In this document: positions 1 through 64,000 of the stretch, one piece after another
Position numbering within the stretch: the stretch's first letter is position 1
Layout of the letters: each line of letters begins with the position of its first letter
Assembly (NCBI GenBank): GCA_017468395.1
Contig: JAFUIR010000019.1
Coordinates: 1-64,000, forward strand
Reading direction: 5' to 3'
Origin: Lachnospiraceae bacterium
GTDB taxonomy: Bacteria; Bacillota; Clostridia; Lachnospirales; Lachnospiraceae
Length of the DNA stretch: 64,000 bases
Notes under the pieces: generated by a model
Database searches by the model: none
Seen by the model: the letters and a program-made list of their open reading frames with translations, nothing else
What the model was told of the DNA's origin: nothing
Made by a program: the position numbers and the translations under genes

Positions 1-239
1 TTGGTATCTTCCTTAATCTCATACTGAAAATGCAAGGGATTAACAGGTAAGCTCTCATAAGTCCACTTCTTCCACTTTTCTCCGTAGCTCTCCGGCTGTG
101 CAAGCTCAATAAGGTGTCCTACACACCAGCTTACCAGGTAATCGTTGCCCTCAAAATATCCGTCCTGTCTGCTGTCAGCACCAAGAACATCTGCAATGCT
201 TTTTGCCACACTCGGCTTTTCCGCTATTACCAACCGCAT
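1..239 (-). CDS. topB: DNA topoisomerase III, N-terminal fragment (runs off left edge)
   Basis: Only the first 79 codons are present; the gene runs off the left edge. The start MRLVIAEKPSVAKSIADVLG matches the first strand and helix of the Toprim domain of type IA topoisomerases, including the catalytic Glu of the AEKPS motif. The segment GHLIELAQPESYG fits the following part of topoisomerase III. The ATG (237-239) lies one base after the TAA of the DUF4366 gene, so the two are probably translationally coupled. ICE-borne TopB enzymes of this kind are thought to help process transferred DNA. The fragment is intact in what can be seen. Confidence 0.85.
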   Translation of the reverse strand, partial: MRLVIAEKPSVAKSIADVLGADSRQDGYFEGNDYLVSWCVGHLIELAQPESYGEKWKKWTYESLPVNPLHFQYEIKEDT

Positions 240-240
240 A

Positions 241-1800
241 TTACTCTACCTCCTCATCATCGGTCTGGTCAAAGAAATCATCTTCACTGTCCTCGTTTTC
301 TTCCTCTTCATAGATTTCTTCTTCCTCATCCTCTTCCTCATCAATAAACTGCTCTTTCTTGCCCTTGACTACCTTGAAGTAATAACCTCCGCCAATGCCA
401 AGAACCGCAATCACACCAATAATGATATAGGTTGACTTGGAATTTGTTGTCTGTTCCGGAACTTCCGCTTCTCCTTCCGTGCTAGGTTCCTCTGTGTCAG
501 TGTTCTCAGTATCTTCCGGTAATTCTTCCACAGGCTTCTCCGTATCCGTCTGCTCTTTGTTGTTGTTCGGCAATGCACTCTCTGTTACAGGAATGGCAGA
601 CTCAAGTGCAGCGGAATTTTTCGGAAGTGTCTCGCTGTTATCCGTTGTTACATTGAGCAAATCATTTTCACTGATTTCCGTGAGGAAATACACCACTTCT
701 TCCTCTCCGTCCCTGTCAATGACAAGATAAAATACCTTGTCCGTTCTGGTCTGAATGGTATAAAACTCCTTGCCCCTTTCGGCTTCTTCCTCTTCTTTGG
801 TATCCGTGCTTTCTCCGTCCGCAGCTTCGACATCTGCCTTTTCGGTAGTTTCCTTAACCTCATTACCTTTACTGTCCACCTTGATATGCTCCGTCACATT
901 AGCTGTTGCATTTGTAGGTTTGGTTGCACTTGCATCCACCGGGAGCTGTTCTGCCGGATTTTCCTCTGAACCGTCGCTTTCCGCTTCCGGATCAGTGTAA
1001 TAAGGATTGGCTGTCTTGTAGACCTCAGACATATTTCCGGCATAATCCATTGCCTGAATGGTAAAGTATTGGTATCCGGCATCAAACTGCTGTAAGCGGA
1101 TATTTAATGCGCCATTGGCAAAGTCCATAAACTCATAACCGTTCACATAAATAAATTTAATACCGGAGTCGGTATCATGTGCCTTAATGCTTAACAGACC
1201 ATCGCTGACTGCCGCATTTAAGGTAGGCTTCTCCCTGTCAAAACAGGTCATGGCACGGTTTTTCTCATAGGTCTTTCCCTTCTGGTCTGTTACAAGCACA
1301 TAGATACTGCAATTCTCGGAAATCTCCAAGGACATATCTTCCGTAATGTCCACCCAGCTTCCATTCTGCGAAATCTTTGCCTGTACGCTCTGAATGGTAA
1401 AATTACCGGACTCTGCTATATCCGCCACATTTACATTAACTTTTGCCCTGTCATTGTACCACCCGGCTTCCGTGCTAATGGTAATCTTTACTTTCGGATT
1501 GACATAGGCACACTTGGTATATTCCTCTTTGCATACCGGACAGTCCTTATTTATGGTGTGGGTACAGCACTTTTCCTCACAGATACATTCCGGTTCTTCC
1601 ACATCGTTGTCGGATACAGTAGTTTCCGCATCTTTCGTTTCTGTATCCACAGGCTCTGTTTCTTCCTCCACATCTCCGTCACTTGCAAATACCGTAAGTA
1701 CGCTTCCCGTACCCATAAATAAACCGCCCACAGGCAGACCGAACATAATGGCTGCCACCATAAGGGCTAACACAGTCTTAAATGGTAACTTCTTTTTCAT
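241..1800 (-). CDS. DUF4366 / CD1107-family ICE surface protein
   Basis: 519 aa. A hydrophobic export signal occupies about residues 8-39 (ending near FAS), followed by an acidic Thr/Glu stretch and a cysteine cluster (Cys 72, 74, 78, 79, 87, 90, 97) that could bind metal or form disulfides. Residues about 100-270 look like a beta-rich Ig-type region. A long Glu/Thr/Pro linker leads to a membrane segment near 455-475 and a strongly acidic tail of Asp/Glu. The expected topology is an extracellular stalk with a short cytosolic tail. The family always sits beside DUF4315 and the M23 peptidase in Tn1549-type elements; its exact role in mating is not known. Its start overlaps the end of DUF4315 by 23 bp. 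Confidence 0.8.
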   Translation of the reverse strand: MKKKLPFKTVLALMVAAIMFGLPVGGLFMGTGSVLTVFASDGDVEEETEPVDTETKDAETTVSDNDVEEPECICEEKCCTHTINKDCPVCKEEYTKCAYVNPKVKITISTEAGWYNDRAKVNVNVADIAESGNFTIQSVQAKISQNGSWVDITEDMSLEISENCSIYVLVTDQKGKTYEKNRAMTCFDREKPTLNAAVSDGLLSIKAHDTDSGIKFIYVNGYEFMDFANGALNIRLQQFDAGYQYFTIQAMDYAGNMSEVYKTANPYYTDPEAESDGSEENPAEQLPVDASATKPTNATANVTEHIKVDSKGNEVKETTEKADVEAADGESTDTKEEEEAERGKEFYTIQTRTDKVFYLVIDRDGEEEVVYFLTEISENDLLNVTTDNSETLPKNSAALESAIPVTESALPNNNKEQTDTEKPVEELPEDTENTDTEEPSTEGEAEVPEQTTNSKSTYIIIGVIAVLGIGGGYYFKVVKGKKEQFIDEEEDEEEEIYEEEENEDSEDDFFDQTDDEEVE

Positions 1801-2032
1801 GGTTTCTATTCTCCTTTTCCTTCTGCTCTAATAAACGCAAAATCTCTTCCTCGCTGAATTTAATGAGTAACTGTAACTGTTCGGAAGAGATTTTATTTCT
1901 TTCTATGAACTTCATTTTCTCGGCTTTCTCAGCCATGTCTCTCTGCTCCTCAAGCTCCTTTGCCTTGGCTTTTAGTTCCTCAAGCTGGGCATAGGTCTTT
2001 TGAAGCTCTTTCTCAATACGCTCCTTTGTCAT
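1778..2032 (-). CDS. DUF4315 family protein
   Basis: 84 aa, predominantly charged. Residues about 3-40 form a coiled-coil heptad pattern (ELQKTYAQLEELKAKAKELEE), followed by a short helix around ISSEQLQLLIKFSEEEI. There is no signal peptide or membrane segment, so a cytosolic adaptor or structural role is likely. The start ATG follows a good Shine-Dalgarno (TAGGAGGAACG). Small DUF4315 proteins lie between the M23 peptidase and DUF4366 genes in related elements; function is unknown. Its 3' end overlaps the DUF4366 start, indicating coupled translation. Confidence 0.75.
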   Translation of the reverse strand: MTKERIEKELQKTYAQLEELKAKAKELEEQRDMAEKAEKMKFIERNKISSEQLQLLIKFSEEEILRLLEQKEKENRNHEKEVTI

Positions 2033-2072
2033 CGTTCCTCCTAACTATCGGTTTATATCAACAGGCACAGGA

Positions 2073-4367
2073 CTATAAGCCTGAATCATAATAAAAGAGT
2101 GGATTGTAATACTCACCGCCATACATAAGCTCTATGTGCAGATGACTTCCGGTACTGTTTCCCGTGTTTCCGGACTGTCCTATCAAGTCCCCGTGCGTTA
2201 CACTCTGTCCGGCACTGACACTGACACTGTCAAGGTGGGCATATTTGGTAACATATCCCCTGCTGTCCTCAATCACGATATAATTGCCATATTCACTGTC
2301 ATAGGCTGCCGTTGTCACGGTTCCGTCACAGGCAGAATACACATTTGTTCCTGTCGGTACTGCAATGTCAAGTCCACGGTGGAGCTGTGCTTCCCCGGTT
2401 GTGGGACTCTTGCGGTATCCGTAGTAACTGCTGATGTTGCCATGCCAGTATGAGCCAAGCGGTGAATAAAAATCCTGTAACACACCCATGGTTTCTGCAT
2501 ATACTGCATAGGTTTCCATCTGTTCTGCATTCATTTTAGGTACAGCCACGCTCTCCAAAGCTGTGGTATCTAAAGTAACCTCTAAAATGCTGACTTCATA
2601 TTCCACTTCGACCTCATACTCGACTTCCACCTCGTACTCAACTTCAACCTCGTATTCCACCTCGACCTCATACTCATATTCCTCCGTTCCGGTAGAACCG
2701 TCCGGATTGATTACCGTCCTTGTCCCGGTGCGGGTTTCCGTCCTCGTTCTGGTCTCCATTCTCGTCCTTGTTTCCGTTCTTGTACGGGTTTCTATCCTTG
2801 TCCTAGTCTCCGTAGTCGGTGTAAGTGTAAGTGAATACATCTCGTCAAACAAATCACTGATGACATCTGCCACTTCGCTGTATGTAAATTCCGGATACAC
2901 CGCCGAAAGGTAACTGATAAGCGTAAACGGGTTATGACCTATTCCGTCCAAATCATATTTGTACTCGTCATAATCCGGATTGTTGGTTTCTATGGCATCA
3001 ATCTCGAATTGAAGCTCCATTTCATACTCGGTAAGTGCAAGCTCCGCAGCATCAATATCCTTTGGTTCGCTCAAATAACTTGCTTCCATGGTAGTTGATA
3101 CAGAACCGCCAAGCATTGCCCCACAGGACGATAACGCTGTCATAAGAAATACAATAAGCAGTCCAATCACTCCTATACCGATAATCGTTGGCATATTCTT
3201 GGCTGCAAACTCCTGTAACTTCTTTGCAACTGCCGTTGCGGTATTGGTTGCCTTGCTTGCAAAGTTTTTGGCACTCTTGGCAGCTTCGCTCTTTCGTAAA
3301 GCCTTGGCATACTCCCGCTTAATACGCTGTTTCTGTAACCGCTTCTGAATGGCTTTTTTCTGCATTTCCGGGTTTTCCTCAAGGAATTTCTGGTACTGAA
3401 AATTTACTTCTGCCTTAAACTGCTTATTCTCCAGCTTGGCAACCTTTTTTCTCTGCTTTAATTCCTTGTTTTTACGGTGGTCAATGACATAATCCATGCC
3501 ACGCTCAACCGTCTGCTCCGTCTTATGAGCGCCCTCCACCGCCGAATTTTCCTTTTCATGCTCGGTAATCTTGCCATGCACAAAATTACGCTCCTCCGTT
3601 TCCACCCTCCGGAAAGCGGATACTGCAAGATTTTCCTTTTTGAAAGGCTTATCCACCTTATCTGCCACAAGCACATATTTGGCTTTTCCGGTGGCATCAT
3701 CAAACTGTCGCTCCAGACGATACTCCTTTTTCTTCGGGAGCTTGTCCTTCGCCCTCTGTGTTCTGCCCCCTGCCCGGTCAGCCTTTTTCTCCAGACGGTC
3801 TAATTTCTTGCTGCCCTTAAAAGTTCCCTCCATTGACTCCGTACCTTGTGTAAAGGTGGCTTCCTTCGTCTTGAACTCATTAAATCTGCCGTCATTTTTA
3901 GCATCCTTATCCGTTTTCCCCGCAGTACCATCCTCATAGCGTGAGCGTTCTCTGCTCTGATGTTCCCGGTGGACTCTGCTTTTCTGGTAACTCTTCTTTT
4001 TATGGGACTGGTGGTAGGTATCACGCTTTCGGTATTCTCCGTCCTGCGTTGTACCACCTTCCCTGTCGGACTCAAAAAAGTCATTCTCCGCAGTATTCTC
4101 CTGTGCTGTCTGCTTCCCTGAATCAGAAAATGCTTCGCCATTTTCCTTTTCTTTTGCTTCCGGCCCACTCGGTTCTGCTGATGTCTGCCTTTTCTTTTTT
4201 CCCGGCTCTTTCAATGCTCCCGGCTCTTTTGCTGTTTTCGGGTCAATAAAATCTTTTTTATCTTCCCCTTTTTTCTGAAAGCCTGTCCTGTCCTTTTCAA
4301 AACCGCTTTTCTCCTTACGATACTTGGACGCTTGTTTCTGGTTCTGCTTCTGTTTCTTCGCTGCCAT
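2073..4367 (-). CDS. Membrane-anchored M23 peptidase of conjugation system (CD1108-like)
   Basis: 764 aa from the ATG at 4367, which has GAGGAG ten bases upstream; an ATG at 4391 is in frame but has a poor site. The N-terminal 370 residues are Lys/Glu/Arg-rich and probably cytosolic. One membrane segment follows (about residues 385-410, IIGIGVIGLLIVFLMTALSS). Outside comes a short helical region, then two blocks of six-residue repeats of opposite charge around an NPDGSTG turn, then a C-terminal M23 domain with HRGLDIAVPTGT and GSHLHIELMYGG zinc-ligand motifs. M23 enzymes cleave peptidoglycan cross-bridges; here it would open the wall for the mating channel. The 5' end overlaps virB4 by 53 bp. 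Confidence 0.85.
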   Translation of the reverse strand: MAAKKQKQNQKQASKYRKEKSGFEKDRTGFQKKGEDKKDFIDPKTAKEPGALKEPGKKKRQTSAEPSGPEAKEKENGEAFSDSGKQTAQENTAENDFFESDREGGTTQDGEYRKRDTYHQSHKKKSYQKSRVHREHQSRERSRYEDGTAGKTDKDAKNDGRFNEFKTKEATFTQGTESMEGTFKGSKKLDRLEKKADRAGGRTQRAKDKLPKKKEYRLERQFDDATGKAKYVLVADKVDKPFKKENLAVSAFRRVETEERNFVHGKITEHEKENSAVEGAHKTEQTVERGMDYVIDHRKNKELKQRKKVAKLENKQFKAEVNFQYQKFLEENPEMQKKAIQKRLQKQRIKREYAKALRKSEAAKSAKNFASKATNTATAVAKKLQEFAAKNMPTIIGIGVIGLLIVFLMTALSSCGAMLGGSVSTTMEASYLSEPKDIDAAELALTEYEMELQFEIDAIETNNPDYDEYKYDLDGIGHNPFTLISYLSAVYPEFTYSEVADVISDLFDEMYSLTLTPTTETRTRIETRTRTETRTRMETRTRTETRTGTRTVINPDGSTGTEEYEYEVEVEYEVEVEYEVEVEYEVEVEYEVSILEVTLDTTALESVAVPKMNAEQMETYAVYAETMGVLQDFYSPLGSYWHGNISSYYGYRKSPTTGEAQLHRGLDIAVPTGTNVYSACDGTVTTAAYDSEYGNYIVIEDSRGYVTKYAHLDSVSVSAGQSVTHGDLIGQSGNTGNSTGSHLHIELMYGGEYYNPLFYYDSGL
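2592..2815 (-). repeat. 18-bp tandem repeats coding for two oppositely charged beta-type blocks
   Basis: Two adjacent arrays of 18-bp units lie inside the M23 gene. Bases about 2713-2815 code for repeats of the type RTRTET (also RTRIET, RTRMET); bases about 2592-2682 code for YEVEVE repeats. Between them is a short non-repetitive stretch coding for INPDGSTGT. The units differ mainly at third positions, so the repeats are not a very recent expansion. The complementary strand is also open across the array, which explains spurious plus-strand reading frames here. Confidence 0.9.
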
Positions 4368-6816
4368 CCACATCACTCTCCTCGTCCTCATGTACCGCTT
4401 CTTCCGGCTTGGTATTCATAATCGCATAAGTCTTGGTGTCTTTCGGGTATCTGTCAACAAACGGGATAACCACATTGTCAAACAGGATAAGTCCACAACC
4501 CTGCTCGGAATTGCTCACATGCTTAAGCTGCTTTTCAGATAGCCCCAGCTTATCCGCAAGTATCGTCTGATCCTTCGCATTCTGGTTTAAGAGGTACACA
4601 AAATCGCTGTTGCCCAAAATACCCTCAATCTCCTCCGACTTAAGGAAATCGCCTACATTCTGTGTCAGTCCTGTTGGTATTCCGCCCCACTTTCTGAAAC
4701 GCTTCCAGATTTCCACGGAATACTGTGCTGTCTGCTTTTCTTTCAGAAGCAAGTGGAACTCGTCACAGTAATATCTTGTGGCAATTCTGCGTTCACGGTT
4801 CATTGACACTCTGTTCCATACTGCATCCTGTACGATTAACATACCAAGCTCTTTTAACTGCTTGCCCAAGTCCCTGATGTCAAAACAGATAATACGGTTT
4901 TTGGAGTCCACATTGGTACGGTGGTTAAAATAATTCTGCGAACCATGCACATACAGCACAAGGCTGTTTGCAATACGCTCTGCCTTCGGGTTCTTATGCT
5001 TGAGTAAAGCATTATACAAGTCCTCTAAAATAGGCATATTCTCCGGTATGGGATTGACAAAGTAGGCATCATAAATCTGACGGATACATTCGTCAATAAT
5101 ACCTTTTTCATCATTCGCAAGACCGTCTTTCCCTCCGGCAATGGCATCGCACAGGGTAATGAGGAAGTCACTCTTTAACTTCAAGGCTTCCTTGTCGTTC
5201 TGGTGGCTTAACTGAATGTCCATAGGGTTAAGGAAATCCGTGGAGTCTGTTGCCAGCCTTACCACCTGTCCGTTTAATGCCTGCACCAAAGGAAAATACT
5301 CTCCCTCCGGGTCACAGATGATAATGTCATCCCTCGTTACAAGGAAGCACCCCAAAATCTCACGCTTCGCACTAAAGCTCTTACCACTTCCCGGTGTTCC
5401 AAGTATCACACCGTTTGGAGTACGCAGCCTTTTACGGTCTGCCATAATCATGTTGTTACTGAGGGCATTCAAGCCATAGTAAAGTGCCGGGGCAGACATA
5501 AATAATTCCTGTGTATTGAAAGGCACTAAGATTGCAGTAGTCTTTGTGGTCAGCGTTCGCTCCATGCCCGTTTCGTTAATGCCAATAGGTGCAACTGCCA
5601 TAAGTCCCTGCTCCTGTAAATACTGCAAGTTACGCAGACTGCAATTCGCCTGTTGGATAATGCCGGACACTCTCTGCACAAGGCTGTCCAACTTCCGCTT
5701 GCTTCTTGCAAAGCAGCCGATAAGGAAAGTCATGTTGATAACCTTCTGATTGCTTGTATTAAGGTCATTCAAAAGCTCCAGCGTGTCCTTCTCGTATGCC
5801 AGAATGTCCGGTGGCATGATGTCCATATCGTAACCGCTTCGTACTGCCTTTTTCTGCTCCTCAATCTTCATTTTCTGGATATTGGAAAGCGTTTCTTTAT
5901 ACCGCTTGATTGCCTTTACCGGGTCCATTGTCTGCATGTGCATGGACACGGTAACATTGTCATCAATATCCATGAGCTTCTTTAACAGCTCGTCCGTACA
6001 CTTCGGGGCAATAATATCAAGATAGAACACCCTACCGAACATTTCCCCGGTCTTAAAGCGTGTGGGATAACGGAAATCAAAGCCGGACGGGGCAATGTAA
6101 TCCTTGACCGAATTTCCGGAAAGAGCTGCCTGTTTATATGAAAAACGGAAAGGCTCCATTGTATCCTGATTGAAATACTCATGCAGAATACGCAGTCTTT
6201 CCTTTCCGTTTAGCGGTGTGGCATCTGTGCCGACATTTCTGAAATTTTTAATCACATCAAACTCGATGTTGTTAAGCTTTGCCCTTGCTTCCTTCACATT
6301 GGCACACTCCGTACCAAATATCAGATACTTGGACTTCTGTATGCCGTTGTTTCCCTTTGCAGACTGCTTCTTTAACATCTCCGAAAACTCCAGACGGATT
6401 TCGTCAAAGTCATCATTCTGCATAGGAATGTCAAACTGCTCAACCAATGTCTGCTCATTGACCTGTCGGTTAAACAGCACAATCTGAAACTTCACGGACG
6501 GGTCAAAATAATTGATAAGCTGGCTGTAAAGCTCCAAAATCTCAACCTGTTCCTCCTCATCAAGCAAACCATAGTTAAGGTCATAGAACTCAACCATTTT
6601 TGTGTAGTAATTCTTTGTGACCTGACAGACACCGTCCTGATACATTCGCTCAAAAGTAATGGTTTTCTGTGCCGTGGTAGGCTTTGCCTGCTGTTTTTCA
6701 TTTCCGGCAAGGGTACGCTTTAATTCCACAAGTCTTTTTTTCTCGCCTGTGGTAAGTCCGGCTGGCTTATTTTTTGCCACGGACTTTCGTTGCCCTGCCT
6801 GTTGCTTTTTGCTCAA
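4315..6816 (-). CDS. VirB4-like conjugation ATPase (TraE type)
   Basis: 833 aa, the normal size for VirB4-type ATPases of Gram-positive elements. The N-terminal half carries the CagE/VirB4 N-domain pattern. A Walker A motif, GTPGSGKS, lies near residue 474 and a Walker B region, YYCDEFHLLL, near residue 682; the arginine-finger region TGLTQNVGDFL follows. The protein energises assembly of the type IV channel at the inner face of the membrane. The gene starts inside the 3' end of prgI (50-bp overlap) and its own end overlaps the M23 gene, a compact translationally coupled unit. The tail is rich in Glu/Asp. Confidence 0.93.
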   Translation of the reverse strand: MSKKQQAGQRKSVAKNKPAGLTTGEKKRLVELKRTLAGNEKQQAKPTTAQKTITFERMYQDGVCQVTKNYYTKMVEFYDLNYGLLDEEEQVEILELYSQLINYFDPSVKFQIVLFNRQVNEQTLVEQFDIPMQNDDFDEIRLEFSEMLKKQSAKGNNGIQKSKYLIFGTECANVKEARAKLNNIEFDVIKNFRNVGTDATPLNGKERLRILHEYFNQDTMEPFRFSYKQAALSGNSVKDYIAPSGFDFRYPTRFKTGEMFGRVFYLDIIAPKCTDELLKKLMDIDDNVTVSMHMQTMDPVKAIKRYKETLSNIQKMKIEEQKKAVRSGYDMDIMPPDILAYEKDTLELLNDLNTSNQKVINMTFLIGCFARSKRKLDSLVQRVSGIIQQANCSLRNLQYLQEQGLMAVAPIGINETGMERTLTTKTTAILVPFNTQELFMSAPALYYGLNALSNNMIMADRKRLRTPNGVILGTPGSGKSFSAKREILGCFLVTRDDIIICDPEGEYFPLVQALNGQVVRLATDSTDFLNPMDIQLSHQNDKEALKLKSDFLITLCDAIAGGKDGLANDEKGIIDECIRQIYDAYFVNPIPENMPILEDLYNALLKHKNPKAERIANSLVLYVHGSQNYFNHRTNVDSKNRIICFDIRDLGKQLKELGMLIVQDAVWNRVSMNRERRIATRYYCDEFHLLLKEKQTAQYSVEIWKRFRKWGGIPTGLTQNVGDFLKSEEIEGILGNSDFVYLLNQNAKDQTILADKLGLSEKQLKHVSNSEQGCGLILFDNVVIPFVDRYPKDTKTYAIMNTKPEEAVHEDEESDVDGSEETEAEPETSVQVS

Positions 6817-7171
6817 GGTAACGCACCTCCTTCTTTATTTTTTCTCTTTCTTCTAACTGCTTGTGTATATTCTCCGATTTATACGGTCTGATACCCGGAG
6901 TAAGTACCTTCTGCCTTAACATGAAGTACAGAATTTTCTCCGCCGGGAAACCGTCCTTTTCATACATTGCCAAAAAGAAGAACGGAAGCATAACTGCTAC
7001 CATAAGCAAGGCAGCTACCTCCGTTCCCAATACACCCTTGGTAAGCATGTAAAAGGGAACACCCAAAGCTGCGGCTGAACCGAAGCAGATAATCTGTCTT
7101 TTCGTAAGGTTCATCGCAACCTTGGTTTTGATACCGCTTAAATCCTTTGGTACTGCTACTGAAATAGCCAT
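6767..7171 (-). CDS. PrgI family protein (VirB3-like)
   Basis: 134 aa. Starts MAISVAVPKDLSGIKTKVA, typical of PrgI, followed by two closely spaced membrane segments (about residues 28-45 and 50-70) and a basic cytosolic tail. It matches the small VirB3-like subunit that always precedes virB4 in this element family and partners it at the membrane. The tail after about residue 100 is lysine-rich. Cotranscription with the upstream TrbL-like gene is likely (23-bp gap). Confidence 0.85.
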   Translation of the reverse strand: MAISVAVPKDLSGIKTKVAMNLTKRQIICFGSAAALGVPFYMLTKGVLGTEVAALLMVAVMLPFFFLAMYEKDGFPAEKILYFMLRQKVLTPGIRPYKSENIHKQLEEREKIKKEVRYLEQKATGRATKVRGKK

Positions 7172-7194
7172 TTTTCCCTCCGTTTCTTCCCATG

Positions 7195-8067
7195 TTAATG
7201 GGCATTAAATATAGATTTTGAAAGCGAACCCGTCTTAAAGAGCGAGAAGCACAGAATAATCGTGTACCCTGCCACTCCCCATAATGCCGTATGCAGATTG
7301 GCTGCCACTGTAATGCTTGATACCAATACCGCATAAATCGCAACACATACCATAATGAAAAATCCCTGAAAGGCAAGTGCGATGAGTCCCTTTAAATAAT
7401 TGCTTCCAACGCTTCCCCATTCCCTGTTTGTCATGGTGGCAAAAGGAACGGGAGCAACTGATACATAAAGGTATATTTCAATCATTCGTCCATATAAGAT
7501 GACGGTGATGAGGACGGACATGATTTTCATACATAAGCTGATAATCATAGTTTCCATTCCAAGTCCGATTAGCTCTCCTACATCCATTGTCGCAAGCTGG
7601 GTGACTGCCATGGTACGGAGTGTGCTTTCCACATTAATGCTCGTAGAGCCTGCAATGGCACTTCCGGCACTTGTTACGATATGGCTGCCTACATCAAAGA
7701 CCGCCATCACAATGTCGGAAGTGTTGCTTACAATAAGAACAGCAATACACGCCTTGAATAAGTATCTGAAAAAGAGCGATGTATCAAAGTCGTGCAGATT
7801 GTTCTTCTCCATAACCATAGTAATCAGCTCATAGCAGAGGACAAATGTAATAATTATCCCTGCTATGGGTACGATTACTGTGTCTGACAGGTTGCTAATC
7901 ATGTTGAAAATACTTGCGTTCCATGTACTCGGTGTTTTGCTGACCTCTCCCGCAATACTGCCCACCTTTGTATTCACATCGGTAAACATGGCATCGAGAT
8001 TGCCAAGCACCCACCCTTGCAGCATATCCTCTATGAACTCAGTTATTTTATCAACAATAGCACCCAT
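7195..8067 (-). CDS. TrbL/VirB6-like polytopic channel protein
   Basis: 290 aa with a short N-terminal amphipathic region and about six hydrophobic segments (residues near 60-85, 105-125, 170-200, 205-215, 230-255, 260-280). Position after Maff2 and before PrgI and overall topology match the VirB6/TrbL channel component of Tn1549-type systems. It should form part of the inner-membrane translocation platform. It starts three bases after the Maff2 stop, so translation is probably coupled. No enzymatic motif is present. Confidence 0.8.
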   Translation of the reverse strand: MGAIVDKITEFIEDMLQGWVLGNLDAMFTDVNTKVGSIAGEVSKTPSTWNASIFNMISNLSDTVIVPIAGIIITFVLCYELITMVMEKNNLHDFDTSLFFRYLFKACIAVLIVSNTSDIVMAVFDVGSHIVTSAGSAIAGSTSINVESTLRTMAVTQLATMDVGELIGLGMETMIISLCMKIMSVLITVILYGRMIEIYLYVSVAPVPFATMTNREWGSVGSNYLKGLIALAFQGFFIMVCVAIYAVLVSSITVAANLHTALWGVAGYTIILCFSLFKTGSLSKSIFNAH

Positions 8068-8070
8068 GTA

Positions 8071-8283
8071 TTAGAATAAGGTGCTTAACTGAGGAATCAC
8101 CGTCTGTGCAATGATGACAATACCGCCACCAGCCATGAGCTGCTTCATACCCTGTGACTTTGCACCCGGATTATCATTACCGTAACCTTCCAAAAGGTTG
8201 ATAATACCCCATACTGCCACACCTGCACCGATTGCTGTTACTACTGTTACTAATGTTGTTACTGCTGATGAAAAAAATCCCAT
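8071..8283 (-). CDS. Maff2 family pilin-like membrane protein
   Basis: 70 aa. Two hydrophobic segments (about residues 5-30 and 48-65) are separated by a short polar loop with NLLEGYGNDNPGAKSQG, the family signature. Size, topology and gene position resemble VirB2/TrbC pilin-like subunits, but no cleavable signal is obvious. A good Shine-Dalgarno (GAAAGAGG) lies upstream. The gene is separated from virD4 by 155 bp containing two palindromes and an intrinsic terminator, so its expression may be set independently of virD4. Confidence 0.8.
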   Translation of the reverse strand: MGFFSSAVTTLVTVVTAIGAGVAVWGIINLLEGYGNDNPGAKSQGMKQLMAGGGIVIIAQTVIPQLSTLF

Positions 8284-8325
8284 TTTAATTTACCTCTTTC
8301 TTTTCTAAAAATTTTCAATAAAAAA

Positions 8326-8358
8326 GGAGCTTTGAATGTTTCCGATTTTCAAAACTCC
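8326..8358 (-). terminator. Intrinsic terminator between virD4 and Maff2 genes
   Basis: On the minus strand GGAGTTTTGAA and TTCAAAGCTCC form an 11-bp stem (one G-U pair) with an 11-base loop, followed directly by six T (8325-8320). It lies inside the conjugation gene order, so it must be partial or overridden. Confidence 0.75.
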
Positions 8359-8363
8359 GTATG

Positions 8364-8388
8364 ACTTCTGGACACTCTGTCCAGAGGT
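8364..8388. repeat. Palindrome copy 1 (imperfect)
   Basis: TCTGGACA (8367-8374) and TGTCCAGA (8378-8385) flank CTC. Same family as the copies at 8413, 10856 and 11685 but degenerate at the outer right edge. Lies 25 bp from copy 2, just upstream of the terminator before the Maff2 gene. Confidence 0.85.
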
Positions 8389-8412
8389 TGATAGCTCCAT
8401 ATTCAGTTGTAG

Positions 8413-8437
8413 ACTTCTGGACAGAGTGTCCAGAAGT
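8413..8437. repeat. Palindrome copy 2 (perfect 11-bp arms)
   Basis: ACTTCTGGACA (8413-8423) and TGTCCAGAAGT (8427-8437) flank GAG. It begins two bases after the virD4 stop codon on the minus strand. It could act as a protein-binding operator or as an mRNA 3' stem-loop. Confidence 0.9.
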
Positions 8438-8438
8438 G

Positions 8439-10280
8439 TCATGCTTCGATTACCCCGGCATCAAAAACCTCATCCACCTTCATTTCCGGCTTTACTGCAA
8501 GCCTTGAAAGGTTCTTCACATACTTTTCAATGTCAAAGGCATTCTTCGCATCAAAATCGGACAGTAAATGATACTGCTTGTGCTTTGTAATGTCGAACTT
8601 ATTGGAGAAGAATGGTCTTACACCTCTAAGCTGCATAATACACTTGCCACCGTCCATAACTGCAATCTCGTCCTGACTCATAAGCTCTTTTCCGGTCTTT
8701 TGATAATTAAGACCATAAGACTGCGATGTACCTCTTGTATCAGAGGTATTATAAAGGTCAATGGTTTCTTTACCCAAAACTTCTGCCAGCTCTTTCAGCG
8801 TGGTCTTTTCCTTTCCACCAAGGAATAGTGTGGTATCACAGTTGCCCTCTATGGTATCTGCATTATCCTTATAAATCGCTTTAAGCTGCGACTTCGACTG
8901 CAAAATAATAGAAGCCGATATTTCCCTACTACGGATAGTGGCAATCAGCTTCTCAAACTTTGGTATCTGCCCGATGTTCGCAAACTCATCCAAGAGACAG
9001 CGTACATGAACCGGCAGTCTGCCGTTATAAACATCATCTGCCCTGTCACAGAGCAGATTAAAGAGCTGCGTATACATGATTGATACGATGAAGTTGAAAG
9101 TATCGTCCGTATCGGAAATGATAACGAATAACGCTGTCTTTTCATCCCCAAGCATATCTAACTCAAGCTCATCATAGCTTGTCAAATCACGAAGCTCCTT
9201 AATATCAAACGGTGCTAATCTTGCACCACAGCTAATTAGAATACTCTTAGCTGTCTTACCCGCAGCCAGCTTGTACTTTTTGTACTGCTTTACTGCAAAG
9301 TGTTCCGGGTCACGCTCCTCCAGCTCATCAAACATTAAATCGACAGGATTCTTAAACTCCTCATCGTCCTCCCTTGCTTCACTTGCATTTATCATGTCAA
9401 GCAGGGTGGTAAAATTCTGTTCTTCCTCCACACACTCATACCAGATGTACCCAATAAGAGCAGTATAATAGAGCTTTTCGGCTTTTACCCAGAAGTCCTC
9501 ACCGGATTGCTGTCCCTCTCCTTTGGTGTTGACTATAATCGTATTTACGAGTTTCAAAATATCCTTTTCGCTCCGGATATAAGCGAAAGGATTGTAGTGC
9601 ATGGACTTTTTGAAGTTAATGGTATTGAGTACCTTAACCTTATAACCGTTCTTTAAGAGCATCTTGCCACACTCCACAAGCACGGTACCCTTCGGGTCCG
9701 TTACCACATAGGAGCAGTGCATCTGCATGAGGTTCGGCTTTACAAAAAATCTGGTCTTACCGGAGCCGGAACCACCGATAACAAGAATGTTCTTGTTTCT
9801 CGCATACTTCGGCTCTTTTGGTCTGCCGGACATCATAAGCCTTTCCGTTTCCGTCAGAATAACATTGTTTTCAAATACCGGGTCAACATAAGGCTCAATG
9901 TCCTTTTCATTTCCCCACCTTGCAGAACCATACTCCATGCCATGACGGAATTTCTTTGCATTTTTCGCCTTGTAATACACAGCGAGCTTGATAGCAATTC
10001 CCCCGGCAACTCCAATAAGTACATCCTGTAAATGAAAACTTGGCAACGGATTTGCAAATGCCCTGTCAATACGGTTTATCATATCAAGCACCTTATCGAG
10101 TGCTGCTTCCTTCGTGCTGATACGGTAAAGCCATGCCATTTTGTTAAAGACATAAGCAAACAGTAAGTAGGGAAAATTCAGCAAAAGGAGCTTCTTTAGG
10201 TTGCCACCTTTGAATTTCGCTTTTGCTTTCTCAGGGACAGATTTAATATCTTTTACAATGCCATCCACGATTTTACTCAT
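8439..10280 (-). CDS. VirD4-like type IV coupling ATPase (CD1115 type)
   Basis: 613 aa. Two N-terminal membrane segments (about residues 28-45 and 85-105) are followed by the P-loop ATPase: Walker A GGSGSGKTRF near residue 172 and Walker B CLLDEFANIG near 432, with the QSKSQL motif after it. This is the coupling protein that brings the relaxosome to the channel. Its start overlaps the PcfB stop by 4 bp (ATGA type), as expected for the PcfB/PcfC pair. The length is normal and no truncation is seen. Confidence 0.93.
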   Translation of the reverse strand: MSKIVDGIVKDIKSVPEKAKAKFKGGNLKKLLLLNFPYLLFAYVFNKMAWLYRISTKEAALDKVLDMINRIDRAFANPLPSFHLQDVLIGVAGGIAIKLAVYYKAKNAKKFRHGMEYGSARWGNEKDIEPYVDPVFENNVILTETERLMMSGRPKEPKYARNKNILVIGGSGSGKTRFFVKPNLMQMHCSYVVTDPKGTVLVECGKMLLKNGYKVKVLNTINFKKSMHYNPFAYIRSEKDILKLVNTIIVNTKGEGQQSGEDFWVKAEKLYYTALIGYIWYECVEEEQNFTTLLDMINASEAREDDEEFKNPVDLMFDELEERDPEHFAVKQYKKYKLAAGKTAKSILISCGARLAPFDIKELRDLTSYDELELDMLGDEKTALFVIISDTDDTFNFIVSIMYTQLFNLLCDRADDVYNGRLPVHVRCLLDEFANIGQIPKFEKLIATIRSREISASIILQSKSQLKAIYKDNADTIEGNCDTTLFLGGKEKTTLKELAEVLGKETIDLYNTSDTRGTSQSYGLNYQKTGKELMSQDEIAVMDGGKCIMQLRGVRPFFSNKFDITKHKQYHLLSDFDAKNAFDIEKYVKNLSRLAVKPEMKVDEVFDAGVIEA

Positions 10281-10762
10281 AGCGACTGCCCTCTGTCCTT
10301 CTGATGTTCCCTTGCCCTTTCCCGGTTCTTGTTCTTTGCTACAACTTCCTTAAAATGTGCCAGCTTCTTCTTAACTGACACCCTGTTCCTGTTCTGCTTT
10401 TTCTCATTAACCTTAACAAATTCCTTAAATGCCTGTGTCAAAACATCGGCATCCCTGCCTTTGAAAAACACCAGATACCTCGGCGGTTCGGTAGTCTTGT
10501 CCTTCTTTACGGCAAAGTCTACATTGTATTTCTTCGCCACACGCTCAAAGGACTTGATATTGCCATCGGTAACTTCAATATTTGACACTCCGGCGTTCTG
10601 ACCCACAAGCTCCTTGATAGAGATTTTTCCATGCTTCGGCTGGTTCGCCTTCTGCTTCTGGCTGTCTAAATACATCTTTATCAGCTTTTTCAGAACACCT
10701 GCGGTCAATTTTGTGGTCTTAACTGCAAAGGCAATGGTTTTTTGTGTAGCTTCTTCCTGCAC
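10277..10762 (-). CDS. PcfB family relaxosome/coupling accessory protein
   Basis: 161 aa from a GTG at 10762, chosen because AAAGGAGGT lies six bases upstream; an in-frame upstream start at 10816 lacks a site. The protein begins VQEEATQKTIAFAVKTTKLT and contains the PcfB (DUF3801) core, VKKDKTTEPPRYLVFFKGRD near the middle, and a very basic tail (residues about 120-161) suited to DNA or relaxase contact. PcfB-type proteins dock the relaxase to the coupling protein. The stop overlaps the virD4 start. Confidence 0.82.
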   Translation of the reverse strand: MQEEATQKTIAFAVKTTKLTAGVLKKLIKMYLDSQKQKANQPKHGKISIKELVGQNAGVSNIEVTDGNIKSFERVAKKYNVDFAVKKDKTTEPPRYLVFFKGRDADVLTQAFKEFVKVNEKKQNRNRVSVKKKLAHFKEVVAKNKNRERAREHQKDRGQSL

Positions 10763-10855
10763 CCTTGTACCTCCTTTGCTGATTTTCGGCTGCGATGATC
10801 CGCTAAGGCGGAACATACAGCCTGTGAAGCAAATACTTCATATCTCTCCTTTCCT

Positions 10856-10878
10856 CTTCTGGACACAGTGTCCAGAAG
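10856..10878. repeat. Palindrome copy 3 (perfect 11-bp arms)
   Basis: CTTCTGGACAC (10856-10866) and GTGTCCAGAAG (10868-10878) around a single A. Lies between the terminator at 10,891 and the pcfB start, about 95 bp upstream of pcfB. Confidence 0.92.
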
Positions 10879-10890
10879 TTCCATAAACGC

Positions 10891-10931
10891 AAAAAAGGGC
10901 AGCTACAAACCTTTACGGTCTATAACTGCCC
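10891..10931 (-). terminator. Intrinsic terminator upstream of pcfB
   Basis: On the minus strand GGGCAG (10931-10926) pairs with CTGCCC (10902-10897); further pairs such as ACC/GGT extend the stem. It is followed directly by six T (10896-10891). It lies 15 bp after the 239-aa gene stop and separates it from pcfB-virD4. Confidence 0.75.
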
Positions 10932-10946
10932 TAACGCTGTTTCTTA

Positions 10947-11666
10947 TCAATCCAAAATAAATACACTGCATAAATCCGCATACAGCCTGCCATCTTCAAA
11001 TTTTACATCATCTAGCAGCAATGCCTGAAATAATACATCTTTTACATTTTTCAGATTAACCATATCATTTTCAAACTTCGACATATCTTCATACACCGCC
11101 CCCTCTAATGCTACTGCTTTTCTGGCAGACAGACAAAGCGTGTACAATCCCATAATATATTTATCAGACAAAATAAACGCATAAGTATCCGTCCCCTCAT
11201 AATTAAATCTGCACTTCTCAAGCTCCTCCTTTGGAATTGTAAAGAAGCACCTTACCGTCTCCAAATACACTTTTCCCTCAAAGTCCGGCTTGCACTTCTT
11301 GGCAAATCGCTTTATGGCAACAAAGATGTTATTACGCTCATACGCTAACCGTGTTCTCTTAAAAACTGCCTTTTTCCCATTTAAGTCCATATATACATTA
11401 TTCATTATGGTTTTCTCTGCATACTGTTTATACTCTCCGATACGCAAAAGATAGGATAACACTTCCACCAATTTTTCCTTTGAAGCAATCTCGTTGTAGC
11501 TGTAATCTCCAAATCCCAACTGCTCAAAGGCTAACGGTGTGCTTCCCTTTTTAATCTCTCTTTCCATTACCCGGTTAACTTCTCTCATTGATTCCATTTT
11601 CATCTTCTCCATTCTGCATAAATTTAGGAGCAGCCTTTTCTCTGACTGCTCCCACATACGAAACAC
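10947..11666 (-). CDS. ICE protein of unknown function
   Basis: Up to 239 aa; I do not recognise the family. The frame opens with a GTG at 11666, but in-frame ATGs near 11,600 preceded by ATGGAGAAG are equally plausible, so the start is uncertain. The sequence is soluble, mixed charged and hydrophobic, with no membrane segment or obvious catalytic motif; segments such as GFGDYSYNEIASKEKLVEV suggest a helical fold. It sits between the small membrane protein and pcfB, bounded by a palindrome on its 5' side and a terminator on its 3' side, so it may be its own transcription unit. Confidence 0.6.
   Translation of the reverse strand: MFRMWEQSEKRLLLNLCRMEKMKMESMREVNRVMEREIKKGSTPLAFEQLGFGDYSYNEIASKEKLVEVLSYLLRIGEYKQYAEKTIMNNVYMDLNGKKAVFKRTRLAYERNNIFVAIKRFAKKCKPDFEGKVYLETVRCFFTIPKEELEKCRFNYEGTDTYAFILSDKYIMGLYTLCLSARKAVALEGAVYEDMSKFENDMVNLKNVKDVLFQALLLDDVKFEDGRLYADLCSVFILD
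11627..11652. repeat. Inverted repeat near start of the 239-aa gene
   Basis: GGAGCAG (11627-11633) and CTGCTCC (11646-11652) form a 7-bp stem within the first codons of the annotated frame. The bases after it on the minus strand (TAAATTT) are too weak for a convincing terminator. It may indicate that the true start lies downstream of it. Confidence 0.5.
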
Positions 11667-11680
11667 TATTCATAAGTTCC

Positions 11681-12010
11681 CTAAACTTCTGGACACTGTG
11701 TCCAGAAGTGTCCGGCAATTATCTTCACAAGCTCAACTGCCATACCTAAAACCTTTATAATAAGCACCACACCGCCTATCAGACCACCTACCACAGCATT
11801 AAGAGCCAACACTCCCATGCTCCCGGCAATGCCAAAATTCTTCGGTATCAGTATCATGCACATCTTCCGAATACCAAACGGAAATCCCGCCAATATCCAG
11901 AACAGAAAGAAATCAAACCCTTCTGCTTTATTGCATACCGGATAACAGGTCAGTACCCATATCCCGATTGCTAACGCTGGCAGTATCACTTTATACAATG
12001 CCCTTTTCAT
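11681..12010 (-). CDS. Small membrane protein of ICE (possibly DUF6050)
   Basis: 109 aa from the ATG at 12010, which has GGAGG eight bases upstream inside the 3' end of the rep gene. Three hydrophobic segments are visible (about residues 8-25, 33-50 and 68-100). The last residues (FWTQCPEV) are coded by palindrome copy 4, so the palindrome has either invaded or been co-opted as the 3' end of the gene. The similarity to DUF6050 is from memory and not certain. Function unknown; coupling to rep translation is likely from the 20-bp overlap. Confidence 0.65.
   Translation of the reverse strand: MKRALYKVILPALAIGIWVLTCYPVCNKAEGFDFFLFWILAGFPFGIRKMCMILIPKNFGIAGSMGVLALNAVVGGLIGGVVLIIKVLGMAVELVKIIAGHFWTQCPEV
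11685..11709. repeat. Palindrome copy 4 (perfect 12-bp arms)
   Basis: ACTTCTGGACAC (11685-11696) and GTGTCCAGAAGT (11698-11709) around a single T. This is the longest and most symmetric copy. It overlaps the last codons of the small membrane protein and lies just upstream of the 239-aa gene. Confidence 0.93.
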
Positions 12011-13076
12011 GCCATCCACCTCCGTACATATCGTGCTGAACTTCCTGCTGATAGTAATGGTTTATGGTGTTCGGTGCATTGTACAGCGAGGTAATCATAT
12101 ATGCCTTGATGTTTGCAATCTTGGTTGTGGTATTCTGCATACAGCCAATGACATATTGCAGATGCGTACTGTCAAGCTTGAGGAACTTGGACTTCACAAG
12201 CTCATACGGATAGTCCTCTCCCCCGACTCTTACAGTTTTACGCTTCACGCATACCACTTCGCAAATAACCTCAAACAGCTCCTCATACAATGCTTTGTCC
12301 TGCCATTCGCCATGAGCCATAAGTTGTTCATACTCGATATTCTGTTTAATCAACTCTATGTAAGCAGATACTTCATCCATCCCATCCATCGTATCACCTG
12401 CCTGTGCAGCTTGCATATTCTGTCCCTGTACAGATAGATTGATTGGATTAGTATAGCTCAACTCAGTATAGTTATTATTGTTATAATTTCCGTTCGGTTC
12501 TCGAACTTCTGCAAGTTCGGTTTCCGAACCTCTTGAAGTTTGATTATCGAATTTCTTGAAGTTCGATTTCCGAATTTCTTGAAGTTCGATTTCCGAATTT
12601 CTTGAAGTTTGATTGTCGAACTCCTTGAAGTTCGGTTTCCGAACTTCTGTGGAAACATCAGTATTAGCAGGACTTTCCGGGTGTTTTTCTTCCTCGGTTC
12701 TTGCTTCCAGAGTAGCAAAATTCTTCACATAAATTATATCCGGTTTGCCAAGTCCCTGCCTTTTTTTCTCAATCAGACCAATGCCCTTCTTACTGTCAAG
12801 CTCTGCTATGACCTTGGAGCATTTCTCTCTGGCACACCCTAAGTCCTCCATAATATTATCTAAGGTGTAATGAATGTATGCTCTGTTTTCTTCATCAATC
12901 CACCCGTTTTTCATTGATAACGCCATTCTGTCAAGCATAAGACCATAAAGGAGTTTTGCATCACTGGATAACTCTTTGAAACGCTCATCTTTTATCAAAA
13001 GTCTTGGAACTCTGTAAAAAGAAAACTGCTCCGCTTCAATTCCGTAATAATAGTCAAATCTCAAACCGTCACCCAT
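11991..13076 (-). CDS. Replication initiator, RepA_N type with DUF6017 tail
   Basis: 361 aa. The N-terminal 120 residues (FSFYRVPRLLIKDERFK, LSSDAKLLYGLMLDRM, DNIMEDLGCAREKCSKVIAEL) match the RepA_N winged-helix initiator domain. Residues about 145-197 are a repetitive linker coded by seven 23-bp DNA repeats. The C-terminal part (VSAYIELIKQNIEYEQLM to the end) resembles DUF6017 found in ICE initiators. It should support autonomous replication or maintenance of the excised element together with ParA/ParB immediately upstream. In RepA_N plasmids such as pAD1 and pSK41 the origin lies inside rep; the repeat here fits that arrangement. Confidence 0.85.
   Translation of the reverse strand: MGDGLRFDYYYGIEAEQFSFYRVPRLLIKDERFKELSSDAKLLYGLMLDRMALSMKNGWIDEENRAYIHYTLDNIMEDLGCAREKCSKVIAELDSKKGIGLIEKKRQGLGKPDIIYVKNFATLEARTEEEKHPESPANTDVSTEVRKPNFKEFDNQTSRNSEIELQEIRKSNFKKFDNQTSRGSETELAEVREPNGNYNNNNYTELSYTNPINLSVQGQNMQAAQAGDTMDGMDEVSAYIELIKQNIEYEQLMAHGEWQDKALYEELFEVICEVVCVKRKTVRVGGEDYPYELVKSKFLKLDSTHLQYVIGCMQNTTTKIANIKAYMITSLYNAPNTINHYYQQEVQHDMYGGGWHEKGIV
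12492..12652. repeat. Seven tandem 23-bp iteron-like repeats inside rep
   Basis: Seven contiguous units start at 12492, 12515, 12538, 12561, 12584, 12607 and 12630. Each begins with a dyad of the type GTTCGGTTTCCGAAC and, except the divergent ends, finishes with TTCTTGAA or close to it. Because 23 is not a multiple of three, successive units are read in different frames, giving a 23-residue protein period for every three units. Strong candidate for the binding site of the initiator and for the replication origin. Confidence 0.92.
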
Positions 13077-13093
13077 CGTGCTTTACCTCCTTC

Positions 13094-13984
13094 CTATGCT
13101 CTGTTCTTCCATTCTTCCAACAACTGATATATCACACTTTCTATATCCTCACTGTCATAATCAGCCGGAAAATACTGACTGATTTTTTCAGCTTTTATTA
13201 CCACTTTTCGCTCTTTCGGCTTCTGCTCCGTAAGTATCAGTCTGACCATCGGCAGTGTAAGTTCTCCCTTTTTGCCATGCTCTTTCAGCTTTCCGGATTG
13301 TGTGGTAGATATAGTGAACATTTTCTCCTGTAGAATTACAAGTACCCATTGCTGCTGTTCTTCTGTAAGAAATGATATATCTACCCCCTGCATGAACCCA
13401 ATTTTTTTATTATCAACCAGCTCTAAAAGCTCGTCAGACAACCTCGACAACCAGATATACCTCTGCACCGTCTTTCCGCTTTCTCCGGCTTTTTCGCCTA
13501 TCTCGTCAAGGGTAAGTCCGCCGGACTTACTCCCCTGATGTTTCATGGCTTCATACTTCATAAAATAAGCTTTTGCCTTTTCACTCGGTAATATGTCCTC
13601 ACGCTGAATATTGGAGTCCACCATGATAATAGTTGCTTCATCATCGGTATAATTGCGGACAATAACAGGCATTTCCGACTTCCCGGCTCTTTCAGAACCT
13701 CTCTTTCTACGGTGTCCGGCGATAATCTCATATCCACCTTCGGCTCTTGGTCTTGCAATACCCGGAACAAGCACACCATACTTCTTAATACTCTCCGTTG
13801 TTTCTTCCATCTTTTCATCATCGACCACTCTGAACGGGTGGTCTTTGAATGTGTGTAAATCAGCAAGCGGAACGCTGATAATCTGCTCTAACGAACTATT
13901 CTCGGCTGTGTCATTTCCAAATAAATCATCGTATGTGTCCAATTTAATCTTGGAAGCACTACTTTTTCTTGCATTACTGCTCAT
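13094..13984 (-). CDS. ParB/Spo0J-family partition protein
   Basis: 296 aa. The N-terminal ParB CTPase/nuclease-like domain is clear: ISVPLADLHTFKDHPF, GVLVPGIARPRAEGGYEIIAGHRR with the GHRR box near residue 92, and DSNIQREDILPSEKA. A helix-turn-helix follows (LTLDEIGEKAGESGKTVQRYIWLSRL). It should bind parS-like sites and work with the upstream ParA to segregate the circular form of the element. Its start overlaps parA by 11 bp. No parS site was recognised by eye nearby. Confidence 0.9.
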   Translation of the reverse strand: MSSNARKSSASKIKLDTYDDLFGNDTAENSSLEQIISVPLADLHTFKDHPFRVVDDEKMEETTESIKKYGVLVPGIARPRAEGGYEIIAGHRRKRGSERAGKSEMPVIVRNYTDDEATIIMVDSNIQREDILPSEKAKAYFMKYEAMKHQGSKSGGLTLDEIGEKAGESGKTVQRYIWLSRLSDELLELVDNKKIGFMQGVDISFLTEEQQQWVLVILQEKMFTISTTQSGKLKEHGKKGELTLPMVRLILTEQKPKERKVVIKAEKISQYFPADYDSEDIESVIYQLLEEWKNRA

Positions 13985-14759
13985 TTGCCAACACCTCCTC
14001 TGTCAAGGAAAGATATGCAGAAGCTACCTTGCCCTTCGGGTCATGTGCATAAATACTAATACCCTCTGCTGATATTTCCGCAGCTCTTACCGAAACAGGA
14101 ATGTTATTGGCAAATATCCTTATCTTACTTCCATACGCTTCCTGAAGCATTGCACTAATATCCTTCGCATAGTTGGTTCTGCTGTCCACCATCGTCAGCA
14201 ATATGCCCTCTATCTCCAGTTTTGGATTGATTTGCCGCTTAACCTTTCCAATGGTCTTAATAAGCTGTTGCAAACCTTTGACGGGCAGATATGCAGCCTG
14301 TACAGGTATTAAAATACTGTTAGCACAAGAAAACGCATTTATCGTAATCATGCCAAGCGAGGGCATACAGTCAATGAGGATATAATCGTAGTAATCTGCA
14401 ACAATTCCTATGTATTCCCTCATTATTCGCTCTCTGCTCATTACATTCACAAGGGAAACTTCCAAGCCGGAAAGCTCAATATTTCCCGGCATAAGGTCTA
14501 TTCCCTCCTCATGGTGTAAAATACCCTCCATAGGTTCTACTGTTTCATCATTGATTAAATTACCCATTACAGTAGCCAGCGTAATCTCCAATCTGTCCGG
14601 CTCTGTATATCCTAAACTTGCTGTAAGGCTTCCCTGGGCATCTGCATCTATCAACAATACCCTTTTCCCCTGCTTTGCAAGTCCTATTCCTAAATTACTT
14701 GTTGTGGTGGTCTTGCCAACGCCACCCTTCTGATTTGCGATTGCTATTACTCTACACAT
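13974..14759 (-). CDS. ParA-family partition ATPase
   Basis: 261 aa, full length. The deviant Walker A motif KGGVGKTTTT (residues about 10-19) and the DADAQGSLT and LIDCMPSLG motifs are intact. It has no N-terminal HTH extension, so it resembles Soj-type ParA rather than a self-repressing SopA type. It acts on nucleoid DNA to position the ParB complex. It follows the DUF3970 gene by 18 bp with AAGGAG upstream of the ATG, and is coupled to parB downstream. Confidence 0.93.
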   Translation of the reverse strand: MCRVIAIANQKGGVGKTTTTSNLGIGLAKQGKRVLLIDADAQGSLTASLGYTEPDRLEITLATVMGNLINDETVEPMEGILHHEEGIDLMPGNIELSGLEVSLVNVMSRERIMREYIGIVADYYDYILIDCMPSLGMITINAFSCANSILIPVQAAYLPVKGLQQLIKTIGKVKRQINPKLEIEGILLTMVDSRTNYAKDISAMLQEAYGSKIRIFANNIPVSVRAAEISAEGISIYAHDPKGKVASAYLSLTEEVLANEQ

Positions 14760-14777
14760 GATAATTCTCCTTTTCTT

Positions 14778-14954
14778 CTACTGTTCTTTTACATTGCTCT
14801 TTTTCACTTCTACATAAGCTCTATGAAATTTCTTGGTTCCCTTGTTCGGGTACAAATCGGAAAACTCCGTTACTTCCAATTTGGGATTTCTCTGCAAAAT
14901 CTTCCCAAACCACTTAATATCGTTCTTCGTTCCCATCAATCTTATTTTCAACAT
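14778..14954 (-). CDS. DUF3970 family small protein
   Basis: 58 aa. Begins MLKIRLMGTKNDIKWFGKIL and contains FSDLYPNKGTKKFHRAYVEV, the characteristic DUF3970 pattern (compact alpha/beta fold, basic). Its ATG shares one base with the TGA stop of the upstream DUF6075 gene (TGATG), a strong sign of coupled translation. Proteins of this family are frequent at the leading end of conjugative elements in Firmicutes; the function is unknown. It is too short to stand out without the overlap and motif. Confidence 0.8.
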   Translation of the reverse strand: MLKIRLMGTKNDIKWFGKILQRNPKLEVTEFSDLYPNKGTKKFHRAYVEVKKSNVKEQ

Positions 14955-15427
14955 CAATCCAATCCTCCAAATAAAGCATACAACTTGCGATTATCCTTGA
15001 CATATTCCGGATAGCGGATTTGTATTGCCTGCCAGAAATATGGAGCATAACCGCAACAGAATAATTCCTCAACACTATATAACCTACATTCTGCCAACTG
15101 CTCCTCTGCATCCTCATAATCATCCACGCTTGGTGTACCATTGCAGTACAAATTGAATGCCATTCGTACCACTCTCTGACTACCGCTTGTCTGCCAACCT
15201 TCATGCAGACATTCCGGAATCACCATTCCTCTGTCAAAATCATAAATTCTGTATACATTTTCCCTTGTGTCATTGCAGATACCTAGACAATAGCAAAGAG
15301 CCTTGTGGTAAACATCCTGACACCTAACCTCTTTCAACTTCTCATAGTAGAATTTCTCATGTGCATCACTAATAAATAATAAGTTGCCTTCTTTCTCGGC
15401 TGTTGCACCTAACGCTGTACTGTTCAT
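14954..15427 (-). CDS. DUF6075-like ICE protein
   Basis: 157 aa from the ATG at 15427, chosen because GGAGG lies eight bases upstream; a TTG five codons earlier is in frame. The start MNSTALGATAEKEGNLLFIS and central segments CLHEGWQTSGSQRVVRMAFN and APYFWQAIQIRYPEY are typical of a widespread ICE-borne family that I associate with DUF6075. Soluble, several Cys and aromatic residues, no catalytic motif recognised. It is the first gene after the lysS junction and has an intrinsic terminator 41 bp upstream of its start. Confidence 0.72.
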   Translation of the reverse strand: MNSTALGATAEKEGNLLFISDAHEKFYYEKLKEVRCQDVYHKALCYCLGICNDTRENVYRIYDFDRGMVIPECLHEGWQTSGSQRVVRMAFNLYCNGTPSVDDYEDAEEQLAECRLYSVEELFCCGYAPYFWQAIQIRYPEYVKDNRKLYALFGGLD

Positions 15428-15467
15428 GCTCTTTTCCTCCAATTCTTAATTTCTTGACCATAACAAC

Positions 15468-15511
15468 AAAAAAGGACACTTCTCTAAAATCTCTTTTAGA
15501 AAAATGTCCTT
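15468..15511 (-). terminator. Intrinsic terminator between lysS and first ICE gene
   Basis: On the minus strand AAGGACA (15511-15505) pairs with TGTCCTT (15478-15472), and TCTAAAA (15500-15494) with TTTTAGA (15489-15483) inside it. A run of six T closes it (15473-15468). It would stop lysS read-through into the element, or act as an attenuator for the ICE operon. Confidence 0.8.
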
Positions 15512-15540
15512 ATAGTACAAAATATTAAGTTGGACTGACA

Positions 15541-15650
15541 CGATTTAATTTAAAATCGTTTATTTTAACCCTTTAAGAGTGGTTAATTTGTCGTACTCTT
15601 GTCGTACTGTACTTTCAAAAAGTCCGCAAACCCGCATAAATACTGGGTTT
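15541..15650. other. Putative ICE end with direct repeats, next to lysS stop
   Basis: Contains an inverted repeat CGATTT/AAATCG (15541-15558), two direct repeats TTGTCGTACT (15588-15597 and 15599-15608, 11-bp period) and AAACCC/GGGTTT arms (about 15,628-15,650) reaching the lysS stop codon. Such short direct repeats near the end of an element resemble recombinase arm-type sites. The exact crossover point cannot be defined without the other end. Confidence 0.4.
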
Positions 15651-17262
15651 ATTTATCAAGCGACTTCATCGTCGGGAACAACAACACATCCCTAATCGCA
15701 GGGGAATTTGTGAGCAACATCACAAGTCTGTCGATACCGTAACCGATACCGCCTGTAGGAGGCATACCGATTTCCAGTGCGTTCATGAAATCTTCGTCAG
15801 TTGTGTTTGCTTCTTCGTCACCTGCTGCCAGAGCCGCTTCCTGTGCTTTGAAACGTTCTCTCTGGTCAATGGGGTCGTTAAGTTCGGAGTAAGCGTTACA
15901 CATTTCACGTCCGTAAATGAACAATTCAAAACGCTCTACATAGTCCGGCTTGTCCGGTTTTCTCTTGGTCAAAGGAGAAATCTCAACGGGATGGTCCATT
16001 ACAAATGTAGGCTGAATCAAGTGCTCTTCTACAAATTCTTCAAAGAACAAATTCAGGATGTCGCCTTTTTCATGGCGTGCTTCATAATGAACACCCTTCT
16101 CGTCAGCAATCTTCTTCGCAGCTGCTGTGTCAGCGATTTCGTCGAAATCAACCCCTGCGTATTTCTTAACTGCTTCCACCATGGTCAGTCTCTCGAAAGG
16201 CTTGCCCAGGTCAATCATATGCTCTGCGTAAGGAATCAAAGTGGTTCCGCATACTTCCTGTGCCACATGACGGAACATATTCTCTGTCAAATCCATCATG
16301 CCGTAATAATCAGTATATGCCTGATAGAGCTCCATCAAAGTAAATTCAGGGTTGTGTCTTGTATCGAGACCTTCGTTTCTGAATACTCTACCGATTTCGT
16401 ATACTCTCTCAAGACCACCGACAATCAGTCTCTTGAGGTAAAGTTCTAAGGAAATACGAAGTTTTACGTCCTCATCCAAAGCATTGTAGTGTGTTTCAAA
16501 AGGTCTTGCTGCTGCACCGCCTGCATTGGATACCAGCATCGGGGTTTCCACTTCCATAAAGCCCTGTGCGTCCAGGAACTTACGGATTTCGCTGATAATC
16601 TTAGAACGCTTAATGAAAGTATCCTTTACTTCTTCATTCATAATCAGGTCAGTATATCTTTGACGATAACGGGTATCTGTATCTGTTAATCCATGGAATT
16701 TTTCAGGAAGAACCTGCAAATTCTTGGAAAGTAAAGTCATCTCAACAGCATGGATGGAAATTTCCCCTGTTTTTGTACGGAATACATATCCCTTAACACC
16801 ATAAATATCACCAATATCTGATTTCTTAAAATCAGCGTAGGATTCTTCTCCAATGGCATCCTTAGCCACATAGACCTGAATTCTACCTTTTAAATCCTGA
16901 ATATTGCAAAAAGATGCCTTACCCATAACGCGTTTGAACATCATACGGCCGGCAATGGAAACTTCAATCGGATTCGCATCCATAATTGCTCTTCTCTCGT
17001 TATAATCCGCATTCAGGACTTCTCTCGCCTGTGCTTCATCCAAACCTTCTACGTTCGGCTCCACTCTGCCCGCCAAAATTTTCTCTTCATGAGCAGTATA
17101 TTGTTCCTTCGCATCCAAGGTGTGGTGAGTCACATCATACTTGGTAATCTGGAAGGGGTCTTTTCCTGCTTCCTGAAGATTTGCTAATTTTTCACGGCGA
17201 ACCTTTAACAGTTGGTTAAGGTCCTGCTCCTGTACATTTTGTGTAGAATTCTGCTCTGCCAC
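15649..17262 (-). CDS. lysS: Lysyl-tRNA synthetase, class II
   Basis: 537 aa. An N-terminal OB-fold anticodon-binding domain ([25 protein letters not shown]) is followed by class II motif 2 ([19 protein letters not shown], near residue 287) and motif 3 ([13 protein letters not shown], near 505). It charges tRNA-Lys. The N-terminal extension before the OB fold explains most of the excess over the usual 490-500 residues. The gene is 13 bp downstream of greA, a common pairing. The mobile element adjoins its stop codon; the C terminus looks complete. Confidence 0.96.
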
Positions 17263-17275
17263 TTTTCTCTCTCCT

Positions 17276-17764
17276 TTAGTTTGAACGCTGAATCTCCAAT
17301 ACTTTGTATTTCAAGGAACCAGCGTGTGTTTCTACGGTTACAACATCGCCTACTTTAGCACCAATCAGCGCTTTACCTACAGGGCTTTCGTTGGAAATTT
17401 TGCCCTTCAGGCTGTTTGCTTCTGTAGAACCAACAATTTTGTATTCCAGTTCCTCTTTATATTCCACATCCAAAATTTTAACTTTACAGCCAATGTTGAT
17501 TTTATCCAAATCCACTTCATCTTCATCAACAACCACTGCATTTTTTAAGATTTTTTCTAATTCTTCAATACGGGCCTCAATGTCGCGCTGCTCATCTTTT
17601 GCTGCATCGTATTCCGCATTTTCGGAAAGGTCTCCCTGTTCTCTTGCCTCTTTGATTTTCTGGGCAACTTCTTTACGGCTTACAACTTTCAGATGCTCCA
17701 ACTCTTCCTCGTATTTTTTCAACCCTTCATAAGTAAGTATATTTTTCTTCTTATCTTCCATCAT
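17276..17764 (-). CDS. greA: Transcription elongation factor GreA
   Basis: 162 aa. The N-terminal coiled coil ([42 protein letters not shown]) has the acidic tip residues that enter the RNA polymerase secondary channel, and the C-terminal FKBP-like domain ends with [17 protein letters not shown]. It rescues backtracked polymerase by stimulating transcript cleavage. Two adjacent ATG codons are possible starts, with AGGAAGGG upstream. Likely cotranscribed with lysS. Confidence 0.95.
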
Positions 17765-17841
17765 TATACACCCTTCCTAATCACTTTTTTGCATACCATA
17801 CTTCTATTTATCTTCCGTCACATACCGACAAGACGCCTAGA

Positions 17842-18606
17842 TTAACGTGTGTTATTATACTTAATTTTATGAGCAGTGTCAAGCACAGTCTCTCTCAAAA
17901 AACGTTCCATATCCACATACCGGATATTTTTCCCCTCATCTTGCAGTATATTTCCCCCGCCCCTTCGTCCGTTTATGCTAATTACCACGCTTCCCGCCGG
18001 AATATGGGCGATATTTACTTTTTCCATTTTCTCTCCTGCCACAATAAGAGGCTGCTTTCCTTTGATGTGTAAAAAACGAAATTCCTTTTGAATATCAAGC
18101 ACAAGTCCGTACTCTCCGGCTAATCCCTCTTCCACTTCATCCCAGTCATAACCAAAATCCGATATAATTCCCAAATAAGGGATATCCTGTGCAAAATACC
18201 GGATAAGTTCTTCCGCTTCCAATTCTCTGTCCTGAATCAAAACAAGGCTGTCAAACTGCACATGGTAGTATTCCATTAAAACCAAAATCCATTCTTTGTT
18301 TAAATTTTCTCTTCCTCTTCCAAGGATTTTTTCTGCTCCCTTATCCGGCGCATAATAGACCAGGCGTCCCTCCGGTGGCACAGGCATATGCTGTAAATAC
18401 TGCGCCACGCCTGCCTTGGTCCAGTCCTTGTCCTTTTCACGCCCGGGAAGTGCCACCCATATTACTTTCAGCGTACCATCTCCTAAACGCTTTTTTTCAT
18501 ACCTGATATCATACTGCCACTCTTTCCCCCACTTCCACCTTCCGATTTTCAGTTTTCCGCTTTTCTTTGCATCCACATAAAAAAAGACGATTGTCATATC
18601 TTCCAT
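17842..18606 (-). CDS. Conserved protein of unknown function
   Basis: 254 aa from the ATG at 18606, which has GGGAGG at good spacing; an upstream in-frame start at 18621 lacks a site. I do not recognise a family. The sequence is soluble and mixed alpha/beta, with hydrophobic strands such as LVLIQDRELEAEELIRYF and PAGSVVISINGRRGGGN near the end; the latter looks like a nucleotide- or sugar-binding glycine loop but that is only a resemblance. Its RBS lies in the loop of a hairpin and its codons 3-8 form the 3' arm and T tract of what looks like the dusB terminator. Confidence 0.7.
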   Translation of the reverse strand: MEDMTIVFFYVDAKKSGKLKIGRWKWGKEWQYDIRYEKKRLGDGTLKVIWVALPGREKDKDWTKAGVAQYLQHMPVPPEGRLVYYAPDKGAEKILGRGRENLNKEWILVLMEYYHVQFDSLVLIQDRELEAEELIRYFAQDIPYLGIISDFGYDWDEVEEGLAGEYGLVLDIQKEFRFLHIKGKQPLIVAGEKMEKVNIAHIPAGSVVISINGRRGGGNILQDEGKNIRYVDMERFLRETVLDTAHKIKYNNTR

Positions 18607-18644
18607 TGGTTTTCCTCCCACAAGAAGATATGCTGTCGTCTTTT
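18582..18644 (-). terminator. Terminator-like hairpin overlapping the RBS and start of the next gene
   Basis: On the minus strand AAAAGACGA (18644-18636) pairs with TCGTCTTTT (18590-18582) and CATATCTTC (18632-18624) with GAAGATATG (18603-18595). The 20-base loop holds the GGGAGG ribosome site and ATG start of the downstream gene; T residues follow the stem. It lies 11 bp after the dusB stop. Confidence 0.75.
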
Positions 18645-18654
18645 AAAATATTAG

Positions 18655-19626
18655 TTATTCGTCCGGAAAAATTTGGTCCAGTGCTCCCAAAAGTTCGTCC
18701 ATAGAGGACATACTGTTAATCATCTGTCTAAAGCGTGCAGAATTGGGGTAACCAAAAGTGTACCATGACATATGTTTTCGCATCTCACGTACTCCGGTGT
18801 ATTCCCCCTTAATTTCCAGTTGCAGCCGGGCGTGCTTCTGAATCATGTTTTTTACTTGTGCCGGCCCCGGCTTTTGGGGAATAATTCCTTTGTCCAAATA
18901 TTCTGTAATCTGCTTAAAAATCCAAGGATTACCCTGGGCGCCCCTGCCAATCATTACCCCGTCGCATCCTGTGTGCTTTATCATCTCTATGGCCTTTTCG
19001 GGACTTGTGATATCGCCGTTTCCTATGACGGGAATACTCACCGCATCTTTTACCGCCGCAATAATGTCCCAATCCGCCTGTCCGGAATAATACTGCTGCC
19101 TTGTGCGCCCGTGTACCGCCACCGCTGCCGCTCCGGCGCTTTCCGCGATTTTGGCAATCTCCACCGCATTGACATTGTCCTCGTCAAACCCTTTACGGAT
19201 TTTCACCGTCAAGGGCTTGCTGATGGCATGGGATACCTTGTACACGATTTCTTCTACCTTTTTGGGCTCTTTCATCAGCGCAGAGCCTTCGCCATTATTT
19301 ACCACCTTGGGCACCGGGCAACCCATATTAATGTCCAAAATAGCAAACGGCCTCTCTTCAATCTGTTTTGCCACCTCTGCCATCAAATCCGGTTCACTGC
19401 CGAAAAGTTGCAGGGAAACAGGCACTTCCTCCGGCCTGATTTCCATTAGGGCTTCCGTGTTTTTATTTTTATAATGAATGGCTTTGGCACTGACCATTTC
19501 CATGCAAAGAAGTCCCGCACCCTGCTCTTTGCAAAGCAGACGAAATGGCAGGTCGGTTACGCCTGCCATAGGTGCCAAAATCACATTATTCTCTAATGTT
19601 ACATTGCCAATTTTGAGTTTACTCAT
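18655..19626 (-). CDS. dusB: tRNA-dihydrouridine synthase
   Basis: 323 aa, usual size. The FMN-dependent TIM barrel is recognised by LAPMAGVTDLPFR at the start, DINMGCPVPKVVNNGEGSAL with the catalytic Cys near residue 103, TVKIRKGFD, VHGRTRQQYY and IGNGDI, and DGVMIGRGAQGNPWIF. The enzyme reduces specific uridines in tRNA to dihydrouridine. It begins immediately after the coaX stop, so the two are coupled. A terminator-like hairpin follows. Confidence 0.95.
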   Translation of the reverse strand: MSKLKIGNVTLENNVILAPMAGVTDLPFRLLCKEQGAGLLCMEMVSAKAIHYKNKNTEALMEIRPEEVPVSLQLFGSEPDLMAEVAKQIEERPFAILDINMGCPVPKVVNNGEGSALMKEPKKVEEIVYKVSHAISKPLTVKIRKGFDEDNVNAVEIAKIAESAGAAAVAVHGRTRQQYYSGQADWDIIAAVKDAVSIPVIGNGDITSPEKAIEMIKHTGCDGVMIGRGAQGNPWIFKQITEYLDKGIIPQKPGPAQVKNMIQKHARLQLEIKGEYTGVREMRKHMSWYTFGYPNSARFRQMINSMSSMDELLGALDQIFPDE

Positions 19627-20409
19627 TTATTTTTTATCCTGTCCGAAGTTTTTCTCGTAAATAATGCGCAGTCCGTCCAACGTCAGGGAACTGTCATAAA
19701 TGTCTATACTGTCCGTCTCATCGGAGATGGACCTGCCCAGTCCGCCGGTCGCCACTACTCTAAGGTCTGCAATCCCGGTTTCTTCTTTTACTTTTTTGAT
19801 AATGTATTCCGTCTGTCCAATCTGTCCGTACATAAGACCCGCCTGCATACTGCTGATAGTCTCCTGTGCCAGAATGGACTTGGGCTTCTTAATTTCGATT
19901 TTCGGCAGTTTCGCAGCCTTTTCCCAAAGGGCTTCTGCACTAATACGGATGCCGGGCGCCGTCACTCCTGCGGAAAAACTGCCGTCTGCGGTTACCAAAT
20001 CGTAAGTGGTAGCTGTACCAAAATCCAAAACCAGAATCGGTCCGCCATATTTTTCATAAGCCGCCACTGCATCCACAATACGGTCTGCACCGATGGCTCT
20101 GGGATTTTCCGTGGTTATCTTGATACCGGTCTTTACGCCGGGTCCTACCACCAGAGGAATGGTGCCAAGGTATCTGGTAATACCGCCTATCAAAGAGTGC
20201 ATTACATCCGGCACAACACTGGCCACAATGCTGCCCTCAATATCCGAAGCATCCACGCCCTTTGTGCGCAAAAGTTCCGTAAGCATAATTCCGTATTCAT
20301 CTGATGTTCTCGGTGTTTTGGACATAATGCGGAAAGTTGCTCGCAGTTCCTTTCCTTCGTAAACACCACAGGTAATATTTGTATTTCCTACATCAATTAC
20401 AAAAATCAT
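19627..20409 (-). CDS. coaX: Type III pantothenate kinase
   Basis: 260 aa. The acetate/sugar kinase-type phosphate motifs are intact: [14 protein letters not shown] at the N terminus, [27 protein letters not shown] and [12 protein letters not shown]. This enzyme starts coenzyme A synthesis by phosphorylating pantothenate and is not inhibited by CoA in known members. It lies in a tight minus-strand group birA - DUF6145 - coaX - dusB, joining biotin and CoA metabolism. The length is normal. Confidence 0.95.
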
Positions 20410-20422
20410 CGTCTATCCCTCA

Positions 20423-20773
20423 CTATTCCTCTTCCAAAAGCGCACCCACATCTTCGTGTTTTATAAACACACGATAGTACAAACTTAAGGACTCTAACAG
20501 TTCCTGTCTCTTTCTGCGGATTTCGCTGACCAAAAGACCGCTGCTGATTTCATCATAATAAATATCATTTTCCTCTGCATCCGTTTCCAGCATCACACTG
20601 CCGTCTTCGCCAAACACAATGGTAAAAATACCACCCACTTCCTCTGTAAAGAGGACACAGATAATGCGAAGTTCGTCCTTAATGGAGTCGGGAATTCCTT
20701 TAAAATCTTCATTGAAATAATATTTCTGTTCATATGCATTTGCACCGCAAAGCACTACTCTTGCTTCGTCCAT
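20423..20773 (-). CDS. Small conserved protein (probably DUF6145)
   Basis: 116 aa, strongly acidic. Contains LCGANAYEQKYYFNEDFKGIP and FTEEVGGIFTIVFGEDGSVMLET, a pattern I associate with a Lachnospiraceae family (DUF6145); the assignment is from memory. No membrane segment or catalytic motif is visible. It lies 13 bp before coaX and 26 bp after birA, so it is probably part of the same operon. Function unknown. Confidence 0.6.
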   Translation of the reverse strand: MDEARVVLCGANAYEQKYYFNEDFKGIPDSIKDELRIICVLFTEEVGGIFTIVFGEDGSVMLETDAEENDIYYDEISSGLLVSEIRRKRQELLESLSLYYRVFIKHEDVGALLEEE

Positions 20774-20799
20774 ATTTTTACCATTCCGTTTCTATCTGT

Positions 20800-21579
20800 T
20801 TATACATAGCCGTAAATGCCCCTAACCGATACCTCTCCGGCATACACGGTCTGTAACTTTTCCCTGTCAGGCTGCCCCTTTTCATCTAAGGGTGCCACAA
20901 GCAGTTCCCCGTTTTCATTTATACCCAAAGCCACTGCCTCATATTCGCCTGCGGGGTCTAAAACCTTTACAAAAGCATCTTTGTTTACCAGTTTGCTGTG
21001 ATAGACCTCTTTTAAATTGCAAAGATTTCCATCCTTGCAAAACTGCCGGTACAGTCTTTCAAAATGTCCCATAATTCCTTGCAGTAAATCTTCCCTTGAA
21101 AACACGCTTCCCGAAGCCTCTTCCAGCGAGACGGCTTTGCCGGCAATTTCTCCTGCAAAAGTCTGCCTTGCTACGTTGACACCAGCTCCTATAATCACAA
21201 ACCGGCCGCTCTCCGCCGCCATATGCAGTTCCGTCAAAATGCCTGCCACTTTTTTGCCTTCAAAGACAATATCGTTAGGCCACTTAATACCAAGTTCTAC
21301 CCCGCTGAGTTCTTCCGCCGCTTCTGCCACCGCCATTGCCATAACTAAGGTCAACATGGAAATCTGCTCCACGGGAATTTCCGGTTTTAACAGCAAGGAA
21401 AAATAAAGGTTACCCTCGAATGAAGACTCCCAGACTCTTCCTCTCCTGCCCCGCCCGGCAGTCTGTCTCTTTGCAACCACCAGACAGCCGCTTGACACAC
21501 CGCTCTCTCCCAAGCGTTTCGCCTCCAGGTTAGTAGAATCTATGCTTTCATATCTGTAAATCTTCTGATTTTCCCACAT
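20800..21579 (-). CDS. birA: Biotin-[acetyl-CoA-carboxylase] ligase
   Basis: 259 aa. The biotin-AMP loop TAGRGRRGRVWES, the IDSTNLEAKRL opening and IKWPNDIVFEGKKVAGILTEL are intact. It attaches biotin to acyl carriers such as acetyl-CoA carboxylase. There is no N-terminal helix-turn-helix, so this is a monofunctional ligase, not a BirA repressor. It starts two bases after the argF coordinates end on the same strand, upstream of coaX. Confidence 0.93.
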   Translation of the reverse strand: MWENQKIYRYESIDSTNLEAKRLGESGVSSGCLVVAKRQTAGRGRRGRVWESSFEGNLYFSLLLKPEIPVEQISMLTLVMAMAVAEAAEELSGVELGIKWPNDIVFEGKKVAGILTELHMAAESGRFVIIGAGVNVARQTFAGEIAGKAVSLEEASGSVFSREDLLQGIMGHFERLYRQFCKDGNLCNLKEVYHSKLVNKDAFVKVLDPAGEYEAVALGINENGELLVAPLDEKGQPDREKLQTVYAGEVSVRGIYGYV

Positions 21580-21581
21580 AT

Positions 21582-22565
21582 TTATAAAGTAGCTGCCATC
21601 ACAGCCTTGATGGTGTGCATACGGTTTTCTGCCTCATCAAAGACAATGGACTGGGCAGACTCAAACACTTCGTCTGTCACTTCCATCTCGGCGATACCGA
21701 ATTTTTCTTTGATTTTCTGGCCAATTTCTGTATTTAAATCGTGGAATGCGGGTAAGCAGTGCATGAATACAGCATTGGGACCTGCATTTTCCATAATTTT
21801 TGCATTTACCTGATAAGGGTACAGTTCGCGGATTCTTTCTTCCCAAACTTCATCAGGCTCACCCATGGATACCCACACATCAGTGTAAACCACGTCTGCG
21901 CCCTTGGTACCTGCCATAGCGTCCTCTGTGAGAGTTACACTTCCACCGGTAGTAGCCGCAATTTCCTCACACTGTTTTACCAATGCTGCATCAGGGAAAT
22001 ATTTTTCGGAAGTACATGCCACAAAGTGCATACCCATTTTTGCACATGCCACCATCAAAGAGTTACCCATGTTGTAACGGGCATCTCCCATATATGCCAG
22101 TTTAATTCCTTTCAAATAGCCAAAATGCTCACGGATGGTCAAAAAGTCTGCCAGCATCTGTGTGGGATGGAATTCATTGGTCAGACCGTTCCAGACAGGC
22201 ACGCCTGCATGTTTCGCCAGTTCTTCCACCATTTCCTGTCCGTATCCGCGATATTCAATACCATCAAACATTCGTCCCAGCACGCGGGCTGTATCTGCGA
22301 AACTTTCTTTTTTTCCAATCTGGGAACTTGCAGGCTCCAGATAGGTAGTTCCCATTCCCAAATCATGAGCAGCAACCTCAAAGGCACATCTGGTTCTGGT
22401 ACTGGTTTTCTCAAAAATTAAAGCAACGTTTTTGCCACGGAGTGTATCTACAGGAATGCCCTGTTTTTTCTTGGCTTTCAACTCTGCTGCCAAATCCAGC
22501 AAATATGTAATCTCCTCCGGTGTGAAATCCAGCAATTTTAAAAAGTGTCTTCCTTTCAAATCCAT
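21582..22565 (-). CDS. argF: Ornithine carbamoyltransferase
   Basis: 327 aa. Carbamoyl phosphate motif STRTR (near residue 55), [29 protein letters not shown] and the HCLPAFHD ornithine-site motif are all present. It makes citrulline in arginine synthesis or, in reverse, in the arginine deiminase pathway; no arcA or arcC is adjacent, so the direction cannot be told. Normal length. The gene has its own promoter-like sequence, with GGAGG well placed before the ATG, and a large inverted repeat further upstream. Confidence 0.95.
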
Positions 22566-22596
22566 GATAGTGCCTCCTTGTTTTCTGATATTTTTT

Positions 22597-22625
22597 ACTA
22601 TACTTCATAATTTGCAATAATTCAA
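22597..22625 (-). promoter_or_regulatory. Candidate argF promoter
   Basis: On the minus strand TTGAAT (22625-22620), a 17-base spacer and TATAGT (22602-22597), about 30 bp before the argF ATG. Confidence 0.55.
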
Positions 22626-22688
22626 CCCTCAACTCTTTTAACGTGCCAACCCGGGGCTGCGCAATTTCTTAACAAAATAATGCGAACC

Positions 22689-22898
22689 GGTCGCCGGGAG
22701 CAAGCGTGACAAGTTTCTTCGCAGACGCGCTCCCGCTCCGTGAAAAACGTAGCGGTACATAAGAAGGCGGGCGAGTACTTTTGCCCCACCTGATTGACAA
22801 GCAATCATGTGTTGCAAAAGCACTCACCCGCCTTCTAAGTGCCGACGTTTTTCAAGGGTCTGCGCCAGAAATCTTGTTACGTTTGCTCTCCGGCAACC
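22689..22898. repeat. Large imperfect inverted repeat between argF and SPFH gene
   Basis: The left arm (22689-22784) and right arm (22814-22898) are diverged inverted copies: shared blocks include GAAAAACGT, AGAAGGCGGG, CTTTTGC, GCAGAC and a GCCGG..GAGCAA segment. The centre holds a further hairpin TGATTG/CAATCA (22791-22807). The whole 350-bp gap 22566-22914 has no convincing gene. A shorter relative of the left arm lies at 39,708. Confidence 0.8.
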
Positions 22899-22914
22899 CT
22901 TGCTTGTTCTTATA

Positions 22915-23832
22915 TTAGTTTTCGCTTGTCTCTCTGAATGTGGTTGCCAGACTTGCAATGCCGGTTAAATCTGCGGGAAGCAGAATCTTGGTAGCCTTGC
23001 CGTCTGCTGCCTTTGTAAATGCCTCCAGGCTCTTAATTTTCAAAACAGCCTCGTCAGCGCCTGCCTCTTTCAGCATACGAATACCATCTGCGTTAGCCTG
23101 CTGCACTTTCAAAATAGCCTCAGCCTCACCTTCCGCCTCACGGATCATTTTTTCTTTTTCAGCCTCCGCACGGAGAATTGCGGATTCTTTTTCTGCCTGT
23201 GCACGAAGGATTGCAGATTCTTTTTCACCTTCTGCCACAAGGATATTTGCTTTCTTTTCACCCTCTGCTCTTGTTACGGCTTCACGTCTTTCACGTTCCG
23301 CTTTCATCTGCTTCTCCATGGCATTCTGGATTTCAGCAGGAGGAATGATATTTTTCAGTTCCACACGGTTTACTTTGATACCCCAAGGGTCTGTCGCCAA
23401 ATCAAGAGCCGCTCTCATCTGTGTATTGATTGTTTCACGGCTGGTAAGTGTCTGGTCAAGTTCCAAATCACCAATGATATTACGAAGTGTGGTTGCTGTC
23501 AGGTTTTCAATAGCCATCATGGGATTTTCTACGCCGTATGTGAACAGTTTGGGGTCTGTAATCTGATAGAAAATTACGGTATCAATTCTCATAGTTACGT
23601 TATCTTTGGTAATAACGGGCTGAGGCGGGAAATCCGCAACCTGCTCTTTTAAGTTTACTCTTCTTGCCACTCTGTCAATGAATGGAATCTTCACATGGAT
23701 ACCAACGGACCATGTTCCCTGATATGCTCCCAAACGTTCTACGATGTAGGCCTGTGCCTGGGGAACGATTTTGATACAAGATGCAAAAACTAACAATAAC
23801 AAAATAATAATGCCGATAATAACAAATTCCAT
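22915..23832 (-). CDS. SPFH/band 7 (stomatin-like) membrane protein
   Basis: 305 aa. One N-terminal membrane segment (residues 3-20) is followed by the SPFH domain (VERLGAYQGTWSVGIHVKIPFIDRV, QPVITKDNVTMRIDTVIFYQI) and a long charged coiled coil (about residues 180-250, rich in AEGEKESAILRAEAEKE repeats). It likely oligomerises into membrane microdomain scaffolds and helps membrane protease control. The NfeD-family gene 44 bp upstream is its usual partner. Resembles QmcA/paraslipin; the exact subtype is not certain. Confidence 0.9.
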   Translation of the reverse strand: MEFVIIGIIILLLLVFASCIKIVPQAQAYIVERLGAYQGTWSVGIHVKIPFIDRVARRVNLKEQVADFPPQPVITKDNVTMRIDTVIFYQITDPKLFTYGVENPMMAIENLTATTLRNIIGDLELDQTLTSRETINTQMRAALDLATDPWGIKVNRVELKNIIPPAEIQNAMEKQMKAERERREAVTRAEGEKKANILVAEGEKESAILRAQAEKESAILRAEAEKEKMIREAEGEAEAILKVQQANADGIRMLKEAGADEAVLKIKSLEAFTKAADGKATKILLPADLTGIASLATTFRETSEN

Positions 23833-23876
23833 AATTAACCCTCTCTTTTCTTTACTAATTATTTACGTTGTTTTAG

Positions 23877-24308
23877 TTACATTTGTTTTTCTTCCACAAG
23901 AAGTTTCACACCATTTATGGCCCGGATATAAACTACCGCTCCTACAGGAAGTTTTACTGCGTCATCCAGACTTCTGGCTGTCCACTCCTGACCGCCCACC
24001 GTAACCTGACCGATTCCCTCCAGATTATCAATCTCACTGATAACAATCGCCTGTTTGCCGATAAGACTTTCGGAGTTTGTTTTCACGCGGTCTTTGTTGA
24101 AATACTTTACCGCAATAGGTCTTGTAAAAACCAAAAGAGCCAGTGACACAATCACAAATACAATAATTTGCAACCAAAGCGGTCCGTTAAATCCAGCCAC
24201 AATCGCAGCCACAAGTGCACCACCTGCAAACCAAACCGTAGTCAGACCCATTGTAGCGAGTTCTATCAAAATCAGAACTACCAGCAGGACTAACCAAAAA
24301 ATAGCCAT
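23877..24308 (-). CDS. NfeD family membrane protein
   Basis: 143 aa. Two or three hydrophobic segments (residues about 2-20, 25-45, 50-65) and a C-terminal OB-fold (GKQAIVISEIDNLEGIGQVTV to VVYIRAINGVKLLVEE) match short NfeD1b-type proteins. These are encoded beside SPFH proteins and are thought to form a complex with them. Same strand as the SPFH gene and probably cotranscribed. Confidence 0.88.
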   Translation of the reverse strand: MAIFWLVLLVVLILIELATMGLTTVWFAGGALVAAIVAGFNGPLWLQIIVFVIVSLALLVFTRPIAVKYFNKDRVKTNSESLIGKQAIVISEIDNLEGIGQVTVGGQEWTARSLDDAVKLPVGAVVYIRAINGVKLLVEEKQM

Positions 24309-24448
24309 TTTTCTGCCCCCTCTCTTGAAATAAAAGATTATTGTTAAGTTTATTACTGATTACATTTTACTATACTCCAATAAGGGAATCAATTATTTTA
24401 TATGCACCTTAACCTTGTTTAACGTTCAAAAATGCTTCTTTCCCAAAA

Positions 24449-24475
24449 AAGGCGCTTCCCTTTGGGAAACGCCTT
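24449..24475 (-). terminator. Intrinsic terminator after cell wall hydrolase gene
   Basis: AAGGCGTTTCCC and GGGAAGCGCCTT (minus strand) form a 12-bp stem with one mismatch and a 3-base loop, followed by T residues. Six bases downstream of the stop. Confidence 0.85.
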
Positions 24476-24481
24476 CGTTTT

Positions 24482-25579
24482 TTAATAGAATACGTGGTTA
24501 CCGATAACCAAACCATTTCTACCGTCATTTCTTCTGAAGTGAGTCATATCACCAACATTTGAATATCCGGAAAGTGCCTGAACAGCCGCCTTGAAACAAC
24601 TTTCCTGAATATATCCTTTTTCCAGAACTTTATCCAGTGTACCGTTTACTGCCGGTGTAAACTGGCCGGAAGCATAAATAACGCCACGAATTGTATCGGG
24701 GTAAGCACTACTTCTTACTCGGTTCATTACAACCGCACCTACAGCCACCTGACCTTCATAGGACTCACCACGGGCCTCACAATGAATCAGTGCTGCAAAG
24801 AGACGTAATGTTTCATCGTCCACACTGTACTCACCGTACTGTTTGTAACGTTTCTTTTCCTCTTCCTCTTTTTCACGCGCTTTGATTTCTTCCATGGTTT
24901 CGCCGGCATCAATTTTGAACTCGATGTCCACATATTCAGCCAACACATAACCGTCTTTTCCGTCATAATCTACACAAATCCAACCGTCTTCACCGATGTT
25001 TAGGATTTCTGTTTCAAAATTCATAGAAATCTGTCCGTAAATATCTGCTTCCGTACTGGGCTCAGTGCGAACATTCAGCACCTGCGCATTTACTTTTGCC
25101 ATAGTAATTCCTACTTCGGATGCCAGTTCTTTTGCCTCTTCGTCAAACAGCAGATATTTGTCATTCGCCCAGCCCACTACGTTGCCGGACTGTATTTTTG
25201 TCCATCCGTCTTTTCTCTCCAGGATGGTACCGCCGCAGTCTTTATATAACCTACCAACTTTTTCCGAATCAGAATTAGGTTCCATTCTCACATTCAAAGC
25301 GCTTGTTACGTTTGCCATAACCAATGTGGAAACCTTTTCTTTCTCTTCTTCCTCTTCTTCCATGGATGTCAGATCCAAGTTCAATTTTTCCGCTGTTTCG
25401 GAAATAATTGCGGACGAATCTGTCACTCTGTGGTCGAGGATAGCTGAAATGCCTCCGTTAAGCACATCCAGGTAAGAATTATTACCGCTAGCTTCTGCAA
25501 CCATGTCTGTGCCCATAAAAACAAGCAGGCTGAGCATCACACTCATCACAGACATAAGCAGCTTTCTGCTTCTTGTCAT
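24482..25579 (-). CDS. Exported cell wall hydrolase with SH3 domains (SleB/CwlJ type)
   Basis: 365 aa. Signal peptide at residues about 1-31 (MTRSRKLLMSVMSVMLSLLVF...VAEASG). Two bacterial SH3 repeats follow (about 95-155, TSALNVRMEPNSDSEKVGRL; and 160-220, AQVLNVRTEPSTEADIYGQI), then a Hydrolase_2 domain with HCEARGESYEGQVAVGAVV and SGQFTPAVNGTLDKVL. The family cleaves peptidoglycan, in SleB the spore cortex. The SH3 repeats should bind the wall. Single gene with its own terminator. Confidence 0.9.
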   Translation of the reverse strand: MTRSRKLLMSVMSVMLSLLVFMGTDMVAEASGNNSYLDVLNGGISAILDHRVTDSSAIISETAEKLNLDLTSMEEEEEEKEKVSTLVMANVTSALNVRMEPNSDSEKVGRLYKDCGGTILERKDGWTKIQSGNVVGWANDKYLLFDEEAKELASEVGITMAKVNAQVLNVRTEPSTEADIYGQISMNFETEILNIGEDGWICVDYDGKDGYVLAEYVDIEFKIDAGETMEEIKAREKEEEEKKRYKQYGEYSVDDETLRLFAALIHCEARGESYEGQVAVGAVVMNRVRSSAYPDTIRGVIYASGQFTPAVNGTLDKVLEKGYIQESCFKAAVQALSGYSNVGDMTHFRRNDGRNGLVIGNHVFY

Positions 25580-25719
25580 GTCTCTTTACCTCCGTCTATT
25601 CTTACTACTAGTATATCCGTTTTCGTAAGAATATTACAAAAATGTTACAATTTCAAAATGCTACGGGGGCTATCATATCAAAAGTTTGTTTTTTTGTCAA
25701 GTTTTCGAAATTTCGCTTT

Positions 25720-26514
25720 TTAGAGATTTTTTGATTTTTCGACACAGGCTTCCACCGCATCCATTACCGCAGCCCGAAATCCCATCTCTTCCAAAACCTT
25801 TACCGCTTCAATGGTTGTACCGCCGGGAGAACATACCATATCCTTCAATTCACCGGGGTGTTTTCCGGTTTCCAGCACCATCTTCGCACTGCCAAGAACT
25901 GCCTGTGCAGCCATGTCATACGCCTGTTTTCTGGGCATTCCAGCCACCACAGCCGCATCAGCCATAGCTTCAATAAACATAAAAACATAGGCAGGGGAAC
26001 TGCCACTGATACCGACAACTGCATCCATCAGATTTTCCGCCACTTCGCTGACTGTACCGAAAGAACCGAGAATTTTTTCTACGTTCTCTTTTTCCTGTGC
26101 TGTTACCAGTTTATTGGGACACATGGCAGTACATCCTTCTCCTACCAAAGCAGGCGTGTTGGGCATGCAACGGACAAGTTTCACTTCCTTGCCCAGTTTC
26201 TCACAAATCCACCGGATACTTTTGCCTGCAACAATGCTGATAATCACGGTTTTTTCTGTAATAACAGGTGCTATTTCTTCCAAAACTTCGCCTACAAATT
26301 GGGGCTTTACCGCAAGGAAAATATAATCTGCATTGGCTGCCAGTTTTTTATTATCAAAATATGGGGTAATGCCAAATTTTTCAATAGCTTTATTTACCAT
26401 TACCTCGGCTTTATCTGCACCAAGAATGTCTCTGCTCTCTGCCACACCTTTTTTTAACATTCCGCCGATAATGGCCGTTGCCATATTTCCAAGTCCTATA
26501 AATCCGATTTTCAT
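25720..26514 (-). CDS. proC: Pyrroline-5-carboxylate reductase
   Basis: 264 aa from the ATG at 26514, chosen for GGGAGG nine bases upstream; an in-frame start at 26571 would add 19 residues before the Rossmann fold. The NAD(P)-binding motif IGFIGLGNMATAIIGG opens the protein, and the C-terminal signature SPGGTTIEAVKVLEEMGFRA is intact. It catalyses the last step of proline synthesis. Downstream of the methyltransferase gene by 25 bp. Confidence 0.95.
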   Translation of the reverse strand: MKIGFIGLGNMATAIIGGMLKKGVAESRDILGADKAEVMVNKAIEKFGITPYFDNKKLAANADYIFLAVKPQFVGEVLEEIAPVITEKTVIISIVAGKSIRWICEKLGKEVKLVRCMPNTPALVGEGCTAMCPNKLVTAQEKENVEKILGSFGTVSEVAENLMDAVVGISGSSPAYVFMFIEAMADAAVVAGMPRKQAYDMAAQAVLGSAKMVLETGKHPGELKDMVCSPGGTTIEAVKVLEEMGFRAAVMDAVEACVEKSKNL

Positions 26515-26539
26515 ACTAAATTTCCTCCCTCTATTGCTT

Positions 26540-27352
26540 TTATCTTGTATTTCTCTGCCTGTGGGCTTCATATGCCAAAAGCCCTGCGCTCATCGCCGCA
26601 TTCAAAGATTCCACCTTGCCTTCCATGGGAATCTTTAAGTAACTTTCCGCCAAATCAGCGGTTTCTTTCCTAAGTCCATTGCCTTCATTTCCTATCAAAA
26701 AAGCCGTTGCCTGCTTAAAATCAAAAGCATCATAATAGGTTTTGCCGACCAAATGCGCTGCATAAGTGTGGACACCTTTTTCCTTTAAAACCTTAAGTAC
26801 TTCTCCGAGATTATCCACATATACATGGGGAACCCGATACACCGAACCCATGGTGGAACGGATGGTTTTGGGATTGTAAATATCCACGGTTTCGCGGCTC
26901 ATAATCACACCGTTTATGCCCGCACCCTCGCCGGTTCTGAGAATAGTGCCCAGATTTCCGGGGTCCTGCAAATCCTCCAAAATCAGTAGCAGCGGCAGTT
27001 TTCCATCCCTCTGCAAAAGCATTTCTTCTATATTATATGTAGGACGCTGAAGAACACATAAAATCCCTTGCGGAGACTGGGTATCGGACATTTTTGAAAA
27101 AACTTCTTCCGTTACCTCTTCATAACCGGTGCTTGCCAATTTCTGCAAAATATTCTTTTCCTTTTTGTCCTCTTTTTCTATCTGTTTTAAGAATTTCTCG
27201 GACACATAAGTTTCTTTTATCCAACTTTCAGGGGCTTCTTCGTACATGCGGATGCCTTCCACAATAAAGATACCCGCTTTTTTGCGCTCTTTTGCCTTTG
27301 TCTGCCAAACCACCACCTGCTTCACGCGGCTGTTTGCTGTACTGCTTATCAT
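26540..27352 (-). CDS. TrmH/SpoU-family RNA 2'-O-methyltransferase
   Basis: 270 aa. An N-terminal substrate-binding region (NSRVKQVVVWQTKAKERKKAG) precedes a SPOUT domain with LEDLQDPGNLGTILRTGEGAG, FLIGNEGNGLRKE and IPMEGKVESLNAAMSAGLLAYE, the three SpoU motifs that make the SAM knot. It methylates ribose in rRNA or tRNA; which site cannot be told. Lies between pfkA and proC on the same strand, with a terminator upstream. Confidence 0.9.
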   Translation of the reverse strand: MISSTANSRVKQVVVWQTKAKERKKAGIFIVEGIRMYEEAPESWIKETYVSEKFLKQIEKEDKKEKNILQKLASTGYEEVTEEVFSKMSDTQSPQGILCVLQRPTYNIEEMLLQRDGKLPLLLILEDLQDPGNLGTILRTGEGAGINGVIMSRETVDIYNPKTIRSTMGSVYRVPHVYVDNLGEVLKVLKEKGVHTYAAHLVGKTYYDAFDFKQATAFLIGNEGNGLRKETADLAESYLKIPMEGKVESLNAAMSAGLLAYEAHRQRNTR

Positions 27353-27371
27353 ATTTCCACCCCCATAAAAA

Positions 27372-27412
27372 ATCCTGTAAAACCCTTGCTTAATACAAGA
27401 ATTTTACAGGAT
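27372..27412 (-). terminator. Intrinsic terminator after pfkA
   Basis: ATCCTGTAAAA and TTTTACAGGAT (minus strand) form an 11-bp stem extended by CTTG/CAAG, followed by TTTTTT. Separates pfkA from the methyltransferase gene. Confidence 0.85.
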
Positions 27413-27446
27413 ATTTGTTCGTTTGTCTATTATTTGTAAAATAATT

Positions 27447-28415
27447 TTATTTTGACAACAATTTTGCAATTTCATAAGGATATTCAGGAATATCTTTCTT
27501 CATTGCCAGTGCTTCTTCAATATCAAAATCAACAAACTCACCATGCTGGTAGCCTACCACGCGTTTAGTTTTACCTGCAATCAGCAAGTCCACTGCGTAA
27601 GCACCCATAATGGACGCATAATATCTGTCCTTACATGTAGGGCTGCCACCACGCTGCATGTGACCGAGAATGGTAGCACGGGTTTCCATACCTGTAGCTG
27701 CCTCAATTCTCTTTGCCATGGAATTGGAATGTCCGATACCTTCCGCATTAATGATGATATGGTGCTTTTTGCCCATTTTACGTTTTTCAATAATATTGTT
27801 AATAATTGCCTGCTCGTCGTAATCGTATCTTTCAGGAAGCAAAATATCTTCCGCACCGTTTGCCACACCGCACCAAAGGGCAATGTAACCTGCATGACGT
27901 CCCATTACTTCGATAATACTGCATCTTTCATGGGATGTGGATGTTTCTCTTACTTTATCAATAGCTTCCATCGCTGTATTGATAGCAGTATCGAAACCGA
28001 TGGTATACTCTGTGCACGCAATGTCAAGGTCAATGGTTCCGGGGATACCAACTGCATTGATGCCCTGTCTTGCCAGTGCCTGGGCACCACGGTAAGAACC
28101 GTCACCACCAATAACAACCAATCCGTCGATACCGTGTTTATGACAAATTTCCGCACCCTGCTTCTGTATTTCGGGGTTTACAAATTCGGGACATCTGGCT
28201 GTACCCAAAATCGTTCCGCCCCTCTGAATAATATCAGATACGGAATAAGGCTGCATATCTATAATCTCTTCATTTAAAAGGCCACTATAACCTCTCTCAA
28301 TACCTTTTACTTTCAATCCTCTGGCAATGGCTGTACGCACAACCGCACGGATTGCGGCATTCATTCCGGGAGCATCTCCACCACTTGTCAGCACTGCTAT
28401 TGTCTTTACTGCCAT
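27447..28415 (-). CDS. pfkA: ATP-dependent 6-phosphofructokinase
   Basis: 322 aa. GGDAPGMNAAIRAVVR, VIGGDGSYRGAQAL and GIPGTIDLDIACTEYTIGFDTA are present. Gly in GGDGS and Gly in PGTID (rather than Asp and Lys) indicate use of ATP, not pyrophosphate. The usual TIDND is TIDLD here, keeping both aspartates but changing the Asn. It commits fructose 6-phosphate to glycolysis. The gene lies downstream of dnaE with a 138-bp gap that could hold its promoter. Confidence 0.95.
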   Translation of the reverse strand: MAVKTIAVLTSGGDAPGMNAAIRAVVRTAIARGLKVKGIERGYSGLLNEEIIDMQPYSVSDIIQRGGTILGTARCPEFVNPEIQKQGAEICHKHGIDGLVVIGGDGSYRGAQALARQGINAVGIPGTIDLDIACTEYTIGFDTAINTAMEAIDKVRETSTSHERCSIIEVMGRHAGYIALWCGVANGAEDILLPERYDYDEQAIINNIIEKRKMGKKHHIIINAEGIGHSNSMAKRIEAATGMETRATILGHMQRGGSPTCKDRYYASIMGAYAVDLLIAGKTKRVVGYQHGEFVDFDIEEALAMKKDIPEYPYEIAKLLSK

Positions 28416-28553
28416 AACAGTATTCCTCCTAAATTTTGCTAGACTTCCTTCATCTTCCTTTTTACCGATTCTATTTTAATCCTTTTCGTTTATATTTTCA
28501 ATATTTTTCTGATATTTTTTTCACAATATTATCGACATAAGACCAAAACAAAC

Positions 28554-31500
28554 CTATTTTGTCACTTTCACACTGTCTTTCCCGAAGATTTGCTCTAATT
28601 TTCCCAGCAAATTTTCATCCGCACAGACATTTCTGTTGGGCGGCAATTCCTTCATGGACTTGGGATTCTCAATGTATATAATGACTTTATCCCTGCCTTC
28701 GGAATCTGCAATGGCATCATAAAGCATTTTTTCCTGCTGCAAAAAAGTATTCATGTCCGGAAATCTTACCCAAAGTTTTCTGGGAATCTGGTCAAAAGAA
28801 ATAATCTTTTCGCAAATCAGTTTACCATCTTTATCTTCTTCCACAGAAGCTCTTCCCTGCACGAAAACTTTGGCATCCTCCATAAGCAGTGCAGAATTTT
28901 TCTCATAGTCCTTGGGAAATACTACCACTTCCACCGTTCCCACCAAATCCTCTATGGTAATGAACGCCATTACTTTATCATTCTTGGTATACTTAATAGT
29001 TTTATCGGAAATCATTCCGCCAATAGTCACTCTTGCACCATCCTGCACCCGCACCTGATTGGTTTCTTCTTCCAGTGCAAAATCCGCCGTGGTGGCTGTT
29101 ATCTGCTTACGCCACAATGTTTCATAGGCTTCCAAAGGATGTCCGCTGACGTAAATGCCAAGCACTTCTTTTTCAAATCCCAGAAGCATCTCTTTCGCAT
29201 ATTCACCTACATCCGGAAGTTTTACATCAAAATCTTCCTTTTCGTCCTCAGCCACAATATCAAAAAGAGACATCTGACCTGCCAGATTATTTTTCTTATC
29301 TTTTTGGATATGGTCCATAATCTGCACATATACGCTCATAAATTGCTTTCTTGTTCCGCCAAGGCTGTCTAGTGCCCCGGCCTTAATAAAGTTTTCCACC
29401 GCACGTTTATTGACATCTTTATCTGCCACGCGGGTAATAAAATCATTCAAATTAGTGTATGGTCCACGCTCCTTGCGTTCCGTGACAATAGTTTCAATGA
29501 CCGGTCTGCCCACACTCTTAATGGCAGTCAGTGCATAACGGATGGCTCCATCGGCCACCGAAAAGCCGCTCTCTCCCTGATTAATGTCCGGCGGAAGGAT
29601 TTCAATGCCCATATTGCGGCATACCAAAATGTACTCTGATACTTTGCCCGGATTATCTATAACAGAAGTCATCAGCGCCGCCATAAACTCCACGGGATAG
29701 TAATATTTCAAATAGGCAGTCTGGTAGGAAACCACTGCATAACAAGCCGCATGGGATTTGTTAAAGGCATATTTTGCAAAATCCATCATATCTTCATAAA
29801 TCTGTCCTGCCACCTGCTCGCTGATACCGTTGGACACACAACCGGGCACGCCCTCTTCCTCATTACCGAACACAAAATTGGCCCGCTCTTTTTCCATCAC
29901 AGACTGTTTTTTCTTACTCATGGCACGGCGCACAAGGTCACTTCGTCCCAAAGTATAACCACCCAGGTCACGCACAATCTGCATAACCTGCTCCTGATAC
30001 ACGATGCAGCCGTAAGTAGGGGATAAAATATGCTCCAGTTGGGGGCAGGAATAAGTAATATTTGCCTGATTAGCCTTACCTTTTATGTATTTCGGAATAA
30101 AGTCCATGGGGCCGGGACGGTACAGGGAAATTCCCGCAATTACGTCCTCTAAGTTTTCCGGTTTTAACTCCTTCATGAAACTCTTCATACCGGCACTTTC
30201 AAGCTGGAATACGCCCTCACATTTACCGCTTCCGATAGATGCCAAAACGGCTTTATCATCATAATCAATATTGTCTATATCAATGGTAATACCTTTGCTT
30301 TTTTGAATAAGTTCCACTGCGCCTTTAATTACCGTCAAGGTACGCAGTCCAAGGAAATCCATTTTAAGCAGACCCAGTTCTTCCAAAGTAGTCATGGTAA
30401 ACTGCGTCGTAATGGAGCCGTCGGAGCCTCTGGACAAGGGCACAAACTCGTCTGCGGATTTCTGGCAGATTACCACACCTGCCGCATGCATGGAGGTATG
30501 TCTGGGCAAACCTTCCAAACGCTTACACATATCAATGAGTTTATGTACCTGCTCATCTCCCTCGTAAAGTTTACGGAACTCCGGATTCAGGTCCAAAGCA
30601 CGCTCCAAGGTAATATTCAGTTCGTTAGGTATCATTTTGGCAATGGAATCCGCGTAGGCATAGGGCAAGTCCATTACTCTTGCCACATCACGGATAACGC
30701 CCTTGGCCTGTAAAGTACCGAAAGTAACAATCTGCACCACTTTATCGGAACCGTATTTGCGTCCCACATAATCAATGACTTCCTGCCTGCGTTCAAAGCA
30801 AAAGTCAATATCGATATCGGGCATGGATACACGCTCCGGGTTCAAAAAACGCTCAAACAGCAAATTATATCTGATGGGGTCTATATTGGTAATGGCAAGA
30901 CAGTACGATACAATACTACCCGCTGCAGAACCACGCCCCGGTCCTACGGGAATACCATTTTCTTTTGCATAATTAATAAAGTCCCAAACAATCAAGAAGT
31001 AATCCACATAGCCCATGGTGCGGATAACCCCCAGTTCGTAGTCCAGTCTTTCTTTCAAAGTCTGCCCCGTATTTCCTGCCGGCTGATTGTGGTCTGCGCC
31101 GTACCGCTTAGTCAAACCGTCGTAGCAAAGTTTGTTCAGATATGTCCATGAATCGTATCCTTCCGGCACATCATATTTGGGCAACTTGGTCACGCCAAAT
31201 TCAATCTCTACATGGCATCGGTCCGCAATACGCTGGGTGTTTTCCACCGCTTCCCATGCGTAAGGGAACAGCCCTTTCATTTCTTCTTCGCTTTTTACAT
31301 AATACTGACCGCCATCGTAGCGCATACGGTCTTCATCCGCCAGTTTTTTACCGGTCTGAAGGCACAACAAAATATCATGGGGCTCTGCATCACTGGCATA
31401 GGTATAATGGACATCATTGGTAGCAACCAAAGGAATGTCCAGTTTCTTACTCATTTTTAAAAGTTCAGTGTTTACATGCTTTTGCTCCGGGATACCATGA

Positions 31501-32030
31501 TCCTGCAATTCCAAAAAGAAGTTTCCTTTTCCAAAGCACTTTTCATATTTCAGAGCCGTCTTTTCCGCCTCATCAATGAGCCCTTTGGTAATGTATCTTT
31601 GCACTTCCCCCGCAAGGCAGGCAGAAAGTGCAATAATACCTTCATGATACTGATTCAGCACTTCCATATCCACACGGGGTTTGTAGTAGTAACCTTCCGT
31701 AAAACCGCGGCTGACAATCTTGGTCAAATTGGCATAACCCACATTATTTTCCGCCAAAAGCACCAGATGATAATAACGGTCATCGCCGCCTGTCAACTCC
31801 TTATCAAATCGGGAATTGGGAGCCACATACACTTCACAGCCCAAAATAGGATTGATGCCCGCTTCTCTTGCCGCACGGTAAAAGTCAATGACACCGTACA
31901 TAACACCGTGGTCCGTAATGGCCGCACTGTCCATGCCCAGTTCTTTCACGCGTTTTACATATTCTTTTATCTTGTTTGAACCGTCCAAAAGGGAATACTC
32001 TGTGTGGACATGCAGATGAGTAAAAGCCAT
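28554..32030 (-). CDS. dnaE: DNA polymerase III subunit alpha (DnaE)
   Basis: 1158 aa from the ATG at 32030, preceded by AAGGAG; an upstream in-frame start would add 34 non-conserved residues. PHP domain at the N terminus (HLHVHTEYSLLDGSNK, ITDHGVMYG), palm catalytic motif PDIDIDFCFERR, helix-hairpin-helix region, a clamp-binding motif QMSLFD near residue 930 and a C-terminal OB fold (VTIGGMISDKTIKY). Firmicutes of this group use PolC as main replicase and DnaE for priming-linked and lagging-strand synthesis. Ends close to pfkA. Confidence 0.97.
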   Translation of the reverse strand: MAFTHLHVHTEYSLLDGSNKIKEYVKRVKELGMDSAAITDHGVMYGVIDFYRAAREAGINPILGCEVYVAPNSRFDKELTGGDDRYYHLVLLAENNVGYANLTKIVSRGFTEGYYYKPRVDMEVLNQYHEGIIALSACLAGEVQRYITKGLIDEAEKTALKYEKCFGKGNFFLELQDHGIPEQKHVNTELLKMSKKLDIPLVATNDVHYTYASDAEPHDILLCLQTGKKLADEDRMRYDGGQYYVKSEEEMKGLFPYAWEAVENTQRIADRCHVEIEFGVTKLPKYDVPEGYDSWTYLNKLCYDGLTKRYGADHNQPAGNTGQTLKERLDYELGVIRTMGYVDYFLIVWDFINYAKENGIPVGPGRGSAAGSIVSYCLAITNIDPIRYNLLFERFLNPERVSMPDIDIDFCFERRQEVIDYVGRKYGSDKVVQIVTFGTLQAKGVIRDVARVMDLPYAYADSIAKMIPNELNITLERALDLNPEFRKLYEGDEQVHKLIDMCKRLEGLPRHTSMHAAGVVICQKSADEFVPLSRGSDGSITTQFTMTTLEELGLLKMDFLGLRTLTVIKGAVELIQKSKGITIDIDNIDYDDKAVLASIGSGKCEGVFQLESAGMKSFMKELKPENLEDVIAGISLYRPGPMDFIPKYIKGKANQANITYSCPQLEHILSPTYGCIVYQEQVMQIVRDLGGYTLGRSDLVRRAMSKKKQSVMEKERANFVFGNEEEGVPGCVSNGISEQVAGQIYEDMMDFAKYAFNKSHAACYAVVSYQTAYLKYYYPVEFMAALMTSVIDNPGKVSEYILVCRNMGIEILPPDINQGESGFSVADGAIRYALTAIKSVGRPVIETIVTERKERGPYTNLNDFITRVADKDVNKRAVENFIKAGALDSLGGTRKQFMSVYVQIMDHIQKDKKNNLAGQMSLFDIVAEDEKEDFDVKLPDVGEYAKEMLLGFEKEVLGIYVSGHPLEAYETLWRKQITATTADFALEEETNQVRVQDGARVTIGGMISDKTIKYTKNDKVMAFITIEDLVGTVEVVVFPKDYEKNSALLMEDAKVFVQGRASVEEDKDGKLICEKIISFDQIPRKLWVRFPDMNTFLQQEKMLYDAIADSEGRDKVIIYIENPKSMKELPPNRNVCADENLLGKLEQIFGKDSVKVTK

Positions 32031-32148
32031 GTGTTTGTTCTCCTTATTCCTTAGTGAAAAATCTATTTTTACTTTATCATATTTACAGTTTGTTTTAAAT
32101 GGGAAAATTGTGCATGACCAATATCTCGCCATTGAATTTCAAATAGCA

Positions 32149-32181
32149 AAAGGGACAAATCCACCACGGATTCATCCCTTT
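32149..32181 (-). terminator. Intrinsic terminator after metK
   Basis: AAAGGGA (32181-32175) and TCCCTTT (32155-32149) on the minus strand form the outer stem, with ATCC/GGAT inside; T residues follow (CCCTTTTGCTATTTG). 47 bp beyond the metK stop and upstream of dnaE. Confidence 0.65.
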
Positions 32182-32227
32182 CTTTCAAATTTTTATTTTC
32201 TTTTCCCCTGGCTCAAAAGACATTCTC

Positions 32228-33415
32228 TTACAAATACTTTTTCAGTACATCCACCTTGTCCAATTTCTCCCAAGGAAGGTCAAGGTCGTTGCGGCCAAAG
32301 TGACCGTAAGCAGCTGTCTGCTTGTAAATGGGACGGCGCAGATCAAGCATTTTAATAATGCCTGCGGGACGAAGGTCGAAATTCTCACGGATAATTCCCA
32401 CCAGTTCCAATTCAGAAAGTTTGCCTGTTCCGAATGTATCTACACGCACGGAAGTGGGTTCTGCCACACCGATTGCATAGGACAACTGGATTTCGCACTT
32501 ATCAGCAAGTCCTGCTGCCACAATATTCTTTGCAACATAACGGGCCGCATAAGCAGCACTTCTGTCCACTTTTGTGCAATCCTTACCTGAGAAAGCTCCG
32601 CCGCCGTGACGGGCATAGCCGCCATAAGTATCTACGATGATTTTACGTCCGGTCAAACCTGCATCACCGTGAGGTCCACCGATTACGAAACGTCCGGTAG
32701 GATTGATAAAATATTTGGTGTCCGCATCCACAAGTTCTGCGGGAAGAATTTCATCAAACACATATTTTTTAATATCAGCATGAATCTGTTCCTGAGTTAC
32801 ATCCGGGTCATGCTGGGTAGAGAGCACTACCGCTTCCAAACGGATGGGCTTACCATTTTCGTCATACTCTACAGAAACCTGACTCTTTCCGTCCGGTCTT
32901 AAATAAGGAAGTGTGCCGTTTTTACGCACATCCGTAAGTTTCTTAGCCAATTTGTGCGCCAAAGAAATAGGATAAGGCATATACTCATCTGTTTCATTGG
33001 AAGCAAAGCCAAACATCATACCCTGGTCACCGGCACCGATTGCTGCCAGTTCCTCATCGGACATTTTGTTTTCGCGTGCCTCAAGTGCTTTGTCAACACC
33101 CATGGCAATGTCTGCTGACTGCTCGTCAATTGCCACCATAACCGCACAAGTATTGCCATCAAAGCCATATTCAGACTTATCATAGCCAATTTCTTTTACT
33201 GTTTCACGGACAATGCCGGGAATATCAATATGTGCTTTGGTTGTAATCTCACCGGTTACAAGCACAAATCCGGTACATGCCGCTGACTCACAAGCAACAC
33301 GGCTCATAGGGTCCTGTGCCATCAACGCATCCAAAATCGCATCGGAAACTGCGTCACAAAGTTTGTCGGGATGACCTTCGGTTACTGATTCTGAAGTAAA
33401 TAACAGTTTTTCCAT
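32228..33415 (-). CDS. metK: S-adenosylmethionine synthetase
   Basis: 395 aa from the ATG at 33415 (AAGGAGAAAAA upstream). Methionine adenosyltransferase motifs: [53 protein letters not shown], and VSYAIGV-like region [13 protein letters not shown]. It makes SAM from methionine and ATP in the cytosol. A SAM-I riboswitch with intrinsic terminator lies in its leader, so expression should fall when SAM is plentiful. Confidence 0.97.
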
Positions 33416-33492
33416 TTTTTTCTCCTTTTTGTGTAGTTGACCATAGGGTCTGTTAACTGGTAACACGTGCGCATGAAAAACATGCACCTCGC

Positions 33493-33645
33493 AAAAAAAG
33501 TCCGCTTATATAAGCGGACCCGATAAATAACGATAATCAAATCCTCTTATTGTTCGATTTGCTCGCTCAGGTAGGCACCTTCCGTACAAACGGGGTTGCC
33601 GTGGCTTCATTGATCCTATGTATCTCCACCACTCTGAATAAGAGT
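33493..33645 (-). promoter_or_regulatory. SAM-I (S-box) riboswitch with terminator, metK leader
   Basis: Reading the minus strand from 33645: CTCTTATTCAGAGTGGTGGAG (P1 and P2 start), AATGAAGCCACGGCAACC (conserved core), the P3 and P4 stems with CGGAAGGTGC and CTGAGCGAGCAAATCGAAC, then AATAAGAG closing P1 at 33545-33552. The expression platform is a self-complementary stem GTCCGCTTAT/ATAAGCGGAC (33519-33500) followed by seven T (33499-33493). The arrangement is canonical for a SAM-repressed OFF switch. Confidence 0.93.
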
Positions 33646-33679
33646 ACTATTACAATATGGAATTTTCATACCAACAAAT

Positions 33680-33708
33680 ACATTACACGTCCTACATGGG
33701 TTTGTCAA
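33680..33708 (-). promoter_or_regulatory. Candidate metK promoter
   Basis: TTGACA (33708-33703), 17-base spacer, TAATGT (33685-33680), 35 bp upstream of the riboswitch. Lies just downstream of the murA stop. The -35 is perfect and the -10 weak. Confidence 0.5.
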
Positions 33709-33712
33709 TACA

Positions 33713-35005
33713 TTAGCCGATTTTCAGTTTGAATTTCTGAAACTCTCTTTCGGAATTGACCTTTTCAATCTGCGCTCCCAAGGACTGCAATTTCATACAA
33801 AAGTCCTCGTAGCCTCGCTCAATATACTGAATTTCTTCCACTGTGCTGTAACCTTCTGCTGCCAGACACGCCATAACCAGCGCTGCTCCTGCACGAAGGT
33901 CCGGTGCTGCAATACCTGCGCCGGTGTATTTAGCCACACCATCAATAATGGCTGTATTACCCTCCACCTTGATGTTCGCGCCCATGCGGGTAAGTTCATC
34001 TACATATTTAAAACGGTTATCGAAAATACTTTCCGTTACGATGCTGGTTCCCTGGGAAAGTGCCAACGCCACTGCAATCTGGGGCTGCATATCCGTAGGA
34101 AATCCGGGATAAGGCAAGGTTTTCACATGAGTATGGCGAAGGGGCTTGGATGATACCACGCGAACCGCATCATCAGACTCTTCCACTTCACAACCGATTT
34201 CCAAAAGTTTAGCGCTGATAGACTCCAAATGCTTAGGGATAACATTCTTTACAGTCACATCACCTTTGGTAATGGCTGCCGCAAACATAAAGGTACCCGC
34301 TTCAATCTGGTCCGGAATAATGGCATAATCTGTGCCGTGCAATTTCTGCACGCCTTTGATACGGATTACATCTGTACCGGCACCTTTAATATTAGCTCCC
34401 ATACTGTTAAGGAAGTTTGCCAAATCTACTACATGAGGCTCTTTCGCCGCATTTTCAATAATAGTGGTTCCTTCTGCTAAAGTCGCTGCCATCATAACAT
34501 TAATGGTGGCTCCCACAGACACAATGTCCATGTAAATATGACTTCCAACCAATTTTTCTGCACTGGCTCTAATCAAACCATGTTTGATCTCCACCTCTGC
34601 ACCCAATGCTCGGAAGCCTTTTAAATGCTGGTCAATCCCACGGCTTCCGATATTACATCCACCGGGAAGTGCCACTTCCGCTTTTTTATATTTTCCCAAT
34701 AATGCTCCAATCAAATAATAGGAAGCACGGATTTTTCTGATATTATCATCGTCCACAATTAAACTGTGAATATTTGCTGCATTCACAGTATATCTATGTC
34801 TGTTCTGGCGGCTTACCATTACGCCCAAATCCTGCATGGACTTCAAAAGCACATTGGTATCTCTCACATCCGGAACATTGTCAATATACACTGTCTCATC
34901 TGTCATCACGGAAGCCGCGATAATGGGGAGCGCTGCGTTTTTGGCGCCGCCAATCTCCACCTCACCTACCAAGGGATTTCCGCCCTTGATTGCATATTGT
35001 TCCAT
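33713..35005 (-). CDS. murA: UDP-N-acetylglucosamine 1-carboxyvinyltransferase
   Basis: 430 aa. EPSP synthase-like double domain: GGNPLVGEVEIGGAKNAALP at the N terminus, the catalytic-Cys loop PGGCNIGSRGIDQH, and YPGFPTDMQPQIAVALALSQG. The Cys that is targeted by fosfomycin is present. It makes the first committed step of peptidoglycan synthesis, transferring enolpyruvate to UDP-GlcNAc. Two paralogs are common in Firmicutes; which one this is cannot be said. The next gene upstream is a wall peptidase. Confidence 0.95.
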   Translation of the reverse strand: MEQYAIKGGNPLVGEVEIGGAKNAALPIIAASVMTDETVYIDNVPDVRDTNVLLKSMQDLGVMVSRQNRHRYTVNAANIHSLIVDDDNIRKIRASYYLIGALLGKYKKAEVALPGGCNIGSRGIDQHLKGFRALGAEVEIKHGLIRASAEKLVGSHIYMDIVSVGATINVMMAATLAEGTTIIENAAKEPHVVDLANFLNSMGANIKGAGTDVIRIKGVQKLHGTDYAIIPDQIEAGTFMFAAAITKGDVTVKNVIPKHLESISAKLLEIGCEVEESDDAVRVVSSKPLRHTHVKTLPYPGFPTDMQPQIAVALALSQGTSIVTESIFDNRFKYVDELTRMGANIKVEGNTAIIDGVAKYTGAGIAAPDLRAGAALVMACLAAEGYSTVEEIQYIERGYEDFCMKLQSLGAQIEKVNSEREFQKFKLKIG

Positions 35006-35100
35006 ATTGTTACCTCTATAAAATATGTTGAAAACTATTTTTTCACATACTTTTCCACTTTTTGTTTAATTCATTATACATCGAAAGCCCTAATTTGTAA

Positions 35101-35133
35101 ATAGGAATACCCGTTCGATACGAGTATTCCTAT
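35101..35133. terminator. Inverted repeat after the LysM-G5-M23 gene (possible terminator)
   Basis: ATAGGAATAC (35101-35110) and GTATTCCTAT (35124-35133) make a 10-bp stem. The T tract is weak on both strands, so termination is uncertain. Confidence 0.5.
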
Positions 35134-35159
35134 TCTTAGAATGTCCTTTTTATACAGTT

Positions 35160-36755
35160 TTATTTAACATACTTAACCGGATTCACCGCCGTTCCGTTAA
35201 TCCACATTTCAAAATGCAAATGAGGTCCCGTACTTACACCGGTATTTCCGCTTCGGGCAATGGTTTCACCCTGTTTTACTTTCTGCCCCACCTTAACCAG
35301 CACCTTGCTCAGATGCTTGTATCGTGTTTCTCTTCCGTCCGGATGCTTGATATATACTACATAACCACCGGAACTAGCCCAACCTGCTTTCGTAACAGTA
35401 CCACCGGAAGATGCCACAACCTTGGTTCCCGTAGGAATCGCCCAGTCCACACCTTTATGGTAAGTACTTGCTCCTGCTGTAGGTGCCTTACGTTTACCGA
35501 AGGAAGACGTCACTCGTCCGCCGTTAATAGGTTTAATATAAGTAGGCGGAACTTTTGTACCTCTTTCCACAATCTTAGGAACTGCCTCTGCCACAAGTTC
35601 CTGTTTTACAATTTCACGGCCGGTCTCGCTCTTATTATTATAAGAAACAAGTGCCAAAACTTTCCGGTAACCGGAAGATGCCTCCTGATGTACCTTGGTC
35701 TGGGTGGTGTACCAACTGTCATTGTCGATGTAAATGACATCCGCCTCATAACTTTCTTCGTAGTAAATCTGCTCCTGCCACTCCACGGAAAGTTCCGGTT
35801 CCGGAATGGTAATAATCAGTTCCTGCCCAATATGAAGCGTTGACTCCAAAGTAGGAAGAGCGGCTTTATTCATCTCCCAAATTTTGTCCATGGGAATGTT
35901 CACTTTGATGGCAATTTCAGTAAGCGTATCTCCGGCAACCACTTCATAAACGCCGGGAACTTCCTGCTCCTTAATCACTTCTTCAATGGCCACATCAATG
36001 GGAGTCAACTGGCTTGTATCCAAATAAGCCTCAATGATTTCAACGTTTTCGCTAAAACTGAGACTTTGCAGACCTAAATCATAATCCTCAAAAGTCTTTT
36101 CTCCCACAGGTTCTACATTCTCAAACATAGATTCCATTTTCTGCTGAATACCGCTTTCCATAAAAATCTGGTCTTTGGTAATCACAGTCTCTTCTTCCAC
36201 CGGTTTTCTGGTAATCTCTGTTTTCAGAACATTAAACTCTCTGTCTGTATCCTGAACCAGATTAACCTGAAATTCTCCCTCTGTGTCAAACTGATTGATG
36301 GCTGCCTGCAAGAGAGCCTGCGCTTCTTCAATAGTATTCAGATTGACCATATAATCATTTACTTTTACAACGTAGCAACGTTTCATGGTTTCTTTGACGC
36401 ATCCCGCCACTACCGTTCTTATATTGTCCCTTACGATTTCCGGATTATCCACATCTTCGGTAACAAACTCGCTGCCGGAAATAGCCATTTCCACATCAGC
36501 AAAAACAAGGTCGGTAGTCTCCAACGCCAGTTCCCGGCGGACTTCCTTCAAAAGTTTCTCCGCCACCGCCGGTTCCGAAACCGTCCCTACTGCTTCACCG
36601 TTTACAGTCACTCTATATACATTGTTCCCGACAACTTCATAATTAAAATCCGCATATGAGGGCAAAAAGAAAGCCGCAGCCAACGCCATGATAGTTGCGG
36701 CCTTTATATATGCAAATTTCATTCTCTTGGAATGTTTGGTTATATATTTAAACAT
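35160..36755 (-). CDS. M23 peptidase with LysM and G5 domains, membrane anchored
   Basis: 531 aa from the ATG at 36755. One hydrophobic segment near residues 18-36 (export signal or anchor). A long N-terminal region with two repeats of a YIHVNG-like fold precedes a LysM domain (YEVVAGDTLTEIAIKVNIPMDKIWEMNK), a G5 domain ending KQELVAEAVPKIVERGTKVPP, and the M23 domain with HKGVDWAIPTGT, TRYKHLSKV and GPHLHFEMW zinc and catalytic motifs. It should cut peptide cross-links in the wall during growth or division. Resembles other clostridial G5-M23 enzymes. Confidence 0.88.
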   Translation of the reverse strand: MFKYITKHSKRMKFAYIKAATIMALAAAFFLPSYADFNYEVVGNNVYRVTVNGEAVGTVSEPAVAEKLLKEVRRELALETTDLVFADVEMAISGSEFVTEDVDNPEIVRDNIRTVVAGCVKETMKRCYVVKVNDYMVNLNTIEEAQALLQAAINQFDTEGEFQVNLVQDTDREFNVLKTEITRKPVEEETVITKDQIFMESGIQQKMESMFENVEPVGEKTFEDYDLGLQSLSFSENVEIIEAYLDTSQLTPIDVAIEEVIKEQEVPGVYEVVAGDTLTEIAIKVNIPMDKIWEMNKAALPTLESTLHIGQELIITIPEPELSVEWQEQIYYEESYEADVIYIDNDSWYTTQTKVHQEASSGYRKVLALVSYNNKSETGREIVKQELVAEAVPKIVERGTKVPPTYIKPINGGRVTSSFGKRKAPTAGASTYHKGVDWAIPTGTKVVASSGGTVTKAGWASSGGYVVYIKHPDGRETRYKHLSKVLVKVGQKVKQGETIARSGNTGVSTGPHLHFEMWINGTAVNPVKYVK

Positions 36756-36904
36756 TATTTTTTCCCTAAGTAGTTTACAATTTTGTAACAATTCCTATTC
36801 TAACAGTAAATTCATGGCTTGTAAAGCAAAATAGACATAATTTCACGGAAAAAACACACTTATTTCAGCACTTGTGATATACTGGTTAAAGAAAGGAGCG
36901 GCTT

Positions 36905-38131
36905 ATGGAACGGATTATTTTTCACATTGACGTAAATTCTGCATATCTTAGTTGGACCGCCTTGCAAATGCTGAGCGAAGGTGCCGATGTTGACCTGCGC
37001 GAAATCCCTTCCATTATTGGCGGCGACATTGAAAAACGCCATGGTGTAGTTTTGGCAAAATCCATTTCTGCCAAGGCTTATGGCATTGTAACCGGTGAAC
37101 CTGTGGTAAATGCAGTGCGCAAATGCCCTCATCTGGTCTCGGCCAAACCCGACCATGAGATGTACGACCGCAAAAGCCACGAACTGATGTCTTTTCTTTT
37201 GGACATCTGCCCTGACATTGAAAAGGCCAGCGTAGACGAATGTTATATGGATTTTACCCCCATCGCCCACCGGTATCCTTCCCCTGAAGAAGCTGCCGAA
37301 ACCATAAAAAACGAAGTTTTTTCCCGTTTTGGCTTTACAGTAAATATCGGCATTTCTGACAGGAAAGTGCTGGCAAAGATGGCTTCGGACTTTAAAAAAC
37401 CCAATCTGGTACACACCTTGTACAGCCATGAAATCCGCCAGAAACTTTGGCCTTTGCCCATCTCCAATCTTTTTATGTGCGGGCGCTCCAGCGTAGAAAC
37501 CCTCAGGAAACTGGAAATTCTTACTATCGGTGATTTGGCCCGTGCCAATCTGCAAATTGTGGAAGCCCATTTAAAAAGTCACGGAAAAGTACTTTGGGAA
37601 TACGCCAATGGCATTGACGATTCCGGGGTTGGTTATGTCCCCGCCAAACAAAAGGGTGTAGGCAATTCCACCACCCTCTCCCATGATGTCACAGACCGTC
37701 AGGAGGCTTTACATACCCTTCTTGAACTGGCGGAATCCGTGGGAAAAAGGCTTCGGACCTCGGGAGAAATTGCGGGTCTTGTCTGTACGGAAATCAAATA
37801 TAACACTTTTCAGTCGGTTTCCCATCAAAAAGTGCTAAGCACCCCCTCCTCTTCCAACGATGTAATTTACAAAGCCGCCGTGGAATTGTTTGACGAACTT
37901 TGGGATCACACTCCCATCCGCCTGCTTGGTATCCGCACCTCCAAATTACAGACGCAGGATGAGCCTGTTCAAATGAGTCTTTTTGATTTGGACACCGCCG
38001 TTCCCTCTGAAAAACAGCAGAAACTGGATGCCGCATTGGATTCCATCCGCTCACGCTACGGTTCTTCCTCCGTGGTTCGCGGCAGCCTCTTTACAAATAT
38101 GAATGGCACAAAAAAACCTCAGTCGGATTAG
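36905..38131 (+). CDS. dinB: DNA polymerase IV (Y family)
   Basis: 408 aa. Opens with IIFHIDVNSAYLSW; the second catalytic motif SVDECYMDF and the helix-hairpin-helix CGRSSVETLRKLEILTIGDLA are present. A beta-clamp motif QMSLFD lies near the C terminus (QMSLFDLDTA). It carries out low-fidelity translesion synthesis. AAAGGAG precedes the ATG. No SOS box was recognised in the short upstream gap. Codons end inside a bidirectional terminator. Confidence 0.94.
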   Translation: MERIIFHIDVNSAYLSWTALQMLSEGADVDLREIPSIIGGDIEKRHGVVLAKSISAKAYGIVTGEPVVNAVRKCPHLVSAKPDHEMYDRKSHELMSFLLDICPDIEKASVDECYMDFTPIAHRYPSPEEAAETIKNEVFSRFGFTVNIGISDRKVLAKMASDFKKPNLVHTLYSHEIRQKLWPLPISNLFMCGRSSVETLRKLEILTIGDLARANLQIVEAHLKSHGKVLWEYANGIDDSGVGYVPAKQKGVGNSTTLSHDVTDRQEALHTLLELAESVGKRLRTSGEIAGLVCTEIKYNTFQSVSHQKVLSTPSSSNDVIYKAAVELFDELWDHTPIRLLGIRTSKLQTQDEPVQMSLFDLDTAVPSEKQQKLDAALDSIRSRYGSSSVVRGSLFTNMNGTKKPQSD

Positions 38132-38143
38132 CCGATTGAGGTT
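38115..38143. terminator. Bidirectional terminator between dinB and flavin reductase gene
   Basis: AACCTCAGTCGG and CCGATTGAGGTT form a 12-bp stem with one mismatch around ATTAG, flanked by A5 on the left and T5 on the right. The dinB TAG stop (38129-38131) lies in its loop and serves two converging genes. Confidence 0.88.
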
Positions 38144-38148
38144 TTTCT

Positions 38149-38712
38149 TTATTTCTTTTTCACACTGTAACCAAAGGTCCCAATCATTTCCCCGCAGGTA
38201 AAATAGGTACCGTGAGAGTATACAATGGGGTCTGCCTTTTCCAAATGGAATTTATTTTTCTCATCCATGTACTTTTCATCCGCATGAACAGCCACCACTT
38301 CTGCCATAAACATGTCATGGGTGCCAAGCTGCTTTACTTCTGTCACTTTACATTCAATATTAACCGGGCTTTCTTCAATTAAAGGCGCTTTCACAATGGA
38401 CGCAGGAAGAGGTGTCAGATTCATCTCCTTGAACTTGTCCACATCACGACCGCTTTTTACACCACAATAATCTGTGGCAAAAGCCAAATCCCTGGTCGTC
38501 AGGTTAATAACAAATTCACCTGTTTCCATCAGCATCTTATGCGAATATCTTTCCGGTCGGACCGAAATCGACACCATAGCAGGGTCACTGCAAATAGTTC
38601 CTGCCCACGCTACAGTTATAATATTGGCATTTCCCTCTTTATCGGCCACAGTAATCATTACAACCGGCAAGGGATATAACATATTGCCCGGTCTCCAAAT
38701 CTGTTTTCCCAT
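38149..38712 (-). CDS. Flavin reductase-like domain protein
   Basis: 187 aa. The FMN-binding split-barrel pattern is seen in PLPVVMITVADKEGNANIITVAWAGTICSDPAMVSISVRPERYSH and ECKVTEVKQLGTHDMFMAEVV. Members bind FMN and act as NAD(P)H:flavin reductases or electron carriers; the substrate here is unknown. 14 bp downstream of the coiled-coil membrane protein gene on the same strand, so possibly coexpressed. Confidence 0.85.
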   Translation of the reverse strand: MGKQIWRPGNMLYPLPVVMITVADKEGNANIITVAWAGTICSDPAMVSISVRPERYSHKMLMETGEFVINLTTRDLAFATDYCGVKSGRDVDKFKEMNLTPLPASIVKAPLIEESPVNIECKVTEVKQLGTHDMFMAEVVAVHADEKYMDEKNKFHLEKADPIVYSHGTYFTCGEMIGTFGYSVKKK

Positions 38713-38726
38713 ATTACTTTTCCACC

Positions 38727-39305
38727 TTACAGGATATTCAAATAAGCAAGAATCTGAAACGCCAAACTTGCCGCTGATACCAAAAGCGCTACAAGGGAAA
38801 TAATCATAACCGCATTTACTTTTCCTGATACTTTCTTTACAGCAGCAGTATTGGCCGTACCTGCTTCCCCAAGTTTGGTGGATTCTTCCACTACTACAGC
38901 CTGCACGTTACGGTAAACTTTTACATTTTCTTTATGTACATGTTCCGCCAACTGCGCCTGCCAATTATTCACATTTTCTTTCAATTCGGATAATTGATGC
39001 TCCAATTGCTGTGCCGTTTCGTCATTTGCTTTGACTTCCCGGATTTTCTCTAAACTTGCATCAATCAACTGATTTACTTTATCTGCATCTTCCAGTTTTT
39101 TCAAAGCCTCTGACGCCAGTGTATTTAACTGCTTTGCAGACTCTGCATTCACCGTATTTATTTCACGAATTTCCTTAAGCAGCGCATCATACTGTGCAAC
39201 CTGCCCTTTTGTCTTTTGTAACTCTGCCGCATCTGCCGCCGCATTTGCTTTAATCATTTCCTGCGCCGTCAACTTCTGTGACAGTTTGTCAACAAAAATA
39301 TCCAT
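38727..39305 (-). CDS. Coiled-coil protein with C-terminal membrane anchor
   Basis: 192 aa from the ATG at 39305, chosen because GGAGG lies seven bases upstream; an ATG at 39303+20 is in frame but badly spaced. Residues about 1-140 form a long, alanine- and glutamate-rich coiled coil; a single hydrophobic segment occupies about residues 168-190 (VMIISLVALLVSAASLAFQILAYL). This is a tail-anchored topology with a cytosolic coil. I do not recognise a family. It may tether something to the membrane; no function is claimed. Confidence 0.7.
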   Translation of the reverse strand: MDIFVDKLSQKLTAQEMIKANAAADAAELQKTKGQVAQYDALLKEIREINTVNAESAKQLNTLASEALKKLEDADKVNQLIDASLEKIREVKANDETAQQLEHQLSELKENVNNWQAQLAEHVHKENVKVYRNVQAVVVEESTKLGEAGTANTAAVKKVSGKVNAVMIISLVALLVSAASLAFQILAYLNIL

Positions 39306-39515
39306 CCATTTTCCTCCAAACATAACTCCCTACCGCCTTCACTCCAGACTAGGTTTTCTTGTATTATTTTATCATTAAATGTCTCATTTTACAACAAAAA
39401 GCGATTTCTTTCTCTTTTTGTTGATTTTGCACAATTTTCCGCGTTCATTTTTTATGTTTTTGTAACTTTTACCATTTATTCATGTTTTGTTCATATTTTG
39501 TTCATATTTTGTTGC
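39306..39515. other. Non-coding gap with short AT-rich tandem repeats
   Basis: No gene seen. The right part (about 39,480-39,512) holds three 11-bp units of the type TTTTGTTCATA directly before a TATACT box. This looks like the upstream part of the promoter for the small RNA candidate at 39,528. Confidence 0.6.
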
Positions 39516-39521
39516 TATACT
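39516..39521 (+). promoter_or_regulatory. Candidate -10 box for small RNA
   Basis: TATACT at 39516-39521 on the plus strand, preceded by AT-rich 11-bp repeats but without a clear -35 at consensus spacing. Confidence 0.45.
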
Positions 39522-39527
39522 ATTTTT

Positions 39528-39664
39528 AAACTTAAACGTGGTCAACATGTAATGTTTTCATTACACGCATAGATAAATTTTTTCATAATAGCCCTGGTGC
39601 TTAATTGCGCCGGGGCACTCCTCATTTATAAGGATATTTTCGGCGGAGTAATCCGCCGTTTTTT
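39528..39664 (+). ncRNA. Candidate intergenic small RNA
   Basis: About 137 nt from the expected start to the end of a terminator. It contains three stem-loops: GTAATG/CATTAC (39549-39564), GCCCTGGTGC/GCGCCGGGGC with two G-U pairs (39591-39616), and CGGCGGA/TCCGCCG with GTAA loop followed by six T (39641-39664). No open frame with a ribosome site lies on this strand, and both neighbours are minus-strand genes, so the terminator has no known gene to serve. I do not recognise an RNA family. Confidence 0.5.
39641..39664 (+). terminator. Intrinsic terminator of the small RNA candidate
   Basis: 7-bp GC stem CGGCGGA/TCCGCCG, GTAA tetraloop, six T. Directional: there is no T tract on the minus strand. 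Confidence 0.85.
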
Positions 39665-39707
39665 GTGCTGATTACAGCATAACCGAGCACCATTCAATTT
39701 GTTTCCT

Positions 39708-39752
39708 CGCCGCACTCTCGCTCCGTAAGAGGCGTAGCAGTACATAAGGCCG
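39708..39752 (+). repeat. Third copy of the dispersed element seen at 22.7 kb
   Basis: Shares CGCTCCGT, CGTAGC and GTACATAAG in the same order and spacing as 22720-22768. Lies between the small RNA candidate and the alarmone synthetase terminator. It has no partner arm here. Confidence 0.6.
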
Positions 39753-39753
39753 C

Positions 39754-39781
39754 AAAAACAAAACGATGGATTACTCCATCG
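39754..39781 (-). terminator. Intrinsic terminator overlapping the alarmone synthetase stop
   Basis: CGATGGA/TCCATCG stem with GTAA loop; the TAA stop codon (39773-39771) lies in the loop. Followed by TTTTGTTTTT on the minus strand. Confidence 0.85.
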
Positions 39782-40421
39782 TTTCTTTGTCATCACTTAT
39801 AGCCAAAATTTCTTCATTTAACCGCAACATCCTATCATCCAAATCCGATGCCAGTTTGGAACATTCCACCAGTTCCTGTCTGATATGCTGAGGCGCATCT
39901 CCTTCAAATTTATAATGCATTTTGTGCTCTAAACTTGCCCAGAAATCCATAGCAACCGTTCTGATCTGAATTTCCACCTTTGTATCCACTATTTTATCCG
40001 TAAGATAAACCGGCACAGTTACCAACATATGGTAGCTTTTGTAACCGCTGGCCTTGGGGTATGTAATGTAATCCTTGACGGAAACAACACTAATATCCTT
40101 TTGCTGCGCCAATAAATCTGCAATACGGTAAATATCCGATGTAAAGGAGCAAATAATACGGATGCCCGCAATATCATTGATATATTCCACCATATTTTTA
40201 ATCGTCGAATCGTATCCGTATCTCTTTAGTTTCTTAACAATGCTCTCCGGCGACTTTATCCTGGCTTTAATATGTTCGATGGGATTATAACGATGTACGT
40301 ACTGGAACTCTTCGTTTAAAATCTCCAACTTTGTCTGAATTTGTCTCAGTGCTGCGCTGTAAATCAGTTTGACCTCGGTCCAGCTATCTACATCGCTTTC
40401 GCTCTTTACTTTTAATTCCAC
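39771..40421 (-). CDS. Small alarmone synthetase, (p)ppGpp synthetase RelQ-like
   Basis: 216 aa. The RelA/SpoT synthetase domain is recognised by EHIKARIKSPESIVKKLKRYG, DIAGIRIICSFTSDIYRI, YKSYHMLVTVPVYL and EIQIRTVAMDFWASLEHKMHYKF. It lacks the HD hydrolase, TGS and ACT parts of long Rel proteins, matching RelQ/YjbM. It makes ppGpp or pppGpp. The catalytic Asp and Glu regions are present. Separate transcription unit with its own terminator. Confidence 0.9.
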   Translation of the reverse strand: MELKVKSESDVDSWTEVKLIYSAALRQIQTKLEILNEEFQYVHRYNPIEHIKARIKSPESIVKKLKRYGYDSTIKNMVEYINDIAGIRIICSFTSDIYRIADLLAQQKDISVVSVKDYITYPKASGYKSYHMLVTVPVYLTDKIVDTKVEIQIRTVAMDFWASLEHKMHYKFEGDAPQHIRQELVECSKLASDLDDRMLRLNEEILAISDDKETME

Positions 40422-40542
40422 TTAATATAAGCCCCTTTCTGATAAATTAAGTTTCGTTTCAAATATTATAACATACTTTACATTGATTTTCCACTTTCGA
40501 TTTGATAGACTATAGAAGAATCTTTTGAGAGGGAGGTATCCT

Positions 40543-40809
40543 ATGTTCCGCTTATGGGCAAAGATTTTTAAAGACAACCGTATGCTACAGGACACTGTGA
40601 TTTGCGATGATTCCGCAGACACCCGCACACACAAAATTTTCCGTGCACTGGACGATGTCTGCTATCAGTTTGACCTTGGCAAACCCATATGGCTTGATGC
40701 CACCATTTCAGAGTTCAAACGCCATGACAAAGCCCGTTTTTATCAGGACAATTTTATTGAACAGATTCCTTTTGACTATTTGGAAATTCATGTAATTGAA
40801 GAAGACTAA
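40543..40809 (+). CDS. Small conserved protein of unknown function
   Basis: 88 aa from the ATG at 40543, which follows GGGAGG by seven bases. Begins MFRLWAKIFKDNRMLQD and continues with HKIFRALDDVCYQFDLGKPIWLDATISEFKRHDKARF, ending in an acidic EED. A short soluble alpha/beta protein without membrane segment; similar small proteins are frequent in Lachnospiraceae, but no function is known to me. It has its own terminator. Confidence 0.7.
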   Translation: MFRLWAKIFKDNRMLQDTVICDDSADTRTHKIFRALDDVCYQFDLGKPIWLDATISEFKRHDKARFYQDNFIEQIPFDYLEIHVIEED

Positions 40810-40815
40810 TCAGAC

Positions 40816-40841
40816 GCCGGTTGCTATAACCGGCTCTTTTT
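40816..40841 (+). terminator. Intrinsic terminator after the 88-aa gene
   Basis: GCCGGTT (40816-40822) and AACCGGC (40828-40834), 5-base loop, then TCTTTTT. Confidence 0.85.
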
Positions 40842-40878
40842 ATGTTTTAGATTTCTAAAAATTTTATAATTCCAAGTA

Positions 40879-40907
40879 TTGACAGTATAAAACTCTTGGT
40901 GTAGTAT
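40879..40907 (+). promoter_or_regulatory. Promoter of the hemolysin III family gene
   Basis: TTGACA (40879-40884), 17-base spacer, TAGTAT (40902-40907). About 65 bp before the ATG, which follows AGGAGG. An AAAACTACTTG/CAAACTAC-like repeat lies between. Confidence 0.7.
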
Positions 40908-40972
40908 CAAAATATGTTTGATGTAGTTTTCAAAACTACTTGTTGTGTTTTTGAAGTTTTAGGAGGTTTATT

Positions 40973-41623
40973 ATGCAGATTACTATTCGTGAACCCGGAA
41001 GTGCCCTTACCCATTTTATTGCCATGATGCTGGCAGTATTCGCTTCCGTGCCTCTTATCACAAAGGCGGGACTTTCGTCCGGTCACACCTGTATGCAGGC
41101 CATGAGCATTTTCATGTTAAGCATGATTTTGCTGTACGGAGCCAGCACCACTTATCACTCTGTAAACTTACAGGGCAAAGCACTTAAGATTTTCCGTAAA
41201 ATTGACCATATGATGATTTTTGTACTGATTGCAGGTTCTTACACCCCCGTTTGTATGATGATTTTAAAGCCCACCCTCGGTTATCCGTTGCTGGCATTGG
41301 TATGGAGTCTTGCCCTAATTGGTATTTTGGTTAAGATTTTTTGGATTACCTGCCCCAAGTGGTTTTCTTCCATTATCTACATTGCCATGGGCTGGGTGTG
41401 CGTCCTGGTTTTCGGACCTTTGTGGAATTCCATGCCCAAAAGTGCATTTCTTTGGCTTTTGGCAGGCGGTATTATCTATACCGTGGGCGGTGTCATTTAT
41501 GCACTGAAGTTGCCCGTTTTCAATTCTAAATTTGCTTATTTCGGTTCCCACGAACTGTTCCATCTGTTCGTTATGGGCGGAAGTATTTGCCACTTTATCT
41601 TTATGTACAACTACGTGGCATAA
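40973..41623 (+). CDS. Hemolysin III family (PAQR-like) membrane protein
   Basis: 216 aa with seven hydrophobic segments. Family residues are visible: GSALTHFIAMMLAVFASV, SMILLYGASTTYHSV with the conserved S..H pair, KIDHMMIFVLIAGSYTPVC with the HxxxF region, and SHELFHLFVMGGSICHF with the final His pair. These His and Ser residues are thought to form a metal-dependent hydrolase site in PAQR proteins. Bacterial function is poorly known despite the name. Own promoter and terminator. Confidence 0.9.
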   Translation: MQITIREPGSALTHFIAMMLAVFASVPLITKAGLSSGHTCMQAMSIFMLSMILLYGASTTYHSVNLQGKALKIFRKIDHMMIFVLIAGSYTPVCMMILKPTLGYPLLALVWSLALIGILVKIFWITCPKWFSSIIYIAMGWVCVLVFGPLWNSMPKSAFLWLLAGGIIYTVGGVIYALKLPVFNSKFAYFGSHELFHLFVMGGSICHFIFMYNYVA

Positions 41624-41660
41624 CCTTAATTTTGCTGTCACACACATGACATACACACAC

Positions 41661-41710
41661 AAAAGAGGAATATCCCCTAAGGTCTTGCCTTGGCGGGATA
41701 TTCCTCTTTT
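41661..41710. terminator. Bidirectional terminator between converging genes
   Basis: AAAAGAGGAATATCCC (41661-41676) and GGGATATTCCTCTTTT (41695-41710) are perfect 16-bp arms; a small stem lies in the loop. Serves the hemolysin III gene and galE. Confidence 0.93.
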
Positions 41711-41730
41711 GTTTACTTTTTTATTTCTTA

Positions 41731-42747
41731 TTAGTCTTCGTAACCGTTAGGATTGTTGCTTTGCCATCTCCATGAATCTTCACACATTTCTCTGATACCG
41801 TTTTGCGCCACCCAGCCAAGTTCATTCTTTGCCTTGGTTGCATCGGCATAGTTTGCTGCAATGTCACCTGCACGGCGCTCTTTAATTACATAAGGAATTT
41901 TCACTCCGTTTGCTTCCTCAAAGTTCTTTACAATGTCCAGAACACTGTAGCCCACTCCGGTTCCCAGATTGTAGATGCAAAGACCTGCTTTTTCTTCAAT
42001 CTTTTTCAGGGCCTTCACATGACCCAACGCCAAATCCACCACATGGATATAATCTCTCACACCGGTTCCGTCAGGAGTATCATAATCGTCTCCGAACACG
42101 CCCAGTTTTTCCAATTTGCCCACTGCAACCTGTGTGATATAAGGCATCAGATTGTTAGGAATACCATTGGGATTCTCACCGATGGTTCCGCTTTTATGGG
42201 CACCGATGGGATTAAAGTATCGAAGCAAGATCACATTCCACTCGTTATCAGCCTTCTGGATGTCTGTCAAAATCTGCTCCAACATAGACTTGGTCCAGCC
42301 GTAAGGATTGGTACATTCCTTCTTGGGCGATTCTTCCGTTACAGGAATCGTATCCGGCGTACCATATACTGTGGAAGAAGAGGAAAAGATAATATTTTTC
42401 ACTCCGTTCTTTCGCATCACATCCAGCAACACCAATGTACCTGTAATGTTGTTTTCATAATATTCCCAAGGTTTAGCCACGGATTCACCTACAGCCTTTA
42501 AACCTGCAAAATGAATCACACTGTCAATCTGTTCTTTCGCAAAAATATTTTCTAAAGCTTCTCTGTCCAAAATATCTGCTTTATAGAAAGGAACTTCTTT
42601 ACCTGTAATTTTGGCTACTCTCTCCAAAGATTTTTCGCTGGAGTTGCAAAGATTATCCACTACAACTACGTCATAGCCTGCGTTTTGTAATTCCACCACT
42701 GTGTGACTGCCGATATAACCGGCTCCGCCTGTTACTAAAATTGCCAT
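41731..42747 (-). CDS. galE: UDP-glucose 4-epimerase
   Basis: 338 aa from the ATG at 42747 (AAGGAGG upstream); the frame runs open 46 codons further up without conservation. NAD-binding [29 protein letters not shown], the SSSSTVYG motif and the catalytic [10 protein letters not shown] (YxxxK) are intact. It interconverts UDP-glucose and UDP-galactose for galactose use and surface sugars. It follows the UDP-sugar pyrophosphorylase gene by 97 bp. Confidence 0.95.
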
Positions 42748-42779
42748 AACTGTACCTCCTTTTCTTGACATCAGTTTAC

Positions 42780-42820
42780 TTTCCATAACCTTTTTTCGCA
42801 ATACTGTTATGTTATGGAAA
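42780..42820. promoter_or_regulatory. Inverted repeat in galE upstream region
   Basis: TTTCCATAAC (42780-42789) and GTTATGGAAA (42811-42820) are perfect 10-bp arms 21 bases apart. A TTGACA (minus, 42828-42823) lies beside the right arm, so the repeat may overlap the galE promoter and act as an operator. Confidence 0.5.
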
Positions 42821-42844
42821 TCTGTCAAAATGTTAAATAGGTTC

Positions 42845-44077
42845 TTACAGTTCCACGCCGTTTTCCTGAAGCAGCGCTCTCGCACTTTCTACGGAATCCA
42901 CACCGGTTTTATTTTTAATAGGCGCAAATTCTCTGTTTCTTACTACTTCAAAAGGAAGACAACTGTCCATCTCGTGAATCATGTCCAATACAAGCCCCTC
43001 AAATTTGTATCCGTTGGGTGCCTGAGGCTTCACCTGCTCTCCATTCTCGTCCAGACAAGGGATTTTCTTTTCCACCACATGAAGAGGCAGCTTTTTATCC
43101 AACATTTCTTTTAAGTCTTTTTCTCTGAAAAGGTAATTCAAAATAACTCCGAAATTATATGCAGGATCCCCCTTTTCATCTTTTGCATTCATCAGTTCGT
43201 CTGTCAGTTCATAATATTCCACGATGGAAGGCTTTCCGTCCTCCAAGCACATAACGCCAACTTTTTCGTCCGGCGCATTTTTGCGTACAACCTTAGACCC
43301 CACCGCGCAGTTACGGTCAATGGTGGCACCCACAAACACAGGGTCTGCAATGCGCTGCAGCACATTGTCCACTGCAAAAACATTAAGCCATTCAATGCCT
43401 TTCAACCGCAAAATTTCTGTAATACCTTCTTTTTCCATGGAAGAATACCAACCGCCGTTTCCGTTGGGAGAAGTGGATATTTTCCATTTTTCTTCCAAAT
43501 ATACCTTTCCGTTGTAATCGGCTGCCGGTGCCATTTCCTGCTTAAAGAACCATACACAGTCGGCATCATAACCGAAAAAGTCATGTTCTCTTAAAAACTT
43601 TTCTGTGGCTACTTGGTTTTTATCGCTGGTCATAATAAAGAGCGGAATCCACACTCCGACTTCATTTACCACATCCATAAGGTTGCAAATCAGTCTTTCA
43701 AAAATGTACATATCCTTTGTCAAACCAATGTTATACATACCTTTAGGGTCATCGGAGCCCAGTCTGGTTCCCATGCCGCCTGCCAAAAGAACAGCACCCA
43801 CCTTGCCAAGTCTGATGGCTTCCACGCCGATTTCGCGAAACTTCTCTTTCTCCGCTTCAATCTCGGCCAGTTCCATAGCCTTCAAAGGAGAAATTTTTCC
43901 TCTCTCTGCCACGCCGTCCATATGCTTACAAGCATCCACTACGCTAAAATCTGTCTCTTCAATCTGCGCAAGCAGTTCTGCCTTTTGCTCCTTGTTTAAC
44001 TCTTCATAATATTTTAATAAATGTGCCTGACCACACTGCTGTAATTTCTCTAAAGCCTGTTCATAAGTCATTCCCAT
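42845..44077 (-). CDS. UDP-sugar pyrophosphorylase (UDPGP type 1 family)
   Basis: 410 aa. [27 protein letters not shown] is the nucleotide-binding signature of UDP-GlcNAc/UDP-glucose pyrophosphorylases; later segments [16 protein letters not shown] and [11 protein letters not shown] match the eukaryote-like UDPGP type 1 fold rather than GalU. It makes a UDP-sugar from UTP and a sugar 1-phosphate; the sugar may be glucose, GlcNAc or GalNAc. Lying just before galE supports a role in UDP-hexose supply. Confidence 0.9.
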
Positions 44078-44194
44078 AATTTCCTCTCCTTTTCCGGATA
44101 AGTCTTTCCCTGTTATTATACTCTTTCCGCCCTATATTGCGCAACCTCAAATTCCTTTGCGCATATATTAAATAAACCCTTTGGAGAGTATGTC

Positions 44195-45328
44195 ATGACT
44201 GTTTATGTGGTGCAACCGGGAGATACGGTAGATTCCATTGCTGCGGCGCAGGGAGTTTCCATTTCTTCCATCATATACAATAACCAACTTTCTTACCCCT
44301 ATCCCTTGGCTGTAGGTCAGGCTTTGCTCCTTACTCTTCCGGAACCTTCCTATGGCAGAGAAATCCGCTCCGGTGGCTACGCCTACCCTTTCATTAACCG
44401 CTGGGTGTTGGAACAATCCCTGCCCTACCTGTCCGATCTCTATATTTTTTCTTATGGATTTACAACAGAGGGCGAACTGGTTCCGCCATGGGCAGATGAC
44501 AGCGACCTGATTTCTGCCGCCAAGACCTTTGGCACTGCCCCGATTTTAACTTTAACCCCCTTTGGTCCGGATGGCCGGTTTAGCAATTACCTGATTACCA
44601 CTGTCATTAACAATCCGGCGGCTGTGGAGAACCTAATTGCCAATTTGGAAGCCACCATCTTGGAAAAAGGCTTTGAAGGTGTGGACATAGACTTTGAATT
44701 TATTCTAGCCCAGGACCGCCTTCCCTTTGTGTCCTTCGTCCGACGGGTGCGGGAGGCGGTAAATGCCCTTGGCTATCCTGTCTCTGTGGCTCTTGCCCCC
44801 AAAACTTCCGACGACCAAAAAGGACTCCTTTACGAAGGCAAGGACTACGCTCAGTTGGGAGAAGCGGCAGATTATGTGCTGCTGATGACTTATGAGTGGG
44901 GGTATAAATATGGTCCCCCTTTGGCCGTTGCTCCCATCAACCAGGTACGCAGGGTGGTGGAATACGCCCTGACCCGTATACCGCCCGAAAAAATCCATCT
45001 GGGTATTCCCAACTACGGCTATGATTGGACGCTTCCCTTTGAACAGGGAACTTCCGAGGCCAGAACCCTGGGCAATATCGAAGCCCGGCAACTAGCCATT
45101 AACTACGGTGTCAACATCCAATTTGACGAAGTGGCCGCCTCACCATTTTTCCGTTATGAATCCGAGGGTGCCACCCATGAAGTATGGTTTGAAGATGTGC
45201 GGAGCATGGAAGCAAAATTTGCTTTGGTAAATGAATACAACTTACGCGGAATCGGCATCTGGCAGATTATGGAACTTTTTCGCGGCATGTATCTTCTTTT
45301 GGCGGACCGCTTCACCATATCGAAATAG
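44195..45328 (+). CDS. LysM-GH18 spore-type glycosidase (SleL/YaaH-like)
   Basis: 377 aa. One LysM domain (residues 1-49, TVYVVQPGDTVDSIAAAQGVSISSII) precedes a GH18 barrel with FEGVDIDFEF (the DxxDxE catalytic motif), VALAPKTSDDQKG, LLMTYEWGYKYGPPLAV and GIGIWQIMEL. There is no signal peptide, as in spore-associated SleL and YaaH, which hydrolyse cortex fragments during germination. Transcribed divergently from the UDP-sugar pyrophosphorylase gene. Confidence 0.9.
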   Translation: MTVYVVQPGDTVDSIAAAQGVSISSIIYNNQLSYPYPLAVGQALLLTLPEPSYGREIRSGGYAYPFINRWVLEQSLPYLSDLYIFSYGFTTEGELVPPWADDSDLISAAKTFGTAPILTLTPFGPDGRFSNYLITTVINNPAAVENLIANLEATILEKGFEGVDIDFEFILAQDRLPFVSFVRRVREAVNALGYPVSVALAPKTSDDQKGLLYEGKDYAQLGEAADYVLLMTYEWGYKYGPPLAVAPINQVRRVVEYALTRIPPEKIHLGIPNYGYDWTLPFEQGTSEARTLGNIEARQLAINYGVNIQFDEVAASPFFRYESEGATHEVWFEDVRSMEAKFALVNEYNLRGIGIWQIMELFRGMYLLLADRFTISK

Positions 45329-45393
45329 CATATTTTTGTCCCCTCTCTCATATCTTGTCATAACCAAACACCCCTAGGAGATATGGCGGTATT

Positions 45394-47982
45394 ATGCGCA
45401 AAAAAAGTTCTTCTGCGGAAATGCAACCCCTAATCCGCGGACAAAACATTTTAAAAGAAGCCAAGCAAAAAACAAGATTGGAGGCCTTTTTTGAACAGTT
45501 AAATGATCCCCTCATTTTTATTTTGTTCATTGCGGCTTCCATATCCATGTTGCTGAAAGAATTCAGTGATACTATTATCATTCTGACCGTTATCATGGTC
45601 AACGCCCTGATTGGCGTCATTCAAGAGGGAAAAGCCCAAAAAGCGCTGGAAGCCCTAAAAAAAATGACCAGCCCCAAAGCCCTTATCCGGGAAAACGGAC
45701 AGCCCAGGGAAATTCTTGCCAAAGACTTGATTCCCGGAGATGAAGTTCTTTTGGATGCAGGCAGACAAATTCCGGCAGACTTGGAATTAATCGAAGTCAA
45801 TTCCCTGAAAGTGGAAGAGGCTGCCCTTACAGGAGAATCCCTTCCGGTAGACAAAGACCTGCACACCCATAATAAAGCTTTCATGTCCACCAACGTCACT
45901 TACGGACGTGGTGTGGGAAGAGTTACTGCTATAGGCATGGACACAGAAATCGGAAAGATTGCAAAACTTATTAACGAAGCACCTAACGAAACCACTCCTT
46001 TGCAAAAACGTCTTGCGGACCTGGGAAAAGTGTTGAGTATCGTCTCTATTCTTCTTTGCATTGCTTTGTTTCTCATTGCTGTAGCACAAAAAAGAGACGT
46101 TATGGAAATGTTGATTACAGCTATATCCTTGGCAGTGGCAGCAGTTCCCGAAGGTCTCCCCGCTATTGTGACCATGGTACTTGCACTCAGCGTATCCCGC
46201 ATGGTAAAGGTAAATACTATTGTAAAAAAACTTCCCAGTGTGGAAACTCTGGGCTGTGTCAGTGTAGTGTGCTCCGACAAAACAGGAACATTAACCCAAA
46301 ATAAAATGTCCGTTGTGGCTTGTTACTGTGATGGGAAAGAAATCGACTCTTCTGCCTTAAATCCGTCAATACATAAACACTTTCTGGAGGGATTTACTTT
46401 GTGTAACGACGCTTCCATCGAGGGAAACCGGCTGGGCGATCCCACGGAACTTGCACTTTTGGATATGTCCGCAAAGCACCGGCTGTTTCGCCCTTCGCTG
46501 GAATCCCATAGTCCCCGAATTGCGGAAATTGCTTTTGATTCCGACCGGAAAATGATGACTACCATGCATTATGACGGTGTAAATTGCATTTCTTACACCA
46601 AAGGATCTGTAGATGAAATTTTGAAGCGATGCCAAAACATCTGGTATCAGGGAAGGGTGCTTCCCCTAACTTACGCACACAAAAAGGAAATTACCGAGGC
46701 CGCAAAAAGACTATCCGCCCAAGCCCTCCGGCTGTTGGCTCTCGGTATGCGTATCAGCCCAGGCAGCAATCACCGCTCTCCACACCCTACAGAAAGTGAT
46801 TTGACTTTTGTGGGTTTGGTGGGAATGATGGACCCTATCCGTCCCGAAGCTGCCGACGCTGCCAAAGAATTTGCAGCCGCAGGTGTCCGCACTATTATGA
46901 TTACCGGCGACCGTAAAGACACAGCCTTTGCCATTGCCAAAGAACTGGGCATCGCCTCTTCCTTACAGGAATGTATGACCGGGCAGGAAATCGATGCTTT
47001 GTCCCACAAGGAATTTACCCTTGCTCTGGGGCACACCAGAGTTTTTTCCCAAGTTTCTCCTGAGCATAAAGTACGCATCGTAAAGGGGCTAAAAGAAAAC
47101 GGCAAAATCGTTGCCATGACCGGCGACGGAGTCAATGACGCCCCCTCTTTAAAATCTGCCGATGTAGGTATTGCCATGGGCATTGCGGGAACAGATGTTG
47201 CCAAAAGCGCCGCAGACATTATCCTGACAGATGACAATTTCGCCACAATTGCCAAAGCTATTGCTCAAGGAAGGTGTATCTACGCCAACATAAAAAAAGC
47301 TGTACTTTTCCTGCTATCTTCCAATTTTGGCGAAATTATTACCATGTTAGGAGCTATTCTTATGGGATTGTGCTCCCCGCTAAAGCCCAGTCACATTCTC
47401 TGGATTAACTTGATAACCGACTCTCTCCCTGCTCTGGCGCTGGGTATTGACACCAATGACACTTCGAAATTTATGAAGAAACCGCCGAGAGCAAAAAACG
47501 AAAATCTCTTTGCCCACGGCGGTCTTAGTTGTACTTTATTTTATGGTTTTCTCATTGCCGGAATCAGTATGACAGCCTTTTTGCTATTGCCTGTCACTCT
47601 TTTGCAATCAAAAAATATGGAAATCAGTCTTTCCAACATCCGGTATGTGTTGGAAATTCCGGAAATTGCAGCCCGTGCCCAAACCTATGCCTTTACCGTG
47701 CTTGGCATTTCCCAACTCTTCCATGCCATCGGTATGCGTGACACAAGCACTTCCGTTTTCCGCATGAAGCACTTTTCCAATAAGTTAATGCTGGCAGCAG
47801 TTTTTATAGGCTTTGCCCTGCAATTTACAGTTACGGAAATTCCATACTTCATTGAGGCTTTCGGAACCTGTCATTTGTCCGCCAAGGAATGGCAGCAGTT
47901 AATTATACTTTCTGCAGTGCCCCTTCTTGCCCATGAATTATTACTTCTTTCGCCGCTTAGATTGTTCAAAACTAAAAAATAG
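45394..47982 (+). CDS. Calcium-type P-type ATPase
   Basis: 862 aa. Actuator motif TGES (ALTGESLPVDK), phosphorylation motif CSDKTGTLTQNK, hinge MTGDGVNDAPSLKSADVGIAMG, and transmembrane ion-site motifs PEGLPA (M4) and NLITDSLPALALG (M6) are intact. This pattern is that of type IIA Ca2+ pumps (SERCA/PMR1 like). It should export Ca2+ or possibly Mn2+. About ten hydrophobic segments are present. The gene ends in a 36-bp perfect palindromic terminator that overlaps its stop. Confidence 0.92.
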   Translation: MRKKSSSAEMQPLIRGQNILKEAKQKTRLEAFFEQLNDPLIFILFIAASISMLLKEFSDTIIILTVIMVNALIGVIQEGKAQKALEALKKMTSPKALIRENGQPREILAKDLIPGDEVLLDAGRQIPADLELIEVNSLKVEEAALTGESLPVDKDLHTHNKAFMSTNVTYGRGVGRVTAIGMDTEIGKIAKLINEAPNETTPLQKRLADLGKVLSIVSILLCIALFLIAVAQKRDVMEMLITAISLAVAAVPEGLPAIVTMVLALSVSRMVKVNTIVKKLPSVETLGCVSVVCSDKTGTLTQNKMSVVACYCDGKEIDSSALNPSIHKHFLEGFTLCNDASIEGNRLGDPTELALLDMSAKHRLFRPSLESHSPRIAEIAFDSDRKMMTTMHYDGVNCISYTKGSVDEILKRCQNIWYQGRVLPLTYAHKKEITEAAKRLSAQALRLLALGMRISPGSNHRSPHPTESDLTFVGLVGMMDPIRPEAADAAKEFAAAGVRTIMITGDRKDTAFAIAKELGIASSLQECMTGQEIDALSHKEFTLALGHTRVFSQVSPEHKVRIVKGLKENGKIVAMTGDGVNDAPSLKSADVGIAMGIAGTDVAKSAADIILTDDNFATIAKAIAQGRCIYANIKKAVLFLLSSNFGEIITMLGAILMGLCSPLKPSHILWINLITDSLPALALGIDTNDTSKFMKKPPRAKNENLFAHGGLSCTLFYGFLIAGISMTAFLLLPVTLLQSKNMEISLSNIRYVLEIPEIAARAQTYAFTVLGISQLFHAIGMRDTSTSVFRMKHFSNKLMLAAVFIGFALQFTVTEIPYFIEAFGTCHLSAKEWQQLIILSAVPLLAHELLLLSPLRLFKTKK

Positions 47983-48004
47983 GGCTAGCCCTATTTTTTA
48001 GTTT
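47969..48004. terminator. Perfect 36-bp palindromic terminator after the P-ATPase
   Basis: Arms AAACTAAAAAATAGGGCT (47969-47986) and its complement to 48004, with no unpaired centre. T-rich on both strands, so it can work in both directions. The TAG stop codon is inside it. Confidence 0.88.
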
Positions 48005-48123
48005 CTCATTTTATCAAGTGCACATTTTGCTCTTCACAGTTCATAATCTTTACATCCTTGCGGAATAATATATCCAATCGCAGTTGTTTGCAAATAAATA
48101 TTATGTAAAAAGAGGTTTCCCAT

Positions 48124-49098
48124 ATGTGCACAGCTATTACTTACCGAACCCAAAATCATTATTTCGGGAGAAATTTAGATTTGGAATATTCTTATAATGA
48201 AACGGTCACTATCACTCCGCGAAATTATCCCTTTTCTTTCCGAACAACCCATAAACTCTCCTCACACTACGCTATCATAGGCATGGCTTATGTAGTGGAT
48301 GATTACCCTCTTTATTACGATGCCACCAACGAAAAGGGACTCAGCATGGCCGGACTGAATTTTCCGGGCAACGCCTTTTATCCGGCATATCAAGAGGGAA
48401 AGGACAATATCTCACCCTTTGAACTGATTCCCTGGATTTTGGGACAATGCGCCACTATCCCACAGGTAAAAGAAATACTTGGCCGCCTAAATATCATAAA
48501 TATCAACTTCAGCGAAAAGCTCCCTCTATCTCCTCTTCACTGGATGATTTCGGACCGGGAATCTTCCCTCGTAATCGAATCCGTAAGAGAAGGACTGCGC
48601 ATCCATGATAATCCGGTCGGAGTTCTGACCAACAATCCGCCTTTTGACTACCAGATGTTTCAATTAAATAATTATATGTCCCTTTCCACACAGCAACCGG
48701 TTAATCATTTCAGCGCCCTTCTTCCTCTACAGGTTTACAGCCGCGGAATGGGGGCTCTTGGACTGCCCGGAGATTTATCTTCCCAGTCCCGGTTTATCAA
48801 GGCTTCCTTTACCAAAATGAATTCCCTCTCCGGAGACAGTGAATGGGAAAGTATCAGTCAATTTTTTCACATTTTAGCCTCTGTGGAACAACAGCGGGGC
48901 TGCGTGCATATGGGTAATGACAAATACGAAATCACCCTTTATTCCTCCTGTTGTAACACGGACAAAGGAATTTATTATTATACCACCTACGAAAATCATC
49001 AGATTACCGCAGTGGACATGCACAAGGAAAACCTGGATGGTAAGTCCCTTGTTTCTTACCCTTTAATAAAAAAGCAGCAAATTTATCAGCAGAACTAA
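48124..49098 (+). CDS. Bile salt hydrolase / choloylglycine hydrolase family
   Basis: 324 aa. Ntn-hydrolase with Cys2 directly after Met1; Arg16, Asp19, Asn79, Asn171 and Arg223 occupy the other active-site positions of bile salt hydrolases (GRNLDLEY, GLNFPG, LTNNPPFDYQ, SQSRF). It removes glycine or taurine from conjugated bile acids; penicillin V acylases share the fold, and Asn79 with the overall match favours a bile salt enzyme. No signal peptide. Suggests a gut habitat. GTAAAAAGAGG precedes the ATG. Confidence 0.88.
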   Translation: MCTAITYRTQNHYFGRNLDLEYSYNETVTITPRNYPFSFRTTHKLSSHYAIIGMAYVVDDYPLYYDATNEKGLSMAGLNFPGNAFYPAYQEGKDNISPFELIPWILGQCATIPQVKEILGRLNIININFSEKLPLSPLHWMISDRESSLVIESVREGLRIHDNPVGVLTNNPPFDYQMFQLNNYMSLSTQQPVNHFSALLPLQVYSRGMGALGLPGDLSSQSRFIKASFTKMNSLSGDSEWESISQFFHILASVEQQRGCVHMGNDKYEITLYSSCCNTDKGIYYYTTYENHQITAVDMHKENLDGKSLVSYPLIKKQQIYQQN

Positions 49099-49186
49099 CC
49101 CTTGCTTCTCCCGTTACAATATATTGTTTTTGGTCAGTATTTGTAGTAAAATAAAGCAATGAGTAACGAAAGGAGTTCCCTATATT

Positions 49187-50107
49187 ATGCAGAAAAATAT
49201 CTATTGGCACTTGCCGGGATTTTGCTATTTCCGTTCTTTAAACCAGATACTGATTAATCTTATGAAAGACTATCCTGATAAATTTAGAGACGGTTATAAA
49301 ATCGGATCTGTTTACGGTACTTTTCCCGGCGCTATTTGGAATGGCGGTCGGGTAGTCTTCGGACTCACCCCCAAACGTGACATGGAAAATATCCTAAAAA
49401 TATATAATCAGCACAATATTCCGGTAAGATTTACATGGACCAACTCCTTAATTGAAGAAAAGCATTTAAACGACACCTATTGCAATCTGATTATGAAACT
49501 TGCAGATAATGGTCTGAATCAGGTATTGGTAAATACTCAGGTTTTGGAAGATTACCTACGCAAGGAATATCCCGCTTTCCCCGTTATTTCTTCTACCACC
49601 AAGCGCATCACAGATGCCCAATCCCTAAAGGAAGAACTGGAGAAAGATTATCATCTGGTAGTGCTGGACTATGACTTAAATCATGACATGCAAATGCTGC
49701 AAGAGATACAGCCCCATGCAAAACGTGTGGAAATTTTGGTAAACGAAGTATGTTATCCGGGCTGTACCATGCGTAAAGAGCATTATCGCCAGCAATCCCA
49801 GTTGCAACTGGAATATGATATTCATACGCCGTTCGCCTGCCCCAACAAGGCAACTCCCCGTAAATTTGAGGAATGCATGAGCAGACCCTCCTTTATTTCC
49901 TGTGACCAAATTCAAGAATATAGCGAAATGGGTTATGTAAACTTTAAAATTGCCGGACGCGGAATGCCCATAGACTATGTTAAAGACTCTTATCTTTATT
50001 TTTTGGTAAAAGAAGAACACAGAAATTTCATCAGAGAAAAAATGGACACCATTTTACGCCAGATGCAGGCACATGCACAGGCAACAAAACAGAATGTGAG
50101 AAAATAA
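49187..50107 (+). CDS. Conserved protein of unknown function, U32-like cysteine pattern
   Basis: 306 aa. I do not recognise a named family. The layout (NEVCYPGCTMRKEHYR near residue 188, FACPN, ECMSRPSFIS and then FKIAGRGMP) resembles the cysteine arrangement of U32-family proteins such as UbiU/UbiV, which hold a 4Fe-4S cluster, but that is an impression only. The upstream half is a TIM-barrel-like alternation of strands and helices (FTWTNSLIEEKHLND, HLVVLDYDLNHD). GAAAGGAG precedes the ATG. It ends in a two-tier terminator. Confidence 0.6.
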   Translation: MQKNIYWHLPGFCYFRSLNQILINLMKDYPDKFRDGYKIGSVYGTFPGAIWNGGRVVFGLTPKRDMENILKIYNQHNIPVRFTWTNSLIEEKHLNDTYCNLIMKLADNGLNQVLVNTQVLEDYLRKEYPAFPVISSTTKRITDAQSLKEELEKDYHLVVLDYDLNHDMQMLQEIQPHAKRVEILVNEVCYPGCTMRKEHYRQQSQLQLEYDIHTPFACPNKATPRKFEECMSRPSFISCDQIQEYSEMGYVNFKIAGRGMPIDYVKDSYLYFLVKEEHRNFIREKMDTILRQMQAHAQATKQNVRK

Positions 50108-50110
50108 AAA

Positions 50111-50190
50111 AGTACCGGAGTGATAGTAGTGCTCGGCGGATGAAGAAAAGATCTTTTTCATCCGCCTGCCTCAACTATTTCTCCGGCACT
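50111..50190. terminator. Two-tier bidirectional hairpin between converging genes
   Basis: Outer stem AGTACCGGAG (50111-50120) with CTCCGGCACT (50181-50190, one mismatch); inner stem GGCGGATGAA (50135-50144) with TTCATCCGCC (50157-50166). Lies between a plus and a minus gene. Confidence 0.8.
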
Positions 50191-50562
50191 TTATTTAAAG
50201 AGACTTGAAGCTTTATCCAAAGCCTCCGCTGCATCATTCAAGTTCTCAATGGCTTTGTTTAATTCTTCCCCATTGATATCACCGATAGTTTTGTTCAACG
50301 CTTCTACATCCAACTGTTCCACTTTGTCAGATACCATTTCCCAATCTACTGAAGAAACCGCTTCCTCCAAACCATCCAGTGTACTTACCACTTCTTGTAA
50401 GTCTAAACCGCCGACCAGTTCTGCCAAATTTGATAACTTCCCCCAGAGCATTACGCCGCCTGCAATAATCACTGCAAAAAGTATAGCGGGTATCATACAG
50501 AACACACGGGTCACAGCCATAGACCTGCGAAGTTTTTTCAATTCTTTTTCATTTATTTCCAT
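50191..50562 (-). CDS. Small membrane-anchored protein of unknown function
   Basis: 123 aa. A short basic N terminus (KELKKLRRSMAVTR) leads into one hydrophobic segment (about residues 17-41) and then an acidic, helical coiled-coil tail with a repeated VVSTLDGLEEAVSSVDWEMV type pattern. N-in, tail-out topology is likely. No family recognised. It lies 41 bp beyond the diguanylate cyclase gene on the same strand, so it may share its transcript. Confidence 0.6.
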   Translation of the reverse strand: MEINEKELKKLRRSMAVTRVFCMIPAILFAVIIAGGVMLWGKLSNLAELVGGLDLQEVVSTLDGLEEAVSSVDWEMVSDKVEQLDVEALNKTIGDINGEELNKAIENLNDAAEALDKASSLFK

Positions 50563-50603
50563 GTTTCCATTCCTCGTTTTGTATCCGCTTAATTCCTACC
50601 ATG

Positions 50604-53600
50604 TCATGCTTTGGTGAGAGGCTTTAACATATACTGATTTTTTCCTTTTTCTTTTACCTGATAAAGTACCTGGTCTGCCTGCTCAAATAATTCTTCATGA
50701 GAAACAGTTTCATAACTGTATACTGCACCTACACTGATAGAAATATCTTTGTTTGCGGATTGGAAAGACAACTGGTGATTCATTCTTGATACCAAATTGC
50801 CAAGCATCTCACCTAACTGATTCTCCTCGATACCGTAAGTAAATATCATAAATTCATCACCACCGTATCTGCAATTCACTGCATTCTCCGCAAAAAGACC
50901 TTTCATATTTCCTGCCAGCATTTTCAGTGCAATGTCACCGCCTGCATGCCCCAAAGTATCATTCACCGACTTAAAGTCATCAAAATCCACCATTACTAAT
51001 GCTATGGGTAACTGTCCCTGAGGATTTTCATAAAATGCTGTCATACGGGAACGGAAACCGTCACGGTTAAACAGTCCGGTCAAAGGGTCTGTCTCCGCTT
51101 TTTCAGCTATACGCTGTTTTTCTTCCATTTCTTTTTGTATATTTACCAGTTTTGCAATAATATGCTGTGGCTTTCCATCAGAATTTTTTACCTTATGGGC
51201 AAGCACTTTGTACCACTGGCTTGCTCCCTGTTTATCCGTCAACAAAAATGCCGGTGATTCACCGCCCTCACTATCCTCAATCAGATTACAATATTTGTAA
51301 ACAGTATCCACACCGATATCGGCTTGCATATCATCCTGCAAAGAAACTTCTTTTTTAAATCCGAAGTTTTCCTCACACTTTTTATCAAACCAGATGATAT
51401 TTTTGACATAGTCAATTTCAAACAGATATTCATTGACAATAGATGCCAAAATTTCATATCTCGTTACATCCATGGCATGTTTCTTGGCACTCTTCATTTT
51501 TTCCCGGAAGAACGCAACAGCCACTGTTGCAATGAAGAGGAAGAAAACGCAAACCGCCACAATGCATCCAACCGGATTAGCCTCTACAAAACGCATAAAT
51601 GTAATGGCCTGTGCGGGAGGGTCCAAATGTTCACGCAGCATTACTTGGATATTCTCCTGCGGAATACCATAAATACACTTATTACAGATGGAAATCAGTC
51701 TTGTATCAACATTTTCCGAGAAAGCAAAATATAATCCTGCCATCTCCGAAAGAGGAAGCATCGCCACATGACTGCATTCCTGCTCTTTCATATAATAATC
51801 GGCACTATAATAATTCATTACCACATAGTCCGCATCCAGGCTTTCCACCGCGCGTAGTGCTTCTGCATAAGTATTGTACCGTTTGGTTACAATTCCCGCT
51901 GTCTCGCTAAAAGAATTGTTCTCGCCTTTAACCGCAGCCAATCTGCTTCCCACACCTAATTGCGCATCCACCGTATCATTCTTTACCAGCAGATTCATAT
52001 AGGAAAAATAATCTTTTGAATATCGCAGGCTTTCGTCATAACCGACACCTTTATCCATACCGGCTATCATGTCAATCTCTCCTGCTTTCAGTCCACCTAC
52101 CATCGCCTGTGTGTTTTCGTAAGGCACATACTCCATTTCCAATCCGGTATTTTCTGCCACTGCTTCACACATATCTCTGGTAACACCGGCAAACTCTCCA
52201 TCTTTCTGATACTGGAAAGGTGCCAGATTGGTCAGATATCCGACTTTCAGTTTCCCCGTATTCTCCAAAAAATCTTTTTCTGTCTGAGAAAAATTCACGA
52301 CATAATTTTGAAGAATAGATGTACCGGTACCTACTTTCAGGTCTCTTTCCACCAATTTCATGTCTGCAGTTCTACCGGATTCCCAGCGCCGATTCCAGTC
52401 TTCCATAATATCGTCAAAACTTTCCTCAGAATTGCCCAGTGCCGAATCAATCACTCTCTGAGCCTCATAGCCATCCTCCAGACTCAATTTCCCCAGCAGT
52501 TTATTTCTATGGGTATACTCCGAACCGGTTGCAGTACCGTTAGTAAGCAATATAACATTCTCCATATCACCGTAAGCATCCGGATATGGATCTGTCTTTA
52601 CAATAGACAAAGTCTCCTGCGCAAGCGCATAACCGGATTCATCCAGCATGAAATCCAAGAATGCTCTGGCTGCTTCCGGATGTTCACTGTTCTTGCTGAC
52701 ACCATAGCAATAATCAGTAGAAACAGTCATGTACTGTCTTCCTTCTATTTCATACGGGAACGGCATAAATGCAATGGCGTCTCCATTTTCTCCCGCACCT
52801 TTAAACTGCGAGATAGCCCATGAGCCAATGGCAAGACAGCCAATCTTTCCTTCATTCAACATTCCCTTACACTTTTCCCAATCGGACTTTGCAGGGTCTG
52901 ACTCACAAAAGCCTTTATCTACAATATCATACAAAAGCCGGAAGGACTGATAGTGTGTAGAGCCCTCCAAATAAGCATCTTTTTCATATGTGAAATAGCG
53001 GTATTTATAATCCGCATTACCTGTCATTTCTATGTAGGAAAAAGTATCCCACAGGGCGAGCGCCCAAGGTGCCGCATAATTGGTGTAAAAAGGAATGGCA
53101 TCCGTTCGCTCTTCAATATCCTGCAATGCCTGCAAAAAATCCTCCGGCGTAGTAGGCATCTGCGTAACACCTGCCTGATAAAATACGTCTTTGTTATACA
53201 AAATTCCGGACATATAGGCCAGAGAGGGAATTCCGTAAATACTGTTATTTACTTTTCTGCCACCCTCTAAATAATTATACTTTTCGGATAAAGATGCATA
53301 ATCACCGAGATACGCAAAATACTTACTCAAATCGTTGACCGTCATATAAGCCGGCACAAAAAGTACATCGCCGTAGTCCCCGGATGCAATTCTATCCGGA
53401 ATCTGTGTTTCAAAACTGGTATAGCAGGTATAAGTCACATTGACTTTCGGATACTTTTGACAAAAATCCGCAATATAAGGCTTCATAACATCATCAGCCA
53501 CATTGAAAATCACTTCGATGTCGCCGGAAATATCTGTATTTTTTTGTGATGCCTGCACCGGCATTGCATTACCTACTTGCAATACCAAACCAAGTACAGC

Positions 53601-53642
53601 CACCATGGATAGAATACTTTTCCAAAATTTATTTTTCACCAT
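50604..53642 (-). CDS. Diguanylate cyclase fused to two solute-binding domains
   Basis: 1012 aa. Signal peptide at residues 1-32 (ends VQASQ). Residues about 40-430 are an extracellular family 1 (sugar-type) binding domain (EVIFNVADDVMKPYIADF, LPTTP-like region). About 460-680 is a family 3 (amino-acid-type) binding domain (LKVGYLTNLAPFQYQKDGEFAGVTRDMCEAVA). A membrane helix lies near 686-708. A PAS-like segment follows, then a GGDEF domain with intact RYGGDEF near residue 925. No RxxD inhibitory site is visible upstream of GGDEF. It should make c-di-GMP in response to small ligands outside the cell. Confidence 0.88.
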   Translation of the reverse strand: MVKNKFWKSILSMVAVLGLVLQVGNAMPVQASQKNTDISGDIEVIFNVADDVMKPYIADFCQKYPKVNVTYTCYTSFETQIPDRIASGDYGDVLFVPAYMTVNDLSKYFAYLGDYASLSEKYNYLEGGRKVNNSIYGIPSLAYMSGILYNKDVFYQAGVTQMPTTPEDFLQALQDIEERTDAIPFYTNYAAPWALALWDTFSYIEMTGNADYKYRYFTYEKDAYLEGSTHYQSFRLLYDIVDKGFCESDPAKSDWEKCKGMLNEGKIGCLAIGSWAISQFKGAGENGDAIAFMPFPYEIEGRQYMTVSTDYCYGVSKNSEHPEAARAFLDFMLDESGYALAQETLSIVKTDPYPDAYGDMENVILLTNGTATGSEYTHRNKLLGKLSLEDGYEAQRVIDSALGNSEESFDDIMEDWNRRWESGRTADMKLVERDLKVGTGTSILQNYVVNFSQTEKDFLENTGKLKVGYLTNLAPFQYQKDGEFAGVTRDMCEAVAENTGLEMEYVPYENTQAMVGGLKAGEIDMIAGMDKGVGYDESLRYSKDYFSYMNLLVKNDTVDAQLGVGSRLAAVKGENNSFSETAGIVTKRYNTYAEALRAVESLDADYVVMNYYSADYYMKEQECSHVAMLPLSEMAGLYFAFSENVDTRLISICNKCIYGIPQENIQVMLREHLDPPAQAITFMRFVEANPVGCIVAVCVFFLFIATVAVAFFREKMKSAKKHAMDVTRYEILASIVNEYLFEIDYVKNIIWFDKKCEENFGFKKEVSLQDDMQADIGVDTVYKYCNLIEDSEGGESPAFLLTDKQGASQWYKVLAHKVKNSDGKPQHIIAKLVNIQKEMEEKQRIAEKAETDPLTGLFNRDGFRSRMTAFYENPQGQLPIALVMVDFDDFKSVNDTLGHAGGDIALKMLAGNMKGLFAENAVNCRYGGDEFMIFTYGIEENQLGEMLGNLVSRMNHQLSFQSANKDISISVGAVYSYETVSHEELFEQADQVLYQVKEKGKNQYMLKPLTKA

Positions 53643-53727
53643 GTCATCTCTTTTCTTTATATAACATTTGGTTTTAAGGTATACTTGTTAATATTATATC
53701 ACATTACGGCAAGAAGAGAAATTGTTT

Positions 53728-54579
53728 TTAATAAATTGCGCAATTTTTTAAATATTCTGCTGAAGACTTTATTGTATTTTTCTGATTTGGCGCATCAAAA
53801 TGTTCAATAGCCAGATATCCGTCATATTTTTCCCCTGCCAGTTTCTTTACCATCTCCTCTATGGAAAGATAACCCGAACCTGTAGCCACAGACACTAACC
53901 TGTTTCCCTGTCCATCATCTCCTCGGTCTTTACAGTGCACATGCGTAATATGTCCATACAAAAGTTCCCACGCCTTTTCTACCTCTTCGCCTATGTACGC
54001 ATAATTTCCCATGTCAAAAGTATGGGTTAAATAAGGTACGTTATTTAGCGCATAAAGAACACCATTCATACAGCACAGTGGAGATTTTCTGTCATCAAAA
54101 TCCTCTATGGTAACTGTAACGCCCTGTTCATGCCCCAATGCTGCTATATATGTAAGCCCTGCAATCATGCGTTGCATGTTTTTATTTGCGCTTAAATAAT
54201 CCGCCAAATCTTCATAGGAATCTTTCACGGATATCATCTGCTCCGCTTCCTGACTTTCCAAAAATCCCGGCACCACCAGAATTTTCCCAGCCCCTACTCT
54301 TTTGGCAGTTTTTATATGATTGAGAGACTTTTTACGCCACTGCATCTTCACCCAAAGTCCCGGTTTGTTCATTTCATAAAACTCGTAAATACAACTGATT
54401 TTCAGCCCCACCCCGGCAAGCAACTGCTCCGTTTTCGGATTTTCCCTTAAATATGTCAGATTGATTTCCACTGCGTCTATGCCGCACTGCTTTACATGGG
54501 CTAAAAGGCTTTCCACGCTCTCCCCGGACTGCTGCGCCGCCTGCAAAATATGATCGTAAAAAACAGAAAGTTTCATCAT
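53728..54579 (-). CDS. Sugar phosphate isomerase/epimerase (TIM barrel)
   Basis: 283 aa. Xylose isomerase-like TIM barrel: VEINLTYLRENP, ISCIYEFYEMNKP, VVPGFLESQEAEQM, VTIEDFDDRKSPL and HVHCKDRGDDGQGN, with the metal-binding Glu, Asp and His residues of the AP endonuclease/isomerase family. The substrate is unknown. Its ATG overlaps the ThuA-like stop (ATGA type), so the two proteins likely work together, for example in a sugar or inositol derivative pathway. Confidence 0.85.
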   Translation of the reverse strand: MMKLSVFYDHILQAAQQSGESVESLLAHVKQCGIDAVEINLTYLRENPKTEQLLAGVGLKISCIYEFYEMNKPGLWVKMQWRKKSLNHIKTAKRVGAGKILVVPGFLESQEAEQMISVKDSYEDLADYLSANKNMQRMIAGLTYIAALGHEQGVTVTIEDFDDRKSPLCCMNGVLYALNNVPYLTHTFDMGNYAYIGEEVEKAWELLYGHITHVHCKDRGDDGQGNRLVSVATGSGYLSIEEMVKKLAGEKYDGYLAIEHFDAPNQKNTIKSSAEYLKNCAIY

Positions 54580-55274
54580 TTCATTTCCTCACATTCCGGG
54601 TAAATTCTTTCTGCCACCGAGGGCACACAAAATCGTACTCCGTTTTTGATGATTTGCTGTATCTGAGGCATATAATAAATAGGATACTCTTCATGTCCCG
54701 GCTGGAAATAGAAGATTTTGCCGTACCCTCTTGTGAAAGTACAACCGCTACGGAACACTTCCCCACCGGAAAACCATCCGGTGAAAATCACATCATCGGG
54801 CTTTGGAATATCAAAATATTCTCCATACATTTCTTCCTGCGGGATAACAATAGGACTTGGGATTCCCTGTGCTATGGGATGGGTGGGACAGGTGCACCAA
54901 AGTTTCTCACTGTCTCCGTGTCTCCATTTCAAGGTCATGGATGTGCCCAACAGTTTCTTCATAATCTTACTGAAGTGGGCAGAATGAAGAGCCACCAGTC
55001 CCATTCCTGCCAGCACATGGCGCCGCACACGCTCTGCCACTTCGTCAGAAAATTCCTCTTGCAAAGCATGGCTCCAAATCACCAGCACGTCCGTATCTTT
55101 CAGGACTTCCTCTGTAAGTCCGTGCTCCGGCATATCAAAAGTAGCCGTCCGCACCATAAAATCCTCTTTCAAAAAAGAGGACAGGCAACCATGAATCCCC
55201 TCCGGGTACACGCGGCGGATATTCTCATACTCCCGTTCATGTTTATATTCGTTCCAAATAGTCACTTTCAACAT
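54576..55274 (-). CDS. ThuA-like domain protein
   Basis: 232 aa from the ATG at 55274 (AGGAG upstream); an upstream in-frame start adds seven residues. ThuA/type 1 glutamine amidotransferase-like fold with VLVIWSHALQEEF, GLVALHSAHFSKIMKKLLGTSMTLKWRHGD and YGKIFYFQPGHEEYPIYY. ThuA proteins occur in disaccharide and keto-sugar metabolism; the reaction here is not known. Coupled to the isomerase downstream and 32 bp after the CARF nuclease gene. Confidence 0.85.
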   Translation of the reverse strand: MLKVTIWNEYKHEREYENIRRVYPEGIHGCLSSFLKEDFMVRTATFDMPEHGLTEEVLKDTDVLVIWSHALQEEFSDEVAERVRRHVLAGMGLVALHSAHFSKIMKKLLGTSMTLKWRHGDSEKLWCTCPTHPIAQGIPSPIVIPQEEMYGEYFDIPKPDDVIFTGWFSGGEVFRSGCTFTRGYGKIFYFQPGHEEYPIYYMPQIQQIIKNGVRFCVPSVAERIYPECEEMK

Positions 55275-55306
55275 TGTATTTCTCCTGTTTAGCAAACCTT
55301 TTACTG

Positions 55307-56467
55307 TTATTGATACACAATCCGAATATCCATTTCCTGTGCTCTCTTTGTATAGGCTTCCGAAATTTGCTGGGTCGCCGCTATCTCCTTTTGGGCATAC
55401 TTTCCGCCAAACCGGTCAGTCACCGTTTCCAATTCATAAAGTGCCATCTGATTTACTTTGCCGTTTTTGCAGGACGTAAATATAGGCACATAGCCATCTA
55501 ACGCCAGCACATCTATTTCATTTTCCACATCTTCTTCATAACTGTGTAGCACACCGTCCCAGTCAATATGCACACCGACACGGCAATCCACATAACGGCC
55601 GCTGTTTCTCTTTTCAAAATAGGTGTGAAGTTCCAACGGACATCCCGCATCCAACAGGCACTCTTTAATTACCTCATTTTTGTATTTAAAACTGACGTAT
55701 TCACCATCACGCACATTTTCCAAAATTCCGTACTGCTCCAGTTCCCGCATACAGACGATAGCCTGTCTGAAATTAATTCCGCTGCATTTGCGGATAATCT
55801 GTGAAAGTTCCTGGTTGGACACACTGACAGTAAAGTTTCCGTTCTCACGGTCTGTAAGTTTTTTTAACATTCCGGACAAACCGTTCCATCTTCTGGGACT
55901 ATCCTTTACCACTTTCCAGATTTTGGCTACATCCCGCTCAAATTCCTGATTATCCAAAAAACTTTTGGATAACTTCTGCTGTCTGTAATTAATTACACCA
56001 CCTCTGATGGCAATAGCATCATCCAGAGTCAATTTAATATGTCTCTTTGGCACAATTTCATCAATGCCCGCCGTCACTTTATGATTCAGCACTGACAATT
56101 CATTTTTTTTCACATGAAACCGGTGCATGGGCATTTGATGCTTGGCAGACAAAATTCCCAAAGCCACCAGCAACAAATCTTCCCCTCCTGTCAAATCAAA
56201 AAAACATCGGTTTCCCTGCTGTCTTTCTTTTCGCAATTCATCTTCAATCACTTCAATGACCCTGTCCAGATTGGTCTTGCTCACTTCTACAAACTTCACA
56301 TCCGTAATGCCGCAAATATTCTCCATGGACCTGCGCATATTCTGAACCCGCTGGGGATTCATGGTATCCTTATGTCCGAAAAAAATCACCCGGTCCATTT
56401 TAAAATTCAAACAAGTAATTAAATTTTCCATAGGCTCTACATCAAAAAATTCAATGTTGGTATTCAT
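55307..56467 (-). CDS. Card1-like CARF-nuclease (DUF1887 family), orphan
   Basis: 386 aa, the size of VC1899/Card1 proteins. Residues about 1-165 form a Rossmann-like CARF domain with the signature FFDLTGGEDLLLVALGILSA. About 195-285 is winged-helix-like. The C-terminal DUF1887 PD-(D/E)xK nuclease contains VENEIDVLALDGYVPIFTSCKNG (near residues 314-333) and ALYELETVTDRFGGKYA. The canonical Glu of ExK is Ser here (SCK). Known Card1 is activated by cyclic tetra-adenylate from type III CRISPR and cuts single-stranded DNA and RNA. No Cas gene or array lies in the window. Confidence 0.83.
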   Translation of the reverse strand: MNTNIEFFDVEPMENLITCLNFKMDRVIFFGHKDTMNPQRVQNMRRSMENICGITDVKFVEVSKTNLDRVIEVIEDELRKERQQGNRCFFDLTGGEDLLLVALGILSAKHQMPMHRFHVKKNELSVLNHKVTAGIDEIVPKRHIKLTLDDAIAIRGGVINYRQQKLSKSFLDNQEFERDVAKIWKVVKDSPRRWNGLSGMLKKLTDRENGNFTVSVSNQELSQIIRKCSGINFRQAIVCMRELEQYGILENVRDGEYVSFKYKNEVIKECLLDAGCPLELHTYFEKRNSGRYVDCRVGVHIDWDGVLHSYEEDVENEIDVLALDGYVPIFTSCKNGKVNQMALYELETVTDRFGGKYAQKEIAATQQISEAYTKRAQEMDIRIVYQ

Positions 56468-56509
56468 GACAGGCTCTCCTCACTATCAATTTCTTCTTTT
56501 GTATTTTTT

Positions 56510-57367
56510 CTAATTTGTATCTTTTTTATTTTTCCCAAAGTGCAGACACTGTTTCGGGCAGACATCTGCGCATTTGCCGCATTTTATACATTCCGGCGAA
56601 ACTGAAATTTTCTCCGGAGGTAGATTTACCGGACAAGCCTTTTGGCAAGCAATGCAGGAAATACACGCCTCTTTTTCCCATTTGATTTGCACCAGACTAA
56701 ACCGGTTAAACCAGCCGTAAACAGCCCCCAGCGGGCACAGATACTGGCAAAAAGGACGATAAATTTTTACGGAAAGCAGTACAATAATAATCAGCACTCC
56801 AAGTTTCCAGTAAAACAAACCGCCAATTTGGGAACTTAATTGTTCATTGGCACTAAGTAGCGGAAGTGCTCCGAAAAACGTACCGGAAGGGCATAGGAAC
56901 TTACAAAAAGCCGGTACTTTGACAAATCCGGTAAATAAAATGGCAGAACCCACAATCACCAGTCCAAGTAGCACTACATATTTCCCGTATTTTAAAATGC
57001 TGTGAAAGGGCAATTGTTTTTTCTTCCTGAAAACCGGGATTTTGTGAAGCAAATCCTGTAATAGCCCAAAAGGACAAAGCCATCCGCAGACAAACCGCCC
57101 GAATAAACTGCCGAAAACAAATAAAAATCCCAAAACTGCAAAAGGCACTTTCAGATTTCTTTCATTCAGTGCAGCCTGCAATGCCCCAAGGGGGCAGGAC
57201 GCCACCGCTCCCGGGCAGGAATAACAGTTCAGTCCCGGCACACAAACATATTTTAAAGATCCTTTATATATTTTACCATTCAAATACCCGTAAATATACC
57301 CGTTGGTAACGATAGTATATATTATTTGAAAGAAAAGCCGCATTTTAGCCGGTGTAAATTTCTTCAT
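56510..57367 (-). CDS. Membrane 4Fe-4S protein, NapH-like
   Basis: 285 aa with about five hydrophobic segments and several CP motifs in the membrane part (CYSCPGAVASCPLGALQ, CGWLCPFGLLQ, CKFLCPSGTFFG, CQYLCPLGAVYG), followed by two ferredoxin motifs CISCIACQKACPVN and CIKCGKCADVCPKQ at the C terminus. It should carry electrons across or at the membrane, like NapH and related quinol-linked proteins. Together with the CXXC mini-protein and TlpA-like gene upstream it probably feeds thiol redox reactions outside the cell. Confidence 0.88.
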   Translation of the reverse strand: MKKFTPAKMRLFFQIIYTIVTNGYIYGYLNGKIYKGSLKYVCVPGLNCYSCPGAVASCPLGALQAALNERNLKVPFAVLGFLFVFGSLFGRFVCGWLCPFGLLQDLLHKIPVFRKKKQLPFHSILKYGKYVVLLGLVIVGSAILFTGFVKVPAFCKFLCPSGTFFGALPLLSANEQLSSQIGGLFYWKLGVLIIIVLLSVKIYRPFCQYLCPLGAVYGWFNRFSLVQIKWEKEACISCIACQKACPVNLPPEKISVSPECIKCGKCADVCPKQCLHFGKNKKDTN

Positions 57368-57382
57368 GCTTTTTCCTCTCTG

Positions 57383-57550
57383 TTATCCGATGCCGATACA
57401 CTCCAGACAAATCATGACTGCCTTGCGGTAAATATCTGTAAACTGCCCTTCCGCAAAACCTACTATGAGAAACAATACGCCTATCCCTGCGCCCACTGTC
57501 CAAAGCGGTATTCTCTTAATCCTACTACTCCATTTCTGCCAAAAGTCCAT
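57383..57550 (-). CDS. CD1871A-type CXXC mini-protein
   Basis: 55 aa. Begins MDFWQKWSSRIKRIPLW, has one membrane segment (about residues 18-35) and ends with VMICLECIGIG, a conserved CxxC immediately before a glycine-rich end. It is too short to be noticed as a typical gene but is embedded between the TlpA-like and NapH-like genes; its start overlaps the TlpA-like stop by 26 bp. I recall this type as CD1871A-family CXXC protein. Probable role: membrane redox relay. Confidence 0.75.
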   Translation of the reverse strand: MDFWQKWSSRIKRIPLWTVGAGIGVLFLIVGFAEGQFTDIYRKAVMICLECIGIG

Positions 57551-58121
57551 TGATTATTTCCTCCCAGCCTTCCTTAGACTGCGCTCCCAAGACATAACCG
57601 AGCATTTCCCCATCCTTTGTTACAAAAAAGGTGGTGGGCACGGCTTCCACACCTCCTACCAGATTGCTGTAAAGTGACTGGTTCAAAAGAAGGTGCGGAT
57701 AATTGGCATTGGTCTGCGTAATTAATTCCTTAGCATACTCCACATTTTCCGGACTGTCTCCTTCCATCACATCACTGACAATGCCCAGCATTTGAAACTC
57801 TGCCTTGTCATAAGATGCCGCAATTTCTCCCAAATCCGGCATTTCATCTAAGCAGGGATTACAATAAGTGGCCCAGACATTAATCATGGTAAGTTTAGAC
57901 TCTGAAAGGCAGTCTGAGGTAAGCGTTTCCCCATCCGTGGTGGTTGCCTCAAAAGTCAAAATATAAGTTTCCTGCTCCGTTTCTGCAGTTCCTGTGGTTT
58001 CCGTAGTTCCTATGGTTTCCGAATTATTCACATTTTCTGCTGCGTTTCCTTTTCCGCAGCCTGTGGCAAGCACTGCCATGACAAACAGAACTGCCAATAA
58101 TATCTTTTTTGCATGTATCAT
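57525..58121 (-). CDS. TlpA-like thioredoxin-family lipoprotein
   Basis: 198 aa. Signal peptide with lipobox VLATGC (Cys near residue 22), a Thr/Glu-rich linker, then a thioredoxin fold with INVWATYCNPCLDEMPDLGE (active site CNPC) and EAVPTTFFVTKDGEMLG with the cis-proline. It is anchored outside the membrane and should reduce or make disulfides in exported proteins. First gene of the redox group; electrons could come from the NapH-like protein through the CXXC mini-protein. Confidence 0.9.
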   Translation of the reverse strand: MIHAKKILLAVLFVMAVLATGCGKGNAAENVNNSETIGTTETTGTAETEQETYILTFEATTTDGETLTSDCLSESKLTMINVWATYCNPCLDEMPDLGEIAASYDKAEFQMLGIVSDVMEGDSPENVEYAKELITQTNANYPHLLLNQSLYSNLVGGVEAVPTTFFVTKDGEMLGYVLGAQSKEGWEEIINGLLAEME

Positions 58122-58222
58122 AATAACTTTAACTCCTCATTTTATATTTGCATAACATACTAAACTATCCACTCCAAGTTTATCATTTATCCGACGCCGT
58201 TACAATTACATTATCACAAAAC

Positions 58223-58260
58223 AAAAAGAGCAAAACAGACAATTTCTTCCTGTTTCACTC
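58223..58260 (-). terminator. Intrinsic terminator after the DUF2812 gene
   Basis: GAGTGAAACAG (58260-58250) and CTGTTTTGCTC (58238-58228) on the minus strand with mismatches in the middle, then TTTTTGTTTTG. Confidence 0.75.
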
Positions 58261-58278
58261 CTTTTTAAATAATATGCA

Positions 58279-58785
58279 TTAATCGTGCAATAATCTATCC
58301 TTCTCCAGCGCCTCTTTTTTGCCGTGAATACGTCCCAAACCATACATCAATAATGTAGCACATAAAAGATTTATCCATCCGATGTTCACATAGTTAAATG
58401 TATTCGCAATGCCAACAATTAAATTCAGCACACCAACCACAGTCAGCAATTTTCCAATGCGATCCAAATGCTGAATACGGGAATCAATATCGGAGAAAAT
58501 ATCAAACCTGCCATCTGCTGCTTTCTTCCGGAAATATATCCATTTTGCCATTCTGCCGATGTACTCTGCGCCGATTTCCTCCATAAAATCCAGATAATCC
58601 CTATCATGATTGCGCATTTCCAGCCGCACAGTATACTCTTCCGGCTCACTTTTCACAAAAGTATATTTACAAAATCCAACCCTGTCCAAGACCCAGCCTG
58701 AAGCCGCCATTACATTTAACCAAGCTTCCTCTTTTTCAAAATCCCATGCCCAGAACCATTTATAAATTGTCTTTCTCTCCTGCAT
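58279..58785 (-). CDS. DUF2812 membrane protein
   Basis: 168 aa. Starts with KTIYKWFWAWDFEKEEAWLNVMAASGWVLDRVGFCKYTF, the DUF2812 pattern of tryptophan-rich soluble part, and ends with two membrane segments (about residues 107-127 and 133-150). DUF2812 genes are typically next to PadR regulators; the start shares one base with the PadR stop (TAATG). The protein may be a membrane sensor or effector controlled by PadR; its function is not established. Confidence 0.85.
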   Translation of the reverse strand: MQERKTIYKWFWAWDFEKEEAWLNVMAASGWVLDRVGFCKYTFVKSEPEEYTVRLEMRNHDRDYLDFMEEIGAEYIGRMAKWIYFRKKAADGRFDIFSDIDSRIQHLDRIGKLLTVVGVLNLIVGIANTFNYVNIGWINLLCATLLMYGLGRIHGKKEALEKDRLLHD

Positions 58786-59102
58786 TACATTTCCTCCCTC
58801 AATACTTCCTCGCCTTCCAGAACCATCTGTTGCAATCTCTTTAGTTCATTCTTTAACACTTGCAGACCTTTTTCTGTCAATTTATATTCTTTCTTTCTGC
58901 TCCCGCTTTCCACCGGCAATTGCACAATCCAGCCCTTTTCACACAAATTGTTAAGGGCTCCGTATAAAGTCCCCGCTGCCAGCCTTATTCTGCCTTTTGA
59001 TAACGCTTCCGCCCGTTGCATAATGCCATAGCCATGTTGCGGGGTATATAACGACAGCAATATGTAATAGATAGCCTCTGTCAAGGCAATACCGTCATTC
59101 AT
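58785..59102 (-). CDS. PadR family transcriptional regulator
   Basis: 105 aa from the ATG at 59102, chosen for AAAGGA nine bases upstream; in-frame ATGs lie 2 and 6 codons further up. Winged-helix motif YGIMQRAEALSKGRIRLAAGTLYGALNNLCEKGWI and C-terminal dimer helix KNELKRLQQMVLEGEEVLREEM. PadR proteins repress their own operon and a partner gene. Very likely binds the two TATATCG dyads just upstream. Confidence 0.9.
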   Translation of the reverse strand: MNDGIALTEAIYYILLSLYTPQHGYGIMQRAEALSKGRIRLAAGTLYGALNNLCEKGWIVQLPVESGSRKKEYKLTEKGLQVLKNELKRLQQMVLEGEEVLREEM

Positions 59103-59117
59103 TTCCATCCATCCTTT

Positions 59118-59179
59118 CAAATATATCGCCTCCCGATATATCGTACTTTCATTATATCGGGAGGCGATATATTTGTCAA
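59118..59179 (-). promoter_or_regulatory. padR promoter with twin operators
   Basis: On the minus strand TTGACA (59179-59174), 17-base spacer, TATAAT (59156-59151): a consensus sigma-A promoter. Two dyads TATATCGNNNNNCGATATA lie at 59122-59140 and 59153-59171; the second fills the spacer, the first lies just after the start site. The two dyads are also inverted copies of each other (23-bp arms 59118-59140 and 59153-59175 around 12 bases), so a hairpin forms too. Binding of PadR would block the promoter. Confidence 0.85.
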
Positions 59180-59238
59180 CCGCTTTTTTACGTTTGATTT
59201 GTTAATCAATTATATCCGCAGTTTCCGCTTTACGCTTT

Positions 59239-59682
59239 TTAAGAAATTAATATGTTCATTTCTTTCATTTTACTTTGAATGATTTCATATGCTGCTTTTG
59301 CATTATCCACATCAAGAACAGCTGCTTCAAAAGGACATATGCCATCTCCTTGCCTGTTTATAATGTTTTCCACCAGTTTGTCATACTCCGTTGCTATATC
59401 ATGTTCTTGCAATACTCTTAATGCAGTTTTACTTATAACACCTGCGTACACAGCCTTTATTCCCAGAAGTACATAAAGAAACGCTGTGGCTTTTCCTATT
59501 ACTTTGTCCGCTGCATAGTATCCCTTAAAATCATCGCCGGATTTGAGCCATTTTACCAAAGGAGCCACACCCCTCTGTGTAGAAACAACACATTTGCCAT
59601 CTTTACACACCACACATGTATACGCCCCCGACAACAACCATTCTTTTGCTTTCTTCATATCTTCCATTATTTTAATCTCCAT
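59239..59682 (-). CDS. DUF1893 family protein
   Basis: 147 aa. The first part, KEWLLSGAYTCVVCKDGKCVVSTQRGVAPLVKWL, and the middle, AADKVIGKATAFLYVLLGIKAVYAGVISKTALRVLQEHDI, match DUF1893, a deaminase-like alpha/beta fold of unknown activity. INRQGDGICPFEAAV retains the Cys position. Soluble cytosolic protein. Lies between the PadR unit and a GNAT gene on the same strand with a gap of 136 bp to padR. Confidence 0.85.
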   Translation of the reverse strand: MEIKIMEDMKKAKEWLLSGAYTCVVCKDGKCVVSTQRGVAPLVKWLKSGDDFKGYYAADKVIGKATAFLYVLLGIKAVYAGVISKTALRVLQEHDIATEYDKLVENIINRQGDGICPFEAAVLDVDNAKAAYEIIQSKMKEMNILIS

Positions 59683-59732
59683 CTAAAACTTGCATCTACA
59701 AATTTGGGGAAAAGTTTGTGCTCTTATATTTC

Positions 59733-60170
59733 TTACAATTCCTTACACATAAACATAATATGTTCACAATTTACAAAACCATTTTTGCCATAAAACTTCG
59801 GTGCAGGTGCATAGCGGTTTGTAGATAATGTCATTCCTGCCAAACCTTTGTCCCTTATGTATTCCTCCATCTTTTCTAACAGCATAGTTCCATATCCCTT
59901 TCGTTGAAGGTCGGGTAGCACAAACATTTCTTCCACAAACACTTCACTGTTGTTCCACCATACTTTTTCGTGACCAAATAACGCTCCACATATCTTACTA
60001 TCCACTTCAATTACATATCCTACAAATTTCTGCATATTATAAAAATCTGACAGATACTCCATTGCCGCTTCCTTGCTCCATCTGCACTGCCATAATTCGT
60101 TGTTATATACGCTACATAAAATTTCCGCACAAGCAGCTATATCAGACTGTTCCATTTTTCTTATATCCAT
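59733..60170 (-). CDS. GNAT family N-acetyltransferase
   Basis: 145 aa from the ATG at 60170 (GAGG upstream); an earlier in-frame start adds eight basic residues. Acetyl-CoA motif A is FVLPDLQRKGYGTMLLEKMEEYI; NRYAPAPKFYGKNGFVNCEHIMF forms the C-terminal strand. The substrate cannot be told. No operon partner of clear function. Confidence 0.88.
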   Translation of the reverse strand: MDIRKMEQSDIAACAEILCSVYNNELWQCRWSKEAAMEYLSDFYNMQKFVGYVIEVDSKICGALFGHEKVWWNNSEVFVEEMFVLPDLQRKGYGTMLLEKMEEYIRDKGLAGMTLSTNRYAPAPKFYGKNGFVNCEHIMFMCKEL

Positions 60171-60256
60171 TTTCAGTAACCTCTTTTTTACCACATTTTC
60201 TTATAAAACTTCAATTTCTATACAAATAGTTTAAATGCGCCTTTCCTATTCCCTCT

Positions 60257-60793
60257 CTATAACTGATACTCCATCTGAATATCATATGGCTCCTTTTCTG
60301 CAATCTGTAAATTCACTTCCATAGTTTCGACACAGCCTAACCTACGATATGCCTCCTGACTCTCTCTTGATGAGTGCGCTGAAATGTATAATTTCTCCGC
60401 TCCAAGTTCTTTCGCAGTGACACATGCAAGTCTAAAAAGTTCTTTACCAATTCCCATTCTTCGAAAAGGTTCTGAGATATGAAACATTTGCAGTTCTATA
60501 TATTGTTTGGTACTTCCAAAGAATTTTTTAGCCACATAAATGTATCCCACTAATTTTTCTTCAAAAAATGCCCCATATGCAAAGCCGTTTTCTTTTATTC
60601 CATCTATCATTTCCCGGGCATTCTCTCTGCATTTTTTCACATCCCAATCCTCTACAAATTCATTCGGTACTAAAATAAGATCATTACCTATTTTTCGCCA
60701 ACATTCCTTAACTTCCTGATGTCGTATAAAACCGTCCAATGAATCAGCATGGATATTTTCTTCTGATAATTTTGTAAAAATGATTGTTGACAT
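60257..60793 (-). CDS. GNAT family N-acetyltransferase
   Basis: 178 aa from the ATG at 60793, which has GGAGGAAAT upstream; an upstream frame of 27 codons is poorly conserved. Acetyl-CoA motif FHISEPFRRMGIGKELFRLACVTAKELG, and SRESQEAYRRLGCVETMEVN follow the GNAT pattern. The N-terminal half includes NDLILVPNEFVEDWD and GAFFEEKLVGYIYVAKKF. Substrate unknown; may be a small-molecule or peptide acetyltransferase. Confidence 0.88.
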   Translation of the reverse strand: MSTIIFTKLSEENIHADSLDGFIRHQEVKECWRKIGNDLILVPNEFVEDWDVKKCRENAREMIDGIKENGFAYGAFFEEKLVGYIYVAKKFFGSTKQYIELQMFHISEPFRRMGIGKELFRLACVTAKELGAEKLYISAHSSRESQEAYRRLGCVETMEVNLQIAEKEPYDIQMEYQL

Positions 60794-60883
60794 TATTTCC
60801 TCCGATATTCTTCCTTTGCTTCTCAACATCCGTGAGAATACACTGTGGTACAATCTGCCACAATGTATTCCCACATAAAGTCA

Positions 60884-61879
60884 TTAGTCTGTCATGCCTT
60901 TATCCATAGATTCTTCCAACCTATGTAGTTTAAACTTTAACTTTTGACTTAGGTTATTCATCCATTCCGGCATATTCTCCACACTCTCACTTAATACATG
61001 CAAAAGAGTCGCATATTCCTGCAAACAGACAATTCGTCTCATTAGCGGCAATGATTGCAGTTGCTCCTTTGTGAAAGTAGTCGCACTGCGATATCCCTCA
61101 AAAAAACATAGAATTGCTTCTTCCCTATTGACATCTTCAATAACCTCGTCAAGTGCATCTATGGCTCTTACAACATCCAATGCATACCAACAGCACATTG
61201 CGTCGTCAAAGTCAATCACGCTGAAAGACTCTTCCTTGTCATCATAGAATACATTATCCGGCTCGAAATCATAATGAATAACGCCATAATCGGATGCAGA
61301 CATGGGAAGTTTCTCTAGTTCCTTACATACCTCCCCAAACTCTCTTCTAACTATTTCCGAAGTTCCATACTCCTTCATTCTCTCTTCTATTTCGCATAGA
61401 AACATTTTGTGGTTACGCCTCTCTTCGGAATGTGGATATTCCTTCATTAACGCATGCAACTCTCCCAATGTTTTTCCATATCCCTGGACAATTTGACGCG
61501 TTCCTTTAGTGTCTTCCAGACTATTTCCCGCCACCTTTTCAAAGCAGGAAACATTGTAAGTTCCCCATTCCGTATGGATTTGTCCAAAAAGTTTTCCTGT
61601 TTTCATCGGCACCGGACGCATAGCAGGGAAGTCCCTCTCTATCAGCCAGTTTATCAGATCTATTTCAGACTCCACATCTGCAAGCGTTTTTTCCTCTACC
61701 GGAGACAATCTTAAAAAGCAGATTCTACCTTCCTTTTTCAATCGGAACGGATAAATGGCATTTGATGAAATTCTAAAATACCGCAACATCTCATCTACCG
61801 AATCTGTGTCACATTCATAAAGTTCCATACATTCCCTTGCCAGGTCAAAGTTCTCAAATAAATATTTTAATTTTAGCAT
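60884..61879 (-). CDS. APH-family phosphotransferase
   Basis: 331 aa. Kinase-like fold with the catalytic loop IHYDFEPDNVFYD (HxDxxxxN) and the metal-binding VIDFDDAMCCWYALDVVRAI. Families with this fold phosphorylate aminoglycosides, macrolides, homoserine or choline; nothing seen here identifies the substrate, and no resistance is claimed. A 19-codon frame with a strong ribosome site and a hairpin lies immediately upstream, so translation may be regulated. Confidence 0.85.
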   Translation of the reverse strand: MLKLKYLFENFDLARECMELYECDTDSVDEMLRYFRISSNAIYPFRLKKEGRICFLRLSPVEEKTLADVESEIDLINWLIERDFPAMRPVPMKTGKLFGQIHTEWGTYNVSCFEKVAGNSLEDTKGTRQIVQGYGKTLGELHALMKEYPHSEERRNHKMFLCEIEERMKEYGTSEIVRREFGEVCKELEKLPMSASDYGVIHYDFEPDNVFYDDKEESFSVIDFDDAMCCWYALDVVRAIDALDEVIEDVNREEAILCFFEGYRSATTFTKEQLQSLPLMRRIVCLQEYATLLHVLSESVENMPEWMNNLSQKLKFKLHRLEESMDKGMTD

Positions 61880-61891
61880 AGTACCCTTTCT

Positions 61892-61910
61892 GCAGGCACT
61901 TCATGCCTGC
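61892..61910 (-). promoter_or_regulatory. Hairpin between leader frame and kinase RBS
   Basis: GCAGGCA (61910-61904) and TGCCTGC (61898-61892) on the minus strand, 5-base loop, directly followed by AGAAAGGG and the kinase ATG. Part of the leader arrangement, not followed by a T tract. Confidence 0.5.
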
Positions 61911-61913
61911 CTG

Positions 61914-61973
61914 TTAATATTCGATATTCACCTTTGTCATTATTTTTCTTTTATCTCGGCTTGTATTTCTCAT
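61914..61973 (-). CDS. Possible leader peptide of the kinase gene
   Basis: 19 codons: MRNTSRDKRKIMTKVNIEY. Ranked as a candidate because AAAGGAGG lies eight bases before the ATG, one of the best ribosome sites in the region, with the stop four bases before a hairpin. The sequence is basic and has no known homologue that I can name. It could be a chance frame; conservation is needed to decide. Confidence 0.4.
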   Translation of the reverse strand: MRNTSRDKRKIMTKVNIEY

Positions 61974-62086
61974 GCCGAACACCTCCTTTCCATACTTCGC
62001 TTTTCTATTTTATATTTGGTAACCCAAACTCTGCTACATCTTGCCGGATACATGAATTTCTATTCTTGCACTTATATCTTCGCTAC

Positions 62087-62665
62087 TCATATCTTGCTTT
62101 CTCTCTCCAAATTTTGTATACCGGCCAGCAATACCTCCACTGACAAATCAAAACTTTCCTTAATAGAGGCCGGATTGCCAAATGCTCCATTATTTACAAG
62201 CAACGCATAACCTTCCAAAAAGCCTCGAAATGTACGTATTAAATGATTTATGGTTTCCTCCGGAATATTCAATGTTCCCATAATCTTGAATAAAACACCA
62301 AATAATTGCTTTGTAGCATTGTGTGTTTCTTCATCTTGAAATTTATTGTACCAAAGCATAGCATTGAATACCCCGGGATTATCTGTTGCATATTCGTAAA
62401 AAGCATAACACATAGCTCTTAGTGCATCATAACCGCTTACTCCCACTACTGCCAGAAGAAGTTTTGTCTCTACCTGTTTCCACCCATACAGCATTAAACT
62501 TTTCTTTAAGTCATCCAAACTATTAATGTGATTGTATAAAGAAGGGGACTGTACACCAAATTCATCCGCTATTATCTTTAACGTAATATTATCCAGCCCT
62601 CTTTCATTCGCTAACCCGGCGGCTCTCTCAACAATAACATTCTTATCAAGTCCTACTCTTGCCAT
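62087..62665 (-). CDS. TetR/AcrR family transcriptional regulator
   Basis: 192 aa. N-terminal HTH: VERAAGLANERGLDNITLKIIADEFGVQSPSLYNHINSLDDLKKSL. The ligand domain, from KLLLAVVGVSGYDALRAMCYAFYEYA onward, resembles the WHG-type TetR C domain. An operator-like palindrome lies in its own promoter, so it should repress itself. Whether it also controls the downstream kinase or the xanthine permease is not known. Confidence 0.88.
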   Translation of the reverse strand: MARVGLDKNVIVERAAGLANERGLDNITLKIIADEFGVQSPSLYNHINSLDDLKKSLMLYGWKQVETKLLLAVVGVSGYDALRAMCYAFYEYATDNPGVFNAMLWYNKFQDEETHNATKQLFGVLFKIMGTLNIPEETINHLIRTFRGFLEGYALLVNNGAFGNPASIKESFDLSVEVLLAGIQNLERESKI

Positions 62666-62710
62666 CTATGTCACCTATTTCTCTAATATTCGTTTGCTAA
62701 TTCAATTTTT

Positions 62711-62740
62711 ATTTTAACTAATGCGATTAGTTTTTGTCAA
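62711..62740 (-). promoter_or_regulatory. tetR-type promoter with overlapping operator
   Basis: TTGACA (62740-62735), 18-base spacer, TAAAAT (62716-62711) on the minus strand. The palindrome AACTAAT-GCG-ATTAGTT (62716-62732) lies in the spacer and touches the -10 box. Confidence 0.7.
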
Positions 62741-62994
62741 GTAGAATTACTTTCTCTTACATATAAGTATATATTAAAAAATTCCTTCCGCAATTTCGGT
62801 AAACTACTGTAACATAATTCTTTAATTTTCTTTTTACGGCACCAAAAAAGATCCTACTGAAACAAAGTTCAATAAGACCTTTTCTACCTAACTTAACTTC
62901 AAACCCGCTTTTAAATGATTTACACTGCCGGCGGTCTCTTATAGATTCGATGCTCGAATCTATAAGTTTCACGTACTTCACTATATATGTTTAC
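62741..62994. other. Gap between tetR promoter and permease
   Basis: 254 bp without a supported gene; a 74-codon minus frame starts with GTG and no ribosome site. The one marked feature is a perfect 13-bp inverted repeat at 62938-62966 (CTTATAGATTCGA, TGC loop). It has no T tract on either strand. Confidence 0.6.
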
Positions 62995-64000
62995 CTATTT
63001 TATCTCCATGTTCTTCGGTAAAGCCAAATTCATAATTATTGATACAAGAAATACTACAGCAACACAGTTTTCAGCAAATACGTTTTGGACCATCTGCGGA
63101 AAAATTGCAAATATCTCCGGTACTTGTGTAAAACCTAATCCAATACTTAAAGATAACGCAACGATTGTAATGTTTCTCTGTGAAAACCCACATTTTGCAA
63201 TCATTTGCAATCCGCTTATAACAATATTACCAAACATCATTAACGTACATCCACCAAGAACTGCATCAGGTAAAGTTGCAAGCAACGCCCCAAACATTGG
63301 AAAAAATCCCGCAAGCACCATAATGGCGCAACCTGTGAATATCGCAAATCTATTCACTACTTTAGTCATAGAAACAAGCCCTACATTTTGGCTGAATGAT
63401 GTAATTGGCAGACATCCAAGTACCCCTGACAATGCACTAATAAAACCATCCGCCGCAATAGAACCGGAGAGTTCTTCTGTAGATACCTCACGATTTAATC
63501 CCGTAGCCGCAACTGCAGATGTATCTCCAATTGTCTCTGTTGCAGACACCAGAAAAATCACTAACACAGAAATAATTGCTCCAATATTAAACTCTGGAAT
63601 AACTGGTAAAATCTGCGGAAAAGAGATGATACCCGCCGTTGCTACCACTGAAAAATCTACCATTCCCATGCAGATAGCAATGATATAACCTACAACCAAC
63701 CCAAATAAAACTGACAGTTGCTTCCAATATCCTTTTGCAAAAATATTAAACAAAATACAACACACTAGGGTAATTGTTCCTAACAAAAGGTTTTGAACTG
63801 AACCAAAATCTGTAGTTCCGGAACCTCCACCAAATGAGGTTGCTCCTACCGATAGCAAGGAAAAACCGATTGCAGTTACTACAGAGGCTGATACAATAGG
63901 AGAAATCAGTTTTACCCAATATTTTGCAAACAATCCAAGTATTCCTTCAATAATGCCACCAACAATAACTGCTCCAATAATCGCATCATAACCATATGTA
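62995..64000 (-). CDS. NCS2 xanthine/uracil permease (partial, 5' end off the right edge)
   Basis: 335 codons visible to the window edge; a TTG at 63933 is only an internal codon, because conserved sequence YGYDAIIGAVIVGGIIEGILGLF continues upstream. Membrane protein with the pattern of UraA/PbuX: SPIVSASVVTAIGFSLLSVG, VSATETIGDTSAVAATG (ion and substrate-site helix 8 region), GVLGCLPITSFSQNVGLVSMT (helix 10). It imports a purine or pyrimidine base with protons. The C terminus is complete; the N-terminal part lies beyond position 64,000. Confidence 0.9.
   Translation of the reverse strand, partial: TYGYDAIIGAVIVGGIIEGILGLFAKYWVKLISPIVSASVVTAIGFSLLSVGATSFGGGSGTTDFGSVQNLLLGTITLVCCILFNIFAKGYWKQLSVLFGLVVGYIIAICMGMVDFSVVATAGIISFPQILPVIPEFNIGAIISVLVIFLVSATETIGDTSAVAATGLNREVSTEELSGSIAADGFISALSGVLGCLPITSFSQNVGLVSMTKVVNRFAIFTGCAIMVLAGFFPMFGALLATLPDAVLGGCTLMMFGNIVISGLQMIAKCGFSQRNITIVALSLSIGLGFTQVPEIFAIFPQMVQNVFAENCVAVVFLVSIIMNLALPKNMEIK

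Follow-up and report, generated by a model that had tools for sequence, protein, structure and literature searches.

The closest described system is that of the staphylococcal plasmid pSK41, in which, according to the accessible part of the report (PMC5703833), the origin of replication and four Rep boxes are located in the middle of rep, where they encode a dispensable linker of the protein and include an A+T-rich tract in the box. The iterons of RepA_N systems are described, in the available portion of another study (PMC7145576), as inverted repeats converging on a poly-A tract. The same portion presents RepA of the PLE satellites of Vibrio cholerae as a RepA_N initiator on an integrated element, with inverted-repeat iterons around poly-A that lie in the noncoding region NCR3 and not in a gene (PMC7145576). 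Moreover, TnGBS1, TnGBS2 and the Tn5252/Tn1549-family ICEs carry RepA_N and ParA, and episomal replication has been proposed for the Tn1549 family, with no origin inside rep being described in the accessible text of that work (PMC4701971).

The 64-kb stretch of DNA analysed here (the window) contains a rep gene that resembles that of pSK41 in having a RepA_N winged-helix N-terminal domain (NTD) and an array of repeated sites inside the gene that encodes the linker, but differs from it in the C-terminal domain (CTD), which is DUF6017, in the number of units, which is seven, and in its location on a putative chromosomal ICE with ParA/ParB. This likeness is drawn from the description of pSK41, the comparison of spacings having been made with the S. 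epidermidis rep genes L286 and L291. With PLE the locus shares the initiator type and the iterons around poly-A, although not their noncoding location, and with TnGBS1, TnGBS2 and the Tn5252/Tn1549 family it shares the combination of RepA_N and ParA on an ICE. The array is read as an intragenic replication origin of the RepA_N (pSK41) kind belonging to a Tn1549-type ICE, with a probability of roughly 0.87. Origins of this kind are already known, and the present array, so read, is one more case.

The array, its gene and the surrounding element

The features of the locus are collected in Table 1. Tandem Repeats Finder reports a repeat at 12502-12648 with a period of 23, 6.4 copies and an 82% match, in addition to a 69-bp reading, and a second repeat search found a repeat family with exact 23 spacing at the array. 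The lag-23 score of rep is 86, whereas the best of 20 codon shuffles reached 11 and 12 in two draws (lags 12-59). These three lines of evidence bear out the seven tandem units within rep claimed by the sequence-only reading, which was also right that the units are read in all three frames (2, 1, 0, 2, 1, 0, 2 of the rep ORF) and that they share a dyad, GTTCGG-TTT-CCGAAC on the plus strand. This core dyad occurs with 0-2 mismatches at all seven 23-bp steps, its centres being 12637, 12614, 12591, 12568, 12545, 12522 and 12499; beyond the array it has a single 2-mismatch match in the 64 kb, at 1698. Counted on both strands of the window, core-dyad matches amount to 11, compared with a mean of 4.06 and a largest value of 8 in shuffled sequences. 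The cluster-consensus unit, agaAGTTCGGAAATCGAACTtca, reads AGA-arm-AAA-arm-TCA on the coding (minus) strand, and each period holds two dyads set half a period apart, namely the core GTTCGG-AAA-CCGAAC and a junction dyad TTCnnGAA.

Table 1. Coordinates of the features of the locus (positions in the window).
Feature	Position	Strand	Basis or remark
VirB4-like ATPase, CD1110 family	4315..6816	-	NF045971 1.1e-292
VirD4-like coupling protein, CD1115 family	8439..10280	-	NF045973 9e-176
rep gene, 361 aa	11991..13076	-	ORF; Pfam RepA_N 2.5e-27 and DUF6017 1.7e-41; disordered linker between domains
DUF6017 C-terminal domain, aa 226-352	12021..12401	-	Pfam; aa 234-316 and 320-333 with pLDDT >50 in model
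AT-rich stretch past last iteron	12434..12487	-	Candidate site of unwinding; relatives have ACTGA-type repeats
Seven 23-bp iterons, core dyad GTTCGG-AAA-CCGAAC	12488..12648	-	Encode part of Rep linker
Predicted recognition helix, aa 83-93	12798..12830	-	AlphaFold2 secondary structure; residues 83-86 co-vary with iteron arms
RepA_N winged-helix DNA-binding domain, aa 18-92	12801..13025	-	Pfam; PDB 4pt7, 5kbj, 4pql, 4pta by sequence and by fold
ParB partition protein gene	13094..13984	-	PF02195 2.6e-18; TIGR00180
ParA partition ATPase gene	13974..14759	-	AAA_31 4.1e-55
lysS-proximal element end	15609..15665		DNA similarity to 6 of 7 genus relatives begins here; the seventh (L296) matches through

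The iterons sit between the RepA_N and DUF6017 domains and code for residues 142-195 of Rep, within a stretch (121-233) that has pLDDT <50 and is predicted to be disordered in the AlphaFold2 model. Since this model was built from 34 sequences and has a mean pLDDT of 53.5, only its two folded parts are read. The first is the NTD, whose match to RepA_N (PF06970) lies above the cut-off, for which 4pt7 and 5kbj were found both by sequence and by fold, and which is homologous to PDB 5kbj, an entry entitled "Structure of Rep-DNA complex". In the model, the helix at 83-93 follows a turn and is succeeded by strands at 102-105 and 114-117 behind it. As for DUF6017, neither its sequence nor its fold matched a solved structure at the thresholds applied; within the family, the domain is present in 104 of 299 genomes, an even draw from a larger group, and within the order a protein search with Rep had hits in 186 of 392 genomes.

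The array is followed by an AT-rich stretch which, across 40 cluster representatives, has 84% AT in its first 20 bp as against a gene mean of 58%. The motif A[CG]TGA occurs 1.93 times per 80 bp after the array and 0.15 times before it, being absent in 5 of the 40 representatives. A DnaA box at the array was unsupported, the nearest exact match being at 14044 and the window holding 6 matches where 3.1 are expected.

The genes for ParB and ParA are located directly upstream of rep on the same strand, and transfer genes of the CD1115, CD1110 and CD1108 types lie downstream. The CD1110-type VirB4, the CD1115-type VirD4 and the CD1108 protein are taken here to be families of Tn1549-type elements, and the element is therefore placed with the Tn1549-type ICEs. 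This assignment and the mobility of the element are putative, since the contig begins inside the element and no match to the relaxase family PF03432 was found in the assembly. One end of the element, near 15609-15665, adjoins the 3' end of lysS, the other being beyond the contig. An attachment-like imperfect palindrome, AAACCCGCATAAATACTGGGTTT, is found at 15628-15650 beside the 3' end of lysS, and a 29-mer containing AAACCCGCATAAATACTGGGTTT is single-copy in its own assembly when up to 3 mismatches are allowed. Downstream of rep, at the end of a DUF6050 ORF, there is an inverted repeat at 11672-11722 with 25-nt arms that are 80% complementary, possibly a terminator or operator. The same genome also has a second, shorter RepA_N ORF (a 184-residue open frame) on contig C10 of G000, at 165007-165183 (L002).

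Constraint on the array and covariation with the recognition helix

The comparison set of rep genes comprised 284 records (283 loci plus the window slice), which gave 270 full-length ORFs, 240 of them distinct and including that of the window, with 27 partial ORFs left out. As 80 of the loci were the best 80 of 144 close relatives of Rep and the other loci were drawn from among the matches listed, the sampling of loci is biased, and counts are therefore also given at the level of clusters. A period of 23 bp is dominant in 158 of the 240 distinct full-length genes. Another period dominates in 66 of them (15 or 30 bp in 54, 24 in 4, 17 or 34 in 5, other values in 3), and 16 have no period above the shuffle margin. 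The sequence-only reading had proposed a check of whether the period is kept while the peptide drifts; it held, with 23 bp dominant in those 158 genes and substitutions that ignore the codon frame, as detailed below. The contrary outcome named in advance, a peptide kept and a DNA period lost, is the opposite of what was found among the 240 genes.

Substitutions were compared in 48 independent pairs from the 125 genes with 4, 7 or 10 units, pairs with an array difference above 45% being left out. From this codon analysis, as from those of unit similarity, covariation, AT content and linker, 33 of the 158 genes were set aside, of which 29 are off-class in unit number and 4 have half-integer centres. 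Third codon positions received 34% of substitutions in the array (280/814), compared with 69% in the NTD (996/1436) and 65% in the CTD (1569/2403), and the share in the array differs from that in the NTD and CTD together at p = 3e-66. Both flanking parts of the linker, as well as the AT-rich stretch, have a third-position share of 40-42%, so most of the codon bias is missing there too. Thus, the absence of codon-position bias alone signifies a lack of peptide constraint and does not by itself set the array apart from the rest of the linker. Divergence, in turn, is 0.109 in the array versus 0.167 in the linker before it and 0.181 in the linker after it, with a range of 0.149-0.181 over the non-array stretches of the linker. 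Missing codon bias combined with lower divergence in the array indicates, therefore, that the linker peptide is largely free while the DNA is held. To judge from sequence comparison, the array is constrained as DNA, as evidenced by its period, its covariation and its lower divergence; the earlier claim that selection acts on the DNA and not on the peptide is upheld on these three grounds, codon bias alone being insufficient for it.

Within genes, the two arms of the core dyad have a complementarity of 0.693, as opposed to 0.421 (SD 0.026) when right arms are permuted, a value that none of 5000 permutations reached. The arms of the junction dyad behave likewise, with 0.697 versus 0.493 permuted and 0 of 5000, both results being obtained over 40 NTD clusters. 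In 35 of the 40 cluster consensuses, an A flanks the dyad centre on both sides. Together with the complementarity of the arms, this gives the array a feature of RepA_N systems, namely direct repeats that are semi-palindromic and run towards a poly-A tract. The arms change jointly, with forms such as GTTCG/CGAAC, GTCGG/CCGAC, GTAAA, GTTCA/TGAAC and NNRTG/CACAA.

These changes are accompanied by changes in Rep. The top three associations between NTD residues and base pairs involve residues 83, 84 and 85, as judged by z-scores whose shuffles did not control for relatedness. A scan with 3-residue windows in which the rest of the NTD was partialled out peaked at 84 (r 0.40), followed by 85, 83 and 86, with 101 as the next position (0.30); it used the 63 genes with aligned residues 83 and 86 and no permutation test. 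According to the model, residues 83-86 would form the start of the predicted recognition helix, and the signal from the wing is weaker. Among the patterns listed (at most six per helix), all 25 genes with AREKC have GTTCG, all 15 with SKEKA have GTCGG, all 14 with A[RK]ATC have GTTCA and, of the 12 with SKPTC, the 10 listed have GTAAA. This table for residues 82-86 was drawn up from the very genes that it describes, its outside check being six plasmid genes (see below). Between members of different NTD clusters, 74% of arm positions 3-5 are shared if residues 83-85 agree (86 pairs) and 32% if they do not (1793 pairs). Moreover, some pairs with 91-94% identical NTDs differ in their arms and, with them, in helix residues (L263/L242, L264/L279 and L243/L281). 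Taken together, the covariation between arms and that between helix and arms point to Rep itself as the probable binder.

Two explanations would dispense with sites on the DNA. One of them holds that what is kept is a repeated peptide of the Rep linker, 23 residues or 69 bp long, of which the DNA period would be a by-product, and Tandem Repeats Finder indeed also gives a 69-bp unit, at 84%. Mean unit identity is highest at a separation of 3 units (0.742, with 0.707 at 1 and 0.728 at 2). Nevertheless, units that share a frame (separations 3 and 6) are no more similar than those in other frames (0.697 versus 0.692, p 0.82, 17 arrays), only 34% of substitutions in the array fall at third positions and the linker is predicted to be disordered, so that a peptide repeat is very improbable. 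The other holds that the dyads form hairpins in the rep mRNA that control translation or RNA stability. Stems in RNA would likewise cause the arms to covary; however, mismatches of the G-U type are not enriched (8, versus 23 of the A-C type), and the sequence of the arms tracks a helix for DNA recognition, which leaves the hairpins scarcely any credence.

Arrays with other periods were observed in the same set. Those of 24 bp (L149, L150, L092 and L188) are in frame, their successive units encoding similar 8-residue peptides, and L149 and L150 combine GTCGG/CCGAC arms with a spacer of greater length. The 17/34-bp arrays of L127, L053, L070, L062 and L123 have half sites resembling ACCAGT/ACCGGT in the part of rep that encodes the linker. 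The 15-bp class, with 54 genes (most of L004 to L033 and others), is exemplified by CCAACRTTGGAWAAT, as judged by eye, and many of its Reps score strongly for DUF6017. In this class, 28 of 76 array substitutions in 9 pairs are at third positions, which amounts to little codon bias, and its arrays are probably DNA-driven too.

Unit number and reading frame

The number of units was finally counted on the core dyad with the A-tract, as counting by the best-scoring dyad mixed core and junction dyads and returned many values of 3, 6 and 9 (87 of 158 at 1 modulo 3). On the core dyad, 37 genes have 4 units, 81 have 7, 11 have 10 and 29 have another number, and hence 129 of 158 are 1 modulo 3, a count that varies from 110 to 129 across thresholds of 1.5 to 3.5 SD. 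The same class accounts for 43 of 62 clusters when NTDs are grouped at 85% identity, for 24 of 38 at 70% and for 93 of the 104 clear-edged arrays. As 23 leaves a remainder of 2 on division by three, an array can change without breaking rep only by threes, unless another indel compensates, and steps of three units lead mostly to 4, 7 or 10. When L204 (4 units) is aligned with the window and L205 (7 each) and with L236 (10), the steps appear as exact 69-bp gaps between shared flanks. To account for the numbers 4, 7 and 10, the NTD tree needs no fewer than 9 changes and the CTD tree no fewer than 8 (FastTree, no support test), and with off-class genes included as states the unit number modulo 3 changes at least 18-20 times.

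Since 11 of the 104 clear-edged arrays are off-class with an intact ORF, the three-unit rule is not absolute. Among the 29 off-class genes, many are borderline cases at the edge of an array, and in 11 of the 29 the last unit is in the usual frame and the array begins one unit later. In L125 (5 units) and L102 (11 units), the N- and C-terminal parts of rep are in different frames, which would agree with the rule; both come from draft assemblies, so an assembly error is possible. Three further interrupted rep genes have no bearing on the rule, as the parts are in the same frame with a stop between them in L156 and L187, and L017, whose parts differ in frame, belongs to the 15-bp class.

On balance, it is more likely than not that the reading frame quantises the number of iterons, in such a way that the dosage for copy control would change in discrete steps (4, 7, 10) and a slip of a single unit would turn the initiator off, and that, together with the code of residues 83-86, both specificity and unit number could be read from the sequence in ICEs and plasmids. 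The three-unit step is a clear instance of a single DNA stretch obeying two rules simultaneously. Predictions as to which elements should be compatible follow from the residue-to-site table. No account of the three-unit step or of a RepA_N residue code was encountered in the literature searched, in which subscription papers were mostly outside reach, so that this is weak evidence of absence.

The origin model and related plasmids

The sequence-only reading had proposed an intragenic origin of this ICE. The period, the covariation and an anatomy matching that of published RepA_N origins support it, and its premise that the origin lies within rep in RepA_N plasmids agrees with the accessible text of PMC5703833. 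In the proposed mechanism, the N-terminal winged helix of Rep, dimeric in solved relatives, would bind each 23-bp unit, its recognition helices reading the inverted arms and the A-tract centre bending. Seven bound units, of about two helical turns each, would assemble into a nucleoprotein complex and thereby open the AT-rich DNA next to them. DUF6017, anchored through the disordered linker for which the array codes, would bring in the host primosome. The excised circle would replicate in a plasmid-like manner and be segregated by ParA/ParB.

Binding of Rep to the units is also compatible with other roles. The units could be Rep sites for autoregulation, iteron-based copy control or handcuffing, the origin being elsewhere in the element. 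Iterons often serve control as well, and evidence for binding alone does not place the start of replication. A role confined to control is nonetheless quite improbable, given that the end of the array is immediately adjoined, both here and in several plasmids, by an AT-rich stretch carrying ACTGA-type repeats, and that the pSK41 origin has been shown to reside within rep, according to the available part of PMC5703833. It is unlikely, if rather less so, that the origin is vestigial, an idea that PMC7145576, in its accessible portion, attributes to earlier authors: the element would descend from a RepA_N plasmid, with Rep and its sites now employed in transfer or some other role and not in replication. 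The location of the element in a chromosome suits such a history, whereas the continued co-evolution of sites and recognition helix across 40 NTD clusters, and the switches of specificity between close relatives, speak against it, as does the involvement of replication in the maintenance of TnGBS1 and TnGBS2, both of which encode RepA_N proteins (PMC4701971, as far as its text is accessible). In the portions available, these papers differ on whether RepA_N proteins replicate chromosomal conjugative elements, as PMC4701971 proposes it and PMC7145576 cites the opposite speculation. A conserved origin that co-evolves with Rep in many elements argues that they still drive replication, and under the reading as an intragenic origin the array would be the exact site at which to test the replication of these elements.

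Plasmids were compared by means of 11 rep regions chosen by the authors from 40 listed of 2851 records, with gene ends guessed in three regions without an annotated rep. In the S. epidermidis plasmid genes L286 and L291, a 23-bp unit recurs 3.8 and 3.6 times (four when judged by eye) at the same place in rep; L284 (Monoglobus) has 5.3 and L285 (Planococcus) 2.9 copies, and weaker 23-bp signals, of 2.1 and 2.5, are present in L289 (L. sakei) and L293 (S. saprophyticus). No 23-bp array was found in the other 5 of the 11 regions, all from lactobacilli and including the three with guessed gene ends. In the plasmid units listed, an ACTGA-rich stretch similarly comes after the array. By eye, the helix residues match the arms expected from the ICE table in 4 of the 6 plasmid genes (L284, L285, L286 and L289), the match being ambiguous in L293 and L291 having no precedent in that table. 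L284 corresponds to NZ_OY725736.1 of Monoglobus pectinilyticus, a circular record of 517,814 bp labelled plasmid 12, in which the relative of Rep (query coverage 95%, identity 41%) adjoins a ParB gene.
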